In this document: one piece after another, positions 1 through 64,000 of the stretch
Layout of the letters: each line of letters begins with the position of its first letter
How positions within the stretch are numbered: the stretch's first letter is position 1
NCBI RefSeq assembly: GCF_900112285.1
Contig: NZ_FOKZ01000007.1
Span: 62,001 to 126,000, forward strand
DNA: 64,000 bases
Direction: 5' to 3'
From: Polaromonas sp. OV174
GTDB lineage: Bacteria; Pseudomonadota; Gammaproteobacteria; Burkholderiales; Burkholderiaceae_C
The notes under the pieces: generated by a model
Told to the model about the DNA's origin: nothing
The model's database searches: none
What the model saw: only the letters and a program-made list of their open reading frames with translations
Made by a program: the position numbers and the translations under genes

Positions 1-41
1 ATCGATTTGTGCTGCGCCTGATCCGTGACAAAACCGTGTGA
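1..41 (+). CDS. C-terminal end of an upstream gene (partial), possibly aroB
   Basis: The frame starting at base 3 stays open to a TGA at 39-41 and reads RFVLRLIRDKTV. The other two frames close sooner. This is probably the last dozen residues of a gene that begins before the window. In related genomes aroB (3-dehydroquinate synthase) often precedes dgt, and RFVL is a plausible AroB tail, but this identification is an inference from gene order only. Confidence 0.3.
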   Translation, partial: RFVLRLIRDKTV

Positions 42-95
42 CTATTAATTTGATAGCTGCTTGCGCCCGTACTGATTGGGCTGAGGGCATTTTTC
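41..95 (+). repeat. Dispersed two-hairpin intergenic repeat, copy 1
   Basis: This copy lies in the short gap before dgt. It has the family layout: an AT-rich half ending in TAGCTGC, then TTGCGCCC, a spacer and GGGCT, then AGGGCATTTTT. The GCCC/GGGC pair can form a small hairpin. Related copies are at 8421, 10069, 21651, 24173, 42664, 51306, 54831 and 58980. It ends only about 10 bases before the dgt start codon, so it forms most of that gene's leader. Confidence 0.75.
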
Positions 96-106
96 ATGCA
101 TAAATC

Positions 107-1306
107 ATGACGCTGGCCCATTACGCCTGTGATCCGTTGCTGACGCGCGGTCGCCGCATCCCCGAGCCGGTCGCGCCCACGCGCTCTGACTTTCAGCGCG
201 ACCGCGACCGGATTGTGCATTCCACCGCCTTTCGCCGCCTGGTCTACAAAACCCAGGTCTTTCTGAACCACGAGGGCGACTTGTTCCGTACGCGCCTGAC
301 GCATTCGCTGGAAGTGGCGCAGCTGGGGCGTTCCATCGCCCGTACGCTGCAGCTCAACGAGGACCTGGTGGAGGCGATTGCGCTGGCGCACGACCTGGGC
401 CATACGCCTTTTGGCCATGCCGGCCAGGATGCGCTGAACGCCTGCCTCAAGGCCCATAACCCCGGTAGCGCCGGCTTTGAGCACAATCTGCAAAGTCTGC
501 GCGTCGTCGATGCGCTGGAAGAGCGCTACCCGGCCTACAACGGCCTGAACCTGAGTTTCGAGACGCGCGAGGGCATTTTGAAGCATTGCTCCAGGCGCAA
601 TGCCCGTCATATCGAGGCCCGCGAGCCGAATGGCGTGGCCCAGCGCTTCATTGAGCAAAGCGGCACCGGGCCGCGGTGGCTGCAGCCCAGCCTGGAGGCG
701 CAACTGGCCAATCTGGCGGATGAGATTGCTTATAACGCCCACGATATTGATGACGGCGTTCGCTCCGGCCTGCTGACGCTGGAGCAACTGGACGATGTGC
801 CGCTGTTCAGCCAGTACCGCCGTGAAACGCTGCAGTCCTATCCCGAATTACAGGGTAGGCGGCTGCTGTTTGAAACCATACGGCGCATGCTAAGCGCGCA
901 GGTCTACAACGTGATGGATGCGACCCGGCTGGCCTTGGAGCGGGCGGCGCCGGCCGATGTCCAGGCCGTCCGCCAGCTCCCGGTATTGCTGTGTTTTTCT
1001 GATGAAATGGCCTTGAAGTCGGCGTCCCTCAAGCGCTTTCTGCTACAAAATTTATACCGCCACCGGCAAGTGGTGGAAACCACGCAGGCCGCCAAGCAGG
1101 TGGTGCGCGATCTGTTCGAGGTCTATATGGCCGACCCGGCACAAATGCCGCAAGCCCATATCGACCGCTTTGACGGCATCGCCATGGCCCACGCTGCCGG
1201 CGCCAAACCCGAGCGTGTGGTGGCCGACTACATCGCCGGCATGACCGACCGCTTCGCCGCCAAGGAACATGAGCGCCTCAAGGGGCGCAGCACTTTTCCC
1301 GGTTGA
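107..1306 (+). CDS. dgt: dNTP triphosphohydrolase (dGTPase-like)
   Basis: A 399-residue HD-domain hydrolase of the deoxyguanosinetriphosphate triphosphohydrolase-like family, which cleaves dNTPs to the deoxynucleoside and tripolyphosphate in the cytoplasm. The metal-binding motifs are visible: RLTHSLEV near residue 64, then AHDLGHTPFGHAG near residue 93. A later NLADEIAYNAHDIDD segment, near residue 202, supplies further HD-family residues. The length fits the shorter bacterial form of about 370-400 residues rather than the 505-residue E. coli enzyme. The ATG at 107 is the first in the frame and sits just after an intergenic repeat. The family assignment is secure; the preferred dNTP cannot be read from sequence. 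Confidence 0.93.
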   Translation: MTLAHYACDPLLTRGRRIPEPVAPTRSDFQRDRDRIVHSTAFRRLVYKTQVFLNHEGDLFRTRLTHSLEVAQLGRSIARTLQLNEDLVEAIALAHDLGHTPFGHAGQDALNACLKAHNPGSAGFEHNLQSLRVVDALEERYPAYNGLNLSFETREGILKHCSRRNARHIEAREPNGVAQRFIEQSGTGPRWLQPSLEAQLANLADEIAYNAHDIDDGVRSGLLTLEQLDDVPLFSQYRRETLQSYPELQGRRLLFETIRRMLSAQVYNVMDATRLALERAAPADVQAVRQLPVLLCFSDEMALKSASLKRFLLQNLYRHRQVVETTQAAKQVVRDLFEVYMADPAQMPQAHIDRFDGIAMAHAAGAKPERVVADYIAGMTDRFAAKEHERLKGRSTFPG

Positions 1307-1532
1307 GGGCGGGGCAAGGTGCTGGCCTGCTCATTTTCGCGATAACGGGACGGTGGTAGACATGGTTTTGATGTGATGTAGGCCGTTTCAATACTGATTG
1401 TTATGCTGTAAGCACATTAGGTTGCATTGCATACATGTGTTTTTGTAACTTTGATGTTAATGCCGGCGGCTTAAATCACGGCGCAGGCCTCGAATTTGCT
1501 TGGACTACTTCAAATTTCAAAGGGGTGTTGTT

Positions 1533-2684
1533 ATGGGCTTTAGTCGGCGTCAATTGGTTTTGAGCGGTATTTCTGCGGCAACCGTGGTTGCCAGCCCTGC
1601 GCTCTGGGCCCAGAGTTCCAAAAGCGGGCAAAAGCTGGTGTTGGGTCAGTCTGTACCGCTGACGGGTGCGGCGGACCAGATTGGCCTGGCTTACCTCAAC
1701 GGGGCCAAAATGTACTTTGATGTCATTAATGCCAAAAATGGTGCGGCGGGTTACAAGATCGACGTCAAGGTGCTGGATGATGGCTACAACCCTGCCAAGG
1801 CCGCCAGCAATGCAAAGCAGTTGCTCAATGAAGGGGTTGATGCGCTGTTTGGCTTTGCCGGTACCGCCAGTTGTGATGCGGCTTTTGCCGTGGCCAAGCC
1901 GGCCGGCGCTCTGTTTTTTGCACCTTTTGCTGCCTCGGATGCCCTACACGATCCGGCTTTGGCCAATGTGTTTCATGTGCGTCCGGCGCTCGCCGATGAG
2001 GCCTACAAGGTGGTGCGCCACTGTGCGACGCTCAATCAGGACCGTATCGCCGTGTTTGCCGAAGACGATGCCATGGGTCGCGCCGGCCTGGCCGCCGTCA
2101 ATCAGGCCTTGATAGACCTGAAACGTCCTCCTATTGTGGCCAGTGCCATGTCGCCCGTGAACAGCGACAAGGTCGATGCGGCGGCGGCCCTGTTGATGAA
2201 GGCGCAGCCTCAGGCCATTATTCAGGTCAGCCTGTTCAATTCCTCGGCGGCCTTTATCCGCAAGATGCGCCAGACCGGCTATGGCGGCCAATTTCTGAAC
2301 TTCTCGGTGGTGGGCATAGATCCCTTGTTCAGTGCGCTGGGCAAAGAGATTGGTGGCATTGTGATTTCGCAGGTTGTCCCCTCACCGCGCAGCACCGGCA
2401 CGCCCATCGTCAAGGAGTATCTTGATGCGCTGAACCAGACCGACCAGGCGCCCAGCTATGAAAGCATGGAGGGCTATATCGCCGCCCGCAGCTTTGCCGA
2501 GGGCGTGCGCCGTAGCGTGTCAGGCGGTGGCAAGCCTGATCGCGCCGGCCTGAAAAAGGCGTTTGAGTCCATGAGTGATTACGACATGGGTGGGTTCCGC
2601 GTCAATCTGCGTCCCAAGAAGTATGAGTCGGTGCGCGCCATTGATCTGGTCAGTATCACGCCCGACGGAAAAATCGTTCGCTAG
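1533..2684 (+). CDS. ABC transporter substrate-binding protein, branched-chain amino acid (LivK) type
   Basis: A periplasmic type 1 binding protein of 383 residues (Peripla_BP_6 family). The export signal at the N-terminus has a twin-arginine-like SRRQLVLSG followed by a hydrophobic run and ALWAQ. The mature protein starts with KLVLGQSVPLTG, typical of LivK-like receptors. A TTG at 1500 would add 11 residues, but the ATG at 1533 is preferred because AAAGGGG at 1519-1525 is a good ribosome-binding site and the signal peptide then starts correctly. No permease or ATPase genes lie next to it, so it is an orphan receptor here. The ligand could be amino acids, amides or aromatic compounds and is not predicted. 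Confidence 0.88.
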   Translation: MGFSRRQLVLSGISAATVVASPALWAQSSKSGQKLVLGQSVPLTGAADQIGLAYLNGAKMYFDVINAKNGAAGYKIDVKVLDDGYNPAKAASNAKQLLNEGVDALFGFAGTASCDAAFAVAKPAGALFFAPFAASDALHDPALANVFHVRPALADEAYKVVRHCATLNQDRIAVFAEDDAMGRAGLAAVNQALIDLKRPPIVASAMSPVNSDKVDAAAALLMKAQPQAIIQVSLFNSSAAFIRKMRQTGYGGQFLNFSVVGIDPLFSALGKEIGGIVISQVVPSPRSTGTPIVKEYLDALNQTDQAPSYESMEGYIAARSFAEGVRRSVSGGGKPDRAGLKKAFESMSDYDMGGFRVNLRPKKYESVRAIDLVSITPDGKIVR

Positions 2685-2692
2685 GCCGGCAG

Positions 2693-2715
2693 CTCAAGAG
2701 GCTTGACCTCTTGAG
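2693..2715 (+). terminator. Hairpin after the LivK-like gene, possible terminator
   Basis: A perfect 9-bp stem (CTCAAGAGG / CCTCTTGAG) closes a 5-base loop nine bases after the stop codon. No clear T-run follows, so intrinsic termination is only moderately supported. It ends 15 bases before the left inverted repeat of the RAYT unit. Confidence 0.5.
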
Positions 2716-2730
2716 GCTTCAAGCTATTCG

Positions 2731-3581
2731 GGGTCAGATTCCAATTATCATGAGGCAAACTCCCGGTATTGCAGCTCATGGCCCGTCTTCCCCGTCTCAC
2801 GCTTCCCGGTTACCCCCATCACATCATCCAGCGGGGCAATAACCGGCAGCCCATCTTTGCCTCGACCGCCGATTACCAGATGCTGCTGGCGCTGCTGGAT
2901 GAAAACGCCCGCAAATTTGGCGTGGCCTTGCATGCGTATGTGCTGATGGGCAACCACTTTCATTTGCTGGCCACGCCGACCACTGGCGACGGCCTGCCGC
3001 AGATGATGCAAGCAGTGGGTCGTCGCTATGTGCGCTACTTCAACGACAGGCAAGGGCGTTCAGGCACCTTGTGGGAGGGACGTTATCGCTCGACGCTGAT
3101 AGAAACAGATCGCTATTTGCTGGCCTGCATGGCCTATATGGATCTGAATCCCGTGCGTGCCGGCCTGGTGGCCGAGCCAAAAGACTACCCCTGGTCCAGT
3201 TACGGCCACTATGTAGGCGCCCGGACGGACAAGCTGTTGACACCGCATGCCTTGCTCTGGGACTTGGGCAACACACCTTTTGCGCGCGAAGCGGTCTATG
3301 CCAACCTGGTGCGCGCCGGCATCACGCCGGTGCAAGAAGAGGCCTTGACCCGCTCGGCGCTCAAGGGCTGGGCTTTGGGCGATGAAAAATTTGTCGCTGA
3401 TTTGCAAAAGCGTACCGAGCGGCGCGTTCAAAAGACCCAGGCAGGGCGGCCTGTCAGCAAGCCAGTAGTCGAATAAAAGTGGTGGTTATCACTATATCCA
3501 TTGAGCTTTTTGCTATTAATTTTGATATGTCACTAATTATTTCTTGAGTAATTTGATTGGTGATTAATTAGAATCTGACCC
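2731..3581 (+). mobile_element. RAYT unit bounded by 17-bp inverted repeats
   Basis: The transposase gene at 2778-3476 is flanked by GGGTCAGATTCCAATTA at 2731-2747 and its reverse complement at 3565-3581. The two match at 16 of 17 positions. The pair defines an element of about 851 bp lying between the LivK-like gene and the gltB promoter. Inverted REP-like flanks around a single Y1 transposase are characteristic of RAYT loci. Whether the flanks are the cognate REP sequence of this enzyme, and whether solo copies exist elsewhere in the genome, cannot be seen here. Confidence 0.75.
2778..3476 (+). CDS. REP-associated tyrosine transposase (RAYT, Y1 HUH family)
   Basis: A 232-residue Y1 transposase of the TnpA_REP type. 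The HUH metal motif is H60-F61-H62 in LMGNHFHLL. The candidate nucleophile is Y84 or Y87 in GRRYVRYFND, followed by the family-typical SGTLWEGRYRS and DLNPVRAGLV. These proteins nick and rejoin single-stranded DNA at REP hairpins. The start is the ATG at 2778, giving the usual MARLPRL opening; an upstream TTG at 2769 is less likely. It has a coherent frame with all expected motifs, so it may be active. It sits alone between imperfect terminal repeats. Confidence 0.9.
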   Translation: MARLPRLTLPGYPHHIIQRGNNRQPIFASTADYQMLLALLDENARKFGVALHAYVLMGNHFHLLATPTTGDGLPQMMQAVGRRYVRYFNDRQGRSGTLWEGRYRSTLIETDRYLLACMAYMDLNPVRAGLVAEPKDYPWSSYGHYVGARTDKLLTPHALLWDLGNTPFAREAVYANLVRAGITPVQEEALTRSALKGWALGDEKFVADLQKRTERRVQKTQAGRPVSKPVVE

Positions 3582-3593
3582 TAATTAAAATGC

Positions 3594-3622
3594 TTGGCAT
3601 TGTTGTTGCAGTGCACTATGCT
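3594..3622 (+). promoter_or_regulatory. Sigma-70-type promoter for gltB
   Basis: TTGGCA (3594-3599) and TATGCT (3617-3622) are separated by exactly 17 bases. They match five and four of the six consensus bases. Transcription would start near 3629 and give a leader of about 40 bases before gltB. The promoter begins 12 bases beyond the right end of the RAYT unit. Confidence 0.6.
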
Positions 3623-3668
3623 CCGATTCCCTGCGGAAAAATCTGAACCCCATAGACGAGGAATTGCC

Positions 3669-8405
<4,737 letters not shown>

Positions 8406-8420
8406 GGCGAAGTCAGGAAT

Positions 8421-8475
8421 TTACTACTGTATTGATAGCTGCCTGCGCCTATAAATAGGGCGCTAGAGGCATAAA
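8421..8475 (+). repeat. Dispersed two-hairpin intergenic repeat, copy 2
   Basis: Located between gltB and gltD. It shows the family layout with GATAGCTGCCTGCGCC, a short AT spacer, then AGGGCGCTAGAGGC and ATAAAA. It makes up over half of the 98-base intercistronic gap of an otherwise co-oriented operon, so any effect on gltD expression would be through the transcript. Confidence 0.75.
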
Positions 8476-8503
8476 ACGCTTAAAGAATTGCACAGGACTC
8501 ATC

Positions 8504-9970
8504 ATGGGAAAAATCACCGGCTTCATGGACTACGAGCGCATCGAAGAGGGCTATAAGCCCGTGCCCGAGCGCTTGAAGAACTACAAGGAATTCGTCATCG
8601 GACTGAATGATGCGCAGGCCAGTCAGCAGGCGGCGCGCTGCATGGACTGCGGCACGCCGTTTTGCAACAGCGGCTGCCCGGTCAACAACATCATTCCCGA
8701 CTTCAACGACATGGTGTTTCGCGCCGACTGGAAAAACGCCATCGACACGCTGCACAGCACCAACAACTTTCCCGAATTCACCGGCCGCATCTGCCCCGCG
8801 CCCTGCGAGGCGGCTTGCGTGCTGAACGTCAACAACGACGCGGTCGGCATCAAGTCCATAGAGCACGCCATCATCGACCGCGCCTGGTCCGAAGGCTGGG
8901 TCAAGCCGGTGCAGGCCAAGCACACCACCGGCAAGACGGTGGCGGTGGTCGGTTCAGGCCCGGCCGGCATGGCGGCAGCGCAGCAACTGGCGCGCGCCGG
9001 CCATGCGGTCACGCTATTTGAAAAAAACGACCGCATCGGCGGCCTGCTGCGTTACGGCATTCCCGACTTCAAGATGGAGAAAATCCATATTGACCGCCGC
9101 GTCGAGCAAATGCAGGCCGAAGGCGTGAAGTTCCGCACCGGCGTGATGATTGGCAGCCTGCCCAAGGGCTCTAAAGTGACCAACTGGGCCAAGGAAACCA
9201 TCACTCCCGAGCAGCTGCAAAAAGACTTTGACGCCGTCATCCTGACCGGCGGCGCCGAACAGTCGCGCGACCTGCCGGTGCCGGGCCGCGAACTCGACGG
9301 CGTGCATTTCGCCATGGAATTCCTGCCCCAGCAAAACAAGGTCAATGCGGGCGACAAGATCAAAGGCCAGCTGCGCGCCGATGGCAAGCATGTCATCGTG
9401 ATCGGCGGCGGCGACACCGGTTCCGACTGCGTCGGCACCAGCAACCGCCACGGCGCGGCCAGCGTGACCCAGTTCGAGCTGATGCCCGAGCCGCCCGTCG
9501 AGGAAAACCGTCCCATGACCTGGCCCTACTGGCCGATCAAGTTGCGCACCAGTTCCAGCCATGAAGAAGGCTGCGAGCGCGAGTTCGCCATCTCGACCAA
9601 GGAGTTGATCGGCGAAAAAGGCAAGGTCACCGGCCTGAAAACCGTTCGCGTCGAATGGGTGGGCGGCAAGATGGTCGAGGTGGCAGGCTCGGAGCAAATC
9701 CTCAAGGCCGACCTGGTGCTGCTGGCCATGGGTTTTGTCTCGCCGGTTGCCTCCATTCTGGAGGGCTTTGGCGTGGAAAAAGACAACCGCGGCAACGCCA
9801 GGGCCAGCACCGACTTCATAGGTGGCTACACCACCAATGTGCCCAAGGTGTTTGCCGCGGGCGATATCCGGCGCGGCCAGAGCCTAGTGGTGTGGGCGAT
9901 TCGCGAAGGCCGCCAGGCCGCGCGTGCGGTGGATGAATTCCTGATGGGTTACAGCGACTTGCCACGCTAA
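8504..9970 (+). CDS. gltD: Glutamate synthase small subunit
   Basis: The 488-residue beta subunit supplies electrons from NADPH to GltB. The N-terminal cysteine clusters for 4Fe-4S centres are visible: [19 protein letters not shown] near residue 45, and [13 protein letters not shown] near 94. An FAD-binding [11 protein letters not shown] lies near residue 148, and an NADPH-binding [11 protein letters not shown] near 298. The C-terminal [21 protein letters not shown] closes the flavin domain. Length and order match the family. It forms an operon with gltB and is followed by a strong hairpin. Confidence 0.96.
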
Positions 9971-9986
9971 GGACTGGATCGCCCCG

Positions 9987-10020
9987 ACAGCCCGCGCTGC
10001 ACCCGTGCTGCGCGGGCTGT
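9987..10020 (+). terminator. Hairpin terminator after gltD
   Basis: An 11-bp perfect stem (ACAGCCCGCGC / GCGCGGGCTGT, 9987-9997 with 10010-10020) closes a 12-base loop 17 bases after the gltD stop codon. Only TT follows, so the U-tract is weak. Its position and stability still make it the best candidate for the end of the gltBD transcript. Confidence 0.65.
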
Positions 10021-10068
10021 TTGCATGTCAAGCTTAGAAAACCTGTGGCGCAGTAGATACATCGTGTG

Positions 10069-10125
10069 ATGCTATTGAATTAATAGCTTCTTGCGCCCGT
10101 GCTGATTGGGCTGGCGCTTGATTTT
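10069..10125 (+). repeat. Dispersed two-hairpin intergenic repeat, copy 3
   Basis: Between gltD and mlaF. It carries GCTATTGAATTAATAGCTTC (a CTATT/AATAG hairpin), then TTGCGCCC, a nine-base spacer and GGGCTGG. It is one of the better preserved copies and closely matches the right half of the composite copy after ffh. Confidence 0.75.
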
Positions 10126-10282
10126 GTAAAAAATCATTTACAAATCCTGAGCGTGCGATGCCCTACAGGCGTCTGGGAGACGGCGGCTTGAGGCGGTTTG
10201 CAGGCTCAAATTGGCCCGCAGCCCTTATCATCAGGGTCTTCCCCTAGCAACGCCGACGCCTCCGTTGGCCCTTTTCTTCTCA

Positions 10283-11122
10283 ATGGCCGACCTTCCCGTT
10301 TCTTCGCTGCTTGAGTTCAAGGATGTGACTTTTTCCTACCCGGGCTCTGCGGGGGATCGCGTCATTCTGGACCGCATGACGCTGTCCGTGCCCAAGGGCA
10401 AGGTAACGGCCATCATGGGCGCTTCGGGCGGTGGCAAAACCACGGTGTTGCGCCTCATAGGCGGGCAGCAAAAAGCCAATAGCGGCGAAGTCCTGTTTGA
10501 CGGCAAGAACGTTGGCAAGCTGACGCAGTCCGAGCTTTACGCGGCGCGGCGCCGCATGGGCATGCTGTTCCAGTTTGGCGCGCTGTTCACCGATCTGAGT
10601 GTTTTCGACAACGTCGCTTTTCCGCTGCGCGAGCACACCAGCCTGCCCGAGGCGCTGATCCGCGACATCGTGCTGATGAAGCTCAATGCCGTCGGCCTGC
10701 GCGGTGCACGTGATCTCATGCCCAGTGAAGTCTCCGGCGGCATGGCCAGGCGTGTGGCGCTGGCCCGCGCCATCGCGCTGGACCCCGAACTCATCATGTA
10801 CGACGAGCCTTTTGCCGGCCTGGATCCGATCTCCCTGGGTACGGCGGCGCAGCTGATTCGCCAGCTCAACGACGCCCTGGGCATCACCAGCATCGTCGTG
10901 TCGCACGATCTGGAAGAAACCTTTCGCATCGCCGACAAGGTCATCATTCTGGCCAATGGCGGCATCGCGGCGCAGGGCACACCCGATGAGGTCAGGCATT
11001 CCACCGATCCGCTGGTGCACCAGTTCGTCAATGCCCTCAGTGAAGGCCCGGTGAAATTCCATTACCCGGGGCCGGATGTGGCAACCGATTTTGGCCAGCG
11101 CGGCCAGGGCGGGCGTTTATGA
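10283..11122 (+). CDS. mlaF: Mla lipid transport system ATP-binding protein
   Basis: A 279-residue ABC ATPase that powers the inner-membrane MlaFEDB complex, which moves phospholipids between the inner and outer membranes. Walker A is GASGGGKT at residues 46-53. The signature EVSGGMARRVALARA and Walker B LIMYDEPFAGLD follow, then a switch His in VVSHDLEETF. An in-frame TTG at 10211 would add 24 residues with no conserved content, so the ATG at 10283 is preferred. The stop overlaps the start of mlaE by four bases (ATGA), so the two are translationally coupled. Confidence 0.93.
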   Translation: MADLPVSSLLEFKDVTFSYPGSAGDRVILDRMTLSVPKGKVTAIMGASGGGKTTVLRLIGGQQKANSGEVLFDGKNVGKLTQSELYAARRRMGMLFQFGALFTDLSVFDNVAFPLREHTSLPEALIRDIVLMKLNAVGLRGARDLMPSEVSGGMARRVALARAIALDPELIMYDEPFAGLDPISLGTAAQLIRQLNDALGITSIVVSHDLEETFRIADKVIILANGGIAAQGTPDEVRHSTDPLVHQFVNALSEGPVKFHYPGPDVATDFGQRGQGGRL

Positions 11123-11913
11123 GCCGCTTCAGCCCCGTCCGCCTGCTTTCCAATCTGGGTTATGCGCTGCGTTGCCAGCTGGCCGAGATCGGCAATGCGA
11201 CCCGGCTGATGCTGCGCCTGCTGGCGCTGACCATGCCGGCCCTGAAGCGCTTTGGCCTGGTGCGCGATCAGATTTTTTTCCTGGGCAATTATTCGCTGGC
11301 CATCATCACGGTGTCCGGCCTGTTTGTTGGTTTCGTGCTGGGCCTGCAAGGCTATTACACGCTGCAGCGCTATGGCTCATCCGAGGCGCTGGGCCTGCTG
11401 GTGGCGCTGAGCCTGGTCAGGGAGCTGGGCCCGGTGGTGACGGCGCTGCTGTTTGCCGGTCGGGCCGGCACGGCGCTGACCGCCGAGATCGGTCTGATGA
11501 AAGCCGGCGAGCAGCTCTCAGCCATGGAAATGATGGCGGTCGATCCGCTGCGGCGGATTCTGGCGCCGCGCTTTTGGGGCGGCATCATTGCCATGCCGCT
11601 GCTGGCGGCGGTGTTCAGCGCCGTTGGCATCCTGGGCGGCTGGCTGGTCGGTGTGGTGATGATTGGCATAGACCCCGGTTCCTTCTGGAGCCAGATGCAG
11701 TCGGGCGTGGATGTCTGGCGCGATGTAGGCAATGGCATGGTGAAAAGTTTTGTGTTCGGCGTGACCGTGACCTTTGTGGCCCTGCACCAGGGTTTTGAGG
11801 CGCAACCCACACCCGAAGGCGTGTCGCGCGCCACCACCCGCACCGTGGTGGTGGCTTCGCTGGCCGTGCTCGGACTGGACTTTTTACTCACCGCCTCGAT
11901 GTTCAGCCTATAA
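11119..11913 (+). CDS. mlaE: Mla lipid transport system permease
   Basis: A 264-residue integral membrane protein of the MlaE/Ttg2B permease family. It has about five hydrophobic segments and the conserved ELGPVVTALLFAGRAGTALTAEIG stretch near residues 97-120. It forms the membrane part of the MlaFEDB importer/exporter. It overlaps mlaF by four bases. The 138 bases after it before mlaD hold only a 32-codon open frame at 11943-12041 that I cannot support as a gene. Confidence 0.93.
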   Translation: MSRFSPVRLLSNLGYALRCQLAEIGNATRLMLRLLALTMPALKRFGLVRDQIFFLGNYSLAIITVSGLFVGFVLGLQGYYTLQRYGSSEALGLLVALSLVRELGPVVTALLFAGRAGTALTAEIGLMKAGEQLSAMEMMAVDPLRRILAPRFWGGIIAMPLLAAVFSAVGILGGWLVGVVMIGIDPGSFWSQMQSGVDVWRDVGNGMVKSFVFGVTVTFVALHQGFEAQPTPEGVSRATTRTVVVASLAVLGLDFLLTASMFSL

Positions 11914-12051
11914 GGACAGCCTCTCACCTATTGAAAGCACTCATGCGAAAATCCCTGCTAGCTATGGCCGCCCTGCGTTGGCTCGCCATGGCAGAAAAGC
12001 CGGCCGGCATCACGCCACCGCTGCCTTTTCGGGGCGACTGAAAGAAATAAG

Positions 12052-12564
12052 ATGCAACGCTCAAAAAACGATTTATGGGTTGGTTTGTTTGTCCTCATTG
12101 GGGCCATCGCCATCCTCTTCCTGGCGCTCAAGTCCGCCAATCTGCTGACCTTGAACTTCGACACCTCCTACAGGATCACGGCCAAGTTTGACAATATCGG
12201 TGGCCTCAAACCCCGTGCCGCGGTTAAAAGTGCGGGCGTGGTGGTGGGGCGGGTTGAAACCATTACGTTTGACGACAAGGCCTACCAGGCCAGCGTCAAT
12301 CTGGCCATGGACAGCCGTTTCGTCTTTCCCAAGGACAGCTCGCTGAAAATCTTGACCAGCGGTTTGCTGGGCGAGCAATATATAGGCGTGGAGCCCGGCG
12401 GAGATGAGAAAAATCTTGCCGCCGGTGACGTGGTAAAACAAACCCAGTCCGCTGTGGTGCTGGAAAATTTAATCAGCCAGTTTTTGTTCAATAAAGCGGC
12501 AGACAGCAGTGCAAGCACAGAGGCAGAGCCAGCACCCAAGTCGGCGACCGCAGAAAAAAAATGA
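12052..12564 (+). CDS. mlaD: Mla system MCE-domain periplasmic substrate-binding protein
   Basis: A 170-residue MCE-family protein anchored by one N-terminal membrane helix (about residues 7-26, LWVGLFVLIGAIAILFLALK). The MCE core follows, with YRITAKFDNIGGLKPRAAVKSAGVVVGRV and LLGEQYIGVEPGG. MlaD forms the hexameric ring that holds lipid on the periplasmic face of MlaFE. The C-terminal tail is Ser/Ala/Glu-rich and low in complexity. Its stop overlaps the start of mlaA by four bases (ATGA). Confidence 0.93.
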   Translation: MQRSKNDLWVGLFVLIGAIAILFLALKSANLLTLNFDTSYRITAKFDNIGGLKPRAAVKSAGVVVGRVETITFDDKAYQASVNLAMDSRFVFPKDSSLKILTSGLLGEQYIGVEPGGDEKNLAAGDVVKQTQSAVVLENLISQFLFNKAADSSASTEAEPAPKSATAEKK

Positions 12565-13337
12565 CAACACGAATCGCGATGAAACAGCCGTCCTGCTGGG
12601 CGGCGGCAGTCCTGGCCCTGGCTTTGCTCCAGGGCTGCGCAAGCGGCCCCAATGCCAACCCGGCCGACCCGCTTGAGCCCTTCAACCGGACCATGTACTC
12701 CTTCAACGAAGGCGTGGATCGTGCGGTTCTCAAGCCGGTGGCGACGGCCTACAAAGAGGTCACGCCAGCGCTGGTGCGTACCGGTGTCGGCAACTTCTTT
12801 GGAAATATTTCCGATGTCCTGTCCCTGTTCAACAACGTGTTGCAGTTTCAGCCCGAAGAGGCCATGGACAGCTTTTTCCGCGTGACCACCAACACGCTTT
12901 GGGGCTTGGGCGGAATTTTCGACGTGGCCAGCGACATGGGGATTCCCAAGCACAGCCAGGATTTCGGTCTGACGCTGGGGCGTTGGGGCTTTTCTTCCGG
13001 TCCTTACGTGGTGCTGCCGCTGTTGGGGCCTTCCTCGGTGCGGGACTCCGTTGGCCTCCTGGTGGACGCCGAGACCAGTGCGCTCAACGCGGTGGACAAT
13101 GTGCCCGTCCGTAATTCCCTGGTGGGCCTGCGCGTGGTGCATATCCGCGCCAATTTGCTGCAGGTGGGCGATGTGCTGGACGAAGCCGCGCTCGATAAAT
13201 ACAGCTTTATTCGGGACAGCTACCTGCAGCGCCGCAGCAGCCGGATCGGCCGTGAATACCTGGTTCCGACCGAGGAACGCTACGACCTGCCGGAAGCGGC
13301 ACCCGAAGCCGGTGCGCCGGCCCCGGCCGTCAAGTAA
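12561..13337 (+). CDS. mlaA: Outer-membrane lipoprotein MlaA (VacJ)
   Basis: A 258-residue VacJ-family lipoprotein. The signal peptide ends at a lipobox LQGC with the lipidated Cys at residue 26. Family hallmarks are DPLEPFNRTMYSFNEGVDRAVLKP near residue 36, and GRWGFSSGPYVVLPLLGPSSVRD near residue 145. In the Mla pathway it removes mislocalised phospholipid from the outer leaflet of the outer membrane. Here it is inside the operon between mlaD and mlaC; in E. coli mlaA is unlinked, so this gene order ties all parts of the pathway to one transcript. The tail is rich in Ala/Pro. Confidence 0.95.
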   Translation: MTTRIAMKQPSCWAAAVLALALLQGCASGPNANPADPLEPFNRTMYSFNEGVDRAVLKPVATAYKEVTPALVRTGVGNFFGNISDVLSLFNNVLQFQPEEAMDSFFRVTTNTLWGLGGIFDVASDMGIPKHSQDFGLTLGRWGFSSGPYVVLPLLGPSSVRDSVGLLVDAETSALNAVDNVPVRNSLVGLRVVHIRANLLQVGDVLDEAALDKYSFIRDSYLQRRSSRIGREYLVPTEERYDLPEAAPEAGAPAPAVK

Positions 13338-13498
13338 GCGGCCCGGGTAAACAATATTTACAACAACGCTGCAAAACTTCACCGTAGGCCGCACCGCAAT
13401 TCCGCAAAATACCCTCGAAGCAGCGGTATGGGTAGAGGGCAGAAATGTTTCTGCAGCACTCGCCAGCACCGCCTGCTTCGCCTCTAGAAGGAAAAGCC

Positions 13499-14155
13499 AT
13501 GAACCGTAGAGCCCTCGGCCGTTTATTGACCGCCTCACTCAGCCTGGCCTTGCTGGCCTTGGCGCCAGTCGTTCGCGCCGCCGACGAGGCGCCCGATGCC
13601 CTGATCAAGCGGGTGTCCTCCGAAGTGCTGGACAGCATCAAGTCTGACCAGGCCGTGAAGACCGGCGACATGAGCAAGGTGCTGGCGCTGGTGGACGGCA
13701 AGATCATGCCCAATGTGAATTTCACGCGCATGACGGCCGCAGCCGTCGGACGCAGCTGGCGCCAGGCCACACCCGAGCAAAAGACCCGTCTGCAAGATGA
13801 GTTCAAGACCTTGCTGATTCGTACCTACTCCGGCGCCCTGTCGCAGGTCAAGGATCAGACGCTGAACGTCAAGCCCTTGCGCGCAGCGCCGGCGGACACC
13901 GAGGTGGTGGTGCGCACCGAGGTCCTGGGTCGTGGCGACCCGATCCAGCTGGACTACCGCATGGAAAAAACCGCCACGGGGTGGAAAATCTATGACCTCA
14001 ATGTGCTGGGCATCTGGCTGGTGGAAACCTACCGCACGCAGTTTGCCCAGGAAATCAACGCCAAGGGCGTGGATGGCCTGATCGCGTCGCTGGCTCAGCG
14101 CAACAAGTCCAATGGGGGCGACAGCAAGCCCAATGCGGCCGACAAGAAGCCTTGA
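13499..14155 (+). CDS. mlaC: Mla periplasmic lipid shuttle (Ttg2D family)
   Basis: A 218-residue periplasmic protein that carries phospholipid between MlaA at the outer membrane and MlaFEDB at the inner membrane. The signal peptide is MNRRALGRLLTASLSLALLA with cleavage near VVRA-ADEAP. Family motifs include KIMPNVNFTRMTAAAVGRSWRQATPEQK near residues 67-94 and the C-terminal WLVETYRTQFAQEI. The ATG at 13499 is chosen because AGAAGGAAAA precedes it and it starts the signal peptide; an ATG 54 bases upstream would spoil it. A 161-base gap separates it from mlaA, longer than the other mla junctions. Confidence 0.93.
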   Translation: MNRRALGRLLTASLSLALLALAPVVRAADEAPDALIKRVSSEVLDSIKSDQAVKTGDMSKVLALVDGKIMPNVNFTRMTAAAVGRSWRQATPEQKTRLQDEFKTLLIRTYSGALSQVKDQTLNVKPLRAAPADTEVVVRTEVLGRGDPIQLDYRMEKTATGWKIYDLNVLGIWLVETYRTQFAQEINAKGVDGLIASLAQRNKSNGGDSKPNAADKKP

Positions 14156-14165
14156 TGCGACGGTC

Positions 14166-14447
14166 ATGCTGACACTCCCGTCCGTCCTGACGCACGCCGT
14201 GGTGCCTGATTTTGTCCGTGCTATGGGGCCGGCCATGCAATCGCATCAGGCGGAACTGGTGGTTGATGCCAGCGCCCTGAAGCAGTTTGACTCGTCCGCG
14301 CTGGCACTTTTGCTGGAGTGCCGGCGCCAGGCGCTGGCCGCAGGCCAGGGGTTTTCGGTGCGCAACGCACCAGCATTGCTGCGCCAGCTGGCCGGCCTTT
14401 ATGGCGTAGCCGAGTTGATTCCTGCTGCGACGAATTCTCCGGCCTGA
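14166..14447 (+). CDS. mlaB: STAS-domain protein MlaB of the Mla complex
   Basis: A STAS-domain protein of about 93 residues that binds MlaF and supports its assembly and activity. The STAS core ELVVDASALKQFDSSALALLLECRR and a later RNAPALLRQLAGLYGV are visible. The ATG at 14166 is ten bases past the mlaC stop. The frame is open upstream into mlaC, but no better start with a ribosome-binding site is seen. It closes the six-gene mla cluster. Confidence 0.85.
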   Translation: MLTLPSVLTHAVVPDFVRAMGPAMQSHQAELVVDASALKQFDSSALALLLECRRQALAAGQGFSVRNAPALLRQLAGLYGVAELIPAATNSPA

Positions 14448-14548
14448 GTCGGGCGCGCTGGTTTTTACCAGCCGCTTTGTGCCAGTTGCGGGGGCTTAGT
14501 GTCATGCGGGCAAAGCAAAAAGGCATCAGCCCTTAAAATGGGGAGCTC

Positions 14549-15502
14549 ATGCCAGCCATCTCATTTCAGTCCGTCTCCAAAACCTATCCCTCCGCGCGAA
14601 TTCAGACCGACCCGGCTGTCAGGGCGCTGGACGATGTGAGTTTTGACATTCAACCGGGCGAGTTTTTTGGCTTGCTGGGCCCCAATGGTGCCGGCAAAAC
14701 CTCACTCATCAGCATACTGGCCGGCCTGTCCCGCGCCAGCGCCGGCCGGATCCTGGTGCACGGCAGCGATGTGCTGAGCGATTACGCCAACGCCAGGCGC
14801 AAACTCGGCGTCGTGCCGCAGGAGCTGGTGTTCGACCCATTTTTCAGCGTGCGCGAAACGCTCCGCATTCAGTCGGGTTATTTCGGCATCAAGAGAAATG
14901 ACGCCTGGATTGACGAGTTGCTGGACAGCCTGGGCCTGGCCGACAAGGCCAATGCCAATATGCGCCAGCTCTCGGGCGGCATGAAGCGCCGCGTGCTGGT
15001 GGCGCAGGCGCTGGTTCACAAGCCGCAAGTGATTGTGCTGGACGAGCCCACGGCCGGCGTCGACGTGGAGTTGCGCCAGACCTTGTGGCAATTCATTGCC
15101 AAACTCAACAAGCAGGGCAGCACCGTTTTGCTGACCACGCATTATCTTGAAGAGGCCGAGGCCTTGTGCAGCCGTATTGCCATGCTCAAGCGGGGGCGGG
15201 TGGTGGCGCTGGCGCAGACCTCCGAGCTGCTCAAGGCGGCTTCCTCGAATGTGCTCCGCTTCAAAGTTGATAGCGAGCTCCCTAGTCATTTGGCGGCTCA
15301 AGCCCGTATTACAGGACGAATTGTGCAGTTTCCAGCGAACAATGCGCACGAGATAGAGCAATACCTGGTGGCGATTCGTCAGGCAGGCCTGGTGGCCGAA
15401 GACGTGGAAATCCGCAAGGCTGATCTGGAGGATGTGTTTCTTGACGTGATGAACGGAAAAACCGTCGAACAACCCCAGGCCCTTGCTGGAGTCGCCAAAT
15501 GA
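14549..15502 (+). CDS. ABC-2 type transporter ATP-binding protein (YadG-like)
   Basis: A 317-residue ABC ATPase. Walker A is GPNGAGKT near residue 50, the signature is QLSGGMKRRVLVAQALVHKP, and Walker B is VIVLDEPTAGVDVEL. A C-terminal extension after residue 230 is typical of the YadG/NodI/CcmA-like subfamily. The next gene is the matching ABC-2 permease, overlapping by four bases, so the two form a dedicated exporter. Substrate unknown. The pair is a regular neighbour of mla and murA in this lineage, which hints at a cell-envelope role, but that is inference. Confidence 0.9.
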   Translation: MPAISFQSVSKTYPSARIQTDPAVRALDDVSFDIQPGEFFGLLGPNGAGKTSLISILAGLSRASAGRILVHGSDVLSDYANARRKLGVVPQELVFDPFFSVRETLRIQSGYFGIKRNDAWIDELLDSLGLADKANANMRQLSGGMKRRVLVAQALVHKPQVIVLDEPTAGVDVELRQTLWQFIAKLNKQGSTVLLTTHYLEEAEALCSRIAMLKRGRVVALAQTSELLKAASSNVLRFKVDSELPSHLAAQARITGRIVQFPANNAHEIEQYLVAIRQAGLVAEDVEIRKADLEDVFLDVMNGKTVEQPQALAGVAK

Positions 15503-16254
15503 CCGGCTGGCAAACTCTGTTGTACAAGGAAGTGCTGCGCTTCTGGAAAGTTGGTTTTCAGACCGTGGGCGCGCCCGTGCTGACGGCCGTGATGTACATG
15601 CTGATTTTTGGCCATGTCATGCAGGGCAAGGAGCTGGTCTACGGGCAGGTCAGCTACACCGCTTTCCTGGTGCCTGGCCTGGTCATGATGAGCGTGCTGC
15701 AAAACTCCTTTGCCAACAGCTCTTCGTCGCTGATCCAGAGCAAGATCATGGGCAGCCTGGTGTTTGTGCTGCTCACCCCGCTGTCGCATTGGCACTGGTT
15801 TTTCGCCTATGTGGGCTCCTCGGTGGCACGTGGCCTGCTGGTTGGCCTGGGCGTGTTTGCCGTCACGGTATTTTTTGGCCAACCCGGCTTTGTGGCGCCG
15901 CTGTGGATTGTGGTGTTTGCCGTTCTGGGGGCTGCCATGCTGGGCGCGCTTGGCGTGGTGGCCGGCCTGTGGTCAGAGAAATTCGACCAGATGGCCGCCT
16001 TCCAGAATTTCGTCATCATGCCCATGACTTTTTTGAGCGGTGTCTTTTATTCCATCCATTCGCTGCCGCCGTTCTGGCAAAGCGTCAGCCACCTGAACCC
16101 GTTTTTCTACATGATCGACGGCTTTCGTTACGGCTTCTTTGGCGTCAGCGATGTGTCGCCCTGGCTCAGCCTGAGCGTTGTGCTGACGGCCCTGCTGCTG
16201 GTCAGCGCCGTGGCGGTCAACATGCTGCGCACCGGCTACAAAATTCGACACTAG
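15499..16254 (+). CDS. ABC-2 type transporter permease (YadH-like)
   Basis: A 251-residue membrane protein with about six hydrophobic segments, of the ABC-2 permease family. The conserved C-terminal half reads MPMTFLSGVFYSIHSLPPFW followed by LNPFFYMIDGFRYGFFG. It overlaps the ATPase gene by four bases and is its partner. The exported substrate is unknown. A dispersed GC-rich element follows. Confidence 0.9.
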   Translation: MTGWQTLLYKEVLRFWKVGFQTVGAPVLTAVMYMLIFGHVMQGKELVYGQVSYTAFLVPGLVMMSVLQNSFANSSSSLIQSKIMGSLVFVLLTPLSHWHWFFAYVGSSVARGLLVGLGVFAVTVFFGQPGFVAPLWIVVFAVLGAAMLGALGVVAGLWSEKFDQMAAFQNFVIMPMTFLSGVFYSIHSLPPFWQSVSHLNPFFYMIDGFRYGFFGVSDVSPWLSLSVVLTALLLVSAVAVNMLRTGYKIRH

Positions 16255-16256
16255 AG

Positions 16257-16376
16257 ATATGGCCCCACGTTCGCGCACTTCGTGTCGCTCTCTGCCCCCC
16301 CGAGGGGGCGCTGCGCCTGCGGCCTGGCGAAGCCAGTTCCGCGGCCCCTGCTTGCGAAGACACTCGTCTCATGCCC
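16257..16376. repeat. GC-rich dispersed element with C-run/G-run hairpin
   Basis: The gap between the permease and ibaG holds a CCCCCCGAGGGGGC hairpin (about 16294-16309), then CTGCGCCTGCGGCCTGGC and a CTGGC-GAA-GCCAG hairpin. This kind of sequence recurs between genes in Comamonadaceae genomes by my recollection, but only one copy is in the window. It could terminate the ABC-2 transcript. Its repeat status cannot be shown here. Confidence 0.45.
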
Positions 16377-16389
16377 CAATAAGTAACCT

Positions 16390-16635
16390 ATGACCAGCGA
16401 AGAACTTCAATCCATCATTGCCGCAGGCCTGGCCTGCGAACACCTTGAGCTGTCCGGCGACGGCCGGCATTGGTATGCCACCATTGTTTCCTCTGCTTTT
16501 GAAGGCCAGCGCCTGATCCAGCGGCACCAGCGGGTCTATGCCACGCTGGGCGGCCGCATGCAGACCGACGAGGTGCATGCCCTGTCCATGAAAACCTATA
16601 CGCCCGCCGAGTGGGCTGCCAACAACGCGCAATAA
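16390..16635 (+). CDS. ibaG: BolA-family protein IbaG
   Basis: An 81-residue BolA/IbaG protein with the family pattern LELSGDGRHWYATIVSSAFEGQRLIQRHQRVYATLGG. Such proteins pair with monothiol glutaredoxins in iron-sulfur handling; IbaG is linked to acid response. Directly before murA, which is the standard order in proteobacteria (mla-ibaG-murA). The ATG at 16390 gives the usual length. Confidence 0.88.
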   Translation: MTSEELQSIIAAGLACEHLELSGDGRHWYATIVSSAFEGQRLIQRHQRVYATLGGRMQTDEVHALSMKTYTPAEWAANNAQ

Positions 16636-16650
16636 AGAAGAAGCACCAGC

Positions 16651-17925
16651 ATGGACAAATTACTGATTCGAGGCGGCAAGACACTGGCCGGTACGGTCGA
16701 GATTTCCGGCGCCAAAAACGCCGCCCTGCCCGAGCTGTGCGCGGCCCTGCTGACCGCAGACACCGTGACGCTGGAGAACGTGCCGCGCCTGCAGGACGTG
16801 GCCACCATGCTCAAGCTGATCCGCAACATGGGTGTGCAGGCCGAGCGCAGCCAGGCGCAGCCCAGCACCGTCACGCTTAATGCCGGGCCTTTGAGTTCGC
16901 CCGAGGCACCCTACGAGCTGGTGAAAACCATGCGCGCCTCGGTGCTGGCGCTGGGCCCGCTGCTGGCGCGGTTCGGCGAAGCCACGGTCTCGCTGCCCGG
17001 CGGCTGCGCCATTGGCTCGCGGCCGGTGGACCAGCACATCAAGGGCATGCAGGCCATGGGCGCCGAGATCGTGGTGGAGCACGGCTACATGATTGCCAAG
17101 TTGCCGGCTGGGCAGCAGCGTTTGAAAGGCGCCAACATCACCACCGACATGGTGACGGTGACCGGCACCGAGAACTTCCTGATGGCCGCCACCCTGGCCG
17201 AGGGCGAGACAATTCTCGAAAATGCGGCGCAGGAGCCAGAGATCGGCGACCTGGCCGAGATGCTGATCAAGATGGGCGCGAAGATTGAAGGCCACGGCAC
17301 GCGCCGCATCCGCATCCAGGGCGTGGAGCGCCTGCACGGCTGCACCCACCAGGTGGTGGCCGACCGCATTGAAACCGGCACCTTTTTGTGCGCCGTCGCC
17401 GCTGCCGGCGGCGATGTCGTGCTCAAGCATGGCCGCGCCGATCACCTGGACGCCGTGATTGAAAAGCTGCGCGAGGCCGGTGCCGTCATCACCGCCGGCG
17501 ACGGTTTCATCCGCGTGCAGGCCCAGGGCCGCATGAAGGCGCAGTCTTTCCGCACCACCGAATACCCGGGTTTCCCGACCGACATGCAGGCCCAGTTCAT
17601 GGCGCTCAACGCCATTGCACATGGCACCAGCACCGTGACCGAGACGATTTTTGAAAACCGCTTCATGCACGTCAACGAGATGCTGCGCCTGGGCGCCAAG
17701 ATCCAGATCGAAGGCAAGGTCGCGGTCATGGAAGGCGTGGAACGGCTTTCCGGCGCCACGGTGATGGCCACCGATTTGCGGGCTTCCGCCAGCCTGGTGA
17801 TCGCCGGCCTGGTGGCCGATGGTGAAACCCTGGTGGACCGCATCTACCATCTGGACCGCGGCTACGACCAGATGGAAGCCAAACTGCGCGGCATAGGCGC
17901 TGATATTGAAAGACTGCAACCATGA
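16651..17925 (+). CDS. murA: UDP-N-acetylglucosamine 1-carboxyvinyltransferase
   Basis: MurA, 424 residues, catalyses the first committed step of peptidoglycan synthesis, transfer of enolpyruvate from PEP to UDP-GlcNAc. Catalytic Lys22 and Asn23 lie in [10 protein letters not shown]. The PEP-adduct Cys is at residue 119 in [17 protein letters not shown], so the enzyme should be fosfomycin-sensitive at this site. Its stop overlaps hisG by four bases, coupling cell-wall and histidine genes in one transcript. Confidence 0.97.
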
Positions 17926-18572
17926 TCACGCTCGCGCTCTCCAAGGGCCGCATCTTCGACGACATCTTGCCGCTGCTCAGATCGGCCGGCATCGAGGTGC
18001 TGGATGATCCCGACAAGTCCCGCAAGCTGATTCTCGATACCAACCAGAGCGACCTGCGCGTGGTGCTGGTGCGCGCCACCGACGTGCCGACCTATGTGCA
18101 GTACGGCGGCGCCGATATCGGCGTGGTCGGCAAGGACACCTTGCTGGAGTCCGGCAGCCAGGGCCTGTACCAGCCGCTGGACCTGCAAATTGCCAAGTGC
18201 CGCATCAGCGTGGCGGTGCGCGAGGGCTTTGACTACGCCGCCGCAGTGCGCCAGGGCTCGCGCCTGAAAGTGGCGACCAAGTACGTGGCGATTGCGCGCG
18301 ATTTCTTCGCCTCCAAGGGCGTGCACGTGGACCTGATCAAGCTCTACGGCAGTATGGAGCTGGCGCCCCTGACCGGCCTGGCCGACGCGATTGTCGACCT
18401 GGTGTCTACCGGCAGCACGCTCAAGGCCAACCACCTGGTTGAGGTCGAGCGCATCATGGACATCAGCTCGCATCTGGTGGTGAACCAGACCGCGCTCAAG
18501 CTCAAGCAAGCCCCCATACGCAAACTCATTGACGCCTTCTCATCGGCGTCGGCCTCCGCCACAAAGAACTAG
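17922..18572 (+). CDS. hisG: ATP phosphoribosyltransferase, short form
   Basis: HisG condenses ATP and PRPP in the first step of histidine synthesis. At 216 residues it is the short form, lacking the C-terminal ACT-like regulatory domain. Short HisG works only as a hetero-octamer with the regulatory subunit HisZ, which is not in this window. Family motifs: LALSKGRI at the N-terminus and [19 protein letters not shown] near residue 151. Starts with an ATGA overlap on murA. Confidence 0.95.
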
Positions 18573-18581
18573 CCTGGAATC

Positions 18582-18632
18582 GAATTGCTATGAATTTGGT
18601 AGCTACTCCCGCCCGACTATCAAGCGTTGCAG
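18582..18632 (+). repeat. Possible degenerate repeat copy overlapping the hisD start
   Basis: GCTATGAATTTGGTAGCT closely resembles the AT-rich half of the dispersed repeat (copy 4 on the other strand reads ACTATGAATTTAATAGCT), and a CGCCCG follows at the expected distance. The hisD start codon lies inside this match. Beyond about 30 bases the similarity fades and the frame encodes residues that look like normal HisD, so this is a weak call. Confidence 0.35.
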
Positions 18633-19933
18633 CCACTTTTGATGCTGAATTCAAGGCGCGCCTGCATTGGTCGGCCGATACCGATGCGGCGATAGAGCAG
18701 CGTGTCGCCGACATCCTGGCCGACGTGCAGCGGCGCGGCGACGCCGCGGTGCTGGAATACACGGCGCGTTTTGATGGCCTTGGCGTGGCAACTATGGCCG
18801 AGCTGGAGCTCACGCAAGCCGAACTCAAGGCCGCCTTCGAGGCGATTCCCACGGCCCAGCGCGAGGCCTTGCAGGCGGCGGCGCGGCGCGTGCGCAACTA
18901 CCACGAGGCGCAAAAAAAGGCCTGCGGCGAGAGCTGGAGCTATCGCGACGAAGACGGCAGCTTGCTGGGCCAGAAGGTCACGCCGCTGGACCGCGTCGGC
19001 ATTTATGTGCCCGGCGGCAAGGCGGCTTATCCCTCCTCTGTGCTGATGAACGCCATTCCCGCCCATGTGGCCGGCGTTGGTGAAATTATCATGGTCGTGC
19101 CCACGCCCAAGGGCGAGAAAAACGCCCTGGTGCTGGCTGCCGCCTACGTGGCCGGCGTGACCCGCGCCTTCACCATAGGTGGTGCGCAGGCCGTGGCGGC
19201 GCTGGCTTACGGCACGGCCACCGTGCCCAAGGTCGACAAGATCACCGGCCCCGGTAACGCCTACGTGGCCAGCGCCAAGAAGCGCGTCTTTGGCACCGTG
19301 GGCATAGACATGATTGCCGGGCCGAGCGAGATTTTGGTGCTGGCCGACGGCACCACGCCGGCCGAGTGGGTGGCCATGGATTTGTTCAGCCAGGCCGAGC
19401 ACGACGAGCTGGCGCAAAGCATTTTGCTGTGCCCCGACGCCGCTTATATAGCCGCCGTGCAGGACGCGATTAACCGCCTGCTGCCGGCCATGCCGCGCGC
19501 CGCCATCATCGCCAAGTCGCTCAGCGACCGCGGCGCGCTGATCCACACGCGCAGCATGGAAGAGGCTTGCGCCATCAGTAACCGCATCGCGCCCGAGCAT
19601 TTGGAAGTCTCCAGCCGCGAGCCGCACAAATGGGAGCCGCTGCTCAAGCATGCCGGCGCCATCTTTCTAGGCGCCTACACCAGCGAAAGCCTGGGTGACT
19701 ACTGCGCCGGCCCGAATCACGTGCTGCCGACCAGCGGCACGGCGCGCTTTTCCAGCCCGCTGGGCGTGTACGACTTCCAGAAGCGATCCAGCCTGATCGA
19801 GGTGAGCGAAGCCGGCGCCCAGGTGCTGGGCCCCATCGCCGCCGAACTGGCTTATGGCGAAGGCCTGCAGGCGCATGCGCGCGCCGCCGAGATGCGTTTG
19901 CAGACCGTGCCCGATATGAGAGTGACCCCATGA
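18590..19933 (+). CDS. hisD: Histidinol dehydrogenase
   Basis: HisD, 447 residues, performs the last two oxidations from L-histidinol to L-histidine using NAD and zinc. Landmarks: [24 protein letters not shown] near residue 135, and [17 protein letters not shown] near 221. Metal and catalytic residues sit in AEHDELAQS and in RIAPEHLEV. The ATG at 18590 gives [11 protein letters not shown]. The first few codons coincide with a repeat-like sequence. The stop overlaps hisC by four bases. Confidence 0.96.
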
Positions 19934-21015
19934 CTGAGCTTGATTCGAAATTCAAAAAACTGATTCGCCAGGACGTGCAGTCCATGCACGCCTACGCCAT
20001 CCAGGACTCGGCCGGCATGGTCAAGCTGGACGCCATGGAGAACCCGCACCGCCTGCCCGCAGATCTGCAGGCCAAGCTGGGCGAGCGTCTGGGCGCGCTG
20101 GCGCTGAACCGTTATCCGGACGGCCGTGTCAACGACTTGCGCGCCGCGCTGGCCGACTACGCCGGTATGCCCGAGGGCTTTGACATCATGCTGGGCAACG
20201 GCTCGGACGAGCTGATCTCGCTGCTGGCCATGGCCTGTGACGTGCCCGGCGGCAGCATTCTGGCGCCCATGCCGGGCTTTGTGATGTACGGCCTGAGCGC
20301 GCAGCTGCAGGGGCTGAAATTCATAGGCGTGGAGTTGACGCCAGACTTCGAGCTCGATGAAGCCGCCATGCTGGCCGCCATTGCCCAGCACAAGCCCTCC
20401 ATCGTTTACCTGGCCTATCCGAACAACCCCACGGCCAATCTGTGGGACGACGCGGTGATAGAAAAGATCATTGAGGCCGTGGGCGAGCAGGGCGGTCTGG
20501 TGGTGATGGACGAGGCCTACCAGCCCTTTTCCAGCAAAAGCTATATCGACCGGATCGCCAGGCACGGCCATGTGCTCCTGATGCGCACCCTGAGCAAGTT
20601 CGGCCTGGCCGGTGTGCGGCTGGGTTACATGATGGGCCCGAAAGCCCTGATCGCCGAGGTCGACAAAGTGCGCCCGCCCTACAACATCAGCGTGCTCAAT
20701 TACGAGTGCGCGCTGTTTGCGCTGGAGCACCGCGAGGTGTTTGCCGCGCAGGCGCACGAGCTGGTGGCGCAGCGCGCAGCGCTGTTTGCGGCGCTGAGCG
20801 CCCTGAAGGGTGTCAAGGCCTGGAAAAGCGATGCCAACATGATCCTGGTCCGTGTGCCCGATGCCACCAAAACCTTTGAGGGCTTGAAGCAGCGCAAGGT
20901 CCTGGTCAAGAACGTTTCTAAAATGCATGTACTGCTGGCCAATTGTTTGCGCCTGACCGTCGGCACTTCCGAAGAAAATGCGCAAATGCTCGCCGCGCTT
21001 GAAGAATCACTATGA
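19930..21015 (+). CDS. hisC: Histidinol-phosphate aminotransferase
   Basis: HisC, 361 residues, is a PLP-dependent class I/II aminotransferase converting imidazole acetol phosphate to histidinol phosphate. The PLP lysine is in [17 protein letters not shown] near residue 222. Other family sites are [12 protein letters not shown] and [10 protein letters not shown]. It is linked by four-base overlaps to both hisD and hisB. Confidence 0.96.
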
Positions 21016-21620
21016 CTACCCCCACCACCGCCCCCCGTATTGCCGAGGTCTCGCGCAACACCGCCGAAACCAAGATCACCGTCAAAGTCAACCTGGACGG
21101 CACCGGCCAGGCCAAGCTGTCCACCGGCATAGGCTTTTTTGACCACATGCTGGACCAGATCGCCCGCCACGGCCTGATCGATCTGGATATTCACGCCGAG
21201 GGCGACCTGCACATCGACGGCCACCACACGGTGGAAGACGTCGGCATCACGCTGGGCCAGGCCGTGGCCCAGGCCATTGGCGATAAAAAAGGCCTGCGCC
21301 GCTACGGCCACGCCTATGTGCCGCTGGATGAGGCGCTGAGCCGCGTGGTGGTTGATTTCTCGGGCCGGCCCGGCCTGGACATGCATGTGCCCTTCAAGAG
21401 CGGCATGATCGGCACCTTTGACAGCCAGCTGGCTTACGAATTTTTCCAGGGCTTTGTGAACCACGCCTTTGTCACGCTGCATATCGACAACCTGAAGGGC
21501 GAGAACGCCCACCACCAGGCCGAAACGGTGTTCAAGGCCTTTGCCCGTGCCCTGCGCATGGCACTGGAAATTGATCCGCGTGCCGCTGGCGTGATTCCTT
21601 CGACCAAGGGCACGCTCTAG
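21012..21620 (+). CDS. hisB: Imidazoleglycerol-phosphate dehydratase
   Basis: HisB, 202 residues, dehydrates imidazole glycerol phosphate. It is the monofunctional dehydratase only, without the phosphatase domain found in E. coli HisB. Metal-binding histidines lie in two similar motifs, [13 protein letters not shown] with [10 protein letters not shown], and [10 protein letters not shown] with NAHHQAE. ATGA overlap with hisC. A dispersed repeat follows before hisH. Confidence 0.96.
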
Positions 21621-21650
21621 GAGCGCCGCCTCTCGGGCATGAAATCAAGT

Positions 21651-21707
21651 CTTTTTGGCCTCCAGTCCTTATGGGCTGAGCGCTAATAGCTATTAAATTC
21701 ATAGTAC
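21651..21707 (-). repeat. Dispersed two-hairpin intergenic repeat, copy 4
   Basis: Reverse-oriented copy between hisB and hisH. Read on the minus strand it gives CTATGAATTTAATAGCTATT, then AGCGCTCAGCCC, a spacer and GGAGGCCAAAAAG. It breaks the tight four-base overlaps that join hisG-D-C-B. Confidence 0.7.
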
Positions 21708-21719
21708 TTACCGATTCAA

Positions 21720-22388
21720 ATGGCTAAATTGAAAACCGTGGCGGTGGTCGACTATGGCTCGGGCAATCTGCGCTCGGTGTCGCAAGCCGTCCAGCATGTG
21801 GCCCAGGACAGCGGCTACGAGGTGGTGGTGACATCGCGGGCGCAGGATGTGCTGGACGCCGATCGCGTGGTGTTGCCTGGCCAGGGCGCCATGCATGACT
21901 GCATGCGGGCGCTGGCCGAATCCGGCCTGCAGGACGCGGTCTTGCACGCCGCCGCGCACAAGCCGTTGTTTGGCGTCTGCGTCGGCATGCAAATGCTGCT
22001 GGACCAAAGCCAGGAAGGCCTGGCCGGCGCGCCCACGCCAGGTTTGGGGCTGATTCACGGCGAAGTCGTCAAGTTTGAGCTGGCCGGCCAAATCCAGCCC
22101 GATGGCAGCCGTTTCAAGGTGCCGCAAATGGGCTGGAACCAGGTTTACCGAACCAGCCCGGCGCACCCGCTGTGGGCTGGGGTGCCGGATGGCGCCTATT
22201 TCTACTTCGTGCACAGCTTTTACGCCCGTCCGTCGGATGCGCGCCACATTGCGGGCGAGGCCGACTACGGCGGGCGCTTTGCTGCGGCGATTGCACGCGA
22301 TAATATTTTCGCCACCCAGTTCCATCCCGAGAAAAGTGCTGACCACGGACTGAGCCTGTACCGCAATTTTCTGCATTGGAAGCCCTGA
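21720..22388 (+). CDS. hisH: Imidazole glycerol phosphate synthase, glutaminase subunit
   Basis: HisH, 222 residues, is a class I glutamine amidotransferase that feeds ammonia to HisF. The nucleophile is Cys87 in [11 protein letters not shown], with the catalytic His and Glu in TQFHPEKS near the C-terminus. The N-terminus [14 protein letters not shown] is typical. It follows a repeat, so translation is not coupled to hisB. Confidence 0.96.
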
Positions 22389-22455
22389 CCCGTTCTGACG
22401 ACATCGCTGGAGCGAGTTTTTTTCAACCCCTTCATCCGTTTTCCTCTACCCCAAC

Positions 22456-23196
22456 ATGCTACTCATCCCCGCGATTGACCTGAAAGACGGTCACTGCGTT
22501 CGCCTGAAACAGGGCGACATGGATCAATCCACCGTTTTCAGCGAAGACCCGGCCGCCATGGCGCGCAACTGGGTGGACAAGGGTGCGCGTCGCCTGCACC
22601 TGGTGGATCTGAATGGAGCGTTTGCCGGCAAGCCCAAGAACGAGTTGGCCATCAAGCGCATCCTGGCCGAAGTGGGCACGGAAATCGACGTGCAACTGGG
22701 CGGCGGCATTCGTGATCTGGACACGATTGAGCGCTACCTCGACGCCGGCCTGCGCTACGTCATCATAGGCACGGCCGCGGTGAAGAATCCGGGCTTTTTG
22801 CAGGACGCCTGCACCGCTTTTGGCGGCCACATCATCGTCGGCCTGGATGCCAAGGACGGCAAGGTCGCCACCGATGGCTGGAGCAAGCTGACCGGCCATG
22901 AAGTGATCGATCTGGGCAAGAAATTCCAGGACTACGGCGTTGAGTCCATCATTTACACCGACATCGGCCGCGACGGCATGCTCAGCGGCATCAATATGGA
23001 AGCCACCGTCAAGCTGGCGCAGGCGCTGACGATTCCCGTCATCGCCTCTGGCGGCCTGTCCAATATGGCAGACATTGAAGCGCTGTGCGCGGTGGAAGAC
23101 GAGGGCGTTGAAGGCGTGATCTGCGGCCGCTCCATCTACAGCGGCGACCTGGACTTTGCGGCGGCGCAAGCGCGCGCCGACGAGCTAAACGGCTAG
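22456..23196 (+). CDS. hisA: ProFAR isomerase
   Basis: HisA, 246 residues, a TIM-barrel isomerase converting ProFAR to PRFAR. The general acid/base aspartates are in [15 protein letters not shown] near residue 8 and [12 protein letters not shown] near residue 170. Phosphate-binding QLGGGIRD and ASGGLSN loops are present. Paralogous to HisF downstream. Confidence 0.96.
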
Positions 23197-23198
23197 AG

Positions 23199-23366
23199 GC
23201 TCCCATAAATCCGATTCTCGGGCGCATGGCTGCGTTGCGCGGTGCTCTGAATCCTCATGCACGGGAGTGCATTCCGGTTCCTGTGCTCCCCTCGTATGAG
23301 CCCAAAGGGCGATACGACACGCGCCTTGCCCTGAATCCCGATAGTCGAATTTCTGGCAACCTCTAA
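23199..23366. repeat. Putative dispersed element between hisA and hisF
   Basis: About 170 noncoding bases separate two genes that are otherwise in a tight cluster. The sequence starts with a CGGGCGCATGGCTGCGTTGC block, has an ATGCAC-GGGA-GTGCAT hairpin at about 23257-23272, and ends with TTGCCCTGAATCCCGATAG. GATTCTCGGG near the left end and GAATCCCGAT near the right look related in inverted form. I recall similar blocks in other Comamonadaceae, but only one copy is visible here. Confidence 0.4.
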
Positions 23367-23393
23367 ATTCCGCAAACCTACTGTCTAAAGTCC

Positions 23394-24173
23394 ATGCTCG
23401 CCAAAAGAATTATTCCTTGCCTTGACGTGACCGGCGGCCGCGTCGTCAAGGGCGTCAACTTCACCCAGCTGCGCGATGCCGGCGACCCGGTGGAAATTGC
23501 CGCGCGCTACAACGAGCAGGGTGCCGACGAGCTGACCTTTCTGGATATCACCGCGACCAGCGACGGTCGCGACCTGATCCTGCACATCATCGAAGCGGTG
23601 GCTTCTCAGGTCTTCATCCCGCTGACGGTGGGTGGCGGCGTGCGCACCGTCGACGACGTGCGTCGCCTGCTCAATGCCGGCGCCGACAAGACCAGCTTCA
23701 ACTCGGCCGCGCTGGCCAATCCGCAGGTGATCAGCGACGCCTCGGCCAAATACGGCGCGCAGTGCATCGTGGTGGCGATTGACGCCAAGCGCCGCAGCGA
23801 GGAAGACGCCAAGACGCGCGGCGCGGGCTGGGATGTCTACAGCCACGGCGGGCGCAAGAACACCGGCCTGGATGCCGTAGCCTGGGCCAGCGAGATGGCA
23901 CGGCGCGGCGCCGGCGAAATTTTGCTGACCAGCATGGACCGTGACGGCACCAAGGCCGGCTTTGACCTGGCCTTGACGCGCGCCGTCAGCGACGCCGTCA
24001 GCGTGCCGGTGATCGCTTCGGGTGGCGTCGGCAATCTGGATCATCTGGCCGACGGCGTGCAAATTGGCGGTGCCGATGCGGTGCTGGCGGCCAGCATCTT
24101 TCATTACGGTGAATACACGGTGCAGCAGGCCAAGCGCCACATGGCCGAGCGCGGTATTCCGGTCCGGCTCTGA
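23394..24173 (+). CDS. hisF: Imidazole glycerol phosphate synthase, cyclase subunit
   Basis: HisF, 259 residues, a TIM barrel that uses ammonia from HisH to make imidazole glycerol phosphate and AICAR. Catalytic aspartates are in [15 protein letters not shown] near residue 11 and [11 protein letters not shown] near residue 182. The AICAR by-product is the substrate of PurH, encoded near the right end of the window. Confidence 0.96.
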
Positions 24174-24239
24174 ATTTCAAGCCTTTTAGGCCACTAGCCC
24201 ATAAGGGACGGTCGCTGCCAGCTATCGATTTGGTAGTAA
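24173..24239 (-). repeat. Dispersed two-hairpin intergenic repeat, copy 5
   Basis: Reverse-oriented copy between hisF and hisI. On the minus strand it reads CCAAATCGATAGCTGGCAGC, then a GGGCTAGTGGCC block and AAAAGGCTT. More diverged than the other copies, but the AT half, the TAGCT core and the GGGCTA half are in order. Confidence 0.65.
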
Positions 24240-24300
24240 GCTCGGGTGCTCCCGGCATCTGCCAAAACACAGCGGCGCACAATCACGGACAATGCAAATC

Positions 24301-24690
24301 ATGAATTGGTTAGACGAAGTCAGCTGGGACGACAAGGGCCTGGTCCCGGTCATTGCTCAGGAGGCCGTCAGCGGCGATGTGCTGATGTTTGCCTGGATGA
24401 ACCGCGAGGCGCTGCAAAAAACCGCCGAACTGGGCCAGGCCGTGTACTTCAGCCGTTCGCGCGGGCGTTTGTGGCACAAGGGCGAGGAATCGGGCCACCT
24501 GCAAACGGTGCACGAAATCCGGCTCGACTGCGACAACGACGTGGTGCTGCTCAAGGTGACGCAGCTCGGTCATGAGCCGGGGATTGCCTGCCACACCGGC
24601 CGCCACAGCTGTTTTTTCAGCCTTTACCGGGATGGCCAATGGGTTGTCACCGAGCCGGTCTTGAAAGACCCGAGCAGCATCTACAAATAG
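24301..24690 (+). CDS. hisI: Phosphoribosyl-AMP cyclohydrolase
   Basis: HisI, 129 residues, opens the adenine ring of PR-AMP in the third histidine step. Metal-binding residues are in [13 protein letters not shown] and [10 protein letters not shown]. It is a stand-alone cyclohydrolase; the pyrophosphatase is the separate hisE that follows. An in-frame ATG at 24292 adds three residues. The start at 24301 gives the usual MNWLDEV opening and leaves better spacing to GGAC at 24287. Confidence 0.95.
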
Positions 24691-24704
24691 TTTTTATACC
24701 CAGC

Positions 24705-25097
24705 ATGTCCTCCAACGATACCCTTGAGCGCCTGGCGCAAATCATCGAAACCCGCAAGCCGGCCAACGGCGGCGATCCGGACAAAAGCTATGTTGCCCGC
24801 CTCCTGCACAAAGGCCCGGATGCCTTTTTGAAGAAAATCGGTGAGGAAGCCACCGAAACCGTGATGGCCGCCAAGGACATCGATTACGCTGGCGCCACGA
24901 CGGAGCTCAAGGCCAAACTGGTCGGTGAAGTCGCCGACTTGTGGTTTCACTCGCTGGTTGCGCTGGCGCACTACGGCCTGCGCCCGGCCGATGTGATGGC
25001 CGAGCTGGAGCGCCGTGAAGGCATCAGCGGCATAGAGGAGAAAGCCTTGCGCAAAGCGCTGGACCGCCAAGCCGGCGAGACGGCGGAGAAGTCCTGA
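24705..25097 (+). CDS. hisE: Phosphoribosyl-ATP pyrophosphatase
   Basis: HisE, 130 residues, hydrolyses PR-ATP to PR-AMP. Family motifs: [33 protein letters not shown] with metal-binding acidic residues, and [19 protein letters not shown]. The ATG at 24705 is 14 bases after the hisI stop. With hisI it separates the two activities fused in enteric HisI. Confidence 0.95.
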
Positions 25098-25150
25098 GCA
25101 GGTAAGCTGCCTGTCCCTTGTTGTCGTTCTTTTGAGAGGAGCAAGCAACC

Positions 25151-25501
25151 ATGGAAACTGATTTGGCTGAGTTTGAAATGAAAACCCCTCAAAACCGCGT
25201 CGTCATGCACGTCTTGTATGGCCTGCATACGCTGGCCTGGTTCAGCGGCGGTGTTTTCGCCGTGATCGCGCTCATCATCAACTATGTGCAGCGTGCCGAC
25301 GAGTCGGATGTGCTTTACCTCAACCACCACAACTACATGATCGCCACCTTCTGGTGGACGGTGCTGTGGCTGGCATTGCTGTCACCCTTGTGGCTGCTGT
25401 TTATTTTTCCCGGTGCGATTGCCTATGGCATCGTCTGGCTCTGGTATTTGTACCGCTGCGTGCGCGGCTGGATGCATTTCAATCGCGACCGCTTGCCCTG
25501 A
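25151..25501 (+). CDS. Small inner-membrane protein (DUF4870-like)
   Basis: A 116-residue protein with two to three hydrophobic segments (about residues 20-46 and 65-105). A soluble stretch NYVQRADESDVLYLNHHNYMIATFWW lies between them. It resembles DUF4870-type membrane proteins that lie after hisE in many Burkholderiales. A clear GAGAGGAGC ribosome-binding site precedes the ATG. Function unknown; its fixed position in the his cluster says nothing firm about its job. Confidence 0.75.
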   Translation: METDLAEFEMKTPQNRVVMHVLYGLHTLAWFSGGVFAVIALIINYVQRADESDVLYLNHHNYMIATFWWTVLWLALLSPLWLLFIFPGAIAYGIVWLWYLYRCVRGWMHFNRDRLP

Positions 25502-25556
25502 GCGCAGCCCCATCCTCACCTTCCCGTGCCTGTTTTGACTGATTCCGAATTAACGC

Positions 25557-25916
25557 ATGAGCCACTCTGACACCTGCATTTTCTGCAAAATCGCCGCCGG
25601 CGCCATTCCCTGCCGCAAGGTCTATGAAGACGACGAATTGTTCGCCTTTCACGACATTCATCCCTGGGCGCCGGTGCATTTCCTGATCATTCCCAAGGCG
25701 CATATACCGTCCATGGCGCAGGTGGAGCCCGAGCATGCGGCGCTGCTGGGCCGCATGATGGTGCTGGCGCCCAAGCTGGCCATGGAGCAGGGCTGCAACC
25801 CCTATCCGAAAGGGGGTTTCCGCATTCTGACCAATACCGGCACCGAAGGCGGTCAGGAAGTGCATCACCTGCATTTTCATGTCATAGGCGGCCCGCGGCC
25901 CTGGCTGAAAGGCTGA
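25557..25916 (+). CDS. HIT-family nucleotide-binding protein (HinT-like)
   Basis: A 119-residue histidine-triad hydrolase. The HxHxH motif is H104-L-H106-F-H108 near the C-terminus, and Cys7/Cys10 (CIFCK) match the zinc-binding pair of many HIT proteins. HinT-type enzymes hydrolyse nucleoside phosphoramidates. It closes the his-linked gene set before tatA. Confidence 0.92.
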   Translation: MSHSDTCIFCKIAAGAIPCRKVYEDDELFAFHDIHPWAPVHFLIIPKAHIPSMAQVEPEHAALLGRMMVLAPKLAMEQGCNPYPKGGFRILTNTGTEGGQEVHHLHFHVIGGPRPWLKG

Positions 25917-26080
25917 CAGCGGCTTTGGCGGCCTCGTTAGGGAACCCTGGCGGCAGGTGCCGACACTAACTCAATGCTGCAGGCTTAAAGGGTCATTGGC
26001 ATCGTGTCACGCAGGGCCTTTAGAATCGGGTTTGTGGCGTGCATATTCGCACATCGGCAATTACAGATTAGGAGAGAAAC

Positions 26081-26326
26081 ATGGGTGGATTTTCCATTTG
26101 GCACTGGTTGATCGTGCTGTTGATCGTCGTGATGGTGTTTGGCACCAAAAAGCTCAAAAACATGGGCAGCGATCTCGGTGGTGCGGTCAAGGGCTTCAAA
26201 GACGGCATGAAAGAAGGCGGGCAAACGGCTGCTGACGACAAACCTGCGGCACCGGCCGGCCAGGTTACCAATGCCCAGTCCGTCGACAAGACGACGATTG
26301 ACGTCGAAGCCCGGCAAAAATCTTGA
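26081..26326 (+). CDS. tatA: Sec-independent translocase subunit TatA
   Basis: An 81-residue TatA with an N-terminal membrane helix ([20 protein letters not shown]), then an amphipathic helix and a charged tail ending in Lys/Ser. TatA multimers form the translocation path for folded twin-arginine substrates. AGGAGAG precedes the ATG. A candidate promoter upstream (TTGGCA at 25996 and TAGAAT at 26021) has a long 19-base spacer and is uncertain. Confidence 0.93.
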
Positions 26327-26375
26327 ATCGGGGCCGCATGTCGCACGCCCTGAAATTTTTCCGGCATGAGCATCA

Positions 26376-26843
26376 GTGATTGATCTCGGCATCTCCAAAA
26401 TTGCGTTGATCGGCGCTGTGGCGCTGATTGTGATCGGCCCGGAAAAATTGCCGCGCGTGGCTCGCACCGTGGGTACCTTGCTGGGCAAGGCGCAGCGCTA
26501 TGTGGCCGACGTGAAGCAGGAAGTCAGCCGCTCCATGGAGCTCGATGAGCTCAAAAAAATGAAGGAAAACGTCGAGGACGCGGCCCGCGACGTTGAGCAT
26601 TCGTTACAGACCAGCGCCAGTGATTTCGAGAAATCGTGGGCGGAAACCACCGGCAGCGCATCCTCCGGTGAGCTGCCCGGCATGGAAGTATTCCCCGAAT
26701 ACCGGCATCCGAAAAAGAAATGGCGACTCAAGCAGGGCGCCACACCGCAGTGGTACAAGGCGCGTTCCGGCGTGCGCAGCAAGGCGCAATCCGGTGCCGC
26801 CCGCGTGGCTCGCTTTCGTCCGCAGCCGGGTCGCAAAGCCTGA
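26376..26843 (+). CDS. tatB: Sec-independent translocase subunit TatB
   Basis: TatB, 155 residues, starts with GTG. The short N-terminal helix [24 protein letters not shown] carries the TatB-type GPEKLP hinge. A long amphipathic, charged region follows, and the C-terminal tail is very basic ([20 protein letters not shown]). TatB and TatC form the receptor for twin-arginine signal peptides. Confidence 0.92.
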
Positions 26844-26913
26844 TTTTTCTTTCTTTCTGATTTTTCCTTATTCGCGCGCATCCCGGCGCAAACCCTAGGC
26901 GCACACTCCCGTC

Positions 26914-27702
26914 ATGAGCGATCCCAATACCGACAAGCCCGACGAACTCGCGGGCACCGAGCAGCCCTTTGTGCAGCACCTGATGGAGCTGCGCGACCGG
27001 ATGATCAAGGCGGTGATCGCGATCGGCATTGTGGCGGCCCTGCTGGCGCTGTTTCCCGGCCCTGGCGCGCTCTACGATATTTTGGCCGCGCCATTGGTGG
27101 CGGCCCTGCCCAAGGGCGCCACGCTGATCGCCACCAACGTCATCTCGCCTTTTGTGGTGCCTATCAAGATTCTTTTCATGGCGGCCTTTATGGTGGCGCT
27201 GCCGGTGGTGCTGTACCAGGTCTGGGCCTTTGTCGCGCCTGGCCTGTACTCCCATGAGAAAAAACTGGTGATGCCGCTGGTGATTTCCAGTACCTTGCTG
27301 TTTTTCATCGGCGTCGCCTTTTGCTACTACTTCGTGTTTGGCCAGGTGTTCAAGTTCATACAGAGCTTCGCCCCCAAGTCCATCACCGCTGCGCCTGATA
27401 TCGAGGAATACCTCAATTTCGTGCTCGGCATGTTTCTGGCCTTCGGCCTGGCTTTTGAGGTGCCTATTGCAGTGATCCTGCTGGTGCGCATGGGGGTACT
27501 CAGCGTTGCCCAGCTGCGTGAGTACCGCGGTTATTTCTGGGTCGCTGCAGCGATTGGCACGGCCCTGGTTACACCGCCGGATGCCGGCTCCATGATCATG
27601 CTGCTAATGGTGGTGGGCGGTTTGTACGAGGTCGGCATTCTGGCGGCCCAGGTCCTGGTCAAGCGCACCAAAGCACCTGATACCGACACCGAAGCAGCCT
27701 GA
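26914..27702 (+). CDS. tatC: Sec-independent translocase subunit TatC
   Basis: TatC, 262 residues, six transmembrane segments. It begins with the conserved cytoplasmic QPFVQHLMELRDRMIKA and has the FAPGLYSHEKK-like loop (VAPGLYSHEKKLVMPL) near residue 109. It is the core signal-peptide receptor and completes tatABC. A minus-strand pseudogene lies just beyond its stop. Confidence 0.95.
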   Translation: MSDPNTDKPDELAGTEQPFVQHLMELRDRMIKAVIAIGIVAALLALFPGPGALYDILAAPLVAALPKGATLIATNVISPFVVPIKILFMAAFMVALPVVLYQVWAFVAPGLYSHEKKLVMPLVISSTLLFFIGVAFCYYFVFGQVFKFIQSFAPKSITAAPDIEEYLNFVLGMFLAFGLAFEVPIAVILLVRMGVLSVAQLREYRGYFWVAAAIGTALVTPPDAGSMIMLLMVVGGLYEVGILAAQVLVKRTKAPDTDTEAA

Positions 27703-27720
27703 GTCGCGGATCGGGTTTGG

Positions 27721-27975
27721 CGGCCCTGATTTCGCTGCCAACCCTGAATGGTCGGGCGCCGGGTTGGCTTGCCCGCCTGGCGTCTCTTTGTGCACCAGGT
27801 GAGCGCGTCTTTGGCCGCACGCATCCAGGCAGTCGACCAGCTATTTAATCAAGACCTGATTGGCCTTGCCATCCACCGGCAGGGCATGCAGCCACAAGGT
27901 GCAGTGCCTGCCGGCCTTCTTCGCCATTGGCAGAGGCGGGCGTCCCATGCACAAGGCTCCGCACATCACCGTTCT
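27721..27975 (-). pseudogene. Decayed DUF167/YggU-family gene
   Basis: Read on the minus strand, 27900-27841 encodes TLWLHALPVDGKANQVLIK followed by TAG. LxALPVDGKANxxLI is the signature of the DUF167 (YggU) family, where it is normally followed by a WLA-type helix, so the TAG probably replaces that Trp codon. The same frame continues past the stop as LVDCLDACGQRRAHLVHKET, which still resembles the family's C-terminal part. The N-terminal half before AKKAG is poorly matched and likely frameshifted. Limits are approximate. No start or ribosome-binding site is evident. A functional gene here is very unlikely. Confidence 0.6.
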
Positions 27976-28066
27976 TTTTCAATCGCAAAAAGGGTGCCCG
28001 GTGGCGTCCAGTCTGGCTTCATGGCTGAGTGAGGCGTGCTGCGGAAAAGTCAACCTGAAATGAAAA

Positions 28067-28094
28067 AAGCCCGGTGTCTTGCGACATCGGGCTT
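28067..28094 (-). terminator. Rho-independent terminator of the histone-like gene
   Basis: A 12-bp stem with one G-T pair and a four-base loop spans 28067-28094. Six A residues on the plus strand at 28063-28068 give a U-tract on the minus-strand transcript. It lies 21 bases past the gene's stop codon. This is a textbook intrinsic terminator. Confidence 0.85.
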
Positions 28095-28115
28095 CAGGTT
28101 CAAACGTCTGAAGGC

Positions 28116-28721
28116 TTACGGCTTGCTGGCGGTTGGAAATGGCCAGGCAGCTTGTGGGTTCAGCGTTGTTTGAGCGGCAAGGCCCGATGCTGCAGTAGCT
28201 ACTTTGGCAGCGGGGCTCTTCGCGGCTTTCTTGGCGGCTGGTTTTTTTGCGGCTTTTTTGGCTACAGGTTTTTTGGCTGCAGGCTTTTTGGCTGCGGCGG
28301 TCTTGGCAACGGCGTTTTTAACAGCAGCTTTTTTCGCTGCTGGCTTTTGTGCCGTCACTTTTTTAGCCACTACTTTTTTAGCAGGAGCTTTTTTAGCCAC
28401 GACTTTTTTCGCCGTTACTTTTTTGGCAGGTGCTTTTTGGGCTACTACTTTTTTAGCAGGAGCTTTCTTTGCGGCGACTTTCTTTGCAGCGACTTTTTTA
28501 GCCGGTGCTTTTTGGGCCACTACTTTTTTAGCAGGAGCTTTCTTTGCAGCGACTTTTTTAGCGGCGACTTTTTTAGCCGGTGCTTTTGCAGCTACTACTT
28601 TTTTAGCAGGAGCTTTCTTTGCAGCGACTTTCTTTGCTGGCGCTTTTTTTGCCGCTACTTTTTGAGCCGGTGCTTTCTTCGGGGCAGCTTTTTTAGCTGC
28701 TGGTTTTTTCGCAGTTGCCAT
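28116..28721 (-). CDS. Histone H1-like Ala/Lys/Pro-rich nucleoid protein
   Basis: A 201-residue protein made almost wholly of AAKKAPAKKV-type repeats, with about 30% Lys and 40% Ala. It resembles the histone H1-like proteins of betaproteobacteria (HC2/BpH1 type), thought to bind DNA non-specifically. The non-repetitive C-terminus ends LNPQAAWPFPTASKP. AAGGAG precedes the ATG. The gene is internally repetitive at DNA level, so its length probably varies between strains. It is flanked upstream by a CTTCACG/CGTGAAG inverted repeat (28753-28775). Confidence 0.88.
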   Translation of the reverse strand: MATAKKPAAKKAAPKKAPAQKVAAKKAPAKKVAAKKAPAKKVVAAKAPAKKVAAKKVAAKKAPAKKVVAQKAPAKKVAAKKVAAKKAPAKKVVAQKAPAKKVTAKKVVAKKAPAKKVVAKKVTAQKPAAKKAAVKNAVAKTAAAKKPAAKKPVAKKAAKKPAAKKAAKSPAAKVATAASGLAAQTTLNPQAAWPFPTASKP

Positions 28722-28752
28722 GGTTTTCTCCTTGATTACGTTGCAAAGAGCA

Positions 28753-28775
28753 CTTCACGATTGGAGTACGTGAAG
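28753..28775. promoter_or_regulatory. Inverted repeat upstream of the histone-like gene
   Basis: CTTCACG (28753-28759) and CGTGAAG (28769-28775) form a 7-bp inverted repeat with a 9-base centre, 32 bases upstream of the histone-like start codon. It could be an operator or a transcript hairpin. No promoter was identified with confidence around it. Confidence 0.35.
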
Positions 28776-28783
28776 CGATTCAT

Positions 28784-28817
28784 GGCGTTGGGCCTTTGGA
28801 TAACCAGGCCCAGCGCC
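28784..28817 (-). terminator. Candidate terminator hairpin after nrdB
   Basis: A 12-bp stem with one G-T pair (GGCGTTGGGCCT with AGGCCCAGCGCC) and a 10-base loop lies about 100 bases past the nrdB stop on the minus strand. No U-tract follows, so termination might be partial or need Rho. Confidence 0.5.
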
Positions 28818-28918
28818 ACGAACACAGGAGCAAAGCCCCATGCGCACTCTGCGGTGCTGGCATGGATCATTGCAATTCTAGAAATCATTGTTGTGCTTGT
28901 TGCTGGCGTTTATTTGAA

Positions 28919-30106
28919 TCAATCCCAAGACAGGGCACCACCGGATTGGTACTCGATCACGCGGGTTTCAAAAAAGTTGCGCTCTTTTTTCAGGTCGATC
29001 ATTTCGCTCATCCACGGAAACGGATTCTCCTCGTTGGGGAAGAGAGTTTCAAGCCCAATCTGCGTGGCGCGACGATTGGCGATGTAGCGCAAGTAGCCTT
29101 TGAACATGGAGGCGTTCAGCCCAAGCACGCCACGCGGCATGGTGTCTTCGGCGTAGCGGTACTCCAGTTCGACGGCTTTCATGAACAGTGCGTTGATTTC
29201 GGCCTTGAACTCCGCGGTCCAGAGATGCGGGTTCTCCAGCTTGAGCTGGTTGATCAGATCAATGCCGAAGTTGCAGTGCATGGATTCGTCACGCAGGATG
29301 TACTGGTATTGCTCGGCGGCGCCGGTCATCTTGTTCTGGCGGCCCAGGGCCAGGATCTGCGTGAAGCCGACATAGAAGAACAGGCCTTCCATCAGGCAGG
29401 CAAACACGATCAGCGACTTGAGCAGGGTCTGGTCCGCCTCCGTGGTGCCGGTCTTGAAGCTGGGGTCAGAGATGGCTTCAATGAAAGGGATCAGGAACTG
29501 GTCCTTGTCCTTGATGGACTGCACTTCGTTGTAGGCGTTGAAGATTTCGCCCTCATCCAGGCCGAGTGATTCGGTGATGTACTGGTAGGCGTGGGTATGA
29601 ATGGCTTCTTCAAAGGCCTGGCGCAACAGGAACTGGCGGCATTCGGGCGCGGTGATGTGGCGGTAGGTGCCCAGCACGATGTTGTTGGCGGCAAGCGAGT
29701 CGGCCGTCACAAAAAAGCCGAGATTGCGCATGACCAGGCGACGCTCGTCGTCGGTCAGGCCGTTCGGGTCTTTCCATAGCGCGATGTCGCGCGTCATGTT
29801 GACTTCCTGCGGCATCCAGTGGTTGGCGCAAGACGCCAGGTATTTTTCCCAGGCCCATTTGTACTTGAAGGGCACCAGCTGGTTGACGTCGGTCTGGCCG
29901 TTGATGATGCGTTTGTCCGAGGCCTTGACGCGCTTGGCCTTGGCGGGTGCCGCGGCGGCGGCTACGCCGTCATTAAGCGTCTGCACCTGGGTTGGCTGGG
30001 TTGACGTAAAAGATAGAGGCGGGAGTTCCATCGAGCGGCTGTCGGACAGGTCGCTGGCAGATGTTTTTTGCAACGATGGTGTGACTTCTTCGTCCCAGGT
30101 CAACAT
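28919..30106 (-). CDS. nrdB: Ribonucleotide reductase class I, beta subunit
   Basis: NrdB, 395 residues, houses the diiron-tyrosyl radical centre needed by NrdA. Iron-ligand helices are visible in [15 protein letters not shown] with [12 protein letters not shown], and in [17 protein letters not shown] variable N-terminus of about 70 residues ([16 protein letters not shown]) precedes the core. The start is the ATG at 30106 (MLTWDEEV). It lies 145 bases downstream of nrdA on the same strand, with its own predicted promoter between them. Confidence 0.95.
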
Positions 30107-30127
30107 AGAGATTTCCAATACTTGGGG

Positions 30128-30156
30128 ATTATGAAAGCAGCAATACAAAATGAAAA
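30128..30156 (-). promoter_or_regulatory. Candidate promoter of nrdB
   Basis: On the minus strand TTTTCA (30151-30156) and CATAAT (30128-30133) are 17 bases apart, matching four and five consensus bases. The predicted start, near 30121, lies 15 bases before the nrdB ATG. It would let nrdB be made without nrdA read-through. Confidence 0.5.
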
Positions 30157-30207
30157 GTGTTCATTCACATCGCTGCTAATTTGTGTTGCTCAATTACATC
30201 GAGTTGG

Positions 30208-30247
30208 CATCGAATCGTGCGGAGAATTTTCAACGCACGACTCGATG
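30208..30247 (-). terminator. Long hairpin directly after nrdA
   Basis: A 14-bp stem with one G-T pair (CATCGAATCGTGCG with CGCACGACTCGATG) and a 12-base loop begins four bases past the nrdA stop codon. No U-tract follows. It may attenuate transcription or stabilise the nrdA mRNA 3' end. Confidence 0.55.
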
Positions 30248-30251
30248 CTCT

Positions 30252-33176
30252 TTACTGACAGGCCTCGCAACCTGGATCGTCGATGGCGCAAAACTTGATA
30301 TCGGTCGCGGGCGACGCATCCATCTGCGCTTGCGCTGCAGTGGCGGCTGCTTCAAGCATGCTGATGCCGCCGACGCGTGCGGTCTCTGGCCCTGCTGCCG
30401 CAACCGATGACACCGCGTTCATCTTGCCCGCTTGCACTGTCGATTTCTCGGCGTGCGTGGCGCTCATGGTGCGCAGGTAGTAGGTGGTTTTTAAGCCGCG
30501 CACCCAAGCCAGCTTGTAGGTTTCGTCGAGCTTCTTGCCCGAGGCGCCGGCCATATAGATGTTGAGCGACTGGGCCTGGTCAATCCATTTCTGGCGGCGC
30601 GATCCGGCTTCCACAATCCACGAGGTTTCGATTTCAAAGGCGGTGGCGTACAAGGCCTTGATGTCGTTCGGAACGCGGTCTATGGGGCGCAGCGAGCCGT
30701 CAAAATGTTTCAGGTCCACCACCATGACATCGTCCCACAGGCCCAGGCGCTTGAGGTCGCGGACCAGGTAGTGGTTGATGACGGTGAATTCGCCAGACAG
30801 GTTGGACTTGACCGAGAGGTTGCCGAAGCAGGGTTCGATGCAGGCATCCACGCCAATGATGTTGGAGATGGTGGCCGTGGGCGCAATGGCGACGCAGTTG
30901 GAATTGCGCATGCCGTCCTGGGCAATTTTCTTGCGCAGGGCATCCCAGTCCAGGGTTGCGGAGCGATCAACGTCTACATAACCGCCGCGTTCTTTGGCCA
31001 GCATGTCCAGCGTATCCAGCGGCAGGATGCCCTGATCCCAGAGCGAGCCCTTGTAGCTGGCGTACTGGCCGCGTTCCTTGGCCAGTTCGGTCGATGCCCA
31101 GTAGGCGTGGTAGCAAATCGCTTCCATGGACTGGTCGGCAAACTCGACGGCGGCCTGCGAGGCGTAGGGCACGCGCAGCTCGTACAGGCAGTCCTGAAAG
31201 CCCATCAGGCCCAGGCCGACTGGACGGTGGCGCATGTTGGAGTGGCGGGCTTTTTCCACCGCGTAGTAGTTGATGTCGATCACGTTGTCCAGCATGCGCA
31301 TGGCGGTGGTGATTGTTTTCTTCAGCTTGTCGTGGTCAACCGCACCGTCCTTCAAGTGCTGAACCAGATTGACCGAGCCCAGGTTGCAGACGGCGGTTTC
31401 GGTTTCGCTGGTGTTGAGCGTAATCTCGGTGCACAGGTTGGACGAGTGCACGACGCCGGCGTGCTGCTGCGGCGAGCGGATGTTGCAGGCGTCCTTGAAG
31501 GTGATCCAGGGATGGCCGGTCTCGAACAGCATCGAGAGCATCTTGCGCCACATGTCGGTGGCCTGCAGTTTGCGCGACGGCTTGAGCTCGCCGCGTTCGG
31601 CGCGCGCTTCGTAGGCGACATAGGCTTTTTCGAAATCCGTGCCGAACTTGTCGTGCAGGTCTGGCGTGTCGGATGGTGAGAACAGCGTCCAACTGCCTTT
31701 TTCCATGACGCGGCGCATGAAGAGGTCGGGAATCCAGTTGGACGTATTCATGTCGTGCGTGCGGCGACGGTCATCACCGGTGTTCTTGCGCAGCTCTAGG
31801 AACTCTTCGATATCGAGGTGCCAGGTTTCCAGGTAGGCGCAGACCGCGCCCTTGCGCTTGCCGCCCTGGTTGACCGCCACGGCGGTGTCGTTGACGACCT
31901 TCAGGAAGGGCACCACGCCCTGGGATTCGCCGTTGGTACCCTTGATATGGGCGCCCATGGCGCGCACCGGGGTCCAGTCGTTGCCCAGGCCGCCGGCAAA
32001 TTTGGACAGCAGCGCGTTTTCCTTGATGGCGTCGTAAATCCCGCCCAGGTCATCGGCCACGGTGGTGAGGTAGCAGGACGACAGCTGCGAGCGCAGGGTG
32101 CCGGCATTGAACAGCGTGGGCGTGCTCGACATGAAGTCGAACGACGAGAGCACTTCATAGAACTCTATGGCTCGTTCTTCGCGGTTTTTTTCATTGAGCG
32201 AGAGCCCCATAGCCACGCGCATGAAGAAAGCCTGTGGCAATTCAATGCGCTGCTTGCGCACATGCAGGAAGTAGCGGTCAAACAGGGTCTGCAGGCCGAG
32301 GTAGTCAAACTTCAGATCGCGCTCTGGTTTGAGGGCCGCACCCAGGCGAGCCAGGTCAAACTGCTGCAGTTGTTCGTCCAGGAGTTCGTTTTTGACGCCT
32401 TTGGCAATGAATTCGGGAAAGTAGCTGGCGTAGCGGATCGCCATGGCTTCCTGATTCACTTCCTCGCCCAGCACTTCCTTGCGGATGGTGTGCAGCAGCA
32501 GGCGGGCAGTGGCGTAGGTGTAGTCGGGATCTTTTTCAATCAGCGTACGCGCCGCCAGGATGGAGGCTTTGTAGACTTCCTCAATGGGGACGCCGTCATA
32601 CAGGTTGCGCATGGTTTCCGCAACGATGGGGTCTGGTTTGACATCGGCGCCCAGATTGGCGCAGGAGGCCTCAATCAGTGCCTGCAGGTTGCGGATATCC
32701 AGCGCCACCTTTTTGCCACCGTCCATCACGTGCAGCAGTGGGGTCGCAGGCGTTTGGGTTTGCACCTGCTTGGCGCGTTCTTGATTGTGTTTTTCACGGT
32801 AAAGCACATAAGCGCGGGCAATCTCGTGGTGTCCACCGCGCATCAGGCCCAGTTCAACCTGATCCTGCACATCTTCAATATGAAACGTGCCGCCGCTGGG
32901 GCGTGAACGCATCAGGGCCCGGACAACGGCCTGGGTCAGGGTCTCTACCGTCTCGCGCACGCTGGCCGATGCCGCTCCCTGGGTGCCGTGAACGGCCAGA
33001 AAGGCCTTCATCACAGCCACGGCGATCTTGTTGGGCTCAAAAGGAACCACCGCGCCATTGCGGCGAATGATCTGGTAATGGGCGAGAGTATTGGAGGCTG
33101 CGCTGGCGTGATTGTTGGCGGAATCGCTCGCGGGAACGCCGGACGGCACGGGCACGACATGTTGTGCTGTTTGCAT
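30252..33176 (-). CDS. nrdA: Ribonucleotide reductase class I, alpha subunit
   Basis: NrdA, 974 residues, reduces ribonucleoside diphosphates to deoxy forms. An N-terminal ATP-cone (about residues 36-125) starts at YQIIRRNGAVVPFEPNKIAVA and should confer dATP inhibition. The active-site cysteines lie in SQLSSCYLTT, SSNLCTEI and AVCNLGSVNL, and the C-terminal redox pair in DPGCEACQ. The ATG at 33176 is preceded by AGAGGAAATC; an upstream in-frame start at 33245 lacks support. The C-terminal tail from about residue 915 is low in complexity. Confidence 0.96.
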   Translation of the reverse strand: MQTAQHVVPVPSGVPASDSANNHASAASNTLAHYQIIRRNGAVVPFEPNKIAVAVMKAFLAVHGTQGAASASVRETVETLTQAVVRALMRSRPSGGTFHIEDVQDQVELGLMRGGHHEIARAYVLYREKHNQERAKQVQTQTPATPLLHVMDGGKKVALDIRNLQALIEASCANLGADVKPDPIVAETMRNLYDGVPIEEVYKASILAARTLIEKDPDYTYATARLLLHTIRKEVLGEEVNQEAMAIRYASYFPEFIAKGVKNELLDEQLQQFDLARLGAALKPERDLKFDYLGLQTLFDRYFLHVRKQRIELPQAFFMRVAMGLSLNEKNREERAIEFYEVLSSFDFMSSTPTLFNAGTLRSQLSSCYLTTVADDLGGIYDAIKENALLSKFAGGLGNDWTPVRAMGAHIKGTNGESQGVVPFLKVVNDTAVAVNQGGKRKGAVCAYLETWHLDIEEFLELRKNTGDDRRRTHDMNTSNWIPDLFMRRVMEKGSWTLFSPSDTPDLHDKFGTDFEKAYVAYEARAERGELKPSRKLQATDMWRKMLSMLFETGHPWITFKDACNIRSPQQHAGVVHSSNLCTEITLNTSETETAVCNLGSVNLVQHLKDGAVDHDKLKKTITTAMRMLDNVIDINYYAVEKARHSNMRHRPVGLGLMGFQDCLYELRVPYASQAAVEFADQSMEAICYHAYWASTELAKERGQYASYKGSLWDQGILPLDTLDMLAKERGGYVDVDRSATLDWDALRKKIAQDGMRNSNCVAIAPTATISNIIGVDACIEPCFGNLSVKSNLSGEFTVINHYLVRDLKRLGLWDDVMVVDLKHFDGSLRPIDRVPNDIKALYATAFEIETSWIVEAGSRRQKWIDQAQSLNIYMAGASGKKLDETYKLAWVRGLKTTYYLRTMSATHAEKSTVQAGKMNAVSSVAAAGPETARVGGISMLEAAATAAQAQMDASPATDIKFCAIDDPGCEACQ

Positions 33177-33315
33177 GATTTCCTCTTTTGCTGTGTTGTG
33201 TGACGGGCTTGATGCGTGGTTCGGGGCAGTTTTAAAGCTACCCAAGGCCGGTTCAAACGATGAACAGATACCTTGAGAAATTGGCCCGAATGCATCAACC
33301 TGCGTTAGGGCTTAG

Positions 33316-33363
33316 ACACTATAGCTAGTGTGCTGGGGTAATACAAGCCACTACCTGTAGTGT
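33316..33363. promoter_or_regulatory. Tandem NrdR boxes upstream of nrdA
   Basis: Two 16-base near-palindromes, ACACTATAGCTAGTGT (33316-33331) and CCACTACCTGTAGTGT (33348-33363), match the NrdR box consensus (close to ACACTATATATAGTGT). They start exactly 32 bases apart, about three helical turns, which is the usual spacing for NrdR. NrdR represses ribonucleotide reductase genes when dATP is high. Confidence 0.85.
33318..33346 (-). promoter_or_regulatory. Promoter of nrdA inside the NrdR operator
   Basis: On the minus strand TTGTAT (33341-33346) and TATAGT (33318-33323) are 17 bases apart. The -10 lies within the first NrdR box and the -35 sits just before the second box. NrdR binding would therefore block RNA polymerase directly. 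The nrdA leader would be about 135 bases. Confidence 0.65.
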
Positions 33364-33456
33364 ACTTTGACGGAATAAGCTTGTGCTCCGGGAGGGTTTT
33401 TTGGGCCTGTCTTTACGCCTGATTCGGCCTCGGGCCTGATGCCTTCTGGCTTGCGC

Positions 33457-33484
33457 AAAAAAAACGGAGTGCGGATGCGACTCC
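33457..33484 (-). terminator. Second, weaker terminator between ampD and nrdA promoter
   Basis: On the minus strand GGAGT and ACTCC (33480-33484 with 33466-33470) close a 9-base loop and are followed by eight U residues (A-run at 33457-33464). The stem is short but the U-tract is long. It probably backs up the ampD terminator and shields the nrdA promoter. Confidence 0.5.
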
Positions 33485-33555
33485 CCGCAGACTTTGGGCT
33501 GCAAACCTTGATCAGTACTTGCTGGGCAGGGTTGGCGACCTTGAGTTTTCAAGCC

Positions 33556-33581
33556 AAAAAATGCCACCACGGCATGGCGGC
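33556..33581 (-). terminator. Rho-independent terminator after ampD
   Basis: A 7-bp stem with one G-T pair (33563-33569 with 33575-33581) and a 5-base loop is followed on the minus strand by six U residues (A-run 33556-33561). It is 15 bases past the ampD stop and ends the ypjD-pilS-pilR-ampD operon. Confidence 0.75.
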
Positions 33582-33595
33582 GGATTCGAATTGTC

Positions 33596-34198
33596 TCAGA
33601 TTTTTAAGGGGAAACCCTGATCTGTGGCTGCCAGTGAACTTTGGAGTTGCCGCCAGTCAAATCCGGCGCCGGGGTCGTGCTTGCGTCCCGGTGCAATGTG
33701 CTCATGTCCGGCAATGTGGGCAATGGGATAGGCCTGCAGCAGCGCCGCGCAAAGTCCTGCCAGGGTTTCGTATTGAGGGGCTTCAAACAGGCCGCCCTCC
33801 AGTCCTTCCAGCTCAATGCCTATGGAGTCGTCATTGCAGTTGCTGCGCCCCCGGTAGCTGGATGGCCCGGCATGCCAGGCCCGCTCATCGGCGCTGACAA
33901 ATTGCCAGAGCGAACCGCCGCGGGTGATAAAAAAGTGGGATGAAACCTGCAAGCCACGAATCCCCTGGAAATAAGGATGGGCATCCCAGTCGAGCTGATT
34001 GCAAAAGAGGCGCTGTACGTTGCCGTTGCCGAACTCCCCGGGCGGCAGGCTGATGGAATGAATGACGATCAGGTCAATCGGCGCCTGGAGCGGGCGGGGA
34101 CCGAAGTTGGGTGATGCCAGGGCGCGGGCATAACGGTACCAGCCCTTGTGCCACAGGGGCTGGCTGCTTGTGGGGTTTAGAGGCTCAGGCGGGTTCAT
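33596..34198 (-). CDS. ampD: 1,6-anhydro-N-acetylmuramyl-L-alanine amidase
   Basis: AmpD, about 200 residues, is a cytoplasmic zinc amidase of peptidoglycan recycling and indirectly sets AmpR-dependent beta-lactamase induction. Zinc ligands are in LIVIHSISLPPG, and in AGHEHIAPGRKHDPGAGFDW near the C-terminus. WYRYARALASPNFGPRP is the usual N-terminal motif. Starts at 34219, 34216 or 34198 are all possible; 34198 is chosen as closest to the conserved part. It overlaps the end of pilR by 14 bases. Confidence 0.92.
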   Translation of the reverse strand: MNPPEPLNPTSSQPLWHKGWYRYARALASPNFGPRPLQAPIDLIVIHSISLPPGEFGNGNVQRLFCNQLDWDAHPYFQGIRGLQVSSHFFITRGGSLWQFVSADERAWHAGPSSYRGRSNCNDDSIGIELEGLEGGLFEAPQYETLAGLCAALLQAYPIAHIAGHEHIAPGRKHDPGAGFDWRQLQSSLAATDQGFPLKI

Positions 34199-35627
34199 CG
34201 GCTGCGTCGCCTGCATCATCGTTGCCGGGCGTGGCGATTTCCAGACGGGCGATGCGGTAGCGGATCTGGCGCAGGCTCAGGCCCAGTTTGGCGGCCGCGG
34301 CCGTGCGGTTAAAACCGGTTTCCTGCAAGACCTTGATCAGGATATTGCGCTCTTGCTGATCCAGAAAATCCTGCAAATTTTCGGGGATCACCACATGGCT
34401 TTCCGGTGCTGCGTCGAAATGCAGACCGCTGTCTTCGCCAAGAGCCACGGCACGGTGCAGTATGTTTTCCAGCTCCCTGACGTTGCCATTGAAGGGCCGC
34501 GAGCGCAGTTGCTCCAGCATGGGCGGGCTCAACTCTGGAGGGGCGAAGCCGGACTCCTGGCAGATTCGGCAGAGCAGGGCCTGACAAAGCGCTGGCAAAT
34601 CTTCAAGCCGCTCGCGCAGCGCCGGCATCACAATCTCAATCACATTGAGGCGGTAATACAAATCCTGGCGAAAGCTTCCGGCCAGGACTTCCGCCGCTAG
34701 GTCTTTGTGCGTGGCGCTGACGATGCGTACGTCTACCGTGTCTTCCTGGGTTGATCCCAGCGGCCGCACGGTGCGCTCCTGAATGGCCCGCAGCAGCTTG
34801 GATTGCATGGTCAGGGGCAAGTCGCCAATCTCATCGAGAAACAGGGTGCCGCCCTTGGCCGTCTGGAACAGCCCCAGCCTATCCTGCGTAGCGCCGGTGT
34901 AAGCGCCTTTGCGGGCGCCAAAAAACTCGGCCTCCAGCAGGTTTTCCGGAATGGCGCTGCAGTTGACCGCGACAAACGGGCTGGCGGCCCGGTGGCTGCA
35001 GTCATGTACCGCGCGCGCCACCAGCTCCTTGCCGGTACCGGATTCGCCCTGGATCAAGATCGGCGCCATGCTGCCGGCTACTTTGACGATGCGAGCCTTC
35101 ACCGCCCGCATGAGCGGCGATTCGCCGACCAGTTTTGCAAGAGCCGAGGCGTCGCCTGGTTTGGCCGCCGTAGCAGTCGGCCCGGCGACCGGCGCCGGCA
35201 TGCGTGCTTCGCCCTGGAGCAAGGGGGGCTCGAAGTTTTTGCTGCCTTGAATCGCAGAAGCCACGACGCTGCGGAACTGCTTCAGGTCGACCGGTTTGGT
35301 GAGGTAGTCAAAGGCCCCTGCCTTGAGCGCTTCCACCGCATTTTCGGCCGAGCCATGCGCCGTGATGACCACGCAGCGCTCGCTGCGTTGCTGGGTCGCC
35401 AGGTCGCGCAGCAGCTCCAGCCCCAAGCCGTCGGGCAAGCGCATGTCTGTGATGACGGCGTCAAAGCGCTGTTCCTTGAGGTGTTCGCGGGCCTGCAGCA
35501 GATCGCCGGCCGCTTCCACCCGATAGCCTTCCCTGAGCAGCGTCAGTTCATACAGGGTGCGCAAATCCGGCTCGTCATCAATGACAAGAATGCGGGCGGG
35601 GGCAAAAGCAGGTGCTTGCAGGCTCAT
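34185..35627 (-). CDS. pilR: NtrC-family response regulator PilR
   Basis: A 480-residue sigma-54 activator. The receiver domain has ILVIDDEPD and the phospho-acceptor Asp in VITDMRLPDG. The AAA+ domain has Walker A GESGTGKE and the sigma-54 contact loop GAYTGAT (Tyr replaces Phe of GAFTGA). The C-terminal Fis-type helix-turn-helix is FNRTAAAAKLGLSLRQIRYRIARL. With the adjacent PilS kinase it should control type IV pilin genes, which are not in the window. The ATG at 35627 is preferred over a TTG at 35639 that would overlap pilS. Confidence 0.92.
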   Translation of the reverse strand: MSLQAPAFAPARILVIDDEPDLRTLYELTLLREGYRVEAAGDLLQAREHLKEQRFDAVITDMRLPDGLGLELLRDLATQQRSERCVVITAHGSAENAVEALKAGAFDYLTKPVDLKQFRSVVASAIQGSKNFEPPLLQGEARMPAPVAGPTATAAKPGDASALAKLVGESPLMRAVKARIVKVAGSMAPILIQGESGTGKELVARAVHDCSHRAASPFVAVNCSAIPENLLEAEFFGARKGAYTGATQDRLGLFQTAKGGTLFLDEIGDLPLTMQSKLLRAIQERTVRPLGSTQEDTVDVRIVSATHKDLAAEVLAGSFRQDLYYRLNVIEIVMPALRERLEDLPALCQALLCRICQESGFAPPELSPPMLEQLRSRPFNGNVRELENILHRAVALGEDSGLHFDAAPESHVVIPENLQDFLDQQERNILIKVLQETGFNRTAAAAKLGLSLRQIRYRIARLEIATPGNDDAGDAADEPA

Positions 35628-35631
35628 GGTC

Positions 35632-37338
35632 TCAGACAAGTACGGAGTCGAAAGAATACTGGCCGGGATTCAAGGAGTGTGATGCCGGCCGGAAGATGAC
35701 AAAAAATTCGTTGCCCTCGGTAGCTGCGCGCAGTGCACGCTGATAACCAATCAGGGCGCCGTAGCGCTCGCACAGCTCCCTGCATATATAAAGGCCCAGC
35801 CCGCTGGAGCGGCTTTCGGAGGAAAAGAAGGGCTCGAACAGATGCGTCTGCACCGTAGACTCCAGCGGCTGGCCGTCGCTCCACACTGCCAGCCTGGCCT
35901 GGCCAGCTGCCACCAGTTGGGTGCTGATTTCAATCGCATGGCTTGAATCGCTGGTGTAGCGCAGGGCATTGTCCAGCAGATTGATCATCAGGCGCCGCAG
36001 GTGTTCGAAGTCGAAGTAAACCGCCGCCTGGCTGGCGCCGGTGATGAGGCGGATTCGTTCCGAGGCGGCATTTTGACCTATCCAGTCGGCGGTGATGCGG
36101 GCAACTGCCTCGTCCAGCACCAGCAGCGTGGTCTGGGGCGCAGGAATTTGCGCCTGGGCACGTGAAATGTCCAGCACCTCATCGACGATTTTGGCCAGGC
36201 GCTGGGCGTTTTGCCTGACCATGGTCGTCAGCTGGCGCTGGCCGGTGTCAATCAGGTCTTCTTCCAGCAAGGCATTGGCTTGTGAAATGGCGGCCAGCGG
36301 GTTTCTGATTTCGTGGGCGACTGCCGCCGACATGCGACCCATGGCGGCCATTTTTTCCAGGCGCACGCGGGCTTCCATTTCCCTCAGGTCTTCAAGAAAC
36401 ATCACGCAGCGGTTCTCGTGCGTGCCGTCCTGCGAGGCGGCCAGGCGGGTGCGCACCTGCAGCCGCCTGGCGTTGCGGGCCGGATCCTCGAGGCTGATGT
36501 CCGCCTGCTGCGGCGACAGGGTGATAAAAGTGCGATGAATCAGCTCGACCAGCGGTTGCCAGGCCGCTTGTGCTGTCAGCAGGAAGGGCGCGGCATGATT
36601 CGTTGCCAGCAAGCGCCGGGCGGCTGGATTTGCCGAACGCACCGTGCCCTTGACGTCCACCACCAGCACGCCGTCGCCCAGGGCTTCAATCACCAGCTCG
36701 TTGACCTGGGTTTGCATGCGGGCCGCAGACTGACCGCGTCTGGCCCGCCGCTCTTCCCGTGCCAGCCGCAGGGCCAACTGGTTGGCCAGCAGGGCCACTA
36801 GAAAAAAGCCCGAGCCGCTCAGGCCCGCCTGCAGAAAGCTGGCATTGAAATCTCCGCTGCCGTGCAAAGAGCGCCACCAGGCGTCGGCCAGCAGCAGCAG
36901 TGTGACGCTGGCGGCCGTACCAAAGGCCAGCAAAATCGGGCCCAGCACAGAGGACAGCAATACTGGCAGGGCAAACAGCGGGGTGTAATTGATGCCACTG
37001 GACTGCAGGAAGTTGAGCAGCGAGAAGGCGATGACGTCCACGCCAATCGTTGAGAACCATTGCGCATCCATGGTGCGGCCGGGCGGGCGTGGCCGTGCCC
37101 ACAGCTTGACCGCCAGCGTGGCGCACAGATAGGCGGTGCAAACGGCCATGGCGCCGTGAGGGCTGGTGCCCAAGGCATAGACGGCGGCCTGCAGCGACAC
37201 CAGCACGGCGGCAATGGCGATGCGGGCCGTCATGAAGACCCGCCAGAGTCGGCCGAAGGAGCTTTGTTCGGGTTGGCGCTCCCAGGCTCCGGACGTTTCT
37301 TCTGCCGATTCGAGCCAGGCGTTGATTCTGTGGTTCAT
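35632..37338 (-). CDS. pilS: Sensor histidine kinase PilS
   Basis: A 568-residue membrane kinase with about six N-terminal membrane segments (residues 40-200), a PAS-like domain (ALGDGVLVVDVKGTVRSANP) and the H-box VAHEIRNPLAAI. ATP-binding motifs are NLLDNALRYT and SSGLGLYICRELCERYG. This domain order matches PilS. It begins immediately after the stop of the PP0621-type gene, with no gap, and pilR follows after four bases. Confidence 0.92.
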   Translation of the reverse strand: MNHRINAWLESAEETSGAWERQPEQSSFGRLWRVFMTARIAIAAVLVSLQAAVYALGTSPHGAMAVCTAYLCATLAVKLWARPRPPGRTMDAQWFSTIGVDVIAFSLLNFLQSSGINYTPLFALPVLLSSVLGPILLAFGTAASVTLLLLADAWWRSLHGSGDFNASFLQAGLSGSGFFLVALLANQLALRLAREERRARRGQSAARMQTQVNELVIEALGDGVLVVDVKGTVRSANPAARRLLATNHAAPFLLTAQAAWQPLVELIHRTFITLSPQQADISLEDPARNARRLQVRTRLAASQDGTHENRCVMFLEDLREMEARVRLEKMAAMGRMSAAVAHEIRNPLAAISQANALLEEDLIDTGQRQLTTMVRQNAQRLAKIVDEVLDISRAQAQIPAPQTTLLVLDEAVARITADWIGQNAASERIRLITGASQAAVYFDFEHLRRLMINLLDNALRYTSDSSHAIEISTQLVAAGQARLAVWSDGQPLESTVQTHLFEPFFSSESRSSGLGLYICRELCERYGALIGYQRALRAATEGNEFFVIFRPASHSLNPGQYSFDSVLV

Positions 37339-37578
37339 CTAGCCACCGGCCTGGCGGCGGTGGGCATCACTGCAGTAAATGCCGTGGCTGCCTATCAGAG
37401 CCTCAGACTTGGGTAGATGGACCTGGCACAGATCGCAGGCAACGATTTCCGTGACCCCCTGGCCTTTTGGCTGGGGCGCAGGAGCGGCCGGCTTGGCCTC
37501 TTTTATTTCGGCTTGCCGGTTGTGGCGCCAGAGCCAGGCCACCACTAGCACCAGCGCCATGACCAACAGATACTTCAT
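37339..37578 (-). CDS. PP0621-family small membrane-anchored protein
   Basis: A 79-residue protein with one N-terminal membrane helix (YLLVMALVLVVAWLW), an Ala/Pro linker and a C-terminal metal-binding-like motif CDLCQVHLPKSEA with YCSDAHRRQ. This matches the PP0621 family, a treble-clef-like protein next to pilS in many beta- and gammaproteobacteria. Function unknown. It overlaps ypjD by four bases. Confidence 0.82.
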   Translation of the reverse strand: MKYLLVMALVLVVAWLWRHNRQAEIKEAKPAAPAPQPKGQGVTEIVACDLCQVHLPKSEALIGSHGIYCSDAHRRQAGG

Positions 37579-38393
37579 GTGCGCCTCAGAATGACTTCAA
37601 GCACAAAGTGCGAACCCGCGTAACCCAGCAGCAGCAGGCCGGCGCCCAGGTAGAGCACCCGAGTCGCCTTGCGGCCGCGCCAGCCCAGGCGCGCGCGGCC
37701 TATCAGCAAGCCGGCGAAGACCAGCCAGGCCAGCACTGAAAACACCGTTTTGTGACTCCACTTCCAGGCCAGACCCGGGCCATAAAGCGTTTCGGCGAAC
37801 AGCCAGCCCACAGCCAAGGTGGCGGACAACAGCACAAAGCCGGCTTCCACAAAACGAAAGGTGAGGCGTTCCAGTGTCAGCAGCGGCACACCGGCATCGG
37901 TTTGCGTGGCCTGCCGCATCGAGCGTTCGGCCCGAATCATCAGCCAGCCGTGCACCACCGCCGCCGCAAACAGTCCGTATGAAGCGATGCCCAGTGCCCA
38001 GTGCAGCGGCAACCAGGGCGAAGCAATCATGTGGTAGCTGGTGCCCGGAAAAATCAGCGCCAAAATGACGGCGGCGCTGCCCAGGCCGGCCAGTGCCCAG
38101 TGTGCATGCAGCTGCGGAAACAGCCGGCGTTCAATCGCATAAACCGACAGCACCAGCCAGACGGTCATCGATAGTGCGGGGGCGAAACCAAAGCGCGGCG
38201 GCGTGCCCAGCAGGCCGTCCGCCAGGGTCAGCGCATGCAGCAGCCAGGCTGCCAGCAGCAGGCCGCGGATAGCGCGGGCGCCCAGTCGCTGAGTGGCCAG
38301 CGCCAGCACGGCATAGGCGATGGCGGCACCGGCTGCCGCCGCAAGACCCCACCAGGCGCTGAAAGCTAAAATGGAGGGTAGGAAGGATTTCAT
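37575..38393 (-). CDS. ypjD: Cytochrome c assembly (CcsA/HemX)-like membrane protein YpjD
   Basis: A 272-residue protein with about eight membrane segments. Conserved parts are WLPLHWALGIASYGLFAAAVVHGWLM, WKWSHKTVFSVLAWLVF and GYAGSHFVLEV. It belongs to the CcsA/YpjD family that neighbours ffh in many proteobacteria. The apparent ATG at 38393 and the first seven codons (MKSFLPS) fall inside domain VI of the adjoining group II intron, whose predicted 3' end is near 38371. The true N-terminus may therefore be supplied by the intron, or restored from an exon beyond 40840 by splicing. From residue 9 (LAFSAWWGL) onward it looks like a normal family member. Confidence 0.85.
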   Translation of the reverse strand: MKSFLPSILAFSAWWGLAAAAGAAIAYAVLALATQRLGARAIRGLLLAAWLLHALTLADGLLGTPPRFGFAPALSMTVWLVLSVYAIERRLFPQLHAHWALAGLGSAAVILALIFPGTSYHMIASPWLPLHWALGIASYGLFAAAVVHGWLMIRAERSMRQATQTDAGVPLLTLERLTFRFVEAGFVLLSATLAVGWLFAETLYGPGLAWKWSHKTVFSVLAWLVFAGLLIGRARLGWRGRKATRVLYLGAGLLLLGYAGSHFVLEVILRRT

Positions 38394-38415
38394 TGCTGAA
38401 ACCCCTCCCCCCTAA

Positions 38416-38449
38416 GAACCGTACGTGCGCCTTTCAACGCATACGGCTC
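38416..38449 (-). other. Group II intron domain V
   Basis: The minus strand reads GAGCCGTATGCG, TTGAAAGG, then CGCACGTACGGTTC: a 34-nt hairpin with the AGC catalytic triad, a GAAA terminal loop and the asymmetric bulge. This is the most conserved ribozyme part of group II introns and fixes the strand and 3' side of the element. Confidence 0.92.
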
Positions 38450-38510
38450 AAGCACAACCACTGGCTTGATAGATTTAACGAGCTGCATGGCTCTAGTCTA
38501 TCGCGCCAGA

Positions 38511-40232
38511 TTAAAGTCCCCGTGCAGGGACCGGCTTGGTTACCTCCAAACCTAGGGCGTGGACACGCACATGACATACTCGGTGGAGCAAAACCCTGTT
38601 GCTCAATGCGTCGCTTCCCCCCAACTGCCGATAAACGATATGGTGGTCGTCGCAGTCCTCGAGGTCATCGATTGGCACTTTGCACAGGGCACAGTCCCCG
38701 GTCTGACTCATCCACAGCCGCAAGCGTTGGGCGTCACGAATGACTTGCGACATCCGTTTTTCCCTCAGCTGTTCACCGTAAACGAGCCATTCTTTGTCAA
38801 AGGGGTTGTAAGCCCCCTTGATTTTCTTGTGTCGAACAATCGGTGTGTCCGCCAGCTTGATTAGAACCAGCGAATCCGACGTCTGATCACACTCGTTTGA
38901 ACTGGACATAAAGTCCCAGCGCCCGCGTGGGCGCTTCCAGTAGTGTTCCAACACCCACTTGGCGCTTTTTCGGGGATGGCGCCTGAGCCCCCAACGCATC
39001 AACCGCCAGTAGATCAGGTAGTCGAGCTTTGAGAAGGTAGCTTTTGCAACCACTCCTTTGTGATACGTTGCCCAACCCCGCAAAAGCGGATTCAGGCGAT
39101 TTATCAGCACGTCAGTGGGCACCGCAAGCGAAGTACTAATGATTTCCTTGACCTTGCCGTAGAACGCTTTCGCGTTTTTCTGGCTCGGTTTGATCAACAT
39201 TTTTTCTCCGTATTTTCGGAAATTCCATCCTAAGAAATCAAAGCCTTGCTCGATATGAACGACTCGTGTCTTCTCCTCCGATAGCACAAGTCCCCGCTCG
39301 CGCAGGAACTCAACCACCCAGGGTTTGACAATTGTTTCCAGCAGCACTTGCGAGCTGCCGGTCACAACGAAATCGTCGGCATACCGCACTAAATGAACTT
39401 TTGCTTTTGTGGCTTGACAGGCCCCCAGCTTGTGGCTGAGGTAATTGTGCAAACCAGTTTCCAGTCCGTTAAGCGTGATGTTAGCCAGTGTGGGCGAGAT
39501 GATGCCTCCTTGTGGGGTGCCCATCTCGGTGCGTGCGAAGTGTCCTTTGTCAACGACACCCGACTTCAACCACTGCTGCAGGATGCGCTTGTTCATGGAG
39601 ACCTTGCGCATCAGCCAGTCGTGATTGATGTGGTCGAAGAATCCCTTGATGTCTGCGTCGAGTACCCATTGGGCCGAAACCTTTTGAGACAAGCACACAA
39701 ACAACTGGCTGCGCGCATCGTGGGTTGATCGCTCTTTCCTGAATCCATAAGAGTTCGGGTCAGAGTTGCATTCCACGATGGGTTCCAGCCCGAGCAGATG
39801 TAGGGCCTGCATCGCCCGGTCAAACATGGTCGGGATGCCCAGAGGGCGTTCCTTTCCGTTTGATTTCGGGATGTAAACGCGCCTGAGCGGTGAGGCTCTG
39901 TAGCATCTACAGTTCAGTCGACACACCGCTTCCCATTTGCTCTCTGGCGTGTCCCATAGTTCGCGGTCGATGCCACTCGTCCGCTTCCCTTGGTTTGTCG
40001 TAACTTTCCTGACGGCCAATGCCTTGGCTTGCCAGGAACGAACAAGACTTCTCTGAAGTCGCGAGACTTTTCGATGATCCTGCTCTTTTTCTGCCTGCGC
40101 GATGCACATCTGCGCCCTCCCGACAAACTTCGCCACCAGACTCCAATCAATGGAGTGCCAGTTGCTGGGTTTGCCCGGAGACGCAGCATCTTTGTCGCGA
40201 ATGTTGCCATTCACTTCTGGGATGTTTTCCAT
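38511..40232 (-). CDS. ltrA: Group II intron reverse transcriptase/maturase with HNH endonuclease
   Basis: A 573-residue multifunctional protein. The RT domain runs from about residue 70 to 330, with SNGKERPLGIPTMFDRAMQAL, DADIKGFFDHI, GTPQGGIISPTLANI and the catalytic RYADDFVV. The maturase (X) domain follows with INRLNPLLRGWATYHKGV. The C-terminus is a DNA-binding/HNH endonuclease region with CALCKVPIDDLEDCDDHHIV and HRVCHVRVH. All expected catalytic residues are present and there is no frameshift. GGAGAAAG precedes the ATG at 40232. Confidence 0.94.
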   Translation of the reverse strand: MENIPEVNGNIRDKDAASPGKPSNWHSIDWSLVAKFVGRAQMCIAQAEKEQDHRKVSRLQRSLVRSWQAKALAVRKVTTNQGKRTSGIDRELWDTPESKWEAVCRLNCRCYRASPLRRVYIPKSNGKERPLGIPTMFDRAMQALHLLGLEPIVECNSDPNSYGFRKERSTHDARSQLFVCLSQKVSAQWVLDADIKGFFDHINHDWLMRKVSMNKRILQQWLKSGVVDKGHFARTEMGTPQGGIISPTLANITLNGLETGLHNYLSHKLGACQATKAKVHLVRYADDFVVTGSSQVLLETIVKPWVVEFLRERGLVLSEEKTRVVHIEQGFDFLGWNFRKYGEKMLIKPSQKNAKAFYGKVKEIISTSLAVPTDVLINRLNPLLRGWATYHKGVVAKATFSKLDYLIYWRLMRWGLRRHPRKSAKWVLEHYWKRPRGRWDFMSSSNECDQTSDSLVLIKLADTPIVRHKKIKGAYNPFDKEWLVYGEQLREKRMSQVIRDAQRLRLWMSQTGDCALCKVPIDDLEDCDDHHIVYRQLGGSDALSNRVLLHRVCHVRVHALGLEVTKPVPARGL

Positions 40233-40862
40233 ACTTTCTCCGGTTTGGTGAACCCAAAACGGAATGCGACCCACGAGGGGTATTGCACCCCGTAGGTCGT
40301 TTTGAAGTCCGCAGCGGCCTTGCGCCGTTGCACCTGTAGCAAGTCAGCCTGCTTTCACAGCAAGGTAAATTTTGAGCCTCTATGCCGTCCATTACAAACG
40401 GCCATTCGCTTTTTGCTACTTCCTCTGCCCCCTGCATCATGGCCGTTGCTTGCGCTTCGGTTGCCTGGCGACCCCTTGCGGAGACGTCAGGCGGTGCATG
40501 GGGTTTACCTCGTTTCCCAGCGTATCCACCCGGACGGCTATCCGGGCGATGGGGTTAGGGACGCTCTATCCGCCGCACGTGTTGGGGAACCCACTGCAGT
40601 CCATGACAAGCAGCGGCCTACGCGGTGCCTTTTGGCTACAGCTCCTCAGTTTGCACCGAGAGACAAGCGTTAGCTGTTTACTGTTAACGACGGTTTAGTC
40701 GAGCGTTCACATGTGTTTCCCGTACCCTTTACCTCAGCATTCCCGACAGTCTTGTTTATGTCGCCTGGGCAATCCTCACGGACTGCTTGGCCGCATGGGC
40801 TTGTAGCCCTTGCGCAGAATGTTTATCCGCAGCTTCGCACCCCGCAGTTACTTGCGACGCAC

Positions 40863-41290
40863 GTGCAGTTGAGGTCACTTCGTTCCGGAAGTGGTTTCAG
40901 TTAAGTAGAAACAAGACACGCTGAGTGGTGTCATTTATGAAGCGGGATAGAAAATTGTTTCACGGTGAAAAAATTCCTGCCAACCGAGAATCCTCACGAA
41001 TTTCGTAGCATATGCACAACAGAGATCGGGGCCAATGGCTCTGATTCCTATGCCTGGCTATCCCAATGGGACAACGAAGCTAGCTGAAATATTCCTATTT
41101 CAGGTCATTTTTCCGTTCGTTTCCCGAGGGAAACGCCATGCTCTCTCAGAGGGAAAGCTGCCTCATTACAATACTGGCTGACCCAGTAATGGACGACTTC
41201 GAGTCGCACCATGGCTACAGTTTAGCGCCTGGCCAAGTCTGTCTTGGCCTTTTCGCTCCCTTGCCGCGCCCCGTTTCAGGACCCTCACTC
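40863..41290 (+). other. 428-bp noncoding region with several hairpins before ffh
   Basis: No supported gene. Base composition is lower in GC than the flanks around 40900-41110. Visible structures: TTTCAC-G-GTGAAA (40958-40970); CTGAAATA-TTCC-TATTTCAG (41084-41103) with a nearby T-run; the palindrome GTTTCCCGAGGGAAAC (41119-41134); and the terminator-like hairpin at 41231-41253. It holds whatever remains of the native ypjD-ffh divergent promoter region. I searched by eye for the 4.5S RNA signature and did not find it. Confidence 0.5.
41231..41253 (+). terminator. Intrinsic-terminator-like hairpin in the ffh leader
   Basis: GGCCAAG and CTTGGCC (41231-41237 with 41243-41249) form a perfect 7-bp stem over a 5-base loop, followed by TTTT. 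It is only 38 bases before the ffh ATG. It would end transcription arriving from upstream, or act as an attenuator of ffh if its promoter is further up. Confidence 0.6.
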
Positions 41291-42649
41291 ATGGCTTCAG
41301 CCCTTACCGACAAGTTATCCCGCCTCGTCAAGGAGATGCGCGGCCAGGCCCGCATCACCGAATCCAATGTGCAGGACATGCTGCGCGAAGTACGCATGGC
41401 CTTGCTGGAGGCCGACGTGGCCCTGCCGGTGGTGCGCGACTTCATCACCCGGGTCAAGGAAAAGGCGCTTGGCCAGGAGGTGATGGGTTCGCTCTCGCCC
41501 GGCCAGGCGCTGGTCGGCATCGTCAACCGCGAACTCGCCGCCACCATGGGCGAGGGCGTCAGCGACATCAACCTGGCGGCGCAGCCGCCGGCGGTGATCC
41601 TGATGGCCGGCCTGCAGGGTGCGGGTAAAACCACCACCACCGCCAAGCTGGCCAAGCACCTGATTGAAAAGCGCAAGAAAAAAGTGCTGACCGTCTCGGG
41701 CGACGTTTATCGCCCGGCCGCCATAGAGCAGCTCAAGACCGTTACCGCGCAGGCCGGCGCCGAGTGGTTCCCCAGCACGCCGGACCAGAAGCCGGCCGAC
41801 ATTGCCCGCGCCGCCATTGATTACGCGCGCCGGCATTTCTTCGACGTGCTGCTGGTCGATACGGCCGGCCGCTTGGCGATTGACGAAGCCCTGATGGCCG
41901 AAATCAAGGAGCTGCATGCCATCCTGAACCCGGTGGAAACCCTGTTCGTGGTCGATGCCATGCAGGGTCAGGATGCCGTCAACACCGCCAAGGCTTTCAA
42001 GGAAGCGCTGCCGCTGACCGGCATTATCCTGACCAAGACCGACGGCGATTCACGCGGCGGTGCCGCACTTAGCGTGCGCCAGATCACCGGCGCGCCCATC
42101 AAGTTTTCCGGCACCAGCGAGAAGATCGACGGTCTGGAAGTGTTTGACGCCGAGCGCCACGCCGGCCGCATTCTGGGCATGGGCGACATCGTCGCGCTGG
42201 TCGAGCAGGTGGCGGCGGGCGTGGACATGGCTGCGGCGCAAAAGCTGGCCGCCAAGATCAAGTCCGGCGACGGTTTTGACCTCAACGATTTCCTCAATCA
42301 GCTGCAGCAGATGAAGAACATGGGCGGTCTGTCCAGCCTGATGGACAAGCTGCCGGCGCAAATGGCCGCCAAGGCCGGTCAGATCGACATGGGCAAGGCC
42401 GAGAAAGACATCAAGCGCAAGGAAGGCATCATCCAGAGCATGACGCCGCTGGAGCGCCGCAAGCCCGAACTCATCAAGGCTACGCGCAAGCGCCGCATCG
42501 CCGCTGGCTCGGGCGTGCACGTTCAGGAAGTCAACCGCTTGCTCAATGAGTTCGAGCAGATGCAGGGCATGATGAAAAAGATGAAGGGCAGCGGCATGAT
42601 GAAGATGATGAAGCGCATGGGCGGCATGAAGGGCATGCCGAAGTTCTGA
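41291..42649 (+). CDS. ffh: Signal recognition particle protein Ffh
   Basis: Ffh, 452 residues, the SRP GTPase that recognises signal sequences of nascent membrane proteins with 4.5S RNA. The N domain starts at LTDKLSRLVKEMRG. The G domain has GLQGAGKTTTTAKLA, VDTAGRLAIDE and TKTDGDSRGGAAL. The C-terminal M domain is Met-rich (MQGMMKKMKGSGMMKMMKRM). The ATG at 41291 gives the conserved N-terminus; an open frame reaching back to 41138 has no conserved content. Confidence 0.97.
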   Translation: MASALTDKLSRLVKEMRGQARITESNVQDMLREVRMALLEADVALPVVRDFITRVKEKALGQEVMGSLSPGQALVGIVNRELAATMGEGVSDINLAAQPPAVILMAGLQGAGKTTTTAKLAKHLIEKRKKKVLTVSGDVYRPAAIEQLKTVTAQAGAEWFPSTPDQKPADIARAAIDYARRHFFDVLLVDTAGRLAIDEALMAEIKELHAILNPVETLFVVDAMQGQDAVNTAKAFKEALPLTGIILTKTDGDSRGGAALSVRQITGAPIKFSGTSEKIDGLEVFDAERHAGRILGMGDIVALVEQVAAGVDMAAAQKLAAKIKSGDGFDLNDFLNQLQQMKNMGGLSSLMDKLPAQMAAKAGQIDMGKAEKDIKRKEGIIQSMTPLERRKPELIKATRKRRIAAGSGVHVQEVNRLLNEFEQMQGMMKKMKGSGMMKMMKRMGGMKGMPKF

Positions 42650-42663
42650 TAGCCCCAGTTTTT

Positions 42664-42738
42664 AAGCAAAATGAGGCGCTAGCCCAATCAGGACGGGCGC
42701 AAGGAGCTATTGAAATAATAGCTTCTTGCGCCCGTTTT
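42664..42738. repeat. Dispersed repeat, composite copy 6
   Basis: This copy contains one nearly full minus-oriented unit (AGGCGCTAGCCCAATCAGGACGGGCGCAAGGAGCTATT) joined head to head with the AT-rich/TTGCGCCCG half of a plus-oriented unit. The join creates a 19-bp stem. It fills the convergent gap between ffh and mdoH. Confidence 0.75.
42693..42738 (+). terminator. 19-bp stem terminator after ffh built from repeat halves
   Basis: The arms 42693-42711 and 42717-42735 pair over 19 bp with one G-T pair around a GAAAT loop, and TTTT follows (42735-42738). It is 43 bases past the ffh stop. The strength of the stem and the T-run make it a convincing intrinsic terminator for ffh; on the minus strand no U-tract follows. 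Confidence 0.8.
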
Positions 42739-42759
42739 CATGTCCGCGTGGCTGGCCGC

Positions 42760-44718
42760 TCAGGCCGCTCTTAGCTGCGGCTTGGTGCGCCGGCTGGCGT
42801 GCAGCCAGGCCCGGCGCAGCACCGCCGGCGAACGGGTTTCCTCGGGAATCAAGAGGTAGTTGTGGGCCCGCATGGCGGCGCCCACGCCGACCTGGCTGGT
42901 CAGCACCGTCATGGGAATCGCCAGCAGCAGCGGCAGGCCGACCGGCAGCAGCCAGACCAGCGCGCTGGCATCTATCAGCGCAATGCCGGCGGCCAGCAGC
43001 GCGATCACGCCGCTCATGGGCGCGAGCTGCTGCAGCGCGTGCTTCCACGGCACGGCGGCGGCTTCACGCGGCGGGGACTTCCACTCCAGCTTCAGGCCGG
43101 TCATGGCCACCACCACAAACAGCGAATGCGCCAGCATGCGAATCGGCGCTTGCAGCAGGGCGATCAGGGTTTCCAGCAGGGCGCTGCGCAGCAGGCTGGC
43201 GGTGCCGCCATAGGATGCCTGCTGACGCTTGATCAGCACGGCGGTCAGGCCCAGAATGCGCGGCAAAAACAGCATGGACAGGGTCCAGGCCCAGAGCGAC
43301 GCCAACTCGCCGGGCAGCACGGCCCAGTCGCTCACCATGGGCGAGCCCGACAGCCACAGCGCGGTGCCCATGGTCATGAAGCACAGCCACAGCGGCGCCG
43401 ACAGGTAGGCCATGGCGCCGGTGGCGAACATGGAGCGGTGCACCGGGTGAATGCCGGGCTCGGCAATCAGGCGCGAGTTCTGCAGATTGCCCTGGCACCA
43501 GCGGCGGTCGCGCTGCAGCTCGGACAGCAGGTCGGGCGGCTGCTGCTCGTAGCTGCCGACCAGGTCGGCCACCAGCCAGACGTGGTAGCCGGCGCGGCGC
43601 ATCAGCGCGGCCTCGACAAAGTCGTGCGACATGATGCTGCCCGCCATGCCGCCCGTGCCCTTGATGCGGGCCAGTGCGCAATGCTGCATAAAGGGTTCAA
43701 TGCGGATGATGGCGTTGTGGCCCCAGTAATGCGACTCGCCCATTTGCCAGTACTGCATGCCCAGCGTGAAGAGACGGCCGGTGACGCGCGAGGCGAACTG
43801 CTGCGCCCGCGCATGCAGGGTGACGTGGCCTATGGCCTGGGTGGCGGTCTGGATGATGCCGGCCTTGGGGTTGGCCTCCATCAGCTTGACCATGCTCACC
43901 AGGCAGTCGCCGCTCATCACGCTGTCGGCGTCCAGCACCACCATGTAGTGGTAGTCCTTGCCCCAGCGGCGGCAAAAGTCGGCCACGTTGCCGGCCTTGC
44001 GGTCGCTGCGGCGTTTGCGCAGGCGGTAATAGACCTCGATCTGCGGCTGCTCCGGCTGGCTGGCCAGCTGGCTACGCAGCTCTTCCCAGGCCGCGCGCTC
44101 GGCCTGCTGGATCGCCGGGTCGTAGCTGTCGGACAGCACGTACACATCGAAGGCCTTGACGTGGCCGGTCAGCGCGACGGATTCACAGGTGGCGCGCAAA
44201 CCCGAAAACACCGTGCGCACATCTTCGTTGCAGATAGGCATGATGATGGCGGTGCGGGTGGACGGGTCCAGCGTGTGATGCTGCACCTTCTTGGCCGACA
44301 GCGTATGGGCATCGCCAAACAGCGTGACGTAAAAGCCCATCATGGCCGTCATGAAACCGGTCACCACCCAGCCCGACAGCAGGGCGAACAGGGCCAGCTG
44401 GCCGTATTTCAGCCAGGCGTTGTCGTAGTGGGGCTGCATGTCGGCAAACAGGCTGGTGGCCAGCGCGGTACTGATCAGGGTCAGCAGCAAGAACACCGCT
44501 CGGCGGCGCTTGGCGGCATATTGCCAGGGCGCCAGCGCTTGCGCCGGTGCGCGTGGCGGCGCTGCCGCAGCGCCCGGCCTGAGAAAAGGCAGCAGTGCGG
44601 CCGTGCCCAGGCTGTTCCAGAAACCGCGCCACGGGCGTGGTGCCATGGAGCCGCGCTGCACCGGCGGCGCGGTCAGCGCGTTGGGGTGACGTTCTTCGCG
44701 CAGCAAGCTGCGTGTCAT
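42760..44718 (-). CDS. mdoH: Periplasmic glucan glucosyltransferase
   Basis: MdoH (OpgH), 652 residues, an inner-membrane family 2 glycosyltransferase that makes the beta-1,2-glucan backbone of osmoregulated periplasmic glucans from UDP-glucose. The catalytic domain has AIIMPICNEDV, VLDADSVMSGD and the DRRWCQGN (QxxRW-type) motif. About seven to eight membrane segments flank it. It is shorter than the 847-residue E. coli enzyme, lacking much of the N-terminal region. The ATG at 44718 overlaps the mdoG stop by four bases; a much longer open frame upstream is antisense-like sequence across mdoG. Confidence 0.94.
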   Translation of the reverse strand: MTRSLLREERHPNALTAPPVQRGSMAPRPWRGFWNSLGTAALLPFLRPGAAAAPPRAPAQALAPWQYAAKRRRAVFLLLTLISTALATSLFADMQPHYDNAWLKYGQLALFALLSGWVVTGFMTAMMGFYVTLFGDAHTLSAKKVQHHTLDPSTRTAIIMPICNEDVRTVFSGLRATCESVALTGHVKAFDVYVLSDSYDPAIQQAERAAWEELRSQLASQPEQPQIEVYYRLRKRRSDRKAGNVADFCRRWGKDYHYMVVLDADSVMSGDCLVSMVKLMEANPKAGIIQTATQAIGHVTLHARAQQFASRVTGRLFTLGMQYWQMGESHYWGHNAIIRIEPFMQHCALARIKGTGGMAGSIMSHDFVEAALMRRAGYHVWLVADLVGSYEQQPPDLLSELQRDRRWCQGNLQNSRLIAEPGIHPVHRSMFATGAMAYLSAPLWLCFMTMGTALWLSGSPMVSDWAVLPGELASLWAWTLSMLFLPRILGLTAVLIKRQQASYGGTASLLRSALLETLIALLQAPIRMLAHSLFVVVAMTGLKLEWKSPPREAAAVPWKHALQQLAPMSGVIALLAAGIALIDASALVWLLPVGLPLLLAIPMTVLTSQVGVGAAMRAHNYLLIPEETRSPAVLRRAWLHASRRTKPQLRAA

Positions 44719-46250
44719 TGGGTAATCAGGTTGGTCCATGTTTCTGTCAGGGTGTGGGTGTCGTGTTGCAGGAAGGCGCGCAGTTCCACGGGCTCGCCGT
44801 TCAGTCGCTGTACGCGTAAATTCATGCGCCAGGCGCCGGTGGCCGGGTTGCGAAAGGCCAGGCTTTCCAGCACGCGGGCGTTGCTGCCGGCCGTCGTGAT
44901 GGCCTCGACCTTGGCGTCTGCCGGCAGGGCGTCCAGCGCCGGCCCGGCAAAGTCGATGGCAAACTGGACTTGCTGCTTGAGCTCGTCGGCGCCGAGCTTG
45001 GAATAACCGGTGCCGCGGCGCGACTGGGTGACCCAGCCGTTGGGCGGCAACTGCTGGTTTTTGCCCTGCCAGGCAATCTGGTAGGACAGCTCCAGCGACT
45101 CGCCGGGGGCCGGCATTTTTTCGGGCACCCAGTAGGCGGCCACGTTGTCGTGGGTTTCGTCGGGCGTGGCAAATTGCAGCAGCTCGACCCGACCGGCGCC
45201 AAAACCGCTGAGCGGCGTGACCCAGGCGCTGGGCCGCAGCTCGTAGCGCGCCTCGGTGTCTTCGTAGCTGGCAAAAGCCCGGTCGCGCTGCATCAGGCCA
45301 AAACCCTTGAGGCTTTTCATGCTGAACGACGTCACCAGCGGCGATGCCGGGTTTTGCAGCGGGCGCCACAGCCATTCGCCGCCGCCTTTGCCGTCATCGG
45401 TGGCGATCATCAGACCGTCCGAGTCGTGCACCTCGGGCCTAAAGTCGCCGGGCCTGGGCTGGTTCTCGCCAAAGAAAAACATGCTGGTCAGCGGTGCAAT
45501 GCCTAGCGTGGTGACCGGCTTGTCGGTCGGCCGCATATAAATGCGCGCACGGACTTCGGTCATGGTTTGCTCGCCCGGCTTGACGTCAAAGCGATAGGCT
45601 CCCGTCATGCGCTCCGAATCCATCAGGGCATAAATGGTCAGCGGGCCGCCTTCGACGGCGGGCTTTTCCAGCCAGAAGTCGGTGAAGCGCGGAAATTCTT
45701 CCTTGGCTGGGCCTGCCGTGTTCACGGCCAGGCCGCGCGCCGACAGGCCATAAAGCTGGCCGGCACCCAGGGCGCGGAAATAGCTGGCGCCCGAGAAAAC
45801 GATCAGCTCGTCCTTGTAAGTGGGCGAATTCAGGTTGCTGAAAGCGCGCACGCCGCCATAGCCAATGTCGCCCCAGGTTTTGGGCGACAGTTTGTTTTTG
45901 CCGAAGTCGAAGCTGGCCGGATCGTAGGGAGTGCGTTTGACGCCAGCGGACGTGATTTCATGGACGCGCACCGAGTCGCCATGGCGGCCGACGTGGAAAA
46001 AATTCACTTCGTAAGGCAGCTTGTCGGCGCGCCACAGCATGCCTTCCGGCTTGAAGCGGATGTCGCGGTAATCGTCGTACGCCATCCGGGCCAGCTCGGC
46101 CGGGACGGCATGGGGCGCTTCCTTGAATGGGGTCTGGGCACGCTGGCTGGCGAGTGCGGCCACGTCGTCAAGGCCGAAGGCATGGGCTTGGGCGGTCGTC
46201 AAGACAAGCGCCGCGGCGCAGGCCAGGGCGGCAAAACGCGCCGGTGGCAT
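44715..46250 (-). CDS. mdoG: Periplasmic glucan biosynthesis protein G
   Basis: MdoG (OpgG) is the periplasmic protein needed for branching and release of osmoregulated glucans. From the ATG at 46250 it has 511 residues, the same length as E. coli OpgG, and a compact signal peptide MPPARFAALACAAALVLTTA with cleavage near AHA-FGLDD. ATG codons at 46292 and nearby would add 14 residues but would coincide with the predicted sigma-54 transcription start, so the shorter form is preferred. Family segments: IGYGGVRAFSNLN, GASYFRALGAGQLYGLSARG and SMFFFGENQ. It heads an mdoGH operon. Confidence 0.93.
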   Translation of the reverse strand: MPPARFAALACAAALVLTTAQAHAFGLDDVAALASQRAQTPFKEAPHAVPAELARMAYDDYRDIRFKPEGMLWRADKLPYEVNFFHVGRHGDSVRVHEITSAGVKRTPYDPASFDFGKNKLSPKTWGDIGYGGVRAFSNLNSPTYKDELIVFSGASYFRALGAGQLYGLSARGLAVNTAGPAKEEFPRFTDFWLEKPAVEGGPLTIYALMDSERMTGAYRFDVKPGEQTMTEVRARIYMRPTDKPVTTLGIAPLTSMFFFGENQPRPGDFRPEVHDSDGLMIATDDGKGGGEWLWRPLQNPASPLVTSFSMKSLKGFGLMQRDRAFASYEDTEARYELRPSAWVTPLSGFGAGRVELLQFATPDETHDNVAAYWVPEKMPAPGESLELSYQIAWQGKNQQLPPNGWVTQSRRGTGYSKLGADELKQQVQFAIDFAGPALDALPADAKVEAITTAGSNARVLESLAFRNPATGAWRMNLRVQRLNGEPVELRAFLQHDTHTLTETWTNLITQ

Positions 46251-46304
46251 CAAGCCGCTGGCGCGTTGAGAAAGACCGAAAAAAGCTTGCATCAACTGAC
46301 TAGG

Positions 46305-46319
46305 GCAAACCCCATGCCA
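46305..46319 (-). promoter_or_regulatory. Sigma-54 promoter of mdoGH
   Basis: On the minus strand TGGCATGGGGTTTGC carries the -24 GG and -12 GC with exactly ten bases between them. It matches the consensus TGGCAC-N5-TTGC at eight of nine fixed bases. The transcription start would be near 46293. It has an IHF site and a GlrR box upstream in the usual enhancer arrangement. Confidence 0.75.
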
Positions 46320-46338
46320 GTTTGAATAAACCTTTTTA

Positions 46339-46351
46339 AATCAACAGCTTG
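46339..46351. promoter_or_regulatory. IHF-binding site between the GlrR box and the sigma-54 promoter
   Basis: AATCAACAGCTTG fits the IHF consensus WATCAANNNNTTR at every defined position. It lies next to a TTTTTAAA tract, between the promoter (46305-46319) and the activator palindrome (46412-46429), where a bend would bring activator and polymerase together. Confidence 0.65.
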
Positions 46352-46411
46352 CGCGCCTCAAAAAATTCTTGCCGGAAATCCATCGGGAAATGGCCGGCAA
46401 ATCCGGAATTT

Positions 46412-46429
46412 TGTCGCTGTACAGCGACA
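46412..46429. promoter_or_regulatory. GlrR-binding site (TGTC-N10-GACA)
   Basis: A perfect 20-bp palindrome spans 46411-46430, TTGTCGCTGTACAGCGACAA. It contains the TGTC-N10-GACA motif known for GlrR (YfhA/QseF) in enterobacteria. Its centre is about 127 bases upstream of the predicted mdoG start site. The glrR gene ends 32 bases away. It might alternatively be a transcript hairpin at the glrR 3' end, but no T-run follows. Confidence 0.75.
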
Positions 46430-46462
46430 AGATGCGGGGTAAGGGAAAAAATTCCTTATAAA

Positions 46463-47878
46463 TCAAGCACTTGGCTTGTCGCCTGAAAGCGACTCCTGGG
46501 GCGGCGCAACGCCATCAGACTTGAAGAGGCCGGGGCTCAGTCCGTGCTTTTGCATCAGGCGATAGAACTCGGTGCGGTTGCGATCGGCCAGGCGGGCCGC
46601 GTCGGCCACATTGCCGTCGGTCAGCTTGAGCAAGCCGACCAGGTAGTCGCGCTCGAAACGCTGCTTGGCCTCGGCGAAAGTGAGCACCGGCACGCTGGGA
46701 GAGCGCAGCGCGCGCTGCACCAGCGCCAGCGGCACCAGCGGCGTGGTGGAAAGGGCGCAAACCTGCTCCACCACGTTGTGGAGCTGGCGCACATTGCCGG
46801 GCCAGGCCGCGGTGCTCAGGGCTTTCAGCGCTTCGGGAGCAAAGCCACTCAGGCGCTTGCCGTATTTGCTGGCCAGCTTGAGCAGGAAATGGTTGGCCAG
46901 CAAGGGAATGTCTTCGCGGCGCTCGGACAGCGGCGGCAAGGTCAGCGTGACGACGTTGAGGCGGTAGTACAGATCGGCGCGAAACTGGCCCTCGGCCATG
47001 GCCGCGTCCAGGTCGCTGTGGGTGGCCGAAATAATGCGCACATCCACGGCGATCGACTGGCTGGCGCCGACCGGCCTGACCTCGCGCTCCTGCAACACGC
47101 GCAAAAGCTTGACCTGCAGCGCCGGCGGCATGTCGCCGATTTCATCGAGCAGCAAGGTGCCGCCGTCGGCCGCCTGGAACAGGCCTTTGCGATTGCTCGC
47201 GGCATCGGTGAAGGCGCCCTTGACATGGCCGAACAGCTCGGACTCCAGCAAGGCCTCGGGAATGGCGCCGCAGTTCACCGCAATAAAGGGTTTGCCGGCG
47301 CGTGCGCTGGCCAGGTGAATCGCCTGGGCCAGCATCTCCTTGCCGGTGCCGCTTTCGCCGCGCAGCAGTACGCTGGCGTCGGAGTGCGCCACCATGCGGG
47401 CTTCGGCCAGGGTTTCGGCCATGCGGCTGGAGCGGCTGATGATCTGGCTTTGCCAGGCCTCGGGGCTGCCGCGCTGGGGCGTATGGGCGGGCGCGCTTAG
47501 GGCCAGCGCCTGGGCGATCTTTTCCAGCAGGCTTTTGCCGTCGAAAGGCTTGGTTAGGTAGGTGAAGACGCCGCGTTCGGTTGCTTCGACCGCATCGGGA
47601 ATGGTGCCGTGCGCGGTCAGCAAAATCACCGGCAGTGAAGGGTGCTGGGCGCGAATCTCGTCAAACAGCGCCAGCCCGTCCTTGCCGGGCAGCTGCACGT
47701 CGCTGAGCACCAGTTGCGGTCGCTCGATATGCAGCTGGGTCAGTGCCACTTCGGCCGAGGTGACGGCCGTGACGCGGTAACCCGCCGCCGTGAGCCGCAT
47801 GGTCAGCAGCCGCAGCATGTCGGCGTCGTCGTCAACCACCAGCAGGTGGGGCGCGGATGGCAGGGAAGCGGTGCTCAT
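46463..47878 (-). CDS. glrR: Sigma-54-dependent response regulator GlrR (QseF)
   Basis: A 471-residue NtrC-family regulator. The receiver has LLVVDDDAD, phospho-acceptor Asp in VLSDVQLPG and [22 protein letters not shown], a segment nearly identical to E. coli GlrR. The AAA+ domain has GESGTGKE and [13 protein letters not shown], so the sigma-54 loop reads GAFTDA, not GAFTGA. The DNA-binding helix-turn-helix [20 protein letters not shown] closely follows the E. coli one, so the same TGTC-N10-GACA target is expected. The start overlaps the lipoprotein gene by four bases (ATGA). Confidence 0.93.
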
Positions 47879-48531
47879 GGCGTGGCGGGGCGGGTGCGTC
47901 TGGCGGGCGCCGGCGCTGAGGCGGCGGGGCGGCTGGTCAGGCTGCGCTCTATCGCCTTGAGCGCCTCCAGCCTGTCATTGGTCTGATCCAGCCGGCGCTG
48001 CAACTCGCGCAACTGCTGGGCTTGTTTGTCCAGCTGCTCCTCCAGGCGGCGTTGCTCGCCGTAGCGCGCGGCCAGCAGGCGGGCCAGCGGATGCAAGGCC
48101 TGGGCTTCGGGATTGGCCAGCAGACGGGTCAGCAGTTCCTGGGCCCGTATCAGCTCTGGTAACTGGCGCAGCTGGCTCAAGGCCAGCGCCAGTTGCAGCT
48201 GAGCGGTCGGGCTGGTTGGGCTGGTGGAAGCCTCGCCCAGCCGCGCTACTTCCTGGTTGATGTCAGCGGCTGGCAGCTGACGCAGCCGGTCCGCGTAGGC
48301 CAGCATGCGCTCGGCGGCGTCCTTGGTCGGCGTTTCGGCCTGGCTGGGCTGGGCCGGCCCGGCGCGATCGGCCAGGACCGGGGCTGGTGCCGCCGCCCGA
48401 CCCACCGCGGCTTCGGCGTGGCTGGACGGGCCGGCGCTACAGGCGCTGAGCACCGCTGCGGCCAGCGACAGCAGCGACGCCAGCAGGCCGGTACGGGCAA
48501 GGCGGCTTAAACAATCAGGATTTGAAAACAT
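47875..48531 (-). CDS. QseG-like lipoprotein of the GlrK-GlrR system
   Basis: A 218-residue lipoprotein with signal peptide and lipobox LSAC (Cys31), an Ala/Pro-rich linker, and a C-terminal coiled coil (EEQLDKQAQQLRELQRRLDQ). Its place between glrK and glrR is that of QseG, an outer-membrane lipoprotein that stimulates the GlrK kinase in enterobacteria. Sequence identity to QseG is not evident by eye, so the name rests on synteny and architecture. It overlaps glrK by 17 bases and glrR by four. Confidence 0.75.
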   Translation of the reverse strand: MFSNPDCLSRLARTGLLASLLSLAAAVLSACSAGPSSHAEAAVGRAAAPAPVLADRAGPAQPSQAETPTKDAAERMLAYADRLRQLPAADINQEVARLGEASTSPTSPTAQLQLALALSQLRQLPELIRAQELLTRLLANPEAQALHPLARLLAARYGEQRRLEEQLDKQAQQLRELQRRLDQTNDRLEALKAIERSLTSRPAASAPAPARRTRPATP

Positions 48532-49936
48532 GGGGAAACTCGATTCTGAAATGTGCGCCCGACTCGCCAGGCAGCAGTTCTATGCGTCCGCCGTGCGCGG
48601 CGATGTATTCGTGGACTATGGACAGGCCTATGCCGCTGCCGCGCGCCACGTCGCCGGGCTGGCGTTCGCCGCGGTAAAAGGGCTCGAAGATGCGCTCCCT
48701 GTCGGCCGGCGCCACGCCAACGCCCTGGTCCTGGATGTCCAGGCGCGCCAGTCCGGGCTGCTCGCTCAGGCTCAGGTGTATCACGCCCTTGAGCGGCGAG
48801 TAGCGGATCGCATTGGACAGCAGATTGGCCAGCGCCGTGCCGATTTTCTCGGGATCGACTTCCATCTTGAGTGGCTCGCCGACGATGCTGAGCGACAGCT
48901 CGCGTGCGCGCCATTGCAGGCGTTGCGCGTCCACCTGTTCTTCTATGAGTTGCAGCAGATCGACATTTTGCCGGCGCAGCTGGCGGGCCTCGAAAGCCGC
49001 CGTGTTGAAACGCAGCAGGTCTTCAATCTGGCCTTGCAGCACAACGGTGTTGTGACGCAGGATTTGCGCGATTTCACGCTGGTCCGGGCTGAGGCTGCCG
49101 GCCACGCCATCTTCCAGCAGCGACACGCCTTCGCGCAGCGAGGCCAGCGGGGTTTTCAATTCGTGAGAGATGTGGCGCAGAAAACGCGACTTGTCGGCAT
49201 CGAGCTCGACCAGCCGCAGCCGCAGCCAGTTCAGGCGTTGCCCGACCAGCGCCAGATCGGCCGGCCCCTGAATCGCGATCACCTGATCGAGCCGGTTTTC
49301 GCCCAGGCCGACGATGGCATTTTCCAGGCGCTTGAGCGGCAGGGTGAACCAGATGCCAAAGGCCAGCGCCATGGCCACGGCCAGGACGATGGCCCAGGTC
49401 ACCTGTTGCGCCAGTTGCTGGCGACTGGCTTCCAGCTTGTCTTGCAGCGACTGGTTGCGCTGCTGTATGGTTTGCTGCGCCTGTAACGCGATGGCGGTGT
49501 TGATGCCCTCGAGCTCACGAAAGGCCTGCGCCAGCTGGCGCTCCCGCTCCAGCGCGGTCGCGGACGGGCCGGTCAGCAGCTTGTCCATGGTTTGCAGGTG
49601 GGCGCGCCACTGCCGGGCCCTGGCACTGGAAATGCCTTCCTGCGTCAGGCGGCCCAGAAGGTTGAGGCTTTCCTTGGCTTCGTCCCTGAAGTGTTCGCGC
49701 AGGATGCGGTCGTCCAGCACCACCGACTGCCGTGCGGTGCGTTCCATGGACAGGCTGCGCTCGCTCAGCGACTGGGCCGCGCCGCTGAGCTCCAGGGCGC
49801 GGGCCGCGTTGTCACGGCTTTGCAGCGTCAGGTCTTCCAGGGTGAACAGGGCGCGCAGCGAGGCCGCGCCCAGTAGGGCGGCAATCAGCAAAAACGCGAT
49901 GACGAGAAGCTGCCGGAACGAAAATCGCTGCAGCAT
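48515..49936 (-). CDS. glrK: Sensor histidine kinase GlrK (QseE)
   Basis: A 473-residue kinase with two membrane helices (about residues 10-30 and 182-205) flanking a helical periplasmic domain. A short HAMP-like region follows, then the H-box HISHELKTPLASLREGV. ATP-binding motifs are LANLLSNAIRYSP, DQGVGVAPADRERIFEPFYRG and GSGIGLSIVHEY. The ATG at 49936 is preferred; an open frame upstream overlaps miaB. It starts 23 bases after the miaB stop, so it may be co-transcribed with miaB. Confidence 0.92.
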   Translation of the reverse strand: MLQRFSFRQLLVIAFLLIAALLGAASLRALFTLEDLTLQSRDNAARALELSGAAQSLSERSLSMERTARQSVVLDDRILREHFRDEAKESLNLLGRLTQEGISSARARQWRAHLQTMDKLLTGPSATALERERQLAQAFRELEGINTAIALQAQQTIQQRNQSLQDKLEASRQQLAQQVTWAIVLAVAMALAFGIWFTLPLKRLENAIVGLGENRLDQVIAIQGPADLALVGQRLNWLRLRLVELDADKSRFLRHISHELKTPLASLREGVSLLEDGVAGSLSPDQREIAQILRHNTVVLQGQIEDLLRFNTAAFEARQLRRQNVDLLQLIEEQVDAQRLQWRARELSLSIVGEPLKMEVDPEKIGTALANLLSNAIRYSPLKGVIHLSLSEQPGLARLDIQDQGVGVAPADRERIFEPFYRGERQPGDVARGSGIGLSIVHEYIAAHGGRIELLPGESGAHFRIEFPHVFKS

Positions 49937-49959
49937 GGATCTGGCGCCGGCCGCTGGGC

Positions 49960-51303
49960 TCAGGCCGGTACGGCGTGGTCTCGGGTCAGGACCTCGCCGC
50001 GCAACGAGCGCTGCGGTGCCTCGGTGATCTTGACATCCACCAGCTGCCCGATCAGGCGATCCGGGCCGTTGAAGACCACGGCGCGGTTGCATTCGGTGCG
50101 GCCGAACAAGGCGTTCTCGGTTTTACGCGCCGCGCCTTCGACCAGCACGCGCTGCACCGTGCCCAGACGGCTGGCGCTGATGGCGCGCACGCTGTCGTCC
50201 AGCACGGCTTGCAAATGCTGCAGACGCTTGAGCTTGACGGCGTGCGGTGTGTCGTCTTGCAGGTTGGCCGCCGGCGTGCCGGGGCGCGGGCTGTAGATAA
50301 AGCTGAAGGAGGTGTCGTAGCCGACATCGTCCACCAGCTTCATCAGTTTCTGAAAGTCGTCTTCGGTTTCGCCGGGGAAGCCGACGATGAAGTCGCTGCT
50401 CATGGCCAGGTCGGGGCGGATGGCGCGCAGCTTGCGGATGGTGCTCTTGTATTCCATGGCCGTGTAGCCGCGCTTCATGGCCATCAGGATACGGTCGGAG
50501 CCGTGTTGCACCGGGAGGTGCAGGTGGTTCACCAGCTTGGGCAGCTTGGCGTAGGCATCTATCAGGCTTTGCGTGAATTCATTCGGGTGGCTGGTGACAT
50601 AGCGTATGCGCTCGATGCCGGGGATGTCGGAGACATATTCCAGCAAGGTGGCGAAGTCGGCGATCTCGGCCGTGCCGCCCATGGGGCCGCGGTAGGCATT
50701 GACGTTTTGCCCCAGCAGCGTGACCTCTTTCACGCCCTGGTCGGCCAGGCCGGCGACTTCGACCAGCACGTCGTCAAAGGGCCGCGACACCTCTTCGCCG
50801 CGCGTATAGGGCACGACGCAGTAGCTGCAGTACTTGGAGCAGCCTTCCATGATGCTGACAAAGGCGCTGGCGCCTTCGACCCTGGCCGGCGGCAGGTGAT
50901 CGAATTTTTCGATTTCGGGAAAACTGATGTCGACCTGTGGCTTGTTGAGCCGGGCCCGGCTGGCCAGCATCTGCGGCAGGCGGTGCAAGGTTTGCGGACC
51001 AAACACCACGTCGACGTAAGGGGCGCGCTGGATGATGGCTGCGCCTTCCTGGCTGGCGACGCAGCCGCCCACGCCGATCAGCACGCCTTTTTCTTTCAGG
51101 TGCTTGACGCGGCCCAGGTCGCTAAAGACTTTTTCCTGCGCCTTTTCGCGCACCGAGCAGGTGTTGAACAGGATCAGGTCGGCTTCGTCAACGTTTTGCG
51201 TCGGCTCGTAGCCCTCGGCGGCATGCAGCACGTCGCTCATCTTGTCCGAGTCGTACTCGTTCATTTGGCAGCCGAAGGTTTTGATGAAGACTTTTTTACT
51301 CAT
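49960..51303 (-). CDS. miaB: tRNA-2-methylthio-N6-dimethylallyladenosine synthase
   Basis: MiaB, 447 residues, adds the methylthio group at A37 of tRNAs. The N-terminal 4Fe-4S domain has cysteines in [24 protein letters not shown] and GGCVASQEG. The radical-SAM cluster is in [19 protein letters not shown]-terminal TRAM domain ends with [15 protein letters not shown]. The length is typical. A dispersed repeat lies just upstream of its start. Confidence 0.97.
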
Positions 51304-51305
51304 GA

Positions 51306-51361
51306 TTTACTACTGAAATAATAGCTGTCTGCGCCCAATGGTATTGGGCTAGAGGCTCTTT
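51306..51361 (+). repeat. Dispersed two-hairpin intergenic repeat, copy 7
   Basis: Located between miaB and the exported-protein gene, directly next to the miaB start codon (so in its leader, read antisense). It reads TTACTACTGAAATAATAGCT, GTCTGCGCCCAATGGTATTGGGCTAGAGGCTC, with a CGCCCAAT/ATTGGGC hairpin better formed than in other copies. Confidence 0.75.
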
Positions 51362-51380
51362 GATGCTTGAGGCTAAGGGT

Positions 51381-51836
51381 TTAGCGCGAGTAGGCCGGCA
51401 GCTGCCCGTAAGGCGTCTTGCCGTTGTCGGCCGGCGCGGCCGTGTCGCTGTCGAAAGTGAACAGCGAAGCGCTGGCGCCAGGGCGCTTTTCCTTGGCTTC
51501 TTCGCTATTGAGCAGCCAGACCTGATGCACCTGGCCATTGCCTTCGCGCAGGTAGTTCACCAGCAGTTTCTGGTTGACGATGGCGCCCGACAGCACCAGA
51601 TGGTTGTTGACATCGCGTATGCGCGAGCCTGGCGAGAGGCGGTCGGCCTTGCCGTCCATGGAAATCATGGGCGGGTTGAGCACCACCATTTCACCGCGCA
51701 AGGCGTTTTTGGGGAAAGGTCTGACCTTGGGCGTGGCCTCGTCATTGGCCTGCGCGGCGGCGGGCAGGCTCAAGAGGCTGGTGGATGCCGCCAGCAAAAA
51801 CAGGGCGGCCATCAGGGGCGGTGCGCAGCGGTTCAT
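51381..51836 (-). CDS. Conserved exported protein of unknown function
   Basis: A 151-residue secreted protein with a clear signal peptide (MNRCAPPLMAALFLLAASTS, cleavage near AAAQA). The body reads LNPPMISMDGKADRLSPGSRIRD, NNHLVLSGAIVN and QKLLVNYLREGNGQVHQVWLLN, suggesting a small beta-rich periplasmic domain. I recognise it as a Burkholderiales type of protein without a named function. The ATG at 51836 is preferred because it begins the signal peptide. It lies downstream of tRNA-Met on the same strand. Confidence 0.75.
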   Translation of the reverse strand: MNRCAPPLMAALFLLAASTSLLSLPAAAQANDEATPKVRPFPKNALRGEMVVLNPPMISMDGKADRLSPGSRIRDVNNHLVLSGAIVNQKLLVNYLREGNGQVHQVWLLNSEEAKEKRPGASASLFTFDSDTAAPADNGKTPYGQLPAYSR

Positions 51837-51903
51837 GGTGTCTATCCAGAGGCTGTGAAGTAATAAAGCCCCAGGGGTCAGGACCACTGAGGCTTTTGGA
51901 GTT

Positions 51904-51980
51904 TGGTGGTGATAGGTGGATTTGAACCACCGACATCAGCATTATGAATGCTGCGCTCTAACCAACTGAGCTATATCACC
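51904..51980 (-). tRNA. tRNA-Met (anticodon CAT)
   Basis: The minus strand folds as a full 77-nt cloverleaf including encoded CCA. The acceptor is GGTGATA/TATCACC, the D-loop AGTTGGTTA, and the anticodon arm CAGCA-TTCATAA-TGCTG with CAT. The T arm is GGTGG-TTCAAAT-CCACC. The G1-C72 pair and GAGC D-stem suggest elongator Met rather than initiator. A lysidine-modified tRNA-Ile2 also has a CAT anticodon and is not fully excluded. Confidence 0.93.
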
Positions 51981-52006
51981 GTCAGGCCAGTATTATAGCG
52001 GCGGTT

Positions 52007-52795
52007 TTAGCGATTCTTGAAAATTGGTTGGCGTTTGTTCACAAAAGCGTCCATGCCTTCCTTTTGGTCCTCGGTGGCGAACAGGGCGTGAAACAGCCGG
52101 CGCTCGAACATCACGCCATCGCTCAGGCCGCTCTCAAAGGCGCGGTTGACGGCTTCCTTGGCCGCCATCACGCTGGGCTGGCCAAAGTTGCAAATCATCA
52201 GCGCCGCGCCCAGCGCTTCGTCCATCAGCTTGTCCAGCGGCACCACGCGGCTGACCAGGCCGGCACGCTCGGCCTCGGTCGCGTCCATCATGCGGCCGGT
52301 CAGCGCCATGTCCATGGCCTTGGCCTTACCAACGGCGCGGGGCAGGCGCTGCGTGCCGCCGGCGCCTGGAATGATGCCCAGCTTGATTTCGGGTTGACCG
52401 AATCTGGCGTTGTCGGCGGCAATGATGAAGTCGCACATCATGGCCAGCTCACAACCGCCGCCCAGGGCGAAGCCGCTGACGGCCGCGATCACCGGCTTGC
52501 GCACGCTGCGGATTTGCTCCCAGTTGCGCGTGATGTAGTCGTTGTTGTAGGCATCGGCAAAGCTGTACTGGGCCATGGCGCCTATGTCGGCGCCGGCGGC
52601 AAAGGCTTTTTCGCTGCCGGTCAGCACGATGCAGCCAATGCTGTTGTCGGCGTCAAAAGCCTTCAGGGCACTGCCCAGTTCATCCATCAGCTGGTTGTTG
52701 AGCGCATTGAGCTGTTTGGGGCGGTTCAGGGTCACGATGCCGACCTGGCGGGTCTCCGGGCCTTCGGTGCGGATCTCTATCATTTCGTAGGTCAT
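52007..52795 (-). CDS. Enoyl-CoA hydratase
   Basis: A 262-residue crotonase-family enzyme that hydrates trans-2-enoyl-CoA in fatty-acid beta-oxidation. The oxyanion-hole segments are [11 protein letters not shown] and [12 protein letters not shown]. Both catalytic glutamates are accounted for in GGGCELAMM and [20 protein letters not shown]. The ATG at 52795 is preceded by AAGGAGC. No other beta-oxidation genes are adjacent. The family also contains isomerases, so substrate range is uncertain. Confidence 0.92.
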
Positions 52796-52946
52796 GGATG
52801 CTCCTTTTGAGGCTTGAATCATGCCATGTTCAGGCGGCCTTGCTGCGCCCGTTTCCCGACCCTAAAGCGCCCAGCCGCAAGGCTCAATGTCATCCAGGCG
52901 GCTGGCACAATCGGCCGGCTTTTTCAGGCCGGATCTTGCCGGCGGT

Positions 52947-54752
52947 TCAGGCTTTGGGGCTCAGCCAGGCGTTGAGCAGCGCCGCGTCCTTGACCGCCAG
53001 CCGCCAGGTCGTGAGGGCTGGCGGCAGCGTCAACTCCAGCCGCAGCAGGCGCTTGTCGCGGGCCACCAGGGCGCTCACTTTCTTGGCTTTGCCGGCGTAC
53101 AGCGTGAGTTCATCCAGGCTGTTCAGGCGCCAGCCGCCAGCTTGCTGGGCTGCGGCCTTGCCGCTAGGTTCCAGGCCCAGCCATTCGTCGCCCGCCGCAA
53201 AGCCGGCGCGCTCGGCCAGACCGCCGCGCAGCACGGTTTTGATTTCCACACTCCGGCCTTCGCTGACGCGCAGGCCCAGCTTATGCGCCATCTGTGCGGG
53301 GTCTTCGAGCACGGCCACGCCGTGTTGTTCCAATAGCGCTTTGAGCGGCAACTCGCCCTTGCCGTGCACCCAGCGTGCCAGTTCGGGGGCGAACGAGCGC
53401 TGGCCTGCCGCCTGCAGCGCCTCGGCCACATCGGCTTCGCGCAGCGGGCCGGCCTTGCAGCGCAGCCAGAGCTCGCGCATCACATGGTCCAGCGTTGCGC
53501 CCGCGTCGCCGCGAGCGCGGCCCTCGGCGCGCAGCGTCAGGTCCAGGCACAGCGCCACCAGCGCGCCCTTGGTGTAGTAGCTGACCGTGGCGTTGGGCGT
53601 GTTTTCGTCCTGCCGGTAGTACTTCACCCAGGCGTCAAAGCTGGCCTCGGCCACCGACTGCAGCTGCCGGCCCGGCGTCTGCATGACCTGGTTGATGGTT
53701 TTGTTGACCAGTTTCAGATAGCCGGCGTTATCCAGCAGACCGGCATGGCGTAGCAGCAGGTCGTCGTAATAGCTGGTGAAACCCTCGAAAAACCACAGCA
53801 GCTCGGTGTAGTTTTCGCGGTCGTACTGATAGCTCTCGAACTCCGCGGGGCGCAGGCGTTTGACGTTCCAGGTGTGGAAATACTCGTGGCTGATGAGGCC
53901 GCGCAGCGTGGTGTAGCCGTCTGAGGTCTTGGGCTCGCCCAGGCTGGGCAGGTCTTTGCGGTTGCAGATCAGCGCCGTCGAGTTGCGGTGCTCCAGCCCG
54001 CCGTAGCTGTCGTCCACGGCATTGAGCATGAACAGATAGCTTTGGAAGGGCGGCTTTTTGTTGCCATGCCAGAAGCGGATTTCGGTTTCGCAGATTTTTT
54101 GCGTATCGGCCAGCAGACGCTCGCCATCAAAGCTGGGCGCGGCGCCCGCCACCACAAAGCGGTGCGGTACGCCGCGGGCGGTGAAGCTGCCGCTCCAGAA
54201 GGCGCCCATTTCCACCGGGCAGTCGGCCAGCTCGTCGTAGTCGGCCGCCAGATAGCTGCCAAAGCCCTGTTTGTTGACTTTCTGGGCGCTCAGGCCGGTG
54301 GCCACCGACCAGCCCTTGAGGGCTTGGTTGGCGGGCAGCTCCAGCACATGGGGCGCGCTTTCCTGGCCTTCGACCCGCAGGCACAGGCTGGTGCCGTTGA
54401 AAAAGCCGCGCTGGGCGTCCAGCCAGGCGCTGCGCACCGAGTTGTCATGGGCATAGACCTGATAGCTCAGCACCAGCGGCTTGGCGGGCGAGCAGCGGAC
54501 TTGCCAGCTGCATTTGTCCAACTGCTGCACCGGCAAGGCGCTGCGCGTGCCCTGGTGGGCCTGCAGGCCTTGCAGGTGTTTGGAAAACTCGCGAACCAAA
54601 TAGCTGCCGGGAATCCAGACCGGCAAAGACACTCGTTGAAGTTCCGCCGGTTTGGCAATCGTCAGGGTGACTTGAAACAGATGGGCGTGCAGTTCGCCGA
54701 TGTCGACGCGGTAGTGAATCGGGCTGGCGGTGTTTCGGCTGGCAGTGGGCAT
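52947..54752 (-). CDS. M61-family peptidase with PDZ domain
   Basis: A 601-residue protein of the glycyl aminopeptidase (M61) family. The zinc motif HExxH is SHEYFHTWNVKRLRP near residue 299, with a downstream Glu in FFEGFTSYYDDLLL. N-terminal domain opens with HYRVDIGELHAHLFQVTL. A PDZ domain near the C-terminus has GGLAERAGFAAGDEWLGLE. No signal peptide is apparent. Physiological substrate unknown. Confidence 0.9.
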   Translation of the reverse strand: MPTASRNTASPIHYRVDIGELHAHLFQVTLTIAKPAELQRVSLPVWIPGSYLVREFSKHLQGLQAHQGTRSALPVQQLDKCSWQVRCSPAKPLVLSYQVYAHDNSVRSAWLDAQRGFFNGTSLCLRVEGQESAPHVLELPANQALKGWSVATGLSAQKVNKQGFGSYLAADYDELADCPVEMGAFWSGSFTARGVPHRFVVAGAAPSFDGERLLADTQKICETEIRFWHGNKKPPFQSYLFMLNAVDDSYGGLEHRNSTALICNRKDLPSLGEPKTSDGYTTLRGLISHEYFHTWNVKRLRPAEFESYQYDRENYTELLWFFEGFTSYYDDLLLRHAGLLDNAGYLKLVNKTINQVMQTPGRQLQSVAEASFDAWVKYYRQDENTPNATVSYYTKGALVALCLDLTLRAEGRARGDAGATLDHVMRELWLRCKAGPLREADVAEALQAAGQRSFAPELARWVHGKGELPLKALLEQHGVAVLEDPAQMAHKLGLRVSEGRSVEIKTVLRGGLAERAGFAAGDEWLGLEPSGKAAAQQAGGWRLNSLDELTLYAGKAKKVSALVARDKRLLRLELTLPPALTTWRLAVKDAALLNAWLSPKA

Positions 54753-54830
54753 CTTGATCCAAGAGTGTTCCAGGCCTGCCGTAGCTATGGCCAGGCCCTG
54801 GCCATAAATACCGCAACAGCACGCTGGAGT

Positions 54831-54893
54831 TTGCTATTAAAAGAGAAGCTTGTATCGCCCGTAGTATATGGGCTACAGGCCTTTTTTATTTAA
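54831..54893 (+). repeat. Dispersed two-hairpin intergenic repeat, copy 8
   Basis: Between dsbC and the M61 peptidase gene. It reads TTTGCTATTAAAAGAGAAGC, TTGTATCGCCCGTAG, TATATGGGCTACAGGCC then TTTTTTATTT. The GCCCGTAGTATATGGGC hairpin followed by six T's looks like an intrinsic terminator in plus orientation, though no plus-strand gene lies just upstream. Confidence 0.75.
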
Positions 54894-54911
54894 AAACCAG
54901 GCGGGCGCGGC

Positions 54912-55631
54912 TTATTGGGCACCGCCGCTGCTGAGCAGTTTTTCGACCTGTTGTGAGCTGATGGCACCGGGCACGCGTGAGCCGTCGGCAAAAAAGATCG
55001 TGGGCGTGCCGGTGATCTTGTATTTCCGGCTGAAAGCCAGGTTGCGCTCCAGCGCGGCGGTGTCGCAGCTGGCCTTGGCGGGGGTCTGATCGCGCACCAT
55101 CCAGTCGGTCCAGGCCTTGTTCTTGTCTTTGGCGCACCAGATGTTCTTGGATTTTTCGGTCGAGTCCGGGCTCAGGATGGGAATCAGGAAGGTGTGTATC
55201 GTCACATCGGTCACCTTGAGCACATCACGTTCAAAGCGCTTGCAATAGCCGCAGTTGGGGTCGGCAAACACCGCCATCTTGCGCTTGCCGTTGCCGCGCA
55301 CTTCGACAAAAGCGTCTTTCAGGGGCAGGGCGCTGAAGTCGATGGCGCTGAGTTTTTCCATCCGCTCCTCGGTCAGGTTGCGCTTGGCCTTGGTGTCGAT
55401 CAGCTGGCCTTGCAGCAGGAAGTTGCCCTCGGCATCGGTGTAGAAAATGTCGTTGTCGTTGACGCGAATCTCAAACAGGCCGTTCATGGGCGTTTTGCTG
55501 ACTTCATCAATCTTGGACAGCGCCGGCAGCCTTTCCGCCAGGTTTTTGCGTATGGTGGCTTCCTGCGCAAAGGCAGCGCTCAGGCTACAGGCCAGCAGGC
55601 TTAGCGCGGCGATTGATTTCATGGTGTTCAT
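54912..55631 (-). CDS. dsbC: Thiol:disulfide interchange protein DsbC
   Basis: A 239-residue periplasmic disulfide isomerase. It has a signal peptide (MNTMKSIAALSLLACSLSAA, cleavage near AFAQ-EA). An N-terminal dimerisation domain follows (FEIRVNDNDIFYTDAEGNFLLQG). The thioredoxin domain has the active site DPNCGYCKRFE and cis-Pro in GTPTIFF. A second Cys pair (IWC and ASC) matches the structural disulfide of DsbC. The ATG at 55631 has AGGAATGAAG upstream; an ATG at 55637 has almost no spacing to the AGGA. Confidence 0.93.
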   Translation of the reverse strand: MNTMKSIAALSLLACSLSAAFAQEATIRKNLAERLPALSKIDEVSKTPMNGLFEIRVNDNDIFYTDAEGNFLLQGQLIDTKAKRNLTEERMEKLSAIDFSALPLKDAFVEVRGNGKRKMAVFADPNCGYCKRFERDVLKVTDVTIHTFLIPILSPDSTEKSKNIWCAKDKNKAWTDWMVRDQTPAKASCDTAALERNLAFSRKYKITGTPTIFFADGSRVPGAISSQQVEKLLSSGGAQ

Positions 55632-55657
55632 CTTCATTCCTAGTTATTCCAAAATTC

Positions 55658-56776
55658 TTATAAACCAGCCGCCTGGCGCGCCACCCAGCGTTTGAGCAGG
55701 GCGCTGCGCGCAAATCCCTTCATGCCCCAGTTGCGCAAGGCCTGCCAGCGGCCGTCGGGTTGCGCAAACAGGCCGTGCAAGCCATCGGTCACCGCGCCCA
55801 TGGCACTGACATCGGCCTGGCGCGCCCTTTCGTAGCGGCGCAGCAGTTTTTCATCACCCAGCTCGCGCCAGTATTCACGCTGTGCCAGCACGCTGGCCAG
55901 ACAGGCCGCATCGGCCAGACCCAGGTTCAGGCCCTGGCCCGACAAGGGGTGCACGGTGTGCGCCGCATCGCCGGCCAAGGCCCAGCCCGGGCCTACCCAA
56001 TGATCGGCCCTGGACAGCGCCAGCGGCCAACTGGCCCGCTCGCTGGTCAAACGCAAGCTGCCCACTTCCTCACCGCAGACGGCTTGCAGAGCCGCACAAA
56101 ATTCTTCCGGCGCCAGCTTCTCCAGCGCAGCGGCGCGCTCTACAGAGACAGACCAGACCAAGGCCACAGAGTTCCCGGCCGCGCCCGATAAAGGCAGGAG
56201 CGCCAAAATGTCGCCGCCCGAAAACCACTGCCGCGCCACGCCGCCATGGGGGGCGTCTGCTTCGAGCCGGGCGGCAATGGCTTTTTGCGGATAGGGCTTG
56301 ACGGTCCAGTGAGCGCCGAATTCATCGCGGCTGCGGCTTTGCCGGCCTTCGCAGATGACGGTGAGAGCGGCCTTGACCGGCGCCTGCACGGTCTCGATTT
56401 GCGGCTGGTAGCGCACCGCCTGAATCAGCTGCTGCTCCAGCGCGGGCACATCGACGATCCAGGCCAGGGCCTCTTGCGCCACGCTGTCGGCGCTGAAGTC
56501 GAGCCGGCCGCCGTCGTCGCCCCAGACGCGCATTTCCCGCACCGGGGTGGCAAAAGGCGCTTCTGGCCAGACCCGCAAGGACTCCAGCACTTGCCGCGAG
56601 GCGCTGTTCAGGGCGTAGGCACGCACGTCGGTGCGGGCCTGGCCGGGCTGGTCGGCGCTTGCGCTGTCTGGCCTGGTGACCAGCGCCACGCGCAAACGCT
56701 CGCGCGCCAGCAACAGGGCCAAGCTGCGGCCGACCACGCCGTCGCCGCGAATACAAACATCAAAGGACTTGGACAT
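55658..56776 (-). CDS. UbiH/UbiF-family FAD-dependent hydroxylase
   Basis: A 372-residue aromatic hydroxylase of the ubiquinone biosynthesis (UbiH/UbiF/VisC/COQ6) family. The FAD-binding N-terminus is VCIRGDGVVGRSLALLLAR, and the second FAD motif is GWALAGDAAHTVHPLSGQGLNLGLADA. RxYALN-type ARTDVRAYALNSAS is also family-typical. Which ring position it hydroxylates cannot be read from sequence. It lies 26 bases upstream of dsbC on the same strand. Confidence 0.88.
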   Translation of the reverse strand: MSKSFDVCIRGDGVVGRSLALLLARERLRVALVTRPDSASADQPGQARTDVRAYALNSASRQVLESLRVWPEAPFATPVREMRVWGDDGGRLDFSADSVAQEALAWIVDVPALEQQLIQAVRYQPQIETVQAPVKAALTVICEGRQSRSRDEFGAHWTVKPYPQKAIAARLEADAPHGGVARQWFSGGDILALLPLSGAAGNSVALVWSVSVERAAALEKLAPEEFCAALQAVCGEEVGSLRLTSERASWPLALSRADHWVGPGWALAGDAAHTVHPLSGQGLNLGLADAACLASVLAQREYWRELGDEKLLRRYERARQADVSAMGAVTDGLHGLFAQPDGRWQALRNWGMKGFARSALLKRWVARQAAGL

Positions 56777-56860
56777 CCCTCATTTTAGAAGGCAGTGCAG
56801 AATGGCTGTTTTTGACGCTTGGCTTGGCCTTGGGCCGGCATTGACAAGGACTGAATCAAA

Positions 56861-57790
56861 GTGAGTGATGCATCCAATGACAGCTTGAAGACCGCCGTCG
56901 CCGAAGCGGAGTGCGACTTGGTGGCGGTGATTTCGCGGCTCTATGTCTATCCGGTGAAGTCCTGCGCCGGCGTGCAGGTGCAAGAGGCGATACTGACCGA
57001 GACCGGGCTGGAATTTGACCGCGCCTGGATGGTGGTCGACGGCGCGGGGCGCTTTCTGACGCAGCGCGAGCTGCCGCGCATGGCGCTGATCAAGCCGCAG
57101 CTCAAACAGTATGAGATGGTGTTGCGCGCTCCCGGCATGCTGGCCTTGCACATCGCGCTGGACCAGGTCGAGGCGCCAACCCGTGTCAGCGTCTGGGACG
57201 ACGAGCTGCCGGCTTACGACATGGGGCCCATCGCCGCCCAGTGGTTTAGCGATTTTCTGGGCACCACGGCCCGCCTGGTGCGCTTTGACCCCGAGCAGCA
57301 GCGCGTCTGCAGCCGGAAATGGACCGATGAGCACGAGGCGCTCAACCAGTTCAGCGATGGCTATTCGCTCTTGCTCAGCAGCGAAGCCTCGCTGGACCAG
57401 CTCAACAGCAAGCTGGGCGCCGCCGGTGTCGCGGCGGTGGGCATGGAGCGGTTTCGGCCCAACATCGTGCTTGGCCATGCGGCCGGCGGGGAGGCGCTGG
57501 CGCCGCATGACGAAGACCGGCTGGAGTGGCTGCAGATCGCCACGGCGCCGGGCGCGCCAGGCTTGGTGGAACTCAAGCCGGTCAAGCCCTGCCCGCGCTG
57601 CCCCATCCCGAATATCGACCCGGCGACCGCCATCAGCAGCCCGGAAGTCGGCGACATGCTGCAAAGCTACCGCCAGGATGCGCGCGTCAATGGCGCGGTG
57701 ACTTTTGGCATGAATGCCATCGTGATTAGCGGCGTGGATCAGTTGCTCAAGGTGGGGCAAAGCGTTGCCGCCAACTACCGCTTTGACTAG
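56861..57790 (+). CDS. MOSC-domain protein (YcbX-like)
   Basis: A 309-residue protein with an N-terminal MOSC_N beta-barrel (ISRLYVYPVKSCAGVQVQEAILTETGLEFDRAWMVVD) and a C-terminal MOSC domain with RFRPNIVLG and KPCPRCPIPNIDP. MOSC proteins of the YcbX type bind molybdenum cofactor through the conserved Cys and reduce N-hydroxylated compounds. No ferredoxin domain follows. The start is GTG at 56861 with no strong ribosome-binding site. It is divergent from the hydroxylase gene. Confidence 0.88.
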   Translation: MSDASNDSLKTAVAEAECDLVAVISRLYVYPVKSCAGVQVQEAILTETGLEFDRAWMVVDGAGRFLTQRELPRMALIKPQLKQYEMVLRAPGMLALHIALDQVEAPTRVSVWDDELPAYDMGPIAAQWFSDFLGTTARLVRFDPEQQRVCSRKWTDEHEALNQFSDGYSLLLSSEASLDQLNSKLGAAGVAAVGMERFRPNIVLGHAAGGEALAPHDEDRLEWLQIATAPGAPGLVELKPVKPCPRCPIPNIDPATAISSPEVGDMLQSYRQDARVNGAVTFGMNAIVISGVDQLLKVGQSVAANYRFD

Positions 57791-57859
57791 CAGAGCCCTT
57801 AAATCGCGGCCTGCGGGCGGTATCGAATACACTTCTCACCCTGTTTTTGAAGGTTTGTC

Positions 57860-58951
57860 ATGAGTTTGAAGTGCGGTATCGTAGGCTTGCCTAACGTCGG
57901 AAAATCAACCCTGTTTAATGCCTTGACCAAGGCGGGCATTGCGGCGGAAAACTACCCGTTTTGCACCATCGAGCCCAATGTGGGCGTGGTGGAGGTGCCT
58001 GATCCCCGGCTGGCGCAGCTGTCCGAGATCGTCAAGCCCGAGCGCGTAGTGCCGGCGATTGTCGAGTTTGTCGATATTGCCGGCCTGGTGGCCGGTGCCA
58101 GCACCGGCGAAGGCCTGGGCAACAAGTTCCTGGCTCATATCCGCGAGACCGATGCCATCGTCAACGTGGTGCGCTGTTTTGAAGACGAGAACGTGATTCA
58201 CGTCGCCGGCAAGGTCGATCCGATTTCCGACATCGAGGTGATTCAGACCGAACTCTGTCTGGCCGATCTGGGTGCGGTGGAAAAAGCCCTGCACCGCGTG
58301 ACCAAGCTGGCGCGCTCGGGCGACAAGGAGTCCGTCAAGCTGGTGGCCATCCTGGAGAAATGCCAGGCCGCTTTGAATGAAGCCAAACCGGTGCGCACGC
58401 TGGAGTTCAGCAAGGAAGAAAAGCCGCTGCTGCAGCAGTTTTTCCTGATCACCGCCAAGCCCGCGATGTTTGTCGCCAATGTGGCCGAAGACGGTTTCGA
58501 GAACAACCCTTTCCTGGATCGCCTGAAGGTCTTTGCCGAGTCGCAAAACGCACCCGTGGTGGCCATCAGCGCCAAGCTGGAAGCCGAAATGTCCGAGATG
58601 AGCGACGAAGACCGCCAGATGTTCCTGGAGGAGCTGGGCCAGACCGAGCCCGGCCTGAGCCGGCTGATTCGCTCGGCCTACAAGCTGCTGGGCTTGCAAA
58701 CCTATTTCACCGCTGGCGTGAAAGAAGTGCGCGCCTGGACCATTCATGTGGGCGACACCGGCCCGCAGGCCGCCGGCGTGATTCACACCGATTTCGAGAA
58801 GGGCTATATCCGCGCCCAGACCATCGCGTTTGAAGACTTCATCGCCTACAAGGGCGAGCAGGGCGCCAAGGATGCCGGCAAGATGCGCGCCGAAGGCAAG
58901 GACTATGTCGTCAAGGATGGCGACGTGATGAACTTCCTGTTCAGTTCCTGA
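57860..58951 (+). CDS. ychF: Redox-regulated ATPase YchF (OBG family)
   Basis: YchF, 363 residues, a ribosome-associated P-loop ATPase. G1 is GLPNVGKS at residues 9-16. The G3 region is [17 protein letters not shown], and a C-terminal TGS domain holds [22 protein letters not shown]. The length and C-terminus ([10 protein letters not shown]) match the family exactly. Confidence 0.97.
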
Positions 58952-58979
58952 GCGGGGTAGGCCGGCTTGCTGCTGGCCT

Positions 58980-59046
58980 TGATTTTTAAGTGATTTATGC
59001 CTGTAGCCCAATAAACATGGGCGCAGCCAGCTATTAATTAAGTAGC
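58980..59046 (-). repeat. Dispersed two-hairpin intergenic repeat, copy 9
   Basis: Reverse-oriented copy between ychF and the pseudouridine-synthase-like gene. On the minus strand it reads CTACTTAATTAATAGCTGGC, TGCGCCCATGTTTATTGGGCTACAGGC then ATAAATC. Preceded on the plus strand by a GCCGG-rich hairpin (58959-58978). Confidence 0.75.
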
Positions 59047-59090
59047 GAACAAATTTTCCATTGCAACCGGACTCAACAGGACATGCGGCC

Positions 59091-59837
59091 ATGAATGAAC
59101 CGGTACGACTCGCCAAACGCCTGGCCGAGATGCTCTCCTGCTCGCGCCGCGAGGCCGAGCAATACATAGAGGGTGGCTGGGTCACAGTTGATGGCGTGGT
59201 GGTGGAAGAGCCGCAATTTCGCGTGCTGAACCAGACCATTGCGCTGGACCCGGACGCCAGTCTGCTGGCGCTCACGCCAGTCACCTTGCTGCTGCACAAG
59301 CCGGTCGGCTATGAGGCGGGCCTGGGTGCGGCTGGAGGCCAGGCGCTGCCTGCGGCCCAGTTGCTGTCGGCGGCCAGCTTGTGGCCCGAGGACCGCTCAC
59401 GCATACGGCCGTTGAAAAAACACTTTTCCGCTTCTGAATTGGTCACGCCGTTGGCCACGCCGGCCAGTGGCCTGGTGGTGTTTACCAGTGACTGGCGCGT
59501 GACGCGCAAGCTGCGCGAGGACGCCAGGTTGCTGGAGCATGAGGTGCTGGTGGAGGTTGGCGGCGAGATCAAGCCCGGCGGCCTGGAGCGCTTGAATCGC
59601 ATTGATCACGGCTTTACCTATAGGGGCGCTTTGTTGCCGCCGGCCAAGGTGAGCTGGCAGAGCGAGGCGCGGCTGCGCTTTGCGCTCAAGGGCGAGTTGC
59701 CCGGGCAGATCGCCTATATGTGCGAAAGCGTGGGGCTTAGGGTAGAGGCCATGAAACGCCTGCGCGTGGGCCGGATTCCCATGAGCCACTTGCCGCCCGG
59801 TCAGTGGCGCTATTTGCTGCCGCACGAGCGCTTTTAA
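59091..59837 (+). CDS. RsuA/RluF-like pseudouridine synthase fold protein lacking the catalytic Asp
   Basis: A 248-residue protein with an N-terminal S4 RNA-binding domain (VRLAKRLAEMLSCSRREAEQYIEGGWVTVDG) and a pseudouridine-synthase domain. In active RsuA/RluF enzymes the motif is GRLDxxSxGLLLLTND. Here it reads TPLATPASGLVVFTSD, so the invariant Asp is Ala and the preceding Arg is Pro. The later basic RxxRRM segment is also altered (PGQIAYMCESVGL), while LKRVRIG-like MKRLRVGRI and LPPGQWR remain. It probably binds RNA but may not isomerise uridine. The ATG at 59091 is chosen; an upstream TTG adds nothing conserved. Confidence 0.8.
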   Translation: MNEPVRLAKRLAEMLSCSRREAEQYIEGGWVTVDGVVVEEPQFRVLNQTIALDPDASLLALTPVTLLLHKPVGYEAGLGAAGGQALPAAQLLSAASLWPEDRSRIRPLKKHFSASELVTPLATPASGLVVFTSDWRVTRKLREDARLLEHEVLVEVGGEIKPGGLERLNRIDHGFTYRGALLPPAKVSWQSEARLRFALKGELPGQIAYMCESVGLRVEAMKRLRVGRIPMSHLPPGQWRYLLPHERF

Positions 59838-60316
59838 GTACCGAAGACGCCAGGAAATGCCCAGATCAGGCTTCCGGTCAGCAAAAAATAACGCGCGAAC
59901 TTGCCTATGGCCATATAGGCCAAGCAGGGCCAGAAGGGGAATTTGAGCCAGCCGGCCACGGCGCAAAGCGGGTCGCCCACGCCCGGCAGCCAGGCCAGCA
60001 GGCAGGCTTTGGGGCCCAGCTTTTCCAGCCATCGCACCGCCCGGCCATGGTGCGAGGAATGCTTGTACTTGTCGACCACCTTGTGCGCGCCGTAGCCCAG
60101 CCACCAGTCCAGCGCACCGCCCAGCGTGTTGCCGGCAGTGGCGACCAGGACGGCCGGCCAGAACAGCTCGGGGTTGAGCTTGACCAGACCAAACACCACG
60201 GGCTCAGAGCCCAGCGGCAGCAGCGTTGCCGAGATGAAGGACACCACAAACACCGTGCTCAGGCCAAATTCGGGCAAGGCCAGCAGCGTGATCAGTTGTT
60301 GTATCCATTCTTCCAT
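59834..60316 (-). CDS. YqaA/DedA-type inner-membrane protein
   Basis: A 160-residue membrane protein of the YqaA subgroup of the DedA/VTT superfamily. It has about four hydrophobic segments and the conserved ATLLPLGSEPVV, TAGNTLGGALDWWLGY and LPGVGDPLCAVAGW motifs. DedA-type proteins are lipid scramblases or flippases; YqaA's role is unclear. It converges on the preceding gene with a four-base overlap of stop codons. Confidence 0.88.
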   Translation of the reverse strand: MEEWIQQLITLLALPEFGLSTVFVVSFISATLLPLGSEPVVFGLVKLNPELFWPAVLVATAGNTLGGALDWWLGYGAHKVVDKYKHSSHHGRAVRWLEKLGPKACLLAWLPGVGDPLCAVAGWLKFPFWPCLAYMAIGKFARYFLLTGSLIWAFPGVFGT

Positions 60317-60389
60317 AGGGCCTAGAGTTTATAGGCAGGGGTGCATGGGCCAGAACAGGACGGATGGGCGGCTTGGCCGAATAGATGCA

Positions 60390-60412
60390 AAAATTTCAAT
60401 TGCTGAAATTTT
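60390..60412. promoter_or_regulatory. Inverted repeat upstream of dusB-fis, possible operator
   Basis: AAAATTTCA (60390-60398) and TGAAATTTT (60404-60412) form a perfect 9-bp inverted repeat with a 5-base centre. A TACAAT -10-like element follows at 60420-60425, with no convincing -35. AT-rich, symmetric DNA at the dusB-fis promoter would suit Fis autorepression, known in E. coli, but this is inference. Confidence 0.4.
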
Positions 60413-60465
60413 AGGCAGTTACAATCACCGCTCCCTTTTCGACCCGTCCCACGCTCCCACTTCTC

Positions 60466-61536
60466 ATGAACATCGGCTCTTATGCTTTGGCAAACAACCT
60501 GTTTGTCGCGCCCATGGCTGGCGTGACGGACCGGCCGTTTCGCCAGCTCTGCAAAAAGCTGGGAGCCGGCTATGCGGTGAGCGAAATGGTGACCTCGCGG
60601 CGCGATTTGTGGAATACGCTGAAGACCTCGCGCCGCGCCAATCATGAGGGCGAGCCGGGCCCGATTGCGGTGCAGATTGCCGGCACCGACGCGCAGATGA
60701 TGGCCGAGGCGGCCGCCTACAACGTGGACCGGGGCGCGCAAATCATTGACATCAACATGGGTTGTCCGGCCAAAAAAGTCTGTAACAAGTGGGCCGGTTC
60801 GGCCCTGATGCAGGATGAAAAGCTGGCGCTGCAAATCATCGAGGCGGTGGTCGCGGCCTGCGCCCCGCACCGGGTTCCGGTGACGCTGAAAATGCGCACC
60901 GGCTGGGCCCAGGGCCACAAAAATGCCCTGGCGATTGCCTGCGCCGCCGAAAGCGCCGGCGTGCAGATGGTCACCGTGCATGGACGCACGCGTGAGCAGG
61001 GTTACAAAGGCTTTGCCGAATACGACACCATCGCCGCGGTGAAGGCGGCACTGCGCATTCCGGTGGTGGCCAATGGCGACATCAACAGCCCGGAAAAAGC
61101 CAGGGATGTGCTGGCCTATACCGGCGCCGACGCCGTGATGCTGGGTCGCGTGGCCCAGGGCCGGCCCTGGATTTTCCGTGAGGTGGCGCATTTCCTGGCC
61201 ACCGGCACGCAGCTGGCGCCGCCGCTGGTGAGTGAGGTCAAGCGCCTGCTGCTAGACCATTTGCCGGACCACTACGCCTTGTATGGGGACTTCAGCGGCG
61301 TGCGCACGGCGCGCAAGCATATCGGCTGGTATGTGAAAAGCTTGCCGGGCGGCGAAGCGTTTCGGGCGCAGATGAATTTACTGGAAGACTGCCAAGCGCA
61401 GCTCCAGGCGGTCGCTCATTTTTTTGACGACCTGGGTGAACGGATGGACAGAATTCCGTTGCCCACAGAGAGTGAGAACGACCCGGTATGGGTCGGGATG
61501 AACAAAGATAAAAATCAGGAGGAAGCTGCTGCATGA
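60466..61536 (+). CDS. dusB: tRNA-dihydrouridine synthase B
   Basis: DusB, 356 residues, an FMN enzyme reducing uridines in the tRNA D-loop. The N-terminal FMN site is VAPMAGVTDRPFR. Catalytic Cys106 lies in MGCPAKKVCNKWAGSALM. Later motifs are VTLKMRTGW, TVHGRTREQGY and ADAVMLGRVAQGRPWIF. The KKVCNKxAGSALM form is specific for DusB. Its stop overlaps the fis start by four bases, the classic dusB-fis operon. Confidence 0.95.
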   Translation: MNIGSYALANNLFVAPMAGVTDRPFRQLCKKLGAGYAVSEMVTSRRDLWNTLKTSRRANHEGEPGPIAVQIAGTDAQMMAEAAAYNVDRGAQIIDINMGCPAKKVCNKWAGSALMQDEKLALQIIEAVVAACAPHRVPVTLKMRTGWAQGHKNALAIACAAESAGVQMVTVHGRTREQGYKGFAEYDTIAAVKAALRIPVVANGDINSPEKARDVLAYTGADAVMLGRVAQGRPWIFREVAHFLATGTQLAPPLVSEVKRLLLDHLPDHYALYGDFSGVRTARKHIGWYVKSLPGGEAFRAQMNLLEDCQAQLQAVAHFFDDLGERMDRIPLPTESENDPVWVGMNKDKNQEEAAA

Positions 61537-61769
61537 GCAAAAATCACATCGAAGAGTGCGTACGCACCAGTCTGGAAGGCTATTTCAAGGACCTGGACGG
61601 CACCAACCCCGACGGCATGTACGACATGATGGTCAGGGTGGTTGAAAAGCCCCTGCTGGAAGTCGTTATGCACCACGCCGAACAAAACCAGTCGCGCGCC
61701 GCCGAATGGCTGGGTCTGAACCGCAATACCTTGCGTAAAAAGCTACTCGAGCACAAGCTCATTAAATAA
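61533..61769 (+). CDS. fis: DNA-binding protein Fis
   Basis: Fis, 78 residues, a nucleoid-associated DNA-bending protein. The C-terminal helix-turn-helix is NQSRAAEWLGLNRNTLRKKL, nearly identical to other Fis proteins. The N-terminal part is shorter than E. coli Fis (98 residues), as usual in betaproteobacteria, and lacks the beta-hairpin arms that activate Hin invertase. Translationally coupled to dusB. Confidence 0.95.
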   Translation: MSKNHIEECVRTSLEGYFKDLDGTNPDGMYDMMVRVVEKPLLEVVMHHAEQNQSRAAEWLGLNRNTLRKKLLEHKLIK

Positions 61770-61780
61770 TCCACCCCCTC

Positions 61781-61809
61781 CATCAGGGCCGGTTTGACCG
61801 GCCCTGATG
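61781..61809 (+). terminator. Hairpin between fis and purH
   Basis: A perfect 12-bp stem (CATCAGGGCCGG / CCGGCCCTGATG) with a TTTGA loop starts 12 bases after the fis stop and ends 20 bases before the purH ATG. No T-run follows. It may reduce read-through from dusB-fis into purH, or be a transcript-end hairpin. Confidence 0.6.
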
Positions 61810-61828
61810 ACTTGCACAGAAGAAAACC

Positions 61829-63400
<1,572 letters not shown>

Positions 63401-63404
63401 GTTG

Positions 63405-63767
63405 GTGTCCTTGGGCTCAAGCTCCCGGGGCTTGGCAGGGCTGCGCTGCATGGCAGCGGCCCTGCTGCTGGTCTGCAGTCTGACGGCTGTGGCCCAGCCG
63501 CCATCGCTGCAGGCGCAGGATTTGGCCCGAAAAAACGGCTGCCTGTCCTGCCACGGCATGGTCCGCAAGCAAGTCGGACCGGGCTTCGCCCAGATCGCGG
63601 CGCGTTACCGCGGCGACCCCGAGGCGCCGCTACGTCTGGCGGGAAAAATTCAAGCAGGCAGTGTTGGCACCTGGGGCCGCGTCATCATGCCCCGGCAAGC
63701 GCTGGTGACGCCGGCCGATGCGCAGGTGCTGGCAGACTGGGTGCTGTCCCAGCCGCCGCTCCCGTAA
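63405..63767 (+). CDS. Small class I c-type cytochrome
   Basis: An exported monoheme cytochrome c of about 105-120 residues. The heme site is CLSCH in ARKNGCLSCHGMVRKQVGPGF, and the distal Met is in VIMPRQALVTPADAQVLADWVL. The signal peptide contains AAALLLVCSLTAVAQ. The start is uncertain: GTG at 63405 or TTG at 63402 give a signal peptide with Arg residues in the n-region, whereas the ATG at 63450 does not. It lies four bases past purH. Redox partner unknown. Confidence 0.82.
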   Translation: MSLGSSSRGLAGLRCMAAALLLVCSLTAVAQPPSLQAQDLARKNGCLSCHGMVRKQVGPGFAQIAARYRGDPEAPLRLAGKIQAGSVGTWGRVIMPRQALVTPADAQVLADWVLSQPPLP

Positions 63768-63780
63768 CCGGCTGACGCTC

Positions 63781-64000
63781 TTATTTCGAAGCGAGTGAAC
63801 TGAAGAAGTCGCGCGCCGCAGCAATCGTGGTTTCTATGTCGTCGGCCGTGTGCGCCGCGCTGACAAAGCCCGCCTCATAAAGCGCCGGGGCGTAATACAC
63901 GCCGCTGTCCAGCATGGCGTGATAGAAGCGGTTGAAGGCCGGGCTGTCCGTCTTCATGACCTGTGGATAGTTTTGCGGCAATTGAGACAGCAGGAAAAAG
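63781..64000 (-). CDS. hemL: Glutamate-1-semialdehyde 2,1-aminomutase, C-terminal part (partial)
   Basis: The open frame runs off the right end of the window; 72 C-terminal residues are visible. FNRFYHAMLDSGVYYAPALYEAGFVSAAHTADDIETTI matches the C-terminus of HemL, the PLP enzyme that makes 5-aminolevulinate for heme. The stop TAA is at 63783-63781. The active-site lysine lies outside the window. It converges with the cytochrome gene, 13 bases apart. Confidence 0.88.
   Translation of the reverse strand, partial: FFLLSQLPQNYPQVMKTDSPAFNRFYHAMLDSGVYYAPALYEAGFVSAAHTADDIETTIAAARDFFSSLASK

Follow-up and report, generated by a model that had tools for sequence, protein, structure and literature searches.

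How the synthesis of periplasmic glucans might come under an envelope-sensing system is the question raised by a locus of Polaromonas sp. OV174, in which the genes opgG and opgH (also named mdoG and mdoH) lie behind a gene for a GlrR-type activator of sigma-54 RNA polymerase. All coordinates refer to the window, that is, the whole stretch of 64,000 nucleotides that was analysed. Along the direction of transcription the locus begins with a sensor histidine kinase in the GlrK position (48515..49936, minus strand), recognised by its HisKA and HATPase_c domains and by gene order. Its top NCBIfam model is CreC, no GlrK model gives a match, and it shares 34% identity with E. coli GlrK over the aligned part. 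A small lipoprotein (47875..48531, minus strand) follows, placed by its position and by weak scores that miss the thresholds of both Pfam (YfhG, 20.1 bits, cut-off 27) and NCBIfam (QseG, 22.2 bits, cut-off 234). Next come glrR, opgG (44715..46292; MdoG domain, 591.7 bits) and opgH (42760..44781, with the ORF start set at 44781; NCBIfam MdoH, 1266 bits, cut-off 829). All five genes are on the minus strand, glrR and opgG are separated by 170 bp, and the order of kinase, lipoprotein and activator is that of glrK-qseG-glrR in E. coli. The first-pass annotation had described a kinase, a QseG-like lipoprotein and glrR in this order on one strand; order and strand hold, while the likeness of the lipoprotein to QseG is only a weak one. 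Elsewhere in the window, a group II intron on the minus strand (38373-40894) is represented by two Rfam matches and a reverse transcriptase-like ORF at 38511-40274.

The glrR gene (46463..47878, minus strand) encodes a protein with Response_reg and Sigma54_activat domains whose top NCBIfam model is GlrR, at 601 bits. This is under the equivalog cut-off of 763, and the protein is therefore termed GlrR-type, its orthology being assigned by gene order and similarity and not by the equivalog rule. It is 57% identical to E. coli GlrR over the aligned part, and the closest GlrR sequences are those of Polaromonas. The recognition helix is almost identical to that of E. coli, in agreement with what had been noted at first. 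The genome encodes the other components that such a system would use, with one gene for RpoN and four for proteins of the HU/IHF family. The loop contacting sigma-54 reads GAFTDA in the window's protein and GAFTGA in E. coli. Of 91 opg-linked GlrRs, 82 have GAFTDA, 8 have GAFTGA and one has GSFTGA, and the nine exceptions to GAFTDA all belong to Sphaerotilaceae. This loop may be a reason for caution about the predicted activation of sigma-54 by GlrR.

The glrR-opgG gap has the appearance of a GlrR-type sigma-54 enhancer and promoter. According to the accessible part of a published account, upstream activating sites (UAS) of QseF/GlrR have the form TGTN12ACA (PMC6075780). The first such site in the window, UAS1 (TTGTCGCTGTACAGCGACAA, 46411..46430), contains an exact TGTC-N10-GACA at 46412-46429. 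The second, UAS2 (46476..46495, minus strand; TTGTCGCCTGAAAGCGACTC on the plus strand), lies within the final codons of glrR and has one imperfect arm, with a single mismatch in TGTC-N10-GACA. Two IHF sites are recognised by consensus match, both complete matches to WATCAANNNNTTR on the plus strand: IHF1 (AATCAACAGCTTG, 46339..46351) and IHF2 (AATCAAGCACTTG, 46461..46473), the latter spanning the glrR stop codon between UAS2 and UAS1. The sigma-54 promoter (TGGCATGGGGTTTGC, 46305..46319, minus strand) carries the -24/-12 elements as GG-N10-GC. Along transcription the order is thus UAS2, IHF2, UAS1, IHF1, sigma-54 promoter and opgG. UAS1, IHF1 and the promoter had already been reported in the first-pass annotation, exactly and in the right order upstream of opgG, but UAS2, IHF2 and the position of the opgG start codon at the expected transcription start had been overlooked.

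In that annotation UAS1 was also described as a perfect 20-bp palindrome. The perfect palindromy is partly accidental, the inner bases being mostly unpaired in relatives. A palindrome of this kind, just behind the glrR stop codon, could also be read as a glrR terminator or another RNA hairpin. Against this, all 80 loci have GTCG/CGAC at positions 3-6 of the arms and compensated changes are absent, which, together with the mostly unpaired inner bases, argues for a site bound by protein and not for an RNA stem. Furthermore, the palindrome is followed by A and not by T on the transcribed strand, and it keeps a fixed spacing to the promoter. For want of compensation in the arms and of a T run behind them, the terminator or hairpin reading was set aside as extremely improbable.

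The combination of sites is rare in the genome. TGTC-N10-GACA alone occurs 59 times in 4.53 Mb, compared with 35 times for a reversed control. The scan proposed at the outset, for this motif near GG-N10-GC, found the motif followed at 66-96 bp by a sigma-54-like site only once genome-wide, at the present locus (control 0), and no instance with a gap of 97-127 bp. With exact sites, a wider GlrR regulon in this genome is accordingly limited to the opgG locus, and none of the strict TGTC-N10-GACA sites listed for this contig lies at the start of glrK, as GlrR control of that gene would have it. Across the family, the strict composite was present in 53 of 250 genomes, and the reversed control gave 7 matches. 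Thirty of 59 composite places were examined: 12 lay just behind a GlrR gene, with opgG or opgH next in 10 of these, and 18 lay elsewhere, which makes the composite alone an unsafe predictor of targets.

Non-conservation of the sites where glrR adjoins mdoG had been named beforehand as the outcome speaking against the proposal; the aligned gaps show co-conservation instead. From 91 glrR-to-opg gaps, removal of near-copies (>95% over 210 nt) left 82, each tested with the last 60 nt of glrR and against dinucleotide shuffles (n=16,400). TGTC-N10-GACA is present in 79 of the 82 and in 26 of the 16,400 shuffles. The strict composite of GlrR-type site and sigma-54 promoter is present in 72 and missing in 10, with none in the shuffles. 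Because the loci share ancestry, the 82 gaps do not amount to 82 independent trials. For IHF1, 54 of 80 spacers contain a complete match where 0.8 would be expected, and its distance to the promoter is 31-32 bp in 74 of the 80. IHF2 is complete in 50 of 79 loci, the shuffles predicting 0.2. A UAS2 was called, by a fixed match threshold and not against shuffles, in 80 of the 82 gaps, and 71 of these 80 have it 65-69 bp above UAS1. Among the loci that share the most frequent spacing (n=38), the columns of the sigma-54 site (taken as the best-scoring site in each of the 82 gaps) carry 1.82 bits of information on average, those of UAS1 1.36 and those of UAS2 1.01, compared with 0.65 for the spacer and 0.47 between the UASs.

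The distance from the start of UAS1 to the promoter is 111-114 bp in 67 of the 82 gaps, 122-123 bp in 6 and 104 bp in 1; rarer spacings are 94-95 bp (2/82) and 81-83 bp (4/82). These steps are near whole helical turns. Two of the 82 gaps, L050 and L059, have no UAS 75-125 bp from the promoter. The UAS, IHF and sigma-54 sites stand at fixed spacing in Polaromonas, Variovorax, Hydrogenophaga, Ramlibacter, Pseudorhodoferax and Xenophilus, and loci of Acidovorax and of the Rubrivivax/Roseateles type keep them with shifted spacing or one mismatch.

Gene linkage bears on which activator would act here. Several GlrR-like sigma-54 activators are encoded in the genome (7 matches, E up to 1e-60), and one of these might work the opgG promoter in place of GlrR. 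This is very unlikely: UAS1 fits the published QseF/GlrR form and the layout of E. coli glmY, and glrR adjoins the opg genes in most loci examined. In named genomes opgG or opgH lies directly behind glrR in 61 of the 80 best GlrR loci, a proportion that is no natural frequency because those loci were chosen by similarity, and in 29 of 30 loci of the whole-genome set (window included), the thirtieth, L109, being on a contig that ends inside opgH. The co-conserved sites and the glmY-like layout together support the original prediction, and control of opgGH by GlrR, IHF and sigma-54 is, on this sequence evidence, highly probable.

The position of the opgG start codon adds a second prediction. The A of the ATG (46290..46292, minus strand), at 46292, lies 13 nt after the C of the -12 GC (46305) and coincides with the predicted transcription start; E. 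coli glmY, too, has its annotated +1 at 13 nt from its GC. The mechanical ORF caller begins opgG at a TTG at 46295, the ATG at 46292 being the likelier start. Of the 82 loci, 77 have an ATG 12-15 nt behind the -12 GC, 67 of them at exactly 13 nt, and the five loci without one (L050, L054, L057, L062 and L073) are all Sphaerotilaceae. A Shine-Dalgarno-like tetramer 4-14 nt before the promoter-proximal ATG is absent in 73 of the 77. With an AUG at the expected start and no Shine-Dalgarno sequence, a leaderless sigma-54 transcript is predicted, and the opgGH mRNA probably begins at its start codon. The lineage f43 opgH genes have their ATG 13, 13 and 14 nt after the GC, while the f35 genes do not fit; other GlrR-linked targets with a clear start begin 37-64 nt after the GC (the starts of L067 and L069 are uncertain).

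Two alternatives concern this start region. In the first, most opgGH expression would stem from a different promoter, such as an overlapping sigma-70 promoter like the one described at glmY, or from read-through out of glrR, with GlrR only contributing to it, or the main product of the sigma-54 promoter would be a short RNA. The location of opgGH on the glrR strand, 170 bp behind it, would permit this. However, the missing Shine-Dalgarno-like tetramer in 73 of 77 loci leaves a longer leader without obvious benefit for translation, and Rfam gives no gathering-score match in the loci of four relatives, searched in e-value mode, nor near the promoter in the window, so that we consider this set of explanations unlikely. 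Three sub-threshold Rfam matches in the relatives' loci are far from the promoter, and a GlmY-like RNA at the opgG promoter was rejected as a candidate, a gathering-score match being absent near this promoter in the window and from the loci of the four relatives.

In the second, the promoter is a true one, but translation of opgG begins at a later start codon and the mRNA is then not leaderless. The window's opgG does contain a second in-frame ATG 14 codons on, ahead of the signal-peptide core. In L058, L061 and L070, on the other hand, an ordinary signal peptide starts right at the promoter-proximal ATG, which disfavours a downstream start as the general rule, and the same ATG is kept ahead of three different ORFs. 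We give this reading, too, a low probability and retain the promoter-proximal start. The ORF behind that ATG in the 77 loci is opgG in 49, opgH in 9 (including L109) and, in 18, an ORF of 66-70 aa followed by opgH; in L053 it has just 21 codons.

In loci of Variovorax and its kin that have no opgG there, this conserved ORF of 66-70 aa (about 67 aa) occupies the interval from the GlrR-type promoter to opgH and uses the promoter-proximal ATG as its start. L021:5562-5765 is one example, and 17 further loci have it at the corresponding position. Eighty-two database homologues were found, none with a Pfam domain. In 13 copies of equal length, changes are most frequent at third codon positions (2007, compared with 1273 and 1132 at the others), and codons with a single change comprise 1058 synonymous and 711 non-synonymous cases.

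Beyond the opg-linked loci, the enhancer module appears to stay while the output gene changes in other Betaproteobacteria. GlrR loci in which neither opgG nor opgH comes next number 39. In 18 of them a strict UAS is followed at 60-200 bp by a sigma-54-like site, counted over the whole retrieved stretch. The genes that flank glrR or glrK in these non-opg lineages encode BON-domain, EF-hand plus BON, and glycine-zipper proteins. Pfam found no match for 2 of 10 neighbour proteins in one set and for 1 of 7 in another (besides the Variovorax ORF). In L067, L068 and L071 (Thauera and kin) a UAS and sigma-54 site precede a bactofilin gene divergent from glrK, the bactofilin assignment coming from a Pfam run on one copy, L068.

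The opg genes themselves occur behind GlrR-type sites in more than one arrangement. In lineage f43, opgH comes next after glrR and is preceded by two UASs and a sigma-54-like site; glrK is behind opgH in two genomes and convergent in the third. In lineage f35, UASs and a sigma-54-like site that fits less well (TGGCC) precede opgH; this gene is divergent from glrK in G094, and the stretch of G387 examined has no glrK. A GlrR tree of 66 rows places the opg-linked Comamonadaceae, Sphaerotilaceae and f43 rows in one group (99/74, not starred), which includes one row, L158, without opg genes (lost or lacking). A starred branch in another part of the tree holds the f35 rows, and the opg label needs three changes, which suggests, without proving, separate origins of the linkage of opg genes to GlrR.

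Where opgG lies away from glrR, in other families, no module was found in 9 of 11 testable loci. In another distant case, L191 (G071, the single genome of its family), a UAS-like site is followed 162 bp downstream by TGGCACCATTTTTGC near the gene start, and this opgG is a possible target of GlrR in trans. L197 has a weak module candidate before an opgG distant from glrR, the L195 sequence is incomplete, and G390 (f38) carries a candidate module before opgH. Taken more widely, we lean towards a reading in which the UAS-IHF-UAS-IHF-promoter arrangement has been kept across proteobacteria with its outputs exchanged, these being the glmY RNA, BON proteins, glycine-zipper envelope proteins, bactofilin and glucan synthesis; where glucans are the output, the promoter would have become fused to the start codon, making expression dependent on leaderless translation.

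In the mechanism that we infer, from the signal and the phosphorylation and binding of GlrR to the dependence on RpoN, the 5' end of the RNA and the effect on glucans, the steps beyond the DNA sites follow the known system of E. coli. An envelope signal would act through the lipoprotein and GlrK. Phosphorylated GlrR would then occupy UAS1 and UAS2, about 65 bp or six helical turns apart, and IHF would bend the DNA twice, between the UASs and between UAS1 and the promoter. The AAA+ domain of GlrR would open the sigma-54 polymerase complex, and transcription would start from the A of the opgG ATG, some 13 nt after the -12 GC. An mRNA that begins on this A is by that fact leaderless, and its translation would lead to periplasmic glucan synthesis.

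Control by GlrR, IHF and sigma-54 is, as a kind, already known. The first-pass annotation knew of no description of a GlrR-mdoGH link, and our literature search, made on titles and abstract openings with few subscription papers, concurs in that it found nothing linking glrR/qseF or RpoN to the regulation of opgG/mdoG. Nor did a search mainly of the same kind find a description of opg genes as the output, of how widely this occurs, of outputs being exchanged or of the leaderless start, and it turned up no mapped transcription starts for these genera. For GlrR beyond the enterobacteria, the locus offers a predicted output. It leads to the prediction that the synthesis of periplasmic glucans, a process mostly treated as osmoregulated, is under sigma-54 and envelope-sensing control in many soil and water bacteria and, if this is true, would hinge on envelope sensing and leaderless translation. 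In addition, the fusion of a sigma-54 promoter to a start codon becomes testable, and the system may provide a clear case of an intact enhancer with an exchanged target gene.

Among known systems the closest is the E. coli glmY promoter, which is activated by QseF/GlrR with IHF and sigma-54 (PMC6075780, accessible part). Both have the order UAS2-IHF2-UAS1-IHF1-sigma-54 site, with distances that agree to within 5 bp and a start 13 nt after the GC. The glmY UASs lie 107, 170 and 203 bp before the sigma-54 site, those of the window 110 and 175 bp, E. coli thus carrying a third UAS where the window has two. The IHF matches are at 31 and 150 bp in E. coli (8/9 letters in the opposite orientation, and 9/9, respectively) and at 32 and 154 bp in the window. 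The outputs differ: at glmY it is a small RNA from a promoter upstream of glrK, whereas in Polaromonas it is opgGH downstream of glrR. The QseF-activated sigma-54 promoter P2 of E. coli rpoE (PMC6075780, same part) likewise serves an envelope-related output of GlrR/QseF, but rpoE encodes a regulator and opgGH encode enzymes. E. coli opgGH are the same gene pair with the same class of product as in the window, and their 393-bp opgC-opgG gap contains no TGTC-N10-GACA or TGTN12ACA and only a non-consensus GG-N10-GC. The BiofilmReg operon of Burkholderia contaminans was discarded as a parallel, belonging to a different two-component system as far as the accessible part of its report describes it (PMC5192318). 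For the leaderless start, a comparison is given by Sinorhizobium meliloti, in which 171 leaderless mRNAs were mapped (PMC3616915). These start on the first base of the AUG, as predicted here, and the accessible part of that report states no link to RpoN. The S. meliloti starts are mapped ones, whereas the Polaromonas-type start is a predicted one, bound to a single sigma-54 promoter across many genera.
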